From Vulcanimicrobiota bacterium (GTDB lineage Bacteria > Vulcanimicrobiota > Vulcanimicrobiia > Vulcanimicrobiales > Vulcanimicrobiaceae): a DNA stretch of 32,381 nt. The translations under genes were made by a program, and so were the position numbers. Within the stretch, counting starts at the first letter, position 1. Each line of letters opens with the position of its first letter. The stretch is from assembly GCA_027315505.1 (NCBI GenBank), contig DAHUXY010000125.1, forward strand, positions 1 to 32,381, in the 5' to 3' direction. The notes under the pieces were generated by a model, which made no database searches, had not been told where the DNA came from, and worked only from the letters and a program-made list of their open reading frames with translations. This document shows positions 1 to 32,381 of the stretch, piece by piece.

Positions 1-1
1 G

Positions 2-1114
2 CTGCTCATGCTCGAAGGCACGATGCTGGGGCTTTTTCTCGCCCGCGACGTGCTGGTCTTTGCGCTCTTCTGGGACTTGATGCTGCTGCCGGTATTCTTC
101 GGGCTCATCGGCTGGGGGGAGCATCGGGCGACGGCGTGGCGGTATTTCATCTACAATTTCGCCGGCGGACTGGCCTTGCTCTTGGCCACGGCCGCATTCG
201 GCGTTCTCAACGGATCGACCGACGTCATCGGCGGCAGCGCGCATCTCGTCGGCGCCTGGGTGCCGTGGATCTTCGCCGGATTCACCGTGGCGTTTTTAGT
301 GAAGACGCCGGTCTGGCCGCTCCATACCTGGATGCCCTTGACGTACGCGGATACGCCCGCGCCGATGGTCGCCGTCGTCAGTGCGGTGCAATCGAAGGCG
401 GGCCTCTACGGCTTCATCGCCATCTGCATGGCCTTCATGCCGGATTACCTCAAGGCTTACGCCGGTATCCTTATCGTGCTGGGCGTGATCTCGCTGCTCT
501 ACGGTGCGTTCGCGGCCTTGGTGCAAACCGACGTCAAACGCATCGTCGCATATTCGTCGCTCTCGCATCTCGGCCTGATCGTTGTGGCGATCGCTTCGTT
601 CAATGCGATGGCGCTGCGAGGGGCGATAATCTACATCATCGCTCACGGACTCTTCTCCGCGGCGCTCTTTCTGATTATCGGGTTCGTTGAAGAACGCGAG
701 GAGTCGCGTTCGCTCCTGCGACTCGGCGGGATCGGAAAAGCCAATCCGCGCCTGGCCGGCGCGCTCTGCATCGCGGCGCTGGCGGCGCTCGGGCTGCCGG
801 GGCTGGCAGGCTTCGCGGGCGAGATCGTCATCTTAACCGGCGTCTTTTCGGCGGGCTATCTCTGGCCCACGATTCTCGCGCTGGTTCCGATCGTCGTAGC
901 GGCTGCATATATGCTGCGGCTTTTCCAGGGTGTGATGAACGGCCCCGAACGCGAAGATCTTCCGGTTCGCCGGGATCTGAGCTGGCTCGAAGGGCTCGCA
1001 CTCGCTCCGCTGGTGTTGGCGCTCGTCTTCGTCGGCATCAATCCGCACGCCTTAACCACCTTCGATACCGCCGCGTTCAGTGCGGTCGCAACCACGTTAG
1101 GAGGGGCACGATGA
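2..1114 (+). CDS. nuoM: NADH-quinone oxidoreductase subunit M (5' end outside window)
   Basis: This is the proton-pumping antiporter-like membrane subunit M of respiratory complex I. The reading frame is open to the left edge, and the first visible residues match the part of NuoM about 110 residues into the usual ~500-aa protein, so the ATG at 8 is probably internal. Visible family marks are the conserved Glu in the FALFWDLMLLPVFF helix (aligning with the functional Glu of TM5), the KTPVWPLHTWMPLTYADTPAP segment around the conserved Lys/His, and the VQTDVKRIVAYSSLSHLG segment with the second conserved Lys. About ten hydrophobic helices remain. Its TGA overlaps the nuoN ATG (ATGA), which indicates translational coupling inside a nuo operon that continues upstream. 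Identity is very secure; only the start is unseen. Confidence 0.95.
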   Translation: MLMLEGTMLGLFLARDVLVFALFWDLMLLPVFFGLIGWGEHRATAWRYFIYNFAGGLALLLATAAFGVLNGSTDVIGGSAHLVGAWVPWIFAGFTVAFLVKTPVWPLHTWMPLTYADTPAPMVAVVSAVQSKAGLYGFIAICMAFMPDYLKAYAGILIVLGVISLLYGAFAALVQTDVKRIVAYSSLSHLGLIVVAIASFNAMALRGAIIYIIAHGLFSAALFLIIGFVEEREESRSLLRLGGIGKANPRLAGALCIAALAALGLPGLAGFAGEIVILTGVFSAGYLWPTILALVPIVVAAAYMLRLFQGVMNGPEREDLPVRRDLSWLEGLALAPLVLALVFVGINPHALTTFDTAAFSAVATTLGGAR

Positions 1115-2541
1115 CGAACATGGTGAACGGCGCGGATTGGGCCGCGCTCGCTCCGCTGGGTATCGTCGCCGTCACCGCGCTCGTGGTGCTGCTGGTCGAT
1201 CTGGTCGCCCGCGACCACGCATCGCGCAATGCCTCGATCGCGATCGGCGTAGCCGGAACGCTGGTAGCGGCGTTCGTCTGCGCGCGGGGATACGGCATCA
1301 ACTACGCAGCCTTCGGTGGCGCGTTCGTGCAAGGTGGCTTCAGCACCGTCTTTCAGGAGATCGTCCTCGCAGCGGTGCTCGGCTCGCTCGTTCTTTTCGC
1401 CGCGATCGGCAAGGAAACGCGCGTCGCCGCCGCCGTGGCGCTGATGCTCTGGTCGGCGTGCGGCGCGATGCTCATGGCCGGTGCAGCCAGCCTCATGACG
1501 ATTTTCCTCGGACTGGAATTGCTCTCGCTCGCGCTCTACTGCTTGTGCGGCCTCTCCGACCGGCCGACCGCGCGCGAAGCCGCACTCAAGTATTTGATTC
1601 TCAGTTCGACCGCATCGGGCTTCATGCTCTACGGCATGGCGTTGCTCTTCGGCGCGAGCGGCAGCGTGCAACTCTCTGCATTGGTCGCCCCGGCGCTCGC
1701 GGTTTCGCCGCTCTATTGGGTCGGCTCGGGTTTGTTCTTCGTCGGCATCGCGTTCAAACTGAGCTTGGTCCCCTTCCATACTTGGGCGCCCGACGTGTAT
1801 GAAGGCGCGCCCTTACCCGTCACGGCGTTCATGAGCGTTGCCACCAAGGCGGGGACGCTTGCGGTATTGGCCCGCTTCATCTACGCCGCCGTACCCAGCA
1901 CGATCGCCGAAAAGCTGTTGCTGCCGATTTGGGTGATCGCTGCGATTTCGATGATCGCCGGTAACGTCGGCATGTTGGCGCAGCACGATCTCAAACGCCT
2001 GATCGCGTTCTCGGGCATCGCGCAAGTCGGCTATATCCTCACCGCGCTCGCGGGCGGATCCGCGCTCGGACTGCGCTACGCTATCTATTACCTCGTGGCG
2101 TACGCGGTCATGAATCTCGGGGCGTTCGCGATCGCCGCGACGCTATCGGGGGATGGAGAAGAAGGCTCGCGCCTAGCCAACTATCGCGGTTTGGCCAAAC
2201 GCCGCCCGTTAGCAGCCGCGTTGATGAGCGTGTTCTTGATCGCGATGGCCGGCTTGCCGCCCACCGCCGGATTTCTCGGAAAGATCTTGATCCTCTCGAG
2301 CAGCGTGAGCACCGGCTACGCGTGGCTCGGCGGCGTCCTGATCGCCGGCACGGCGATCTCGCTCTATGCGTATGCGAAGATCGTGCGCGCGATGTACGGT
2401 CGCGACGAGCACGCGCACCCGCACGGCGCCGCCCCGGCCGTGCCTCTCGCGTGGGCGAGCGCGATAATCTGCGCGGTCGTTGTGATCGTCATGGCCTTTT
2501 ATCCCCTTACGCCGAGCAATATTCTGCCGCTCGTACGATGA
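1111..2541 (+). CDS. nuoN: NADH-quinone oxidoreductase subunit N
   Basis: Membrane antiporter-like subunit N of complex I, 476 aa, the normal full length. It shares the proton-antiporter core with NuoM: the FLGLELLSLALYCLCG helix with its conserved Glu, the AFKLSLVPFHTWAPDVYEGAP block with Lys and His in the middle of the membrane half-channel, and QHDLKRLIAFSGIAQVG near the second channel. About 14 hydrophobic segments span the protein. The start is set by an AGGAGGGG Shine-Dalgarno at 1099-1106 and the 4-nt overlap with nuoM. nuoN is normally the last gene of a nuo operon; here a MarR gene overlaps its stop codon. Confidence 0.96.
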   Translation: MTNMVNGADWAALAPLGIVAVTALVVLLVDLVARDHASRNASIAIGVAGTLVAAFVCARGYGINYAAFGGAFVQGGFSTVFQEIVLAAVLGSLVLFAAIGKETRVAAAVALMLWSACGAMLMAGAASLMTIFLGLELLSLALYCLCGLSDRPTAREAALKYLILSSTASGFMLYGMALLFGASGSVQLSALVAPALAVSPLYWVGSGLFFVGIAFKLSLVPFHTWAPDVYEGAPLPVTAFMSVATKAGTLAVLARFIYAAVPSTIAEKLLLPIWVIAAISMIAGNVGMLAQHDLKRLIAFSGIAQVGYILTALAGGSALGLRYAIYYLVAYAVMNLGAFAIAATLSGDGEEGSRLANYRGLAKRRPLAAALMSVFLIAMAGLPPTAGFLGKILILSSSVSTGYAWLGGVLIAGTAISLYAYAKIVRAMYGRDEHAHPHGAAPAVPLAWASAIICAVVVIVMAFYPLTPSNILPLVR

Positions 2542-2954
2542 GCCAGGACTTCTTTGCGGTTTTCGGGAGCGCCGTTCGCGGTTTACGCGCACGGCTCGAC
2601 CGCGTTCTGCAGAGCCACGGCTTGCGGCTGGGGCAGTACCAGGTGCTCCGCGTTCTGTGGGATCGCGACGGCTTGACGCCGCGAGAACTCGCCGATCGGC
2701 TCGATGTCGAGATGCCGACCGTCACCCGAACCGTGCAGCGGATGGTGCGCGACGGTTTGGTACAACGCGAAGCGCACGGGTCCGACGCGCGCTCCGTCCG
2801 CATCCGGCTCACGCCCCTTGGAAACGACAAAAAGGCCGAGGTCGCTCGCTTGTTCGGCGATGAGGCCGAGCGCGCACTCACAGGATTCTCGCCGGAAGAC
2901 CGCGCGGCGTTCGTCGCATTCCTCGAACGCATCAATACCAACGTCCGGAGCTAG
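2538..2954 (+). CDS. MarR-family transcriptional regulator
   Basis: A 138-aa winged-helix repressor of the MarR type, which usually binds DNA as a dimer and is released by small phenolic or oxidising ligands. The central winged helix is clear: GQYQVLRVLWDRDGL, then TPRELADRLDVEMPTVTRTVQRM as helix-turn-helix, then the wing REAHGSDARSVRIRLTPLG containing the family-typical D-x-R-S. Flanking helices at both ends form the dimer interface. The ATG at 2538 overlaps the nuoN TGA as ATGA, so it is translated together with complex I genes; the longer frame opening at 2322 lies inside nuoN and is an artefact. Its own target is unknown. The TAG stop lies inside the left edge of the hairpin repeat. Confidence 0.88.
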   Translation: MSQDFFAVFGSAVRGLRARLDRVLQSHGLRLGQYQVLRVLWDRDGLTPRELADRLDVEMPTVTRTVQRMVRDGLVQREAHGSDARSVRIRLTPLGNDKKAEVARLFGDEAERALTGFSPEDRAAFVAFLERINTNVRS

Positions 2955-3155
2955 CCGCCGGGAAGACGCGAGCCCTCGGCGACGCGTGGCCCACGGTTGG
3001 GGGAGCTGCGATTTTTTGGGCCTTCACAGGATGTGAACTTCAAAGCTTGCTTTGCCCAAAAAACGTAGCAGCGTTGGATTTTACAGGATGTAAAATCCAA
3101 CAGCGGTCCCCCAATCGCGTATCCGGTCTCTCCGCCTCCGGGCTACAGCGCTAGC
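2950..3155 (+). repeat. Nested-hairpin intergenic repeat, copy 1 (forward orientation)
   Basis: A structured, non-coding element fills the gap between the convergent stops of the MarR gene and the TM2-like gene. GCTAGC occurs at both ends (2950-2955, 3150-3155). Inside, TTGGGGGA (2997-3004) pairs with TCCCCCAA (3107-3114). Next TTTTTTGGGC (3012-3021) pairs with GCCCAAAAAA (3054-3063) and encloses TTCACA-GGA-TGTGAA (3023-3037) and CAAAGC-TT-GCTTTG (3041-3054). A second hairpin, GTTGGATTTTACA-GGA-TGTAAAATCCAAC, is a perfect 13-bp stem at 3073-3101. Both GGA-tipped hairpins read ACAGGATGT on the + strand. The same arrangement recurs inverted at 26758-26934, with conserved single-stranded words such as GAACTTC after the first hairpin, so this is a repeat family rather than a chance palindrome. 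T- and A-tract stems facing both ways fit a bidirectional terminator. Confidence 0.8.
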
Positions 3156-3161
3156 AGCGCC

Positions 3162-3563
3162 TCAATTCACGCGCATCGGGACGCCGCTGATGTTCGGGCG
3201 TTGCGGGCGCATCGGGGGTTGCGGCGAGGCCGGCGCTTCGACCGAGGCGGGCCAATAGCGAAGTGCGAGCGAGTACGCGAGATAGTCGTTGTACGCGTCG
3301 CAATCGTTCTGGATGGTGAAGCAGCGTACGATCCACAGCGGAATCGTAATGAGGACACCGACGCCGCTGAGCAGCGCGAGCGTCATCAGGATGCCGCGCT
3401 TGTAGTCGCCGAAATAGTACGATTCGCCGCCGACCAAGCCGAGCAGGATGGTGAGCATCAGCGCGATCGTGGGGTCCTTGGCGTAGCGCTGGTATTCATA
3501 CACGAACGTGGCCTGGGCTTCGGGGCGTAGTTCCCGGGCGAGCATCTGCGAGTACGGTGTCAT
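3162..3563 (-). CDS. TM2-domain-like membrane protein
   Basis: A 133-aa protein of unknown function. Residues about 30-85 hold two hydrophobic helices joined by a short turn with GGESYYFGDYKRGI, which resembles the TM2 domain (G-x-H/S-x-F/Y-Y-x-G then a charged turn and a second helix). The N-terminus is soluble (MTPYSQMLARELRP) and the C-terminal tail is Pro-rich, ending PMRPQRPNISGVPMRVN. The ATG at 3563 has a GGAGG Shine-Dalgarno six bases upstream; the much longer open frame to 3815 lies inside the neighbouring DUF255 gene and is not used. It follows that gene by 19 bp on the same strand and is probably co-transcribed with it. Confidence 0.72.
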   Translation of the reverse strand: MTPYSQMLARELRPEAQATFVYEYQRYAKDPTIALMLTILLGLVGGESYYFGDYKRGILMTLALLSGVGVLITIPLWIVRCFTIQNDCDAYNDYLAYSLALRYWPASVEAPASPQPPMRPQRPNISGVPMRVN

Positions 3564-3582
3564 GGTGATCCTCCGCCGTTCA

Positions 3583-5364
3583 TTACGGTGACACGCCTCC
3601 GGGTGTTTCGCTCGGGGCGAGCAAATCGTAGGCGTCGCGAAGCTCGGCGGCGGATGGGATCGGAGCCCCGCAGAGGGTGCCGACGCAGACGTAAGCGGCC
3701 GGGCATGGGGAGCCCGGCAAGCCCGCCTCCCGAGCGCCGGCCCGGTCCAGCGTTCGCACGCTCGCGAACGGGGTGGGAAGGCGCCGCGCCGCTTCGCGGA
3801 AATCGCCGGTTTCATCCACGCTTCCCGTCACCTTGATCGTGACCTCGGGGGCGAGATAGCGCTGGACGGCTCGCACGTAGGTTGACGCGAAGGACCCGGC
3901 GGCGGCGAAGGAGCGGACGTAGAGGGCCAGGGTTCGTTCCGCGGCGGTGCGGAAGCGCGGCTCTGCGGTCATCGCGGCCAAGCGCAGCATGGCTTCGGCA
4001 AAGAGGCCGTTCTCCACGACGGGGCGATCGGGCACGTCGAGCCGGCCGAGCGTCGCTTCGATCCCGGCGTGATCGTAGACGCCGCCGTCGGGTGCGCCGA
4101 ATCGCTCGACGATGCGATCGGCGTGCGCCGCCGCGCGCTGGATGAAGCGGGCTTCCCCGGTCGCTTCGTGCAGATCGAGGAGCGCCCGCACGTAGGCGAC
4201 TTGGTCGCCGAGCAAACCGCGTACCCGGGGCGCTTCATCGGGCGCCAGAACGTGATAGAGCAGGCCTTCGGGGTCGCTCATGCGTTCGTGCAAGGCGTCG
4301 AGGGTGGCGGCACCGTGCGCGGCGAGGGTGTCGTCGTCGAGCGCGAGCGAGGCCCATGCGAAGGCCCCGGCCAGGCCCGCATTCCAGTTCGTGTAGGCTC
4401 GCCGGTCGACGAACGGCGCGGTCCGTTTCCGGCGCTCGTCCATCGGTAATGCAAAATACTCTTCGTCCGCGTCTTGGCTGCCGGCAAAAAAATGCGTTGC
4501 CGGATCCAGCAGTACCGTTTGGACGTAGCGTAGCGCGGACTGCAGGGTGGCGCGGGTATCGCCGGTCGGCGCCCAAAGCATCAATTGCGCGAGCACGCGC
4601 AAGAGGCCGCCGTGGTCCTCGGCCATTTTTTCGAAATGCGGAACCGACCAGTCACGGGTCGTGGAATAGCGGAAGAACCCGCCTTCGACGTGGTCGTACA
4701 TGCCGCCGCGCGACATCTCCCGCAGCGTCCGCGCGACCATCTCGTAAAGCCGATGCTCGCCGGTGTATCGCCACTGCGCGAGCAAGAGTTCGAGCATTTC
4801 GGGTTGCGGAAATTTCGGCGCTTCGCCGAAGCCGCCGTATTCGGCGTCGTAGCCGGCGGCGATCTCGTCCACGACGTGCGCGACCACGTTTTGATTGAGA
4901 TCTGCAACGGTTCCCGCTTCGTAGCTGCCGCTGCGCGAGCGTAGCTCCACCGCACGGGCGGCGATGCCTTCGCGTTGCTCGCGGTAGAAGCGAGCGATTT
5001 CTGCAAGCGCGCGCTGCATCTGCGGTGGCGCGAGATAGGTGGCGCCGGTGATCGTCGTGCCGTCGGCGGCGAGAAATACCGTCGTCGGCCAACCACCCAT
5101 GTTGTAACGAGCGTTGATATCGGGGCGCTCGTCGTTGTCGATGCGAACCGGTACGAAATCGCGGTTGATCGCAGCGATGATCTCCGGATCCGAATACGAC
5201 GTTTCGTCCATGACGTGGCACCAATGGCACCACACGGCGGAGATGGAAAGCAAGACCGCTTTTTCCTCGCGCTGCGCCCGGGAGAAAGCCTCCTCGCTCC
5301 AGGGCATCCATGCGATGTCGCTCGCGCGATTGGCGCGGGGTGAAAAGTGAAACTCAGTCGTCAT
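3583..5364 (-). CDS. DUF255/YyaL thioredoxin-fold protein
   Basis: A 593-aa member of the DUF255 family (bacterial YyaL, eukaryotic SPATA20). The N-terminal ~150 residues form a thioredoxin-like domain with the family signature AVWCHWCHVMDE (Cys46 and Cys49), followed by the RIDNDERPDI and GGWPTTVFL motifs. The rest is an (alpha/alpha)6-barrel-like region resembling glycoside-processing enzymes, with GGFGEAPKFPQP, GGMYDHVEGGFFRYSTTRDWSVPHFEKM-type conserved stretches visible in pieces. The biochemical activity of the family is not established. The ATG at 5364 is chosen because the family's conserved N-terminus (FHFSPRANRASDIAW) follows it; the upstream extension overlaps the preceding gene. 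It overlaps that gene's end by 11 bp. It is somewhat shorter than the ~650-700 aa often seen. Confidence 0.9.
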   Translation of the reverse strand: MTTEFHFSPRANRASDIAWMPWSEEAFSRAQREEKAVLLSISAVWCHWCHVMDETSYSDPEIIAAINRDFVPVRIDNDERPDINARYNMGGWPTTVFLAADGTTITGATYLAPPQMQRALAEIARFYREQREGIAARAVELRSRSGSYEAGTVADLNQNVVAHVVDEIAAGYDAEYGGFGEAPKFPQPEMLELLLAQWRYTGEHRLYEMVARTLREMSRGGMYDHVEGGFFRYSTTRDWSVPHFEKMAEDHGGLLRVLAQLMLWAPTGDTRATLQSALRYVQTVLLDPATHFFAGSQDADEEYFALPMDERRKRTAPFVDRRAYTNWNAGLAGAFAWASLALDDDTLAAHGAATLDALHERMSDPEGLLYHVLAPDEAPRVRGLLGDQVAYVRALLDLHEATGEARFIQRAAAHADRIVERFGAPDGGVYDHAGIEATLGRLDVPDRPVVENGLFAEAMLRLAAMTAEPRFRTAAERTLALYVRSFAAAGSFASTYVRAVQRYLAPEVTIKVTGSVDETGDFREAARRLPTPFASVRTLDRAGAREAGLPGSPCPAAYVCVGTLCGAPIPSAAELRDAYDLLAPSETPGGVSP

Positions 5365-5638
5365 CGTCGGAAAACCCCCGTAGGAAGGATGTCCCGTAAA
5401 ACACCGCCAGGAGGGCAAAAGCCGCAAAAGTGGGGATGAGAATTGCGGTCGCGCCGGTTGCGGCGATGCCGGCGAACAGGGCGGCTAGGCCAAGGGCCAC
5501 GAACGCGTAGCGCCGATGGGTTGCCGCCGTCATACCGTACACGCTCGCGTCGTAGTACCCCCCGCCGCTGCGACTGCGGTACCAAGCCGCCGCGGCCAGG
5601 GCTACGCACAGGCCGGCGCCCAACACACTCCAGATCAT
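5354..5638 (-). CDS. Small membrane protein of unknown function
   Basis: A 94-aa protein that I do not recognise. It has an N-terminal hydrophobic helix (MIWSVLGAGLCVALAAAAW), a short basic and Tyr-rich loop, then two further hydrophobic stretches between residues about 45 and 85, and ends in an acidic FSDDDD tail. ATG at 5638 is preferred over the adjacent GTG at 5641 because a GAGGAGG Shine-Dalgarno at 5644-5650 is then five bases away. The end overlaps the DUF255 gene start by 11 bp, so it is the first gene of a three-gene minus-strand unit running to 3162. It is divergent from the small membrane genes at 5731. Confidence 0.6.
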   Translation of the reverse strand: MIWSVLGAGLCVALAAAAWYRSRSGGGYYDASVYGMTAATHRRYAFVALGLAALFAGIAATGATAILIPTFAAFALLAVFYGTSFLRGFSDDDD

Positions 5639-5676
5639 CACGGCCTCCTCATTCGCGATACGGGTTTACGCTTGCC

Positions 5677-5705
5677 TTGGAGCGGGAAAGAAACCGAGGT
5701 TAGAT
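5677..5705 (+). promoter_or_regulatory. Possible sigma70-type promoter
   Basis: TTGGAG at 5677-5682 and TTAGAT at 5700-5705 are separated by 17 bp, about 25 bp before the ATG of the gene at 5731. The -10 box runs into a short palindrome, AGATT-CGG-AATCT (5703-5715). Both boxes are only partial matches to consensus, so this is tentative. Confidence 0.3.
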
Positions 5706-5730
5706 TCGGAATCTCTGCAGGAGCAATACT

Positions 5731-5970
5731 ATGAATAACGACCCGGTCATCATCAAGGAAAATGGCGGATCGAGTGCAGCGGCGCTCGGAATCACGGTCG
5801 TCGTTGTGGCGGCCATCCTTATCGCGCTCTTCGTCTGGCATCCGTGGACGATGACGAGCACGACCAATTCAACCACCACGACCACGCAGCCGGCCGCCGG
5901 ACAGGCCCAGCCGCAAACCCAAACGCAGAAGAGCACCACGACGACGAACGGAAACGGCGGGGGCCAGTAA
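5731..5970 (+). CDS. Single-pass membrane protein with Thr/Gln-rich tail
   Basis: A 79-aa protein with no recognised family. A short cytosolic-looking N-terminus (MNNDPVIIKENGGSS) is followed by one strong transmembrane helix (about residues 17-36, ending at the aromatic FVWHPW), and then a low-complexity tail of Thr, Gln, Asn and Gly. An AGGAG Shine-Dalgarno sits seven bases before the ATG. The tail would lie outside the inner membrane if the helix is inserted N-in. Its TAA overlaps the next ATG by one base (TAATG), so the two small proteins are translationally coupled and may act together. Confidence 0.62.
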   Translation: MNNDPVIIKENGGSSAAALGITVVVVAAILIALFVWHPWTMTSTTNSTTTTTQPAAGQAQPQTQTQKSTTTTNGNGGGQ

Positions 5971-6128
5971 TGGGCGGACTCCTCTGGGCGATCATCGTCA
6001 TTCTCTTCATCTTCTGGCTGGTGGGGCTTTCGTTCCACTTGCTGGGTGGTTTCATCCACATCATTTTGGTGATTGCATTGGTATTACTGGTCATTAATCT
6101 GATCACCGGGCGCGGCGCGCGCATATAG
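5970..6128 (+). CDS. lmo0937-like small membrane protein
   Basis: A 52-aa, almost entirely hydrophobic protein. The pattern MGGLLWAIIVILFIFWLVGL, then FHLLGGFIHIILVIALVLLVINLITGR, matches the short proteins annotated as the lmo0937 family: two helices split by an H-x-x-G-G-x-I-H turn. The role of that family is unknown; members are often found near stress genes. The ATG overlaps the preceding stop codon. ligD begins 16 bp downstream on the same strand, so co-expression with the DNA end-joining genes is likely but not shown. Confidence 0.72.
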   Translation: MGGLLWAIIVILFIFWLVGLSFHLLGGFIHIILVIALVLLVINLITGRGARI

Positions 6129-6144
6129 CCGGACGTAGGTAACG

Positions 6145-7749
6145 ATGCGCAAAACCGCGCAGAGTGGGGCACGGGCGAGCTCGCTTAGCGAGCCGCTCGC
6201 TGCCTATGCGGCAAAGCGCGATTTTGCGAAGACGCCCGAGCCCGGGGCGGTGCGCGCGAAAGCGTCGGCGCGGTTACGATTCGTCGTCCAGATGCATCGC
6301 GCATCGCATCTCCATTACGACGTGCGCCTCGAAGCCGGCGGGGTATTGGCTTCGTGGGCGGTCCCGAAAGGGCCGACGCTTGCGCCGGGCGAGCGCCGGT
6401 TAGCGATGCACGTGGAGGATCATCCGCTCGCGTATCGCGATTTCGAAGGGACGATTCCCGCCGGACAGTACGGTGCGGGCAGCGTCATCGTATGGGATCG
6501 CGGAACGTATACGCTGGCCGAAGGCTCCGATCCGGTGCGCGAGATCGCCGGCGGAAAAATCAAAGTCCGGCTCTCCGGCAAGAAATTGCGCGGCCTGTTC
6601 ACCTTCGTGCGCATCAAGTCGCGCGAAGGCGAGAGCGGCGAACCGTGGCTGCTCATCAAAGATGACGACGATGCCGCCGATCCGGGATACGATCCCGCCG
6701 ACCATCCGGAATCGGCCAAGAGCGGTAAGACGCTGGCGGATATCGCCGCCGACCCAAAAGCCAAAACGTGGCAATCGCGAAAAGCCGCGGATCCACCGCC
6801 GCGTGCCGACCCTTTGCCGCACGTGGAATCGCCCATGCTCGCAACCTTGATCGATGCTCCGTTCGACGGCGACGACTGGCTGTTCGAAATCAAGTGGGAT
6901 GGATACCGCGCCATTTGCACGATCGACGCGCACGGAAAGCTCTCGCTAACGTCGCGCAAGGGCGGCGACCTGCTCAAGACCTTTCCCGATCTTCGCGCCC
7001 TCGGCCAAGCGTTCGCGCATACGCCGATCGTCGTCGACGGTGAAATCGTGAGCCTGGACGCGCGGGGCCGATCCGATTTCAGCCGCTTGCAGCAACACGG
7101 TACCACGCCGGAGCAGTTGACGTTCGCGGCGTTCGACGTGTTATATGCCAACGGCCGCGACCTGCGGAAAATGCCGCTGGAGGAGCGCAAGCACATCCTC
7201 GAAGGCCTCTTCCGCGACGAGAGCGTCGTGCTTTACCCCAAACACGTGATCGGCACCGGCGTCGCGCTCTACGAGCGCGCCGTTCACAATCATCTCGAAG
7301 GCATCATTGCGAAGAAACGTTCGTCGCCGTATCATGAGGGACGCACCCGCGACTGGTGCAAAATCAAGGCGCTCGCAGAGCAAGAATTCGTGATCGGCGG
7401 ATGGACCGAGCCGCGAGCGGGGCGCCACGGATTCGGGGCGCTTTTGTTGGGCGTCTACCAGGGCAAAAAACTCGAATACGTCGGGCACGTAGGTACCGGA
7501 TTTACCGCTCGCTCCCTCGCGGATCTGAGCAAACAGCTTCGCGACATCGAGCGCAAGACATCGCCCTTTGCGGATGAAGTGCGCGCGAATACGCCCGCGC
7601 ATTACGTTAAGCCCGAGTTGGTGGCTCAGGTGCGATTTTCGGAATGGACGCGCGAAGGGCGCTTGCGCCAACCCGCGTTTCTCGGGCTTCGCGCGGATAA
7701 GGACGCTCGCGAAGTCCGCAAAGAAGTGGCGCAGGCGAGAACGGCATGA
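6145..7749 (+). CDS. ligD: LigD: 3'-phosphoesterase plus ATP-dependent DNA ligase
   Basis: A 534-aa protein that processes and seals DNA ends in bacterial non-homologous end joining. Residues about 45-180 form the 3'-phosphoesterase (PE) domain, with the metal-binding histidines in MHRASHLHYDVRLE and the HVEDHPLAYRDFEG and GSVIVWDRG motifs. From about residue 225 comes the ATP-dependent ligase: motif I EIKWDGYRA puts the adenylated Lys at 250, followed by VVDGEIV (motif III-like), EGIIAKKR (motif IV-like) and an OB-fold domain ending in VRFSEWTREGRLRQPAFLGLR. The polymerase domain that completes many LigD proteins is instead the next gene, whose ATG overlaps this TGA. A weak GTAGGTAACG precedes the ATG. 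Confidence 0.93.
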   Translation: MRKTAQSGARASSLSEPLAAYAAKRDFAKTPEPGAVRAKASARLRFVVQMHRASHLHYDVRLEAGGVLASWAVPKGPTLAPGERRLAMHVEDHPLAYRDFEGTIPAGQYGAGSVIVWDRGTYTLAEGSDPVREIAGGKIKVRLSGKKLRGLFTFVRIKSREGESGEPWLLIKDDDDAADPGYDPADHPESAKSGKTLADIAADPKAKTWQSRKAADPPPRADPLPHVESPMLATLIDAPFDGDDWLFEIKWDGYRAICTIDAHGKLSLTSRKGGDLLKTFPDLRALGQAFAHTPIVVDGEIVSLDARGRSDFSRLQQHGTTPEQLTFAAFDVLYANGRDLRKMPLEERKHILEGLFRDESVVLYPKHVIGTGVALYERAVHNHLEGIIAKKRSSPYHEGRTRDWCKIKALAEQEFVIGGWTEPRAGRHGFGALLLGVYQGKKLEYVGHVGTGFTARSLADLSKQLRDIERKTSPFADEVRANTPAHYVKPELVAQVRFSEWTREGRLRQPAFLGLRADKDAREVRKEVAQARTA

Positions 7750-8711
7750 GCGAGCCACGCGTCGGCGTCCGGGTCGGCTCGCGCACGCTCTCGCTTTCGA
7801 ATTTGACGAAGGTGCTCTATCCGCGAGACGGGTTCACCAAGGGGGACGTGATCGATTACTACCGGCGCGTCGCGCCTCAGATCGTGCCGCATCTGCGCGG
7901 CCGTCCGTTGACGTTGCAGCGCTATCCCAACGGAATCGATGAAGAATCGTTCTTTGAAAAACACGCCCCCAAAGGTACGCCCGACTGGGTGGAGCGCTTC
8001 GACGCGTCGTCGTCGGAGGGCGGCAAGAGCGTTACGTACATCATCTGCAACGACGAGCCAACGCTCGTGTTCGTGGCAAATCTCGCGGCCTTGATCCTCC
8101 ACGTATGGACGTCGCGCATCGGAAGTATCGACGATCCCGACTTTGTTTTTTTCGATCTCGACCCCGGCGAGCAGTGCACCGTCAAAACGCTGGCGCGCGT
8201 CGCCGTGGCCCTGCGAGCGACGCTCCGGGAGATCGGCCTCGAATCGCTGGTAAAGACCTCCGGCGGTATGGGCCTGCATGTGGTCGTGCCGTTGCAGGCG
8301 GGTTACGGATACGCCGCGATCAAAGTCTTTGCCGAGGCGATCGCGCACCAACTGAGCGCGGTGTGCGGGCCCGACGTGACGTTGGAGCGCACGATCAAGA
8401 AGCGCGACGAGCGAGCGGTGTACCTCGATTACGTCCAAGTCGGCCGCGGGAAAACCTACGTCGCACCGTATTCGTTGCGCGCTCGCGACGGCGCTCCGGT
8501 ATCGACGCCGCTCGACTGGAGCGAAGTGGAGGCTTTCGCGCGCAAGCGTACGGAGGTGCTGCCCGAAGCCGCGTTCGTCGCTTACCGCATGCGCACGGTT
8601 TTCAAGCGGATCGAAAGAGACGGAGATCTCTGGGGCGCAAGGCTCTGGCACCCCCAGCGGCTCGAGGGCGCCGTCGCCCGCGCGCGTACTTCGTTCGCCG
8701 CCCCCGCCTGA
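7746..8711 (+). CDS. LigD-type polymerase/primase domain protein
   Basis: A 321-aa stand-alone polymerase of the LigD-POL (archaeo-eukaryotic primase) type, which fills gaps and adds ribonucleotides at double-strand breaks. Visible motifs are LTKVLYPRDGFTKGDVIDYY near the N-terminus, PLTLQRYPNGI, the catalytic FFDLDPG with Asp137 and Asp139, the KTSGGMGLHV substrate-binding loop, and YLDYVQVGRGKTYVAPYSLRAR with the third acidic residue and basic patch. Its ATG overlaps the PE-ligase stop (ATGA), so the two are made together and probably act as a split LigD. Ku follows after 89 bp on the same strand. Confidence 0.92.
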   Translation: MSEPRVGVRVGSRTLSLSNLTKVLYPRDGFTKGDVIDYYRRVAPQIVPHLRGRPLTLQRYPNGIDEESFFEKHAPKGTPDWVERFDASSSEGGKSVTYIICNDEPTLVFVANLAALILHVWTSRIGSIDDPDFVFFDLDPGEQCTVKTLARVAVALRATLREIGLESLVKTSGGMGLHVVVPLQAGYGYAAIKVFAEAIAHQLSAVCGPDVTLERTIKKRDERAVYLDYVQVGRGKTYVAPYSLRARDGAPVSTPLDWSEVEAFARKRTEVLPEAAFVAYRMRTVFKRIERDGDLWGARLWHPQRLEGAVARARTSFAAPA

Positions 8712-8800
8712 TACCTATATCTAGTGGCCGGAACGGGCCTCCCCCACGAAATATCGGAGGGCGTGCGCTTCGGCCCAACCTTGGGTAGAATACGAGGGCT

Positions 8801-9646
8801 ATGGCACATGCAATTTGGTCGGGCGCAATCAATTTCGGCTTGGTGACGATCCCGGTTAAACTCTTTACCGCGATTCAGTCGGACGATCTCTCGTTCAACA
8901 TGTTACACGCGAAGGATGAGGGACGCATCAAATACGAACGCACCTGCAGCGTCGACGGTAAACCGGTTCCGTGGGACGAGATCGTCAAGGGCTACGAATA
9001 CGAAAAAGGCCGGTACGTCGTGCTGACCGACGAGGATTTCAAAAGCGTAAACCCGGTCGCGACGCAATCGGTGGATATTCTCGAATTCGTAGAGCTCGAC
9101 AGCATCAATCCGATGTACTTCGACAAACCGTACTACCTTGAGCCCAGCAAGCAGGGACGGCACGCTTACGCGCTCCTGCGTGAAGCATTGGCGCAAGCCA
9201 ACAAGGTCGCGATCGCTCGCGTTGTCTTGCGAACCAAGGAGTACATTGCGGCCGTCAAGCCGAGCGGCGATGCGTTGGTGCTCGAACTAATGCATTGGGC
9301 GAACGAGATCGTCGCTTCCGATACCATCGACGTTCCCGCCAACGAAACCTTACCGGCTCCCGAATTAAAAATGGCGAAGATGCTGATCGATTCGATGAGC
9401 GTTCAATCGTTCGAGCCCGAAAAATTCACCAACCGCTATCACGACGAATTGCTCGCGATGATCGACGCGCGCGCGAACGGTCGCGAAATCGGCAAGGCGC
9501 CCAAGGCGCCCACTCGCGCGAAGGTCGTCAATCTGATGGACGTGCTGGCGCAGAGCCTCGAAGAGAACAAAAAGCAGCGTAGCGGAACCAAAGAACAGAC
9601 CAACGCCGCACCGGCAACGAAACGTCGCAAGAAAACCGCGGCCTAA
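8801..9646 (+). CDS. ku: Ku DNA end-binding protein
   Basis: A 281-aa bacterial Ku, the usual size. Ku homodimers ring around broken DNA ends and recruit LigD. The start MAHAIWSGAINFGLVTIPVKLF is the conserved beginning of the beta-barrel, followed by INMLHAKDEGRIKYERTC-type, YEYEKGRYVVLTDEDF and FDKPYYLEP motifs. The C-terminal ~35 residues are Lys/Arg-rich (KKQRSGTKEQ, TKRRKKTAA), as in other bacterial Ku tails that aid DNA binding and LigD contact. GAGGG lies a few bases before the ATG. It closes the NHEJ block and ends 13 bp before the convergent MFS gene. Confidence 0.95.
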   Translation: MAHAIWSGAINFGLVTIPVKLFTAIQSDDLSFNMLHAKDEGRIKYERTCSVDGKPVPWDEIVKGYEYEKGRYVVLTDEDFKSVNPVATQSVDILEFVELDSINPMYFDKPYYLEPSKQGRHAYALLREALAQANKVAIARVVLRTKEYIAAVKPSGDALVLELMHWANEIVASDTIDVPANETLPAPELKMAKMLIDSMSVQSFEPEKFTNRYHDELLAMIDARANGREIGKAPKAPTRAKVVNLMDVLAQSLEENKKQRSGTKEQTNAAPATKRRKKTAA

Positions 9647-9659
9647 CCGGCCTGCCGCG

Positions 9660-10874
9660 TTAGCCCTCGGCGATTTCGATGCGTTCGAATACTTCGGCGG
9701 AGGCGTCCGCGCGCAGGAAGCGATGATCGCTACGACCGGTGACGAAGCCGATGATCAGCGCGATCGCCGCCAAAACGAATGACTCGAGGCCGGAGAACGG
9801 CGACCCGAAACGCGTGAGGAGTTCGGTCGAGGTGGGCGGCGCGACGATGCCGGAGAGCGAGTCGAGCGAAGAGCTGACGCCGAGCACCGTGCCCTGGTCG
9901 CGGTCGTCGGCGGCGTTGGAAATCAACGCGGTGATGCCGGTGCTCGCAAAGCCCATTCCGAGCGCGAAAAACAGAATCATCGCGATGACGCTACCGAGCG
10001 CGTGAACGAACGGGGTGATCGCGAACGCGACGATGAGGCACGCGAGGCCGAGGCTCGACATGGCGCGGTCTCCGATGCGATGCGAGACGCGTCCCACCAG
10101 GAATCCGTTGATCGCCACGTTCGCGAGCGCGAAGAATGCGAACAAGATCGTCGTTTGCGTAACGTCGTAACCGAGCTGTTGCTTGAGATAGAGCGCTTGC
10201 ACGCCGAACCACCCGTAGAGTGCGAGCGAGAGCGCCAGCTTCTGCCAAAGGATGCGCGAAACGTGGGGGTTGTGGAACGTGGCGAAGATTTCGTGCAGGC
10301 CGATCCGGGATTCGTCTTCCTCTTGCCTCGAACGGGATTCCGGCAGCACGACGATCGTGACGACGAGCGTGAGCAGTTGGAGTGCCGATGCGGCGAGAAA
10401 CGGTGCGGCGAAGCCGAACTTCGCGAACAGGATGCCACCGCCGAGCGGCCCGAAGACCATGCCCGCACCGAACGTCGCACCGATGAGCCCGAACGCGCGG
10501 GCTCGTTCTTTCGGTTCGACCAAATCCGCGACGTAGGCTTGCGTGATGCCGATGTTGCCGCCCGACACGCCTTCGACAATGCGCGCTACGAACACCCACG
10601 TGATGTTCGGGGCGAAAGCGAGCATGGCCCAGCCGATGGTCGCCCCGATTTGGCTGATGATGAGCACTGCTTTACGGCCGGCCCGGTCGGAGACGTTGCC
10701 CCAGACCGGTCCCGCGATCAACTGGCAGAATGAGAACGTCGAAAATAAGATCCCGACCACGAGCGGGCTCGCACCGAAATGCGTCACGAAATACGGCAGG
10801 ATCGGCAACAACATGCTAAAGCCGATGATGTCGATGAACGTGATTCCGAGAATCGGGAGCAGTTTACGAATCAT
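9660..10874 (-). CDS. MFS drug/proton antiporter-like transporter (DHA1/TetA-like)
   Basis: A 404-aa inner-membrane transporter of the major facilitator superfamily with about 12 hydrophobic helices. Motif [14 protein letters not shown], lies between helices 2 and 3 (residues 59-71), and the [37 protein letters not shown] stretch, seen here in parts, is the TetA-like motif C region of helix 5 that marks drug-proton antiporters. Substrate cannot be told from sequence. The ATG overlaps the TGA of the upstream HtrA-like gene (ATGA), so the two form one minus-strand unit. A soluble C-terminal tail ends [12 protein letters not shown]. Confidence 0.85.
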
Positions 10875-11824
10875 GCCGGCGATTCGACGGGAAGGATGAT
10901 CGGGGCAAGCCGTTCGCTCTTTCGCAGGATGTCGAGTTTGTACGCGCGGCGCAAATCGATCGACGTGAGCAGCGCGTGAAGGTGATCGATGCCGCGGATG
11001 CGTTCGTTTTCGAGTGCGAGCAAGACGTCCCCCGCGAGCAGGCGCGAAGTATCGGCGGGGCTCCCGGGTTCCACCGACGCGATCATCACCGCGCGCGGGT
11101 CGTCGAGGGCGAAGCGTCGCGACGCGGCGGGCGAGAGCACGATATCTTGGCCCGCGATGCCAAGGTACCCGCGTTTCACCTTTCCATGGCGGATGAGCAG
11201 GCCGCTCACGAATTTAGCGGTGTTAATCGCGATCGCAAAGCAGAGGCCTTGCCCGGGCAGCACGGCGGTGTTAACGCCGATCACTTCGCCGTTCGCATTC
11301 ACCAGCGGTCCGCCCGAGTTGCCCGGGTTGAGCGCGGCGTCGGTTTGAATGATGTTGTCCATCAGCCGGCCCGATTGCGAGCGAAGCGTCCGCCCGAGTG
11401 CGCTGACGACGCCTGCGGTAACGGTATATGCCAGGCCGAACGGATTTCCGACCGCTACGACGAGCTGCCCGGGCCGCAGCGCGGAGGAGTCGCCCAAGAC
11501 GGCGCACGGCGGGGCCGGCCCGTCTACGCGCAACACCGCGAGATCCGTATGCGGATCGTCGCCGATCAGTCGGGCCTGCAGCTCGCTTCCGTCCAGGAAA
11601 GCCACGCTGATACGCTGCGCTTCGTGGACGACGTGGCTGTTGGTGAGCACGAAACCGTCGGGAGTGAAGACGAATCCCGAGCCGCTTCCGCCCCCGGTCG
11701 CGGAGCGCACGGAAATTGCGACGACCGCCGGACTTACGCGTTCGGCTGCGTCGGTTACGGCCTGGGAGTAGGGGTCGAGCGGGGCCGGCCGGAGCCCGGC
11801 GATCGTTTGCAGGGGCAGGGACAT
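10871..11824 (-). CDS. HtrA/DegP-like serine protease with one PDZ domain
   Basis: A 317-aa trypsin-fold protease of the HtrA (S1C) family. The catalytic triad is intact: His64 in LTNSHVVHE, Asp94 in [11 protein letters not shown] and Ser170 in [12 protein letters not shown]. One PDZ domain follows (residues about 215-310) with the carboxylate-binding-like GYLGIAG start and the [18 protein letters not shown] core. Unlike typical HtrA there is no signal peptide or transmembrane helix: the N-terminus [20 protein letters not shown] runs straight into the protease domain, so it appears to be cytoplasmic unless the start is misjudged. AGAGG lies six bases before the ATG. Its stop overlaps the MFS start. 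Confidence 0.87.
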
Positions 11825-11911
11825 ACGTGGCCTCTGAAAACCGGCACAACGCTACCGGGTTGCGCACTGCGGCAGGGGCTCCGGCCCAGGGGGAGAACAC
11901 GCTCCGGCCGC

Positions 11912-11995
11912 GCCCAGATGGCGGAATTGGTAGACGCGCTAGTTTCAGGTATTAGTGGTGGCAACACCGTGGGGGTTCGAGTCCCTTTCTGGGCA
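11912..11995 (+). tRNA. tRNA-Leu (anticodon CAG)
   Basis: The 84-nt class II tRNA has acceptor arms GCCCAGA (11912-11918) and TCTGGGC (11988-11994), D-arm with GGCGGAATTGGTAGACGC, anticodon loop TTTCAGGTA reading CAG, a long variable arm GTGGTGGCAACACC, and TTCGAGT in the T-loop. The D-arm and anticodon arm closely resemble E. coli tRNA-Leu(CAG). The discriminator is A and no CCA is encoded. The T-stem contains two G-T pairs. Confidence 0.95.
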
Positions 11996-12020
11996 GGTAC
12001 GATCTGCTGTATCAACATGT

Positions 12021-12053
12021 AAAAAGAGGCGAACGTCGTTCGCCTCTTTTTTT
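12021..12053. terminator. Bidirectional intrinsic terminator
   Basis: A 13-bp perfect stem, AAAAAGAGGCGAA (12021-12033) with TTCGCCTCTTTTT (12039-12051), has a five-base loop and ends in seven T on the + strand and five on the - strand. It sits between the tRNA-Leu gene (+) and the cytochrome b-like gene (-), so it can end transcription from both sides. Confidence 0.9.
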
Positions 12054-12056
12054 AAC

Positions 12057-12713
12057 CTACCCGTGTGCCAGATCGCGGGCGTTGCTTCGTGAGGATTCCG
12101 GGGCCGTCATCGCGCGAATGTTGGTGACGAGGCCCGTCGACGCGACCATGGCGATGTGGACGATCGCGAAGGCGCAGAGCGCCCAGACCAATCCGAAGTG
12201 CCAGAGTTTGACGCCGCCGATGAAGAACGCGCCGAGCGGACGCAACGCATGGATGGGGAGCATGGCCGTCCCCGTGATCGCGATAAGCGGCGAGATAACG
12301 AACAGCACCATCGTGTACGCGATTTTCTGTAACGGATTGTATCCGTCGTACGAGGGCGGCGTTTTCCGCAAGCCGAGATAGTACAGCTGCATCGGCAGCG
12401 CCTTGCGCACGTCGTCCCCGCGAAGAACGAGCCGCGAGAAGTGGCCGCTGCGTATCCCCCAGACGATATACGTGATTCCGGAGAGCGCGAAGAGCGCGGC
12501 AAACACGTAGTGCATGATTTTCGGTTCGAATGGTATCGCCAGCCATGCAGGCAGGTGCGGCAAGACGTACGTGTGGCCGGATATCTTAAATTTCGGTGAG
12601 TGGTTGAAAATCGCGGCGCCGCTTCCGAACAGCATGATGAACGCCACCGTCGTACCCCAGTGCGTGAGGCGGGTGGTAAGAGAGTGCTGCTGCGCCGTAT
12701 GTGCGTGTGCCAT
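12057..12713 (-). CDS. Cytochrome b561-like membrane protein
   Basis: A 218-aa integral membrane diheme cytochrome b of the b561/hydrogenase-b type. Four well-placed histidines that can ligate two hemes are His18 (RLTHWGTT), His68 (KIMHYVF), His172 (LWHFGLVW) and His186 (VHIAMV). Hydrophobic helices lie at about 22-36, 68-88, 132-152 and 168-195, with the KTPPSYDGYNPLQKIAY loop that I associate with cytochrome b subunits anchoring periplasmic molybdopterin or similar oxidoreductases. No partner enzyme is encoded in the window, so the electron partner is unknown. Transcription starts next to and divergent from ada. Confidence 0.82.
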   Translation of the reverse strand: MAHAHTAQQHSLTTRLTHWGTTVAFIMLFGSGAAIFNHSPKFKISGHTYVLPHLPAWLAIPFEPKIMHYVFAALFALSGITYIVWGIRSGHFSRLVLRGDDVRKALPMQLYYLGLRKTPPSYDGYNPLQKIAYTMVLFVISPLIAITGTAMLPIHALRPLGAFFIGGVKLWHFGLVWALCAFAIVHIAMVASTGLVTNIRAMTAPESSRSNARDLAHG

Positions 12714-12810
12714 GCAATCACGGTACCCGCGAAAGCTGCAGATTTACTGATAGGAAGGTGAGCGCAAGAAATGGATGGCGCGGCGCGCTGCGATACCGTA
12801 GACTAGACCT

Positions 12811-13896
12811 ATGCTGGATATCGAGGCATGCTGGGAGGCGGTACGGAGGCGGGATGCCTCGCAGGCCGGGCAGTTCTATTTCGGGGTCACGACGACCGGG
12901 ATCTATTGTTCCCCGCACTGCTCCGCGCGAGAGCCGCTCCGCAAGAACGTCCGGTTCTATGAATCCGCGCTCGATGCCGAGCGCGATGGGCTGCGTCCGT
13001 GCAAGCGCTGCCGCCCGTCGGAAAGCGGCGATCGTGTAGCCGAGCGGATGCATGCGATGTGCCGCTTCATCGAGGCCCACAGCGACGAGCCGCTCGATCT
13101 CGAGACGCTTGCGCGGGAGGCCGGCATGAGCCGCTTTCACTTCCAGCGCACGTTCAAGGCGGCCGTCGGCGTTACGCCAAAGCAATATCACGACGGGCTG
13201 CGCGTGAGCGCGCTGAAAAACGGGCTCGAAACCTCAGGCGGCGTCGCGGATGCGGCATTTGACGCCGGCTACGGCTCCACGAGCCGCGTCTACGGACGCT
13301 CCGCCGCGCGCCTGGGAATGACGCCGGCCCAATATCGCGGTGCGGGGCGAGGCATCACCATTCACTTCGCCTCTATGGACACGCCGGTCGGGTTGTTGAT
13401 GCTGGGAGCGACCGCCCGGGGCTTGTGTTTCGTGCAATTCGGCGAAAGCGAAGCCGAGCTGGAAGCGCTGCTTCGCGCGGAGTTCGAGCACGCGGACGTC
13501 CGGCCGATGCGAGAACCGCGCGACCCGCAATTCGACGCGTGGACGGAGGCGTTGCGCGCGCACCTTTCGGGAGCGCAGCCGCATGCCGATTTACCGGCAG
13601 ACATTCGCGCTACGGCATTTCAACAACGCGTCTGGATGTATTTGCAGCGCATACCCTACGGAGAAGTACGTTCGTATGCGGAGGTCGCGCGCGGCATCGG
13701 GCAACCGGCCGCCGCGAGAGCCGTTGCGCGAGCGTGCGCGAGCAATCCGCTGGCCATCGTCATCCCGTGCCATCGCGTCATTCGCGGGTCGGGCCAGCTG
13801 AGCGGTTATAAATGGGGCGTGGAACGCAAACGCGCGCTACTCGATCGCGAGAGCGCCCTTCGCCGCGTAGACTTTCGTGAACTCGGCGCCGAGTAA
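12811..13896 (+). CDS. ada: Ada: DNA alkylation repair regulator/methyltransferase
   Basis: A 361-aa three-domain Ada protein, full length. The N-terminal zinc domain carries Cys33, Cys37, Cys64 and Cys67 (GIYCSPHC, RPCKRCRP); Cys33 is the expected acceptor of methyl groups from phosphotriesters. An AraC-type helix-turn-helix follows at about 75-180 (LDLETLAREAGMSRFHFQRTF, then GVTPKQYH). The C-terminal O6-alkylguanine methyltransferase has IPYGEVRSYAEVA and the active site VIPCHRVIR with Cys320. By family knowledge, methylated Ada activates its own promoter. The last 60 bp overlap the convergent yihY-like gene. Confidence 0.95.
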   Translation: MLDIEACWEAVRRRDASQAGQFYFGVTTTGIYCSPHCSAREPLRKNVRFYESALDAERDGLRPCKRCRPSESGDRVAERMHAMCRFIEAHSDEPLDLETLAREAGMSRFHFQRTFKAAVGVTPKQYHDGLRVSALKNGLETSGGVADAAFDAGYGSTSRVYGRSAARLGMTPAQYRGAGRGITIHFASMDTPVGLLMLGATARGLCFVQFGESEAELEALLRAEFEHADVRPMREPRDPQFDAWTEALRAHLSGAQPHADLPADIRATAFQQRVWMYLQRIPYGEVRSYAEVARGIGQPAAARAVARACASNPLAIVIPCHRVIRGSGQLSGYKWGVERKRALLDRESALRRVDFRELGAE

Positions 13897-14703
13897 GAAG
13901 ATCTGAGCAGAGTAATACATCCACAAGACCAGCACGACGAGCGATCCGGCCGCTCCGAAGGCCGAAGCGGTTCCGGCGCGGCCCAGATACCAACTGAGCG
14001 CTAATTGGCCGATCGTGAAGAATACCGCGGCCACGACCCCGCCGGGCACCGCCGAACGCCAGGCGATCGCCGTATGCGGCAGAAATTTGAACGTCGCTGA
14101 GAAAATCGCGGCGATCGCAGCAAGCGAGAGTACGGAGCCGATCAGGGCCGTTGCGACGCCGGCGAGCGGCGAAGCTGCCCCCCCGCTTCCAACCGTGGCG
14201 GCGATGCGGGTATTGACCGCGAGCGAGATCATCAGGACCAGAGCGGCGGCTGCAATGAGCGCTACGGCGACGAGCCGGTCCTTGACCGCCCCCCACCATG
14301 GCTGCTTCGACCGCGTCACGTGCCATAAATCATCGAGCGCTCCCTGGATCGCTCCGAGCAGTCCGGTGGCCGCCAGCACGAAAACGACCCAGCTCAAAAG
14401 CCCCGCGACGATACCGCCGTGACGAGCTTGCTTGAGGGTGGCACGCAGGACGCCGTCGATGACCTGCGCGCTCTGCGCTCCGGCGCCTCGCGATAGCGCC
14501 TCGATGATGCTGCCACGCAATTGTCGCTCGTTGCCGCTCCCGCCTACCAAGAGCGCGGCCACTTCGAGGAGTACGATCAACAACGGCACCAGCGCAAACA
14601 GCCCGAAATACGCGAGCGCCGCGGCCTCCCGCGAAATATTGTCGTCGCGATATGCGGCAAATGTGTCGAGCACGAGCGTGGCGGCGTAGCGAAGTTTGCC
14701 CAT
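13837..14703 (-). CDS. YihY/BrkB-family inner-membrane protein
   Basis: A 288-aa membrane protein of the YihY/BrkB family (once misnamed ribonuclease BN). Typical features are the N-terminal DTFAAYRDDNISREAAALAYFGLFALVPLL segment (seen here in parts), six hydrophobic helices, the LLGAIQGALDDLWHV motif and the C-terminal VLVLWMYYSAQIFLLGAEFTKVYA signature. Family function is not established. The gene ends inside the 3' end of ada on the other strand, a 60-bp convergent overlap. Its start at 14703 is divergent from the diacylglycerol-kinase-like gene, with 72 bp between the starts. Confidence 0.9.
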   Translation of the reverse strand: MGKLRYAATLVLDTFAAYRDDNISREAAALAYFGLFALVPLLIVLLEVAALLVGGSGNERQLRGSIIEALSRGAGAQSAQVIDGVLRATLKQARHGGIVAGLLSWVVFVLAATGLLGAIQGALDDLWHVTRSKQPWWGAVKDRLVAVALIAAAALVLMISLAVNTRIAATVGSGGAASPLAGVATALIGSVLSLAAIAAIFSATFKFLPHTAIAWRSAVPGGVVAAVFFTIGQLALSWYLGRAGTASAFGAAGSLVVLVLWMYYSAQIFLLGAEFTKVYAAKGALAIE

Positions 14704-14775
14704 TCTAAGGGCTGTTACCCCGAAACGCCCCGGCCCATCGCAGGTGCGCCGACCCTTGCGTGCAAGGTGCGGGCA

Positions 14776-15612
14776 ATGCGCGCCTATTTGGCGATCAACG
14801 AACGTTCCCGGCGCGGCCGCGCGCTAGCAGATAACGTACGCGAAGCACTGGCGGTCCACGGCATCGACGTCGTTGAAGGCGACGGTGCGTTGCGGACGGG
14901 TGGATTCGACTGCGTCATCGGCGCCGGCGGGGATGGGACCGCCGTCGGACTCGTTGCGGCGGCCATCGAGTGGGGCGTGCCGCTCGGTATCGTTCCGCTG
15001 GGCACGTTTAACGAGCTCGCGCGCACGTTGGAGATTCCACTCGATATCGAAGGCGCGATCCACCTCATCGCGAGCGGGTGCGAGCGCCGGATCGATGTCG
15101 GGCGCGTCAATGGAGCCTATTTCGTCAACGAGGCGAGCGTCGGGATATCGAGCCGCATTACGCGCCTGCAGACGCCGGAGCTCAAGCAGCGCTTCGGGGT
15201 CCTCGGCGTGCTGGGCACCGCGTTCCAAGCGTTTCGCTACGCGCGGCCGATCCACGTGCTCGCTTACGACGACCGCGATCGCTGCGAACGCTTTAGGACC
15301 ATCCAATTGACGATCGCGAACAGCCATCGCTTTGGCGGACTGGTCTCGGTCGAATCGGCGGCGATCGACGACGGCTGGCTCGATCTCTATAGCGTCGAAA
15401 TCGATACCGTGCTCGAAGCCTTCCCGATTGCGTATGCGATGATGCAAGGAAGGCCTCATGCGGTACCGGGCTTGCGGACGCTTCGTTCCACGCGTTTTCG
15501 CATCGCAACCAGGCATCCCCACCATATCGTCGCCGACGGGGAACCGGCCGGGTTCACGCCGGCGCTCTTCGAAGTGCTTCCGAAGGCGCTCCGGGTCTTT
15601 GCGCCGCAGTAA
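14776..15612 (+). CDS. Diacylglycerol kinase-like lipid kinase
   Basis: A 278-aa protein of the DAG kinase/YegS/sphingosine kinase fold. The nucleotide-binding motif GAGGDGT (GGDGT at 51-55) is clear, followed by PLGTFNELARTLEIP, the counterpart of the PxGTxNDxAR motif, with Glu in place of the more common Asp. The C-terminal beta-sandwich has the ADGEPAGFTP motif. The true substrate (diacylglycerol, undecaprenol or another lipid) cannot be told. The ATG at 14776 gives the normal N-terminus; the longer frame from 14521 lies within the antisense of yihY. The aldo-keto reductase gene follows after 6 bp, so they form an operon. Confidence 0.87.
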   Translation: MRAYLAINERSRRGRALADNVREALAVHGIDVVEGDGALRTGGFDCVIGAGGDGTAVGLVAAAIEWGVPLGIVPLGTFNELARTLEIPLDIEGAIHLIASGCERRIDVGRVNGAYFVNEASVGISSRITRLQTPELKQRFGVLGVLGTAFQAFRYARPIHVLAYDDRDRCERFRTIQLTIANSHRFGGLVSVESAAIDDGWLDLYSVEIDTVLEAFPIAYAMMQGRPHAVPGLRTLRSTRFRIATRHPHHIVADGEPAGFTPALFEVLPKALRVFAPQ

Positions 15613-15618
15613 TCCGGC

Positions 15619-16593
15619 ATGCAATATCGTACGCTCGGCCACTCCGGCCTCAAGCTCTCCGTCATCGGTTTGGGCTCCTGGTTGACCTTCGGCAACAGCG
15701 TCGATCGCGATACCACGCGCGCGTGCGTTCTGCGCGCTTGGGAGCAGGGCGTCAATTTCATCGATACGGCGAACGTCTACGCGCGCGGCGCCGCCGAAGA
15801 AGTGCTCGGCCCGATTCTGCAAGAGCTCAATCGCGATGCGTTGGTGCTCGCAACCAAAGTCTATTTCCCCATGGGCGACACGGTGAACGAACGCGGGTTA
15901 TCGCGCAAGCACATCCGCGACCAGATCGATCGTTCGCTGCATCGGTTGCGCGTCGATTACGTCGATCTCTACCAATGCCATCGGTACGATGAAACGACTC
16001 CGCTGGAAGAGACCGCCCAAATGATGAACGATTTGGTGCGCGATGGAAAGATTCTCTATTGGGGCACATCGGAGTGGAACGCCGACCAGATCGCCGCGGC
16101 GGTTACGCTCTGTCGCGCGCGCGGATGGGCCGTCCCGATCAGCAATCAACCGCAATACAGCGCGCTCTGGCGCCGCATCGAGGATCGCGTGCTCCCGACA
16201 TGTGAAGCGTATGGTTTGGGGAACGTCGTGTGGTCCCCGATCGCCATGGGCATTCTTTCGGGAAAATACCTCGACGCCAAGCATCCTCCGGCGGGGACGC
16301 GCGCGGCCGGCGCCAGCGCCGATATGATGGATACCTATTTTACGCAGCCGGTGCTTGACGCCGTTCAACGATTGGTGCCGCTCGCGAAGCAGGCGGAAGT
16401 TTCGATGGTGCAACTCGCGCTAGCGTGGGTGCTGCGGCAGCCTGCCGTCACGAGCGCGATCGTCGGTGCGACCAAGCTCGCGCACGTCGACGATAACGTC
16501 CGAGCCGGCGACTTGAGCCTCGACCCGGCGATCTTCGAAGAGATGAATCGCATCATAGCGCCCGTGCTTCCATACGAACCATACCTCGCGTAA
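15619..16593 (+). CDS. Aldo-keto reductase (Kv-beta/YghZ-like)
   Basis: A 324-aa TIM-barrel NADPH-dependent oxidoreductase that reduces aldehydes or ketones. The catalytic tetrad is complete: Asp49 and Tyr54 in IDTANVY, Lys80 in ATKVY, and His121 in YQCHRYD. The pattern GTSEWNADQI, SNQPQYSALWR and the C-terminal SAIVGATKLAHVDDNV is that of the AKR subgroup related to voltage-gated potassium channel beta subunits. The specific substrate is unknown. It is the second gene of a two-gene operon and ends before a strong terminator at 16616. Confidence 0.92.
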   Translation: MQYRTLGHSGLKLSVIGLGSWLTFGNSVDRDTTRACVLRAWEQGVNFIDTANVYARGAAEEVLGPILQELNRDALVLATKVYFPMGDTVNERGLSRKHIRDQIDRSLHRLRVDYVDLYQCHRYDETTPLEETAQMMNDLVRDGKILYWGTSEWNADQIAAAVTLCRARGWAVPISNQPQYSALWRRIEDRVLPTCEAYGLGNVVWSPIAMGILSGKYLDAKHPPAGTRAAGASADMMDTYFTQPVLDAVQRLVPLAKQAEVSMVQLALAWVLRQPAVTSAIVGATKLAHVDDNVRAGDLSLDPAIFEEMNRIIAPVLPYEPYLA

Positions 16594-16615
16594 CCGCCGC
16601 GCGATAAAATCACAT

Positions 16616-16650
16616 CAAAAGGGGATGGCCGAATCGGCCACCCCCTTTTG
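16616..16650 (+). terminator. Strong intrinsic terminator after the aldo-keto reductase
   Basis: A long hairpin pairs CAAAAGGGGATGGCCGA (16616-16632) with TCGGCCACCCCCTTTTG (16634-16650) with one mismatch. A-rich and T-rich feet flank the GC stem. It lies 22 bp past the aldo-keto reductase stop and can serve the minus-strand peptide gene from the other side. Confidence 0.85.
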
Positions 16651-16678
16651 ACTTGCTGCACTCTAGGGGTAGGGTGTC

Positions 16679-16743
16679 GGGGCGGCGCCGGTGGAGGACG
16701 CCGCCGCCCCAATTCATCTCGTGCGCGTTTCGCACGGATGAAA
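16679..16743 (-). other. Tandem hairpins downstream of the 52-aa peptide gene
   Basis: Two stable hairpins lie directly after the 52-aa gene's stop, read on the minus strand. The first pairs TTCATC plus CGTGCG with CGCACG plus GATGAA (16713-16743, one bulge). The second pairs GGGGCGGCG with CGCCGCCCC (16679-16687 and 16702-16710) around a 14-nt loop. Neither has a long U-run, so they look more like a structured 3' UTR than a plain terminator; the terminator at 16616-16650 lies beyond them. Confidence 0.5.
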
Positions 16744-16755
16744 TCTATGGTTCGA

Positions 16756-16914
16756 CTAGTTCCAGCGAACGATCGAGCTGGAACCGGTGACGTTCGGGCC
16801 CCATCCGGCGAAAGACCCGCTTCCCGAAACCGACTCGATCACCTGAGTGAACGAGATGACGGGACGCGCTTCTTCGGGTTGAGACTCCACGATTGGTTCA
16901 ACGTCGGTACTCAC
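16756..16914 (-). CDS. 52-aa precursor-like peptide with C-terminal FAGWGP motif
   Basis: This short gene starts at GTG 16914 with an AAGGAA Shine-Dalgarno (16922-16927) seven bases upstream and stops at TAG 16756-16758. The product has an acidic N-terminal half (MSTDVEPIVESQPEEARPV), a middle ISFTQVIES stretch, a Gly/Ser spacer, and the C-terminus FAGWGPNVTGSSSIVRWN. It shares E-A-R-P-V at residues 15-19 and F-x-G-W-G-P with the 38-aa peptide at 24142; the codons around GWGP are 15/18 identical. The layout (acidic leader, Gly/Ser linker, aromatic and Ser/Thr-rich end) is like precursors of ribosomally made, modified peptides, but no modifying enzyme is next to it. No family is recognised. 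It lies 147 bp after the DUF5916 gene on the same strand. Confidence 0.68.
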   Translation of the reverse strand: MSTDVEPIVESQPEEARPVISFTQVIESVSGSGSFAGWGPNVTGSSSIVRWN

Positions 16915-17061
16915 GACAATGTTCCTTCATGTCGGCACGATGTGTGCCTGCGTGCTTAACTTTACACACGCCTTTACCGGCTCTCTATGCTTTTTGTTTC
17001 AGACGAAAAGCCGCGTCGTCGTTGCCTAAAGCGTTATAGCGGGCGCTCTGCGAACCGCTCT

Positions 17062-19290
17062 TTAGGTTCCTGCGTCGGCGCCCGCTCGGAAAACGTATTT
17101 GACGATGAGACGCTCGAGCGTGTAACTTGCCGCGGGGGTGCCGTAATTGATATACAGATCTCCCGAACGCAGCGCCATGTGAAAGCCCGCCGCGAGGTTG
17201 AGGCCCTGCTGTACCGCAAATCCCCCTAAACCGTTGATGTCCCGCAGCGAGAGCGTAAAGTTGCTGTTGCGACTCGTATCGATGCCCAGCGAGACGCGTC
17301 GCAGCCACTGCGAATCCAACGCGCCGGTAGCCAGGGCGCGCTGGAACGTCCCGTCGTACTCCAGGCCCAGCGTGAGGCGCTTTCCAATGGGATGCGATGT
17401 CGTCGCGGTATACAGGTGGACGTAGTTCGGGTAAAAATTGCCCCATTGCGCGCTGACGTCGATCGGCGTGGGCGTACCGTCGCGGTACCCGATCGGGACG
17501 AAGGCGAGGTTGAACGGGTCGGTCTCGCCGTTGCGGTAACACGGAAATCCCGTAAACGACGAGCGTCCGATCGTGGGGCCCGCGCAGTCGTTTTTCGCGG
17601 TGACATCGTAGCTGCGGAGCAGCCCGACGGATGTGCCCGCGCCGTCGATCGAAAACCCGTTGTTGAAGGTGGCGCTCAGGGTCGCGCTCGAGTCCACTTC
17701 GTGGAGGGCCCCGGAGCGATCGAAGAAACGGTCGCCGACCAGGAAGATATTCCACGATTTCGCAAAGCGCGTGCTTCCGTTGAAGGCCTGAAAGCCTTGA
17801 AAGCCGTGGATATCCGAATTACTCGTAAATCCGTCGATCGGATTGTAATTCGGGGAGATATCGACGTAGCCGAAGAGCGTCTCGTGATAGGTCTTGTGCA
17901 CGTCGAGAAAAGCGTTGGCGCTATGCGCGATGCCGCCCGGTACCCACGTGCCTCGTTCGAACGCGCCGTTGAAATTGTACACGAAGCCGTTGTGGAGGTT
18001 GCGCCCTTTCACGCCGTACTCCACCGTCGCGTCGCTTCCGGCCACGCTGTGGTGCGCGAAGACGCCGTCGGTGTAGTAGGCGAACGTCTGGTCCTGCAGC
18101 GCGTGCTTGTAGCCGTAGGCGACGTCGTCGAACGTGTTGCCGCTGGTTTGGTCGTAGCCGCGAAAATTCAGGACGCCGAACGATTGCTTTCCGAAGGTCC
18201 CCTCGAGCTTTTCGCCGCGGTCGAACGGCCCGACGCCGGCAGAGTAGAACACCAAATTTTCGGGGCCGTTGAAGTTGGAATACGGATCGATCGCCGGATT
18301 GATGAAGGCGGCGCCCTGCGAGAAGAACGGGCGGTACTCTTGCAGTTGGCGCCGGAACTCCTGGGGCGCGATCGTCTGCTGATCGATCTCCACATTGGAG
18401 AAATCGGGGTCGAGGGTGCCGACGAAATTGATGGTCGGCGTCAGAGGATAGCTCACGTCCACGCCTACCGGCCGCACGCGTTGGGGAAGAAACGTGCCGT
18501 CGGCCTGCTGGAAGAGGTCGCGGCCGCTGCCGAGGCTCTCGAGCCCGTAAATCTCGGCTCGCGGTTTGGGGCGGTTCGCGCTGTCCGCACCCAGCTTGAT
18601 GCCCTCGACCTTGGGCCAGAATTGCTCGTCGCTAAAGGTGGGCCACCCGTTTCCGTCCTGCATCAGCCCGGCGTAGGCCCAGGTATAGTGTTCGGCTACC
18701 GCCGCCACGCTGCGGACGAAATTGACGTGCCAGGATTGGGTGCCCCGCCCCGTGCGCAACACGCGCAGCGGAACGATCATGACGGCGCTCCAGCTGCCGC
18801 CCTTGCGCGTGGCGGCGGCGCGCCAGCGCGGGCGGTACCGGGCGTTCTCGCTCGCCTGCTGGTAGCGCACGCCGGTGGGCGTGGTTTCGAAGTAGTACGT
18901 TTGGCTGCCGCCGCTCCCGGTATCGATGCCGACGCCCACGAAATCGTCCAGGCCGAAACCGACGTCGTTCGTGCTCTGCGTTGCGACGATCGGCGTCCCA
19001 CGCTGCTCGGCCTCGAAACCGATGTAGAGGTTGCGCTCGTCGTAGAGCAGGTAGGCGACGGTGGCGTGCTCGGCCGGCCCCCGGCGCGTGATGTTCTCCC
19101 AAGGCCCATGCTCGGGCACCTTGCCCGCCTGCCAGGCCGGGTCCGAAAGGGTCGGGTCCAGGGCGAGCGGATGGGGAGCCTTCGCGATCGAGAACGAAAG
19201 GGTGGAGGGTACGGCAGCCGGAGCCGCAAGAGCGAAACTTGCCGCCGCGATGGCCGTAGAGAGCGTTAGTAGGAGACGTCGGACGAACAT
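17062..19290 (-). CDS. DUF5916 protein with CBM9-like N-terminal domain
   Basis: A 742-aa exported protein. The start MFVRRLLLTLSTAIAAASFALAAPA, broken here for reading as basic n-region plus hydrophobic core plus A-x-A site, is a standard signal peptide. Residues about 30-210 resemble the carbohydrate-binding family 9-like domain (LDPTLSDPAWQAG, YDERNLYIGFEAE, DDFVGVGIDT). The remainder matches the DUF5916 pattern: PRAEIYGLESLG, VGVDVSYPLTP, TLDPDFSNVEIDQQ and FFSQGAAFINP, followed by repeated amphipathic strands that suggest an outer-membrane beta-barrel. The function of DUF5916 is unknown. ATG 19290 is chosen for the signal peptide; ATG 19302 is a possible alternative. The divergent regulator starts 81 bp away. 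Confidence 0.85.
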   Translation of the reverse strand: MFVRRLLLTLSTAIAAASFALAAPAAVPSTLSFSIAKAPHPLALDPTLSDPAWQAGKVPEHGPWENITRRGPAEHATVAYLLYDERNLYIGFEAEQRGTPIVATQSTNDVGFGLDDFVGVGIDTGSGGSQTYYFETTPTGVRYQQASENARYRPRWRAAATRKGGSWSAVMIVPLRVLRTGRGTQSWHVNFVRSVAAVAEHYTWAYAGLMQDGNGWPTFSDEQFWPKVEGIKLGADSANRPKPRAEIYGLESLGSGRDLFQQADGTFLPQRVRPVGVDVSYPLTPTINFVGTLDPDFSNVEIDQQTIAPQEFRRQLQEYRPFFSQGAAFINPAIDPYSNFNGPENLVFYSAGVGPFDRGEKLEGTFGKQSFGVLNFRGYDQTSGNTFDDVAYGYKHALQDQTFAYYTDGVFAHHSVAGSDATVEYGVKGRNLHNGFVYNFNGAFERGTWVPGGIAHSANAFLDVHKTYHETLFGYVDISPNYNPIDGFTSNSDIHGFQGFQAFNGSTRFAKSWNIFLVGDRFFDRSGALHEVDSSATLSATFNNGFSIDGAGTSVGLLRSYDVTAKNDCAGPTIGRSSFTGFPCYRNGETDPFNLAFVPIGYRDGTPTPIDVSAQWGNFYPNYVHLYTATTSHPIGKRLTLGLEYDGTFQRALATGALDSQWLRRVSLGIDTSRNSNFTLSLRDINGLGGFAVQQGLNLAAGFHMALRSGDLYINYGTPAASYTLERLIVKYVFRAGADAGT

Positions 19291-19371
19291 GGGTTCGAGC
19301 ATCCCCCGAAACGGTCGCGAGCGTCTTGAAATTCGAATCAAAAGTTTCTTGGCTGACAAGGATTGCGTGCG

Positions 19372-20796
19372 ATGAGTCTGTACGAGTTCGGCCCGTTCCA
19401 ACTCGACGCCGAGCAACTGTTGCTGTTGCACGAAGGCGCTCCCATGGCGCTCGGCCCGAAGGTGGTCGAAACGCTGCTTGCCTTAATCGAACATCCCGGC
19501 GAAGTCCTTGCCAAGACCGCGCTGCTCGACCGAATCTGGCCCGAAGGGTTCGTCGAAGAAGCCAATCTCGCGCAGAATATCTACGTGCTGCGCAAAGCCC
19601 TAAAGCCCTATTGCGCGGTCGATCCGATCGAGACGGTGCCGCGCCGCGGCTACCGGTTCGTCGCATCGGTTCGGCTGGCGGAGTGCGCCGAAGCCGTGGC
19701 GCCGAGGGCCGCCGCGGCCTCGGCGCCGGCTCGGCGAGAGCGGCTGCCCTCGCGCGCCATGTTGGCGCTCGCCGCGATGGCCGTCGTTGCGATCGTTGCC
19801 GCCGGCGTGTTGGTCGCGTCGGCATTCGCGCGGCCACCGGTGCGGCCGCAGCTTTCCAGTTCCGGCGCACGGCTCTACGCGATCGGCCGGTACTACTGGA
19901 ATTTGCGCACGCGCGAAGGCGTTGAAAAAAGCCTTGCGTATTTCGCGCAGGTGATCGATGCGGATCCGCACGATGCGAGCGGGTACGCGGCGCTGGCCGA
20001 AGCCAACGCGACGATGAGCGATTATCACTACGGGCCGCTCGCATCCGGCGTGTATCTCAACCGCGCTCGAGCCTATGCGGACAAAGCGCTGGCGCTCGAC
20101 GCCGATAGCGGGGAGGCCTATGCGGCGCTGGGGTTCATCGCGATGCGTCAGGGAAAGTGGACGCAGGCGCTGCAGGGTCTGAGGCACGCGCTTGCGCTGG
20201 CTCCGTCGTACGGTCCGGCGCACGAATGGTATGGCATCGCGCTGCTGCGCAGCGGCCACCTGCCGGCCGCATTTCGCGAGCTGAAGACGGCCGCGGATCT
20301 CGACCCGCTCTCGGTCGCTACGACGGCGTGGCTGGGGTCGGCGGCGTACCTCGACCGGCGCTATAACGAAGCCATCGCCTTCTCGCGCCAGACCCTCGAT
20401 CTCGATCCTCATCGCTGGGACGTCTATCAGACGATCGGCCTAGCGTACGAAGCGCAACGCCGGTACGCGCGCGCGGTTGTCGCCTTCGAGCGCTTCGGAG
20501 CCTCATGCGCGGACTGCCGGGCGGAGGCCGCGGCCCTGCTGGCGCACGCCTACGCCGAGGAACACCAATTGACGCGGGCCCGTTCGGAGCTGGCGTACGC
20601 GATCGGCCACGACCGTAACGTGGACCCGGCCGACCTCGCGATCGCGCTCAACGCGATCGGCGAGCGCCGCATCGCCTTCTCCTGGTTGCGACGCGTGCAC
20701 GGAAGCATCAGCTGGACCGCGATCGCCAACGATCCGCGCTACGATGCCATGCGCGAGGATGCGGGCTTCCGTCAGCTCTCCCAAGGAGCCGGGTAG
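19372..20796 (+). CDS. Winged-helix membrane regulator with TPR repeats
   Basis: A 474-aa transcription regulator of the CadC-like layout. Residues 3-97 are an OmpR/PhoB-type winged helix (MSLYEFGPFQLDAEQ, LLALIEHPGEVLAKTALLDRIWP, NIYVLRKAL, VPRRGYRFVA). An Ala/Arg-rich linker and one transmembrane helix follow (about 128-150, LALAAMAVVAIVAAGVLVAS). The C-terminal ~300 residues, predicted outside, are TPR-like repeats with the A-x-x-x-G-Y/L and P spacing (for example AYAALGFIAMRQGKWTQAL, YGIALLRSGHLPAAFRELK). AAGGA at 19358-19362 sets the ATG at 19372. Being divergent from the DUF5916 gene, it probably controls that gene or itself. The next gene overlaps by one base. Confidence 0.87.
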   Translation: MSLYEFGPFQLDAEQLLLLHEGAPMALGPKVVETLLALIEHPGEVLAKTALLDRIWPEGFVEEANLAQNIYVLRKALKPYCAVDPIETVPRRGYRFVASVRLAECAEAVAPRAAAASAPARRERLPSRAMLALAAMAVVAIVAAGVLVASAFARPPVRPQLSSSGARLYAIGRYYWNLRTREGVEKSLAYFAQVIDADPHDASGYAALAEANATMSDYHYGPLASGVYLNRARAYADKALALDADSGEAYAALGFIAMRQGKWTQALQGLRHALALAPSYGPAHEWYGIALLRSGHLPAAFRELKTAADLDPLSVATTAWLGSAAYLDRRYNEAIAFSRQTLDLDPHRWDVYQTIGLAYEAQRRYARAVVAFERFGASCADCRAEAAALLAHAYAEEHQLTRARSELAYAIGHDRNVDPADLAIALNAIGERRIAFSWLRRVHGSISWTAIANDPRYDAMREDAGFRQLSQGAG

Positions 20797-21284
20797 TGCC
20801 GCGGCTTCCGCAGAGTACGCGCGACGCTGCGAGCGGCCCATACGGGCCGCTCGTTGCGGTTTTGGGAGAGCGTCCGGAGATCGCCCGGACGCTGGTGCGG
20901 CACGCCGGCGCGCTCGCCGAATCGGGCAGCGTTTCCAGGCGCGTCAAGGAACTCTGCGCGTTGATGGTATCGTGGCTCAACGCCTGCGATTACTGCACGA
21001 GTTGCCACGAAGATTTGGCCGAACGGCTGGGCATCGATCGCGCAACCTTGGACGATCTCGGTAACTACGCGCGCAGCCCGCACTTCGATGCGGCCGAGCG
21101 CGCGGCGTTGGCCGCCGCCGTGTCGCTTACGCGCGAACCGCGGGCACTGCCCGATATTTTATGGAGCGACCTGCAGGCGCATTTCGACGCCGGTGAATGC
21201 GTCGAGATCGTGGCGACGATCGGTTTTTATAACTACGTCAACCGTCTCGGGAACGCCTTACAGATCGGGGCTATGCTGGGATGA
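20796..21284 (+). CDS. AhpD-like carboxymuconolactone decarboxylase-family protein
   Basis: A 162-aa all-helical protein of the AhpD/CMD family. The redox motif is complete: Cys64 and Cys67 in CDYCTSCH with His71, preceded by VKELCALMVSWLN as the conserved helix. Family members reduce peroxides through a thiol relay; the partner here is unknown. The C-terminal half repeats the helical pattern with VATIGFYNYVNRLGNAL, the usual NR-x-x-N end. It starts with GTG overlapping the last base of the regulator's TAG (TAGTG), so it is translationally coupled. Its end overlaps the convergent M48 gene by 14 bp. Confidence 0.87.
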   Translation: MPRLPQSTRDAASGPYGPLVAVLGERPEIARTLVRHAGALAESGSVSRRVKELCALMVSWLNACDYCTSCHEDLAERLGIDRATLDDLGNYARSPHFDAAERAALAAAVSLTREPRALPDILWSDLQAHFDAGECVEIVATIGFYNYVNRLGNALQIGAMLG

Positions 21285-22716
21285 CGCCGACGCGCGCCAT
21301 CACGCGTTCGCTCGTGATCAATCGCGTGCCCGAAAGACGGTCGTGGAGCATGATGCGGCGCGAGAACGGGCTTAAAAATGCGACCACGACGAAGAGCGGC
21401 CCGATCGCGACGAACAGATAGCGCAGCAGCGTTCTGAAGATGCCCGGGTGGCGGTAATCGACGGTGACGACCCGCAACCCGGCGATCATCATGCCGAACG
21501 TTTGCCCGGCCGTGGAGACCAGCAGGACGAAGTAGAGAGCGATCCACAGCGATGCGAACGCCACCGTCGCTGCGGCCGCCTCGGCAACGAGCCTATCGAT
21601 CGTATCGCGCTTCCGCGCACTGTTCCGAGGAATCGTGATTTTCGCACCGTTCGGGAGTTCGATCGTTTCGGCGGCGTCCGCAGATGCCGCGTTGCCCTTT
21701 GCCGCTGCGGTTTTCGCGCTGGAGACCGGGGCGACCGCAGCCGAGACGCTTTTCCCTTCGCGGACGATGAAAGGATGCAGCGAACCGATCAGCGCGCTGA
21801 CGAGAATAACGTCGACCGAGAGCGCGAAGAAACGACGCCACCAGCCGGGACAGTCGGCGGGAATCACGCGAGTCGCCCCCGGCGCGGGCAGCGACGGCGG
21901 TTCCCCCGCAACCTCGCGCAAGAACCACTCTTCGGCCTGCGCGTAGGCTTGGGTTCCGATGAAGCGACGCATCCATTCGATCCGTTTGGTGGCATACGGT
22001 TCCGAGCCGAGCCATTCGCCCCAGCGCAAGACCGCGTCGCCCTTGATTTCGGAGGCTTGTTCCGCAAACTGCGTCGCATCGATCTGACGCCCGAAGTGGT
22101 GGAAGGCGCTAACGATGATCGCGCGCGCGGCCGCATCGAGCGAACCGCATACCAGCAGCCCGACCTTATCGCAGGTAAGGTCGCATCGGCGCAGCCACGC
22201 ACCGAAGATCAGCGCGATGATGGGGTTTTCTTTGCCGTTAACGCTGAGCAGCGAGAGAAAGCGGGTATGGCCCGCCGCGATATGCCCGAGTTCGCGCCCG
22301 ACGACGAACGCCAACTCGTCGTCGGAGAATTGTTCGATCCAATTGCTCGAAATCACGAGCGAGTAGGGCTCGCCGAAACCGAGCGCCGCGACCGGCACGA
22401 ATTGGTCGTCGCGTACGAAGACCAGCGGCATGGGAATTTCGAGCGCGGCGCATGCCCGCTTGACGATTGAAAACACGCGCGGATACTGCGCCGCGTGGAT
22501 GCGTACGCTCGATCCCAAGAGCCGCCCGCGCGCGAGCGTCACGTAGACCATCGCGATCACGATGAAGAGCGCTACTTGCGAGAGGCCCACCGATTCGTGC
22601 AGAAAGAGCCCGAGTCCGGCGGCCGCGGGTAACGCGAAGAGCAGGGTCAGCCCGAAGGCTAGGTGCTCGCGTGGGTCGCGAAGCGATGCCGGGCCGGTGA
22701 AGAGGGGGCTGCGCAC
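21271..22716 (-). CDS. M48-like peptidase domain fused to an RDD domain, degenerate active site
   Basis: A 481-aa membrane protein. After two N-terminal helices (about 20-62) comes an M48 peptidase domain (about 75-270). The expected zinc motif HExxH reads GRELGHIAAGH, with Arg141 in place of the first His, and the expected downstream Glu ligand reads Asp179 in RRCDLTCDKVGLL. Two of three zinc ligands are therefore changed, so it may be a pseudoenzyme. From about 285 a membrane RDD domain follows, interrupted by a Lys/Ala-rich loop (residues about 322-365), with TAGQTFGMMIAGLRVV and the C-terminal DRLSGTRLI signature. GTG 22716 is the best start, overlapping the end of the GGDEF gene by 58 bp on the same strand. 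Confidence 0.8.
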   Translation of the reverse strand: MRSPLFTGPASLRDPREHLAFGLTLLFALPAAAGLGLFLHESVGLSQVALFIVIAMVYVTLARGRLLGSSVRIHAAQYPRVFSIVKRACAALEIPMPLVFVRDDQFVPVAALGFGEPYSLVISSNWIEQFSDDELAFVVGRELGHIAAGHTRFLSLLSVNGKENPIIALIFGAWLRRCDLTCDKVGLLVCGSLDAAARAIIVSAFHHFGRQIDATQFAEQASEIKGDAVLRWGEWLGSEPYATKRIEWMRRFIGTQAYAQAEEWFLREVAGEPPSLPAPGATRVIPADCPGWWRRFFALSVDVILVSALIGSLHPFIVREGKSVSAAVAPVSSAKTAAAKGNAASADAAETIELPNGAKITIPRNSARKRDTIDRLVAEAAAATVAFASLWIALYFVLLVSTAGQTFGMMIAGLRVVTVDYRHPGIFRTLLRYLFVAIGPLFVVVAFLSPFSRRIMLHDRLSGTRLITSERVMARVGVIPA

Positions 22717-23948
22717 GCTGCGTTCTCGGCCGTTGGTGTTGGCGTTTCCTTCTCAAAACGGTCGCCGTTGGCGAGCTTCACGCCGCGACCGCCGTTGCGC
22801 TTCACCGCGTACATCTCACGATCGGCTCGATCGATGAGGCCGCTCGGCGTATTCGCGCAGCGCGGAAACGTGGCGACGCCGATGCTTGCGCTAATGGCGA
22901 TCCGACGCCCGTCGATCGTGAACGGCCGATCGAAGCTATGCAAGATTTTCCGTGCGGCATCGAGTGCGGCTTCGTCGCTCATCAGGTCTTCGATGAGCAC
23001 GACAAACTCATCGCCGCCGAGCCGCGAAACGGTATCCGTGGGTCGAACGTGCCGCGTGAGATGCTCGCCGACGGAGTTGATGAGGCGATCGCCCAGCGCA
23101 TGTCCGTGGCTGTCGTTAACGGCTTTGAAATCGTCCAAGTCGATAAAGAGCACCGCGCAGCGGAGGTCGTATCGTCCGGACCGCGAGACCGCCGTCGCCA
23201 GCCGTTCCTCAAGGAGGGTGCGGTTGGGCAGGCGCGTCAACGCGTCGTAGTGCGCGAGCTCGGCGAGTTCGGCCTCGCGAAGCTTGAATTCGGTAATGTC
23301 GACCAGCGTGCCGATGCGTGCGAATGGCAAACCGCGATCGTCGTACAACGCTCGAACGCGTTCGCGGACCATCCGAATGCGGCCATTTTCACAGAGAATG
23401 CGGTGGTCGTGCGTGTAGGCATGTTCTTCGCGAAGCATCGCCGCGATTTCGCGGGCCGTTACGTCGCGCTCGTCGGGATGGTCGAAATCGCGCAACGACG
23501 CCACGCTGCCGCGGTCGGTGCCGAGAAGCGTGGCCAAGCCGTCGGAGATGCTGAGCCCGCCGGCGCGCAGATCCTCGCTCCACGTTCCGATCCCCGCCGA
23601 ACGCTCGGCGACGCCGGCGACGTCGGCGCGAAAACGCGCTCCCAACCCGGCATTCGGCACCGCTCGGCCACAGACGCCGACGATCGCGCCTGCCGTATCG
23701 TATAAAGGTTCGATTTCAAAGTGGTAGGGCGTATCGCGGATGCTGCTCTCGAACGAGAGCGATTCGCCGTCGAGCGCCCAATGGTGGGCGACGACCACGC
23801 TGCCTAAGGGTTCGTCGGTACGCCAGAGATCGCTCGCGGAGAGCCCGGACGTCGTGCTACCGAGTCCCACAAGGTTGCGCAGCCGAGCCGTTAGCGACGT
23901 AACCTGCAGATTCGTGTCGGTATTCCAGACTAACGCCTGGTCGTGCAT
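22659..23948 (-). CDS. PAS-GGDEF diguanylate cyclase
   Basis: A 429-aa signalling protein predicted to make cyclic di-GMP. The N-terminal part contains PAS-like sensory regions: about 20-110, and about 125-245 with the PAC-like end ARIGTLVDITEFKLREAELA. The GGDEF domain runs from about 250 to 405: YDALTRLPNRTLLEERL, FIDLDDFKAVNDSHGHALGD, RLGGDEF with GGDEF at 311-315, and IGVATFP. An RPTD inhibitory site (302-305) lies five residues before GGDEF, so product inhibition is expected. No transmembrane helix or EAL domain is seen. The ATG at 23948 has GGAGAG upstream. The C-terminal ~25 residues are Ala/Pro-rich and overlap the M48-RDD gene start. Confidence 0.92.
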   Translation of the reverse strand: MHDQALVWNTDTNLQVTSLTARLRNLVGLGSTTSGLSASDLWRTDEPLGSVVVAHHWALDGESLSFESSIRDTPYHFEIEPLYDTAGAIVGVCGRAVPNAGLGARFRADVAGVAERSAGIGTWSEDLRAGGLSISDGLATLLGTDRGSVASLRDFDHPDERDVTAREIAAMLREEHAYTHDHRILCENGRIRMVRERVRALYDDRGLPFARIGTLVDITEFKLREAELAELAHYDALTRLPNRTLLEERLATAVSRSGRYDLRCAVLFIDLDDFKAVNDSHGHALGDRLINSVGEHLTRHVRPTDTVSRLGGDEFVVLIEDLMSDEAALDAARKILHSFDRPFTIDGRRIAISASIGVATFPRCANTPSGLIDRADREMYAVKRNGGRGVKLANGDRFEKETPTPTAENAACAAPSSPARHRFATHAST

Positions 23949-24062
23949 CGTTGTCCCATCTCTCCGAGAGCGAACCTCCGGTGCACCCATCCTAGCCCGC
24001 ATCGGTCCGGCCGCTCATCCGTGGAAACCCGTAAAATTTCTTGCGGCCTACCTACCGGGGGG

Positions 24063-24123
24063 TTGACATCGCCGGAGTATCGATCTATTGTACTAGTGTA
24101 CTAGTACGACAGATGATTAGTAC
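24063..24123 (+). promoter_or_regulatory. Sigma70 promoter with palindromic GntR-type operator
   Basis: TTGACA (24063-24068), a 17-bp spacer and TATTGT (24086-24091) form a near-ideal promoter. A perfect 8-bp inverted repeat, GTACTAGT-GT-ACTAGTAC (24090-24107), overlaps the end of the -10 box and the expected start of transcription. A third half-site, TTAGTAC, lies at 24117-24123. The layout suits repression by the GntR/YtrA-type protein encoded just downstream; symmetric TACTA/TAGTA-like operators are what I recall for that subfamily, unverified here. Confidence 0.82.
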
Positions 24124-24141
24124 GCACGAAAGGAAACACCA

Positions 24142-24258
24142 ATGACCCGCTTCATCAATCGTCCCGATGCCGAGCTCGGCCGTGAGGCCCGCACCCCGGT
24201 CCGTATTCCGGATCAACTATCGTCGCGTCTCTTCCAAGGCTGGGGCCCGAAGTTCTAA
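24142..24258 (+). CDS. 38-aa peptide with C-terminal FQGWGPKF
   Basis: The first gene of the GntR-ABC operon. ATG 24142 has an AAAGGAA Shine-Dalgarno at 24129-24135, six bases away, and the frame stops at TAA 24256. The peptide begins MTRFINRPDAELGREARTPV and ends SSRLFQGWGPKF. It is basic overall and has no transmembrane helix or signal peptide. E-A-R-T-P-V at 15-20 and F-x-G-W-G-P at 31-36 match the 52-aa peptide at 16756, so the two appear to be members of one family with different C-terminal tails. It could be an exported peptide, the precursor of a modified peptide, or an inducer sensed by the transporter system. No family is recognised. gntR starts seven bases after its stop. Confidence 0.72.
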   Translation: MTRFINRPDAELGREARTPVRIPDQLSSRLFQGWGPKF

Positions 24259-24265
24259 GCCCGTC

Positions 24266-24664
24266 ATGCCGGCCGTTTTAACGATCGATCCCCGCAGCGG
24301 CGTGCCGATCTACCTTCAGTTGATCGAACAGGTCAAGCGCTCGGTAGCTCTGGGTATCCTGCAAGCCGGCGAGCAGCTTCCCACGGTGAAGCAGCTCGCG
24401 CTGGATCTGACCGTCAATCCGAATACCGTCGCCAAGGCGTACCGCGATCTCGAGCGCGAGGGCGTGATCGAGACCGCCCCGGGCCGAGGCTCGTTCGTTC
24501 GCGCCGACGGCGCCGAAGGCTCGAGCCGCGCAGCCGCCGGCGACGTTGCCCGCGACGCCATCGAGCGAGCGGTGCGGGAGGCCAAATCGGTCGGACTGCG
24601 CCGTTCCGACGTCCGCGATCTGTTAGAACAGGCGCTTAACCACTGGCTCCCGGAGGAAGCATGA
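24266..24664 (+). CDS. GntR-family regulator, YtrA type
   Basis: A 132-aa transcription regulator made of a winged helix and a short C-terminal helical part, the layout of the YtrA subfamily that lacks a large ligand domain. GVPIYLQLIEQVKRSVALGIL is the conserved first helix pair; GEQLPTVKQLALDLTVNPNTVAKAYRDLEREGVIET is the DNA-binding region, quoted in family terms as P-T-V-x-x-L-A then N-P-N-T-V-x-x-A-Y; GRGSFV is the wing. The ATG at 24266 gives the family's start, while the longer frame from 24167 overlaps the 38-aa gene. YtrA-type regulators typically repress an adjacent ABC transporter operon; the palindrome at 24090-24107 is the likely site. Its TGA overlaps the ABC gene ATG. Confidence 0.9.
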   Translation: MPAVLTIDPRSGVPIYLQLIEQVKRSVALGILQAGEQLPTVKQLALDLTVNPNTVAKAYRDLEREGVIETAPGRGSFVRADGAEGSSRAAAGDVARDAIERAVREAKSVGLRRSDVRDLLEQALNHWLPEEA

Positions 24665-25566
24665 GTACCATCACCATCGATCGCATTCGCAAATCGTACG
24701 GCGCGTACGCGGCGGTCGACGACTTCTCGGTTGAAATCCCGGCCGGAACCGTCTTTGGATTGCTCGGCCCCAACGGCGCGGGCAAGACCACCACGTTCAA
24801 GGCAATGCTCGGTTTGATTCGTCTGGACGGCGGTGCGGTGCGCTACGACGGCGAGCCCCTCGCTCCCGCAACCTTCGAACGTATCGCCTACGTACCGGAG
24901 CGCAGCGTGCTCTACGATTGGATGACCGTTACCGAGCACATTCAAATGACGCGCAGCGCGTTTAAGGGTTTCGTCCCCAAGATGGCTCTCGAGCTCCTCA
25001 CGCAGTTTAACGTCGATCCGCGCAAGCGGGTGCGACAGCTCTCGAAGGGCATGCGTACTGCAACGATGGTCGCCCTGGCCATTGCGCGCCAGGCCGATAC
25101 GCTCATTCTCGACGAGCCCACTAGCGGCTTGGACCCGATCAATCAGCGCCACGTGCTCAATCTCATGATCAATGAATCCGCCCGCGGCGCGACGATCCTG
25201 TTCTCGTCGCATCAGATCGGGCAGGTCGAGCGCGCCGCGGAGCGCATCGCCGTCATGGATCGGGGTAAGCTCGCCCTCGAAGGAACGGTCGACGACCTGA
25301 AATACGGACGCAAAATCGTGGAAGGCATCTTCCCCACGAGCGACGTTCCGCTCGACGAATTTCATCGCGACACGCGACTCTTGCGCATCGATCGCGACGG
25401 GCGCATCGTACGCCTGCTCACCAAAGAAGATGCGACGGCCTTCGCCGCCCGCCTCGAAGGCATGGGCGCCTCGGGCGTGCGCATCGTCGATCTCAATCTT
25501 GAAGATATCTTTTTATACGCCGTGTCTCCGGCGCTGCAGACTGCAGACGTCGTGGAGGGAGCCTAG
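24661..25566 (+). CDS. ABC transporter ATP-binding protein
   Basis: A 301-aa ATPase subunit of a two-component ABC exporter. Walker A is GPNGAGKT (36-43), the signature is LSKGM (127-131), Walker B is LILDEP (148-153) with catalytic Glu152, and the H-loop His is 184 in LFSSHQ. The Q-loop position reads YVPE, as in the BcrA/YtrB-like branch of drug and peptide exporters. The C-terminal ~80 residues (from about 225) form an extra domain ending NLEDIFLYAVS, typical of that branch. The ATG overlaps gntR (ATGA) and the permease follows two bases after the stop. Substrate is unknown; the operon's peptide is a candidate. Confidence 0.92.
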   Translation: MSTITIDRIRKSYGAYAAVDDFSVEIPAGTVFGLLGPNGAGKTTTFKAMLGLIRLDGGAVRYDGEPLAPATFERIAYVPERSVLYDWMTVTEHIQMTRSAFKGFVPKMALELLTQFNVDPRKRVRQLSKGMRTATMVALAIARQADTLILDEPTSGLDPINQRHVLNLMINESARGATILFSSHQIGQVERAAERIAVMDRGKLALEGTVDDLKYGRKIVEGIFPTSDVPLDEFHRDTRLLRIDRDGRIVRLLTKEDATAFAARLEGMGASGVRIVDLNLEDIFLYAVSPALQTADVVEGA

Positions 25567-25567
25567 C

Positions 25568-26593
25568 ATGGTCTACGCCCAGTGGTTGCGCGTTCGCAAC
25601 GTGCTCAAATGTACGGGCATCGTCTTTGGATGCATCTTTATCCTCGCGCTCGTGCTCCATTTCGCGCTCGCGCGCTTTGGATCGTACGATGCGATGGTCA
25701 ACGGCATAGCGCTCGATCCGGGTACCACGACCCAGCACGTGCTGCTACCCGACGGGACGAAGCGAACCATCCTCTATAACGCTAAAGACCATACGCATGT
25801 CGTCATCGACGACCGCGGCTACGCGGGAAAGCAAGTCACGATCACCGAGCCCAGTGCGCGGCAACACGCCACCCACGAGCACGTGACCATGGGTAGCGTC
25901 AGCGTCATCAGTTCGCGGAACGGTAAAACGGCAACGACCGTTATCGATACGAACGCCCCGACGGATTTGACGATTTACGTCGCTTTCGCCGTGACGGTGG
26001 CGTTTATATTAGCGACGATACTCGGCGCGCCGTTCGCCCGCGAGAACGACGGCCATTTGGAGATCGCGCTCACCAAACCAATCGCGCGAGTTCCGCTGGC
26101 GCTCCGGATGATGGCGGTCGACGCGATCGGCATCGCCGGCGGGTTCGTGTTGGCCATCGTGGCGTTCATTGCGATCAATACGATCTTCCAAGTACCCCAT
26201 ATTATCGTGGGCCGCGATTCCTGGGTGGTCCTCGTTAGCGGAATGGTGCTGGCCCTTGCGTGGTACGCATGCCTCGCGGCCGCGACCGCGTCCCTCCGTC
26301 GCGGCTACGGCGCCGTACTAGGCTTTGCGTGGCCGGTCGCGCTGGTCGTCGCGTTGCTGGCTTTACTCCCGTTAGGCGGATCGCTGCTTGGAGAAGCCTT
26401 GCACGTCATATTCCACACCCTAGCATTTTTCGATCCGCTCTCGTATGCGAGCTTCGCGTCCGGAAACGTTTCGCCGGATACGCAAACGTTATCCGCGGGA
26501 GCCACGATCGCGACGAGACTGCCCTACACCGCCGCACTTTTAATTCTGTACACCGCTCTGGCCGTCATCCAGTGGCGCCGCGTGGAGGCATAA
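25568..26593 (+). CDS. ABC transporter permease with an extracytoplasmic insert
   Basis: A 341-aa membrane subunit partnering the ATPase. Helix 1 (about 14-36) is followed by a ~100-residue hydrophilic segment (about 38-135) with TKRTILYNAKDHTHVVIDD and many Thr/His, predicted outside, and then about five more helices between residues 137 and 335 (TIYVAFAVTVAFILATILG, GIAGGFVLAIVAFIAIN, VVLVSGMVLALAWYACLAA, VALVVALLALLPLGGSLLG, TAALLILYTALAVI). This is like the ABC-2 type permeases of BcrB/YtrC-like exporters, with an enlarged first outer loop. The ATG at 25568 is preferred; the in-frame extension to 25430 lies inside the ATPase gene. Confidence 0.85.
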   Translation: MVYAQWLRVRNVLKCTGIVFGCIFILALVLHFALARFGSYDAMVNGIALDPGTTTQHVLLPDGTKRTILYNAKDHTHVVIDDRGYAGKQVTITEPSARQHATHEHVTMGSVSVISSRNGKTATTVIDTNAPTDLTIYVAFAVTVAFILATILGAPFARENDGHLEIALTKPIARVPLALRMMAVDAIGIAGGFVLAIVAFIAINTIFQVPHIIVGRDSWVVLVSGMVLALAWYACLAAATASLRRGYGAVLGFAWPVALVVALLALLPLGGSLLGEALHVIFHTLAFFDPLSYASFASGNVSPDTQTLSAGATIATRLPYTAALLILYTALAVIQWRRVEA

Positions 26594-26596
26594 ATC

Positions 26597-26758
26597 ATGG
26601 AAATCCTCGGCACGAATTTCTCGATCACCCTGGGCTCGTGGCGCATGCGCTTCTGCGTCGCCATCGAAGACGTCGACGCCCCCGAACCCGCGAAGCCGCC
26701 GGCACCGCACCGCGTACGAGTCGTGCGGGACGACAACTATCAGCGCAGAAACGCATAG
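26597..26758 (+). CDS. 53-aa protein closing the GntR-ABC operon
   Basis: A short gene three bases after the permease stop, with GGAGG eight bases before its ATG at 26597 and a TAG stop at 26756. The product starts MEILGTNFSITLGSWRMRF with one Cys at 20, has an Asp/Pro-rich middle (EDVDAPEPAKPPAPH) and a basic end (RRNA). There is no transmembrane helix or signal peptide and no family I recognise. Position and ribosome-binding site argue it is real and co-expressed with the transporter. It does not carry the FxGWGP motif. Its stop codon forms the first bases of the second hairpin repeat. Confidence 0.62.
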   Translation: MEILGTNFSITLGSWRMRFCVAIEDVDAPEPAKPPAPHRVRVVRDDNYQRRNA

Positions 26759-26934
26759 GCTAACGCGGCCGGGAAAGGGGAGCGGTGATTGGGGAACCGT
26801 TCGTCAGCGCGCATCCTGCGCGCTTCCTACTCGTATGTTTTTGTGCAACATTCAAAGGAAGTTCGACATCCTGTCGATTGCACAAAAATCACACGTTCCC
26901 CAATCACCGCACCCCTTTCCCGGCCGCGTTAGCC
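26758..26934 (-). repeat. Nested-hairpin intergenic repeat, copy 2 (inverted orientation)
   Basis: The outer arms 26758-26797 and 26895-26934 are complementary at 39 of 40 positions (one mismatch, 26781/26911), with GGCTAAC and GTTAGCC at the ends. Inside are GCGCGCA-TCC-TGCGCGC (26807-26823) and a stem of TTTTTGTGCAA (26838-26848) with TTGCACAAAAA (26878-26888) that encloses TCGACA-TCC-TGTCGA (26863-26877). Read on the minus strand, the order is the same as in the copy at 2950-3155: TTGGGG arm, GATTTTT stem, ACAGGATGT hairpin, GAACTTC, CAAAAA stem foot, CAGGATG hairpin, GGTTCCCCAATC arm. It fills the gap between the convergent stops of the 53-aa gene and the solute-binding protein gene. Confidence 0.85.
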
Positions 26935-26947
26935 GACCGCGATGGAG

Positions 26948-28105
26948 CTAAACCACGAAGCCGCTAGGGATTGCCGCGCGGCTGAACGTGAAGCCGCCCT
27001 TGCCGATCGTATAGAGATAGATGTTCGCTAAGATTGCGTCGCCGTTGAAGTTGAACGAATATTGGCCGACGATCGTCGAGAAGCCCGACGGCTGCTCCTG
27101 GATCGTGTTGAGCAGCGTGAAGCGCGTGGTAGCGTTACTACGCTGCGAGGCGAAAATCAGAAGTTGCGCCGCGGCGTATCCGTACGCCGAGAACGCATTG
27201 ACCGAGCCGACCTCGCCCTCGAAATCGCGCAAAAGTTGGAAGATCGATGGGATACGATCGAGTGGCGGCATGACCGATGCTACCGTTGCGCCGTCGAGAA
27301 ACTTCGCGTACGTGTCGATGGTGGATTGGTTGTAGAAGCCATCGCTGGCGCTGAACGCGCCCGTGTAGCCCTCGAGGCGTAGCGCTTCGACCACGGGGCC
27401 GAGATCGCTCGGCTTGCCGGCGAGAAAGATGTGCGTGGGCTTGAACGCCAAGCACTCTTTGGAGGCGGCCGCGGGATCGATGTGATTCTCGTCGATCGTC
27501 ACGACCGCGGCATCGTGATGGCCGCTCTTTGCATACTGCACGAAGCCGCGCGCGACATCCGGGCCGTAGGCGCCGTTGGTTGTGAGCGCGACGGCGCTGA
27601 CGGCGCCGTGCTGCGGCAGGAGCGTGCGAGCCATGAGTTGGCCTTCGGTCGAATCTTTGGTCGGCAGGCGAAAGATATTGCGGTAGCCGCGCGAGGTGAT
27701 GACGTCGGCCGTCACCGTCGGTACGACGATGGCGAAGTTTGCGTTGGCGTACGCCGGGAGCGCGGTAAGCGTGACGGGAGCGGTGAGGTTGCCGACCATC
27801 CCGATGATGCTCGGATCGGCCTGCGCGATCTGCGCGTTGGTGACCGCGACCTGGCCGTTGTTTTGGTCGTCGAACGATCGGACGCCGTACGATTGCCGGA
27901 GCGAGACGGTAAAGCGATTGGTCTCGTCGACCGCGGCCTGTACGCCTTGCACGACGTTTTTGCCGAACGACGCAAGAGGCCCCGAGAGCGGAACGCTCAC
28001 GCCGATCGTGAGCTGTTGAAGCACCGGCCCGGTAAACTGCGCGCGCGCGATGCGCGGCGCGAGCGTGGCGGCCGCACCGGCCGCGAGAAAGGCTCGGCGG
28101 CGCAT
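26948..28105 (-). CDS. Periplasmic ligand-binding protein of the Leu/Ile/Val type, Tat signal
   Basis: A 385-aa extracytoplasmic solute-binding protein of the branched-chain amino acid/amide family (Peripla_BP_6-like). The N-terminus MRRRAFLAAGAAATLAP, ending in an A-x-A site near residue 22, carries R-R-x-F-L and looks like a Tat signal. The mature part starts LTIGVSVPLSGPLASFGKNVVQGVQAAVDE, the classic first strand and helix of the fold, quoted in pieces: GVSVPLSGP then G-x-x-A-V-D-E. Later IIGMVGNLTAPVTL and FSASDGFYNQ mark ligand-contacting loops. No ABC permease or ATPase for it is in the window. Its ATG overlaps the UbiA stop (TGATG), so it is translated with the quinone genes. The in-frame extension to 28852 runs through ubiA and is spurious. 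Confidence 0.87.
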   Translation of the reverse strand: MRRRAFLAAGAAATLAPRIARAQFTGPVLQQLTIGVSVPLSGPLASFGKNVVQGVQAAVDETNRFTVSLRQSYGVRSFDDQNNGQVAVTNAQIAQADPSIIGMVGNLTAPVTLTALPAYANANFAIVVPTVTADVITSRGYRNIFRLPTKDSTEGQLMARTLLPQHGAVSAVALTTNGAYGPDVARGFVQYAKSGHHDAAVVTIDENHIDPAAASKECLAFKPTHIFLAGKPSDLGPVVEALRLEGYTGAFSASDGFYNQSTIDTYAKFLDGATVASVMPPLDRIPSIFQLLRDFEGEVGSVNAFSAYGYAAAQLLIFASQRSNATTRFTLLNTIQEQPSGFSTIVGQYSFNFNGDAILANIYLYTIGKGGFTFSRAAIPSGFVV

Positions 28106-28959
28106 CAGCGGGTGAGGTATCCTGCGACCGTCGTTCCGAGAAAGACGACCGAGAAGCCCATGTTGGCGGTAAAGACCCGTTCGTTGAGCACGAAGAGATT
28201 CTCCGATCGATCGAACAGAGCGTTTTCGTAAACGGCGAGGCTCAGAGCAGCTAAGGCCCCGAGATAATAGGGCCATTGAACGCCGCCCGCGATGCCCGCC
28301 AGCACGAGCAACGCGAGCATCCCTAGGTGGAGCGCGATGGGTAGCCAGCGTCCGCTGCGCTCTCCGAAGCGTGCCGGTAGCGAATTGATGCCTTGTTCGC
28401 GATCGGTCGGAAGATCCATCAGCGCGTAGATGACGTCGAATCCGGCAACCCATAGCGTGACCGCGAGAAAGACCAGAATCGCGCTCCAACTCATGTGCCC
28501 GGTGACGCCGATGTAAGCGCCGAGCGGTGCGAGGCCATCGACCGCGCCTAAGACGAAATGCACCAGCCATGTGAAGCGCTTGCAGAGCGGGTACACGAGC
28601 ACGCCGAGCGCGGCGATCGGCATGAGCTTCACGCAGAGCGGGTTGAGCATCCACGCCGAGAACAGCAAGAGCGCGAATCCGAGCACGATGGCCCAGATCA
28701 TTACCGAGGGTGCGAGCGTCCCGCTCGCGAGCGCTCGCCGGGCGGTGCGCGGATTGCGAGCGTCGATATCGCGATCGAAGTAACGGTTGGCGGCCATCGC
28801 CGCGGTGCGCGCGCCCAAGACGGCGAGCGTAATCCAGAGCAGCGCGTGCCACGGCGGCAGCCCTTTGACGCCGAGTACCGCACCCACGTAGGCAAACGGC
28901 AGCGCGAACAGCGTGTGTTCGATGCGGATCTCGCGCAGGAACAGCGAGAGCGTCTTCAT
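28105..28959 (-). CDS. UbiA-family prenyltransferase (possibly MqnP)
   Basis: A 284-aa membrane prenyltransferase that joins a polyprenyl chain to an aromatic acid in quinone synthesis. The two Asp-rich motifs that bind Mg-diphosphate are present: N58-R-Y-F-D62-R-D-I-D66 and D175 to D182-L-P-T-D186-R-E. About eight to nine hydrophobic helices fill the rest. The gene starts with an ATGA overlap with the UbiD-like gene. UbiA-UbiD neighbours occur both in ubiquinone synthesis and in the futalosine menaquinone route, where they are called MqnP and MqnL; a non-proteobacterial host makes the second more likely, but the window does not decide. Confidence 0.9.
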   Translation of the reverse strand: MKTLSLFLREIRIEHTLFALPFAYVGAVLGVKGLPPWHALLWITLAVLGARTAAMAANRYFDRDIDARNPRTARRALASGTLAPSVMIWAIVLGFALLLFSAWMLNPLCVKLMPIAALGVLVYPLCKRFTWLVHFVLGAVDGLAPLGAYIGVTGHMSWSAILVFLAVTLWVAGFDVIYALMDLPTDREQGINSLPARFGERSGRWLPIALHLGMLALLVLAGIAGGVQWPYYLGALAALSLAVYENALFDRSENLFVLNERVFTANMGFSVVFLGTTVAGYLTR

Positions 28960-30470
28960 CGGCGCATCAGCCTCTGGTACGCGCTGGGGCCCTGGCCGCT
29001 CCAGGCGTCGGGGACCAGCGCTTTGGAGATCGTGTCGAGGCCGTACTCGCGCCAACGCTTGGTTACGAGTTCTTGCGTCTTGAGATCCATGACGATATCC
29101 GGCGGCCATTCGCGTTCGTAGCCTTCGGCCGTGCTCTTGCGCGTCGCGTCGATGCCGATCTTGGTCCCGTAGGCGACGTTATAGGACCCGTGATCGAGGT
29201 CGTCAACCGGGCCCGGCATCATCACGATGTCGCGATCGGGCGCGAGATTGTTGAAGACGAACCATGCGACGCTGCGGGGGTCTTGCACGTCGATGTCGGC
29301 ATCGACGATGACGAGCGTGCGCGTGAGCATCATCATGTGTCCCAGGCCCCAGAGCGCGTTCATGACTTTTTTCGCGTGGCCGGGGTACTTCTTGTTGATG
29401 GAAACCAGCGCGAGATTGTGAAAGCCGCCTTCGACCGGCAGATTCATATCCACGACTTCGGGCAGCACCATCTGCAAGATCGGCAAGAAAATGCGCTCGG
29501 TGGCTTTGCCGAGCCACGCGTCTTCCATCGGCGGCTTCCCGACCACCGTCGCCGCATAGATCGGGTCGCGACGGTGCGTGATCGCGGTGATATGGAACGT
29601 CGGATAACTATCCGCTAAGCTATAGACGCCGGTGTGATCGCCGAACGGGCCCTCGGTGCGGATATCGGTGTTGTCGACGTAGCCTTCGAGAACGAACTCG
29701 GCATCAGCGGGGACTTTGAGATCGACGGTTTTGGCTTGCACCAACTCGACCGGTTTGCCGCGCAGCAGGCCCGCGAACGCATATTCGTCGAGGACGGGCG
29801 GTAGCGGCGCGGTCGCCGCATAGGTAAGGGCCGGGTCGGAACCGATCGCGACCGCGACCGGAATGCGATCGCCCCACGCATCCGCGTGCGCGCGCCCTTG
29901 CTTGTGGCGCTGCCAATGCATCCCGGTTTCGCGCGCGTTGTACGCCTGCATGCGATACATACCGACATTGGGGCGATTCGTGCGCGGGTCTTTCGTGATG
30001 ACGAGCGGGAGCGTGATGAAGGGGCCGCCGTCCATCGGCCACGTGGTGAGGATCGGCAGCGCGCGCAAATCCGGCTGCTTCATCACGACGTCCTGGCAGC
30101 TTCCGCTGCGCACGGTTTTTGGAATGGCGTTTGCGAGCGGCGCGAGGTGCATGAGGGCGCCGAATTTCTCCGCGAGCGACGCTCCCGGCGGCGTGATATC
30201 GATCAGCTTGCGCACGCGCTCGCTGACGTTCGCCAGCGTATCTGCATCGAACGCCATCGCCATCCGCCGTTGGCTGCCGAACTGATTGGTGAGGACGGGA
30301 AAGCGCGATCCTTTGACGTTGGTGAATAACAGCGCCGGGCCGCCGGCCTTCACCACGCGATCGGTAATCTCGCTAATTTCGAGATAGGGGTCGACGGGCG
30401 CCGAAATAACGTGGAGTTCGCCCGCCTTACGGAGCGCATCGACGTAGGAGCGCAGGGAATCGAAGGCCAT
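28956..30470 (-). CDS. UbiD-family prenylated-FMN decarboxylase (possibly MqnL)
   Basis: A 504-aa decarboxylase of the UbiD family, which uses prenylated FMN to remove the carboxyl group of the prenylated aromatic acid. Conserved stretches include GPALLFTNVKGSRFPVLTN, LPILTTWPMDGGPFITLPL in parts, NVGMYRMQ, the FGDHTGVYSLADSYPTFH segment following RTEGP, and ATERIFLPILQMVLPEVVD with family-conserved Glu/Arg. AAAGGAG at 30479-30485 sets the ATG at 30470; the longer frame to 30899 overlaps the kinase gene. It precedes ubiA with an ATGA overlap. A UbiX-type prenyltransferase, needed for the cofactor, is not in the window. Confidence 0.92.
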   Translation of the reverse strand: MAFDSLRSYVDALRKAGELHVISAPVDPYLEISEITDRVVKAGGPALLFTNVKGSRFPVLTNQFGSQRRMAMAFDADTLANVSERVRKLIDITPPGASLAEKFGALMHLAPLANAIPKTVRSGSCQDVVMKQPDLRALPILTTWPMDGGPFITLPLVITKDPRTNRPNVGMYRMQAYNARETGMHWQRHKQGRAHADAWGDRIPVAVAIGSDPALTYAATAPLPPVLDEYAFAGLLRGKPVELVQAKTVDLKVPADAEFVLEGYVDNTDIRTEGPFGDHTGVYSLADSYPTFHITAITHRRDPIYAATVVGKPPMEDAWLGKATERIFLPILQMVLPEVVDMNLPVEGGFHNLALVSINKKYPGHAKKVMNALWGLGHMMMLTRTLVIVDADIDVQDPRSVAWFVFNNLAPDRDIVMMPGPVDDLDHGSYNVAYGTKIGIDATRKSTAEGYEREWPPDIVMDLKTQELVTKRWREYGLDTISKALVPDAWSGQGPSAYQRLMRR

Positions 30471-30510
30471 GATATACGCTCCTTTGCGCGCGCGAGAACC
30501 GGCTTCCTCG

Positions 30511-31431
30511 CTAGTCCGCCAAGAGCGGGATGCCCAGCTCAAAGACGGCACCGCTCGTGCTGCGTTCCTGAAAGGTAAGGGTGCCACCGTGCGCTTGCGC
30601 GACCCAGCGCGCAATCGATAGCCCAAGGCCGGAGCCGCCGGTTTCTCGATTTGCGACAAAACGCTCGAAAATATGGGCGCGCTCTTGTGGCAAGATTCCC
30701 GCTCCATCGTCCGCAACGGTGAGGCAAGCGCAGTTCTCAGTTGCCGAGCACGTGAGGTCGATCTTGGAACGAGCGTGGCGCAAAGCGTTGTCCAAAAGAT
30801 TGCGAACAACTTCGCACTATCGCCGTTCGTCGCCATCGACGATTGCCGAGCGGGTTTCAACCGTGAGCAAGATGCCCGCCGCGCTGGCACGGGCTTCAAA
30901 CTCGTTCGCGCAACGACGGGCTACAACGGCAAGATCGATCGGCTCAGGGGCGAGAAGCGCGCGATTGGGCTCGCGAGCTAACGTGAGTAAGTCGCCGACG
31001 AGCGCGCCCGCGTCGAGAGCGGTGCGTGCGATCAAATCGAGCGATTCGCGCAACCGTGCGTCCGTTACGTCGTTACGCGTGGCTTGGGCAACCGTTGCTA
31101 TGGTCGTAAGTGGGGACCGCAGTTCGTGCGCTGCATCGGCAACGAACGTTCGCTCCTGTTCGCGTGCCAGTATGAGCGGACGAATTGAAATACGCGCGAG
31201 AGCCGCGGATGCAAGCCCGACTAGCGCCAAGAGCGGGACGTCCAATCCGACTATGATAAGGATCAGCCGGCGGAGCTCGAGCGCATAGGTCGCTTGCCCT
31301 TCGGGCGTCGAGAGCGCCGGGAGCAGCAAGCTATGATATTCCGTCGCTACCAGCGCGTACGCTCCGATCGAAAGCGCGCAGAGCACGACGCTGAAAATCG
31401 CCAGATAGGCAGCCGTTAGCCGTACGATCAC
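30511..31431 (-). pseudogene. Sensor histidine kinase interrupted by an in-frame amber codon
   Basis: The frame starts at GTG 31431, overlapping the response-regulator stop (GTGA). It encodes two transmembrane helices (about 8-29 and 56-78), a short linker and the phosphorylation site H102 in ADAAHELRSPLTT, then the dimerisation helices. At codon 205 a TAG (30817-30819) follows DGDERR. The same frame continues without loss as CEVVRNLLDNALRHARSK, then the G1 box DDGAGI and the G2 box GGSGLGLSIA, to the TAG at 30511. In homologous kinases the residue after D-E-R-R is usually Leu, so one base change (TTG to TAG) explains it. It may be a recent nonsense mutation, a sequencing error or read-through. 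TAG is a normal stop elsewhere in the window. Confidence 0.87.
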
Positions 31432-32096
31432 GCGATCAATTTGTAGCCGACGCCCCAAACCGTCGCTATAATGCCATGCGCGCCGGCTTGTTTGAGCTTG
31501 CGGCGTAATTGACTAATGTAAACGTCGACGATGTTCGGCGAACCGTCAAAGTCGTAGTCCCAAATGCGTTCGAGGAGGTCCGAGCGTGAAAATGCGATGT
31601 TTGCGTTCCGCACCAGAAGTTCGAGGAGACGAAATTCGGTCGTTCCAAGTGCGATGTCCACCCCATCAAACCGTGCGGAACGAGCCAACAGATCGATGCG
31701 AAGTGGACCCGCTTCGAGGATGTTGGAGATCGGGTTCGGAGCCCGCCGCAGTAACGCATTGAGCCGTGCGATCAACTCTTCCTCGGCGAAGGGTTTGACG
31801 AGGTAGTCATCGGCACCGACGTCGAGCCCGCGTACGCGATCCTCAACGGCATCGCGAGCGGTGAGCATTAGGATCGGCGTTTGGACGCCGGCTGCGCGAA
31901 CTTGGAGGGCCACGTCAAATCCGTCGCGACGCGGTAAACCGACGTCGATGATCGCCGCGCTATAGGTGCCGCGAAGGAGGTAATCGAGGCCCGTCTCTCC
32001 GTCGCCCGCAACGTCTACCGCAAACTTACGCAATTCAAGCATAGACCGCACCGCCGTGGCTATCGGCTGGGTATCCTCGACGATCAGAATTCGCAT
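31428..32096 (-). CDS. OmpR-family response regulator
   Basis: A 222-aa two-component response regulator, full length. The receiver domain has the acidic pair in LIVEDTQ, the phospho-acceptor Asp51 in AIIDVGLPRRDGF, Thr79 in LMLTARD and Lys101 in DDYLVKPF. The C-terminal winged helix (about 125-220) has ALGTTEFRLLELLVRN, FSRSDLLERIWDYDFDG, NIVDVYISQLRRKLK and VWGVGYKL. All switch residues are intact, even though the adjacent kinase is interrupted. The kinase GTG overlaps this TGA. It starts 10 bp after the barrel-like gene on the same strand, so the three may be co-transcribed. Confidence 0.94.
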   Translation of the reverse strand: MRILIVEDTQPIATAVRSMLELRKFAVDVAGDGETGLDYLLRGTYSAAIIDVGLPRRDGFDVALQVRAAGVQTPILMLTARDAVEDRVRGLDVGADDYLVKPFAEEELIARLNALLRRAPNPISNILEAGPLRIDLLARSARFDGVDIALGTTEFRLLELLVRNANIAFSRSDLLERIWDYDFDGSPNIVDVYISQLRRKLKQAGAHGIIATVWGVGYKLIA

Positions 32097-32106
32097 AATT
32101 GCTCGA

Positions 32107-32381
32107 TCAGAGATTCGCCGGCCAGGGGAAACCTACTGTTAAAGCGCCGCCAAAGTGGCTCGTGCCGTCGATCGTGTGAACGTCCTGTAGGAGGAGCCGC
32201 ACGTGTGGCGTGACGTTCGTGGCCGCGTAATACACGATATCCCTCAGGACGCTCGGGTTGGCGGCCGCGTCGTACCGGACCGCTAGGTAGGCGTGCGGCG
32301 TCGGATAGTACTTCAGGCGAAGATAACCCCCGCTGCTGCCGACTGCGCTCCCGAAGCCGTCGGCGTTCGCGTCGCGGCCCC
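32107..32381 (-). CDS. C-terminus of a probable outer-membrane beta-barrel protein (partial)
   Basis: An open frame enters from the right edge and stops at TGA 32107-32109, giving 91 residues. They alternate hydrophobic and polar residues in strand-sized stretches: GGYLRLKYYPTP, AYLAVRYDAA, DIVYYAATNVTPHVRLLLQDV, and the end FGGALTVGFPWPANL. Aromatic residues sit at strand ends, and short turns contain Gly/Asn/Asp. This is what the last strands of an outer-membrane barrel look like, though the usual terminal Phe is absent. The rest of the gene is outside the window, so the family cannot be named. Confidence 0.6.
   Translation of the reverse strand, partial: GRDANADGFGSAVGSSGGYLRLKYYPTPHAYLAVRYDAAANPSVLRDIVYYAATNVTPHVRLLLQDVHTIDGTSHFGGALTVGFPWPANL

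Follow-up and report, generated by a model that had tools for sequence, protein, structure and literature searches.

The 177-bp palindrome at positions 26758-26934 of the window, the 32,381-nt stretch of DNA analysed here, is a member of an undescribed, REP-like, non-coding multicopy repeat family of one order of uncultured Eremiobacterota. The explanation that probably covers the observations best is that of a REP-like family whose arms are kept matched by template switching, whose core is under selection and which may act as a 3'-end barrier. An order-wide repeat family is thereby added to a phylum known mostly from metagenomes.

Distribution and structure of the family

BLAST of the genome of the window (G000; 2.44 Mb in 291 contigs) with this element, referred to as copy 2, finds about 14 further copies of a core of ~115 nt. 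The ABC-transporter protein encoded in the window has its best match in Candidatus Eremiobacterota. A second model, built from 70 copies, detects a minimum of 27 copies in G000; in G001, a sister species of the same genus, it detects 31 or more. With this model the family is found in 60 of the 117 genomes of the Eremiobacterota class, and only in two families (f1 and f2) of one order. All of the genomes are MAGs or drafts, and copies of the family are over-represented at contig ends. Eight element loci give zero matches at the gathering score of Rfam, copy 2 yields nothing there beyond a sub-threshold match to a miRNA hairpin, and a search of the literature on Eremiobacterota repeats found nothing relevant.

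The outer arms of copy 2 (26758-26797 and 26895-26934) are 40 nt long and lie 97 nt apart. They pair at 39 of 40 positions (98% complementary), as the initial annotation had described, and in an inverted-repeat search they form the strongest inverted repeat of the window by a wide margin. The predicted RNA fold of copy 2 has an energy of -116.9 kcal/mol (z -15.6) and the DNA fold a z of -16.6; none of 200 shuffles equals either. The family core, of about 108 nt, consists of three helices and conserved unpaired bases. The common fold of 13 aligned copies comprises an outer stem (P1), a hairpin (P2), a long helix with one bulge (P3) and a second hairpin (P4), with TCC loops in both P2 and P4. 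The core is a three-way junction bearing these two TCC-loop hairpins and closed by the long outer stem.

In copy 2, an element of ~177 bp with no strand assigned to it as a whole, the parts are read on the plus strand as follows. The left arm, which is private to the locus outside TTGGGGAAC, precedes P2 (26806-26824; GCGCGCA-TCC-TGCGCGC), with a covarying 8-bp stem and a conserved TCC loop, and the unpaired, conserved linker TCCTACT (26825-26831). The 5' strand of P3 (26832-26848; CGTATG-TTTTTGTGCAA) leads to the likewise unpaired and conserved AAAGGAAG (26854-26861), then to P4 (26863-26877; TCGACA-TCC-TGTCGA), whose TCC loop is also conserved, and to the 3' strand of P3 (26878-26895), which has a single bulged T at 26889; the right arm begins at 26895.

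Double changes occur at 18 of 46 pairs in the covariation test, a result reached in none of 500 shuffles, and the double-change cells number 773 as against 213.5 in shuffled alignments and 79-128 in slid controls. Among 3189 stem cells, 2948 are Watson-Crick, 31 G-U and 58 A-C. Information content is higher in unpaired columns (1.40 bits) than in paired ones (0.95 bits). Two further features were considered and rejected: a pseudoknot between the linker TCCTACT and AAAGGAAG (TTCCT/AGGAA), where pairing is possible but the covariation analysis contains zero double changes, and wobble asymmetry as a strand test, its signal being traced to one P3 position only.

The other copy in the window, copy 1, has its core at 2994-3117 on the minus strand. 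It belongs to a subfamily that has diverged, and its outer stem is very short. Its homology to copy 2 is established by a match of the R1 covariance model at these positions (70 bits, E ~1e-12); copy 1 was excluded when that model was built and was still recovered. The much better outer stem of copy 2 and its inverted orientation relative to copy 1, both pointed out in the initial annotation, are confirmed, copy 1 being matched on the minus strand. Copy 1 is flanked by a MarR-type ORF ending at 2954 (plus strand) and a gene ending at 3162 (minus strand). The second subfamily comprises copy 1 together with L158 (9995-10119), L167, L195 and L197, and is set apart by its P2, which is longer (GTTGGATTTTACAGGATGTAAAATCCAAC), and by the bulge of P4, which differs (TTCAAAACTTTG).

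Insertion and placement at gene ends

The left arm starts at 26758, where the TAG (26756-26758) that closes a conserved 53-aa gene (26597-26758, plus strand) ends, so the stop codon of this gene touches the element. This gene is without a Pfam match; it is kept behind an ABC permease gene in about ten genera. The convergent gene (26948-28105, minus strand) encodes a periplasmic binding protein (Peripla_BP_6), and its stop codon (26948-26950) lies 13 bp beyond the right arm. In seven other genera only 4-14 bp separate the stops of these two convergent genes. The distance in the window is 189 bp, corresponding to 177 bp over a 12-bp gap, and copy 2 is therefore an insertion of ~177 bp. Loci L272 and L273 (in G066 and G065) hold ~1 kb in the gap of the convergent pair, including a second permease-like copy.

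Five copies in G001 lie opposite empty sites in G000. At two of these (L187 and L192) one arm consists of native spacer over its outer 15-19 bp, and an inverted copy of this stretch lies in the opposite arm, a pattern expected if the palindrome grew outwards. The empty sites could also be deletions, not pre-insertion states. The target duplications that the initial annotation had hoped to locate did not appear: the flanks show no general direct or inverted duplication, and the similarity of arms to flanks has a mean rank of 0.50 over 69 copies. The arms are therefore not simple target duplications: in general they do not resemble what remains of the flanks.

Copies start close to stop codons, the median distance being 7-8 nt. 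In the genus of the window, 23 of 33 copies are situated between convergent genes, compared with 12% of background junctions (p = 6e-12); genes were called by a simple codon-pair scorer that mis-called copy 1 as co-directional, and the corrected convergent count is 24. Outside the genus, co-directional genes flank 24 of 37 copies, most of which are nearer the upstream stop. Divergent gaps are almost free of copies. The convergent placement seen at the two copies of the window thus reflects a strong excess within the genus, but it is not exclusive. The proposal of a REP/MITE-like repeat tied to gene ends is borne out by the multicopy nature of the family, its proximity to stop codons and the empty orthologous gaps. 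The placement fits a 3'-end element, or one for which 3' ends are the only tolerated sites; it could also arise without any function, if intragenic and promoter sites are avoided.

Evolution of the arms and the core

Only ~9 bp, TTGGGGAAC, is common to the arms of different copies, and the remainder is private. In nearly all well-preserved copies the outer stem extends ~30 bp past TTGGGGAAC in locus-private sequence; its median length is 41 bp within the genus, compared with 38 bp in other genera. The two arms of a copy match at 96% in the genus and 85% in other genera. Between loci of G001, arms are ~39% identical (ungapped), whereas cores have a mean match ratio of 0.88; the cores of L175 and L182 are the same but for a single position, and their arms are unrelated. 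In G082, two separate loci (L220 and L221) have identical cores and share ~22 nt of arm, the clearest sign of recent duplication.

Between G000 and G001 the core diverges by 1.1% and the flanking DNA by 8.3%. Ectopic conversion as the sole cause of core likeness was rejected, the orthologous core usually being the closest one (L158/L178 is among the exceptions). In the arms at ten orthologous loci (337 columns), 38 changes are paired and 23 single, while ~0.5 paired changes would be expected in these columns if changes were independent at the flank rate (estimated by us as p squared over 3). In RNA, stepwise compensation usually runs via G-U pairs, which are very scarce in the stems. Very strong selection alone could in principle produce the paired changes. 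The initial annotation took the better arms of copy 2 as a mark of a younger copy. This reading is not tenable: arms diverge between species yet remain self-matched, so that good arms indicate ongoing homogenisation and do not date a copy. One further locus, L157 (G000 contig C118, positions 1-600), is an almost perfect inverted repeat whose arms measure at least 140 bp each and which reaches into a coding region; it lies at a contig end and is possibly an assembly fold-back.

Core orientation is an unstable property of a locus, flipping between orthologues. The core and its flanks are inverted with respect to each other at 5 of 13 orthologous loci. These are four loci and the present one (G001 contig C43), in which the core is flipped with respect to the neighbouring genes and the arms stay in place. 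Given that the genomes are MAGs and that copies occur at contig ends, assembly errors could account for some of the inversions or extended arms.

Mechanism, role and alternatives

The family bears on the question of how stems that are both long and perfect can persist if the two strands have to mutate together: each genome provides dozens of natural replicates, in related species pairs, in which paired changes and inversions can be counted against a near-invariant core. Among the possible causes of the near-perfect arms, template switching is taken to have the best support. It is preferred because arm homogenisation and spacer inversion are its published signature: both have been described for switching between inverted repeats in yeast genes (PMC8604942), and template switching has been proposed to create and maintain RNA hairpins (PMC8794818). 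In the proposed mechanism, replication switching templates at the hairpin would copy one arm from the other, so that the arms stay matched, and could also lengthen the arms into flanking sequence; a switch running through the spacer would invert the core. Purifying selection would keep the core as a folded structure usable in either orientation, and new copies would arise by a mobilisation route acting in trans.

A function is favoured by the strong constraint on the core, by the information in its unpaired columns and by its persistence at orthologous loci. The symmetric fold, the stems restricted to Watson-Crick pairs and the apparently tolerated inversions argue for action from either strand. 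Judged from sequence, the likeliest role would be that of a bidirectional 3'-end barrier between convergent or consecutive units, possibly through termination, insulation or protection of mRNA 3' ends. A more specific formulation, which is rather doubtful, is that of a folded 3'-end element conserved across the order, in which only the shape and a few unpaired bases are selected, the long outer stem is continually rewritten from itself by replication, leaving each copy with a private, near-perfect stem, and the core flips freely because it would work from either strand.

The presence or absence of copies between sister species, the insertion into an orthologous gap of 4-14 bp, the identical G082 cores sharing ~22 nt of arm at two loci and the conserved terminal TTGGGGAAC/GTTCCCCAA would also be expected of a selfish, non-autonomous MITE-like element, placed at gene ends by selection against harmful sites and structured for recognition by a transposase. 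This explanation appears unlikely: the orthologous core diverges 8-fold less than neighbouring DNA, as a dead insertion would not, the near-identical cores of L175 and L182 have unrelated arms, and target duplication is missing. Selection on RNA pairing in an ordinary structured RNA, either a regulatory 3' UTR or a small RNA of, for example, the CsrA/Rsm or C-rich-loop type, would account for the strong covariation and the conserved unpaired bases. It would suit the GGA loops (ACAGGAUGU) on one strand and UCC loops on the other, the occurrence of CsrA in the bacterial family, and the predominance of the UCC strand in co-directional mRNAs of other genera (20 to 4, p = 0.0015). We nevertheless consider it quite unlikely, as G-U pairs are nearly absent, strand bias is confined to one position, orientation flips between sister species and the orientation bias is opposite in the genus (7 to 2). 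A CsrA sponge was also considered: CsrA is present and one strand has GGA loops, but most co-directional mRNAs of other genera carry the opposite strand, which weighs against CsrA.

The bidirectional terminator suggested in the initial annotation, taken in its classical intrinsic form, is favoured by the convergent context and the very stable hairpin, and is quite improbable in view of the sequence around it: no T-tract follows the arms (8 nt contain 1.5 T, compared with 1.46 in the background), a terminator scan gives one weak internal match, no more than in shuffles, and a conserved branched core would be needless. The arms are followed by no U-tract, so classical intrinsic termination finds no support. 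The frequent inversions and the conserved 9-bp inverted ends could point to site-specific inversion of the core by a recombinase, such as a Piv-like DEDD enzyme, acting on TTGGGGAAC/GTTCCCCAA in place of template switching. Such an enzyme is improbable, leaving unexplained the paired changes along the entire private arms. It is very improbable that the pattern arises from fold-back or mis-oriented cores in MAG assembly, despite the many copies at contig ends and the difficulty that near-perfect inverted arms of 35-40 bp pose to assemblers: the same loci, folds and arms recur in separately assembled species, often inside long contigs, and the paired differences are species-specific.

Relation to known systems

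REPs are extragenic palindromes that often lie between convergent genes and are targets of IS110-family elements (PMC1525189, PMC2817692). The present family resembles REPs and BIMEs as a multicopy extragenic palindrome at gene ends that is an IS110 target, whereas a REP is a short hairpin of ~20-35 nt and the family has an element of ~177 bp with a branched core, private arms and an invertible core. The GTAG/GCAG beside P2 merely resembles the GTAG-type 5' foot of REPs. The RAYT partner envisaged at the outset is not found: G000, G001 and almost all carriers lack Y1 transposases (PF01797).

One IS110-type element (Transposase_20-like, sub-threshold), inserted at the P2 loop (CAG|...), forms the end of three G001 contigs, and the present locus in this species carries the other end of an insertion at the same place in P2. 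A diverged relative of this IS occupies the P4 loop of another copy (L284) in G000. Insertion at the CAGGATG loop is seen in P2 of four G001 copies (L193, L194, L196 and L237) and in P4 of L284, and all the copies found of this IS end sit inside family elements. Two G001 contigs, L178 and L194, have the same flank and a P2 with and without the IS, which suggests two strains or alleles in the MAG. IS110-type elements use the hairpin loops of the family as landing sites, in parallel with the targeting of REPs by the IS110 family (PMC1525189).

Like MITEs, the family is short, non-coding and multicopy, with inverted ends and empty orthologous sites; it differs in that arms of different copies have just ~9 bp in common, target duplication was not found and the core is strongly constrained. 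No parent transposon was seen in the loci read. Bidirectional intrinsic terminators are likewise hairpins at convergent gene ends, from which the family is distinguished by the lack of a U-tract, its conserved branched core and its nature as a multicopy homologous family. Integron attC sites are likewise palindromic, with a structure conserved more than the stem sequence. The family differs from them in that its centre is conserved and its outer stem varies, and no array is seen around copy 2. Known template-switch systems involve scattered short inverted repeats in yeast genes and RNA genes (PMC8604942, PMC8794818). The family shares with them arm homogenisation, stem extension and spacer inversion, and here template switching apparently acts on a whole bacterial repeat family with ~40-bp arms.
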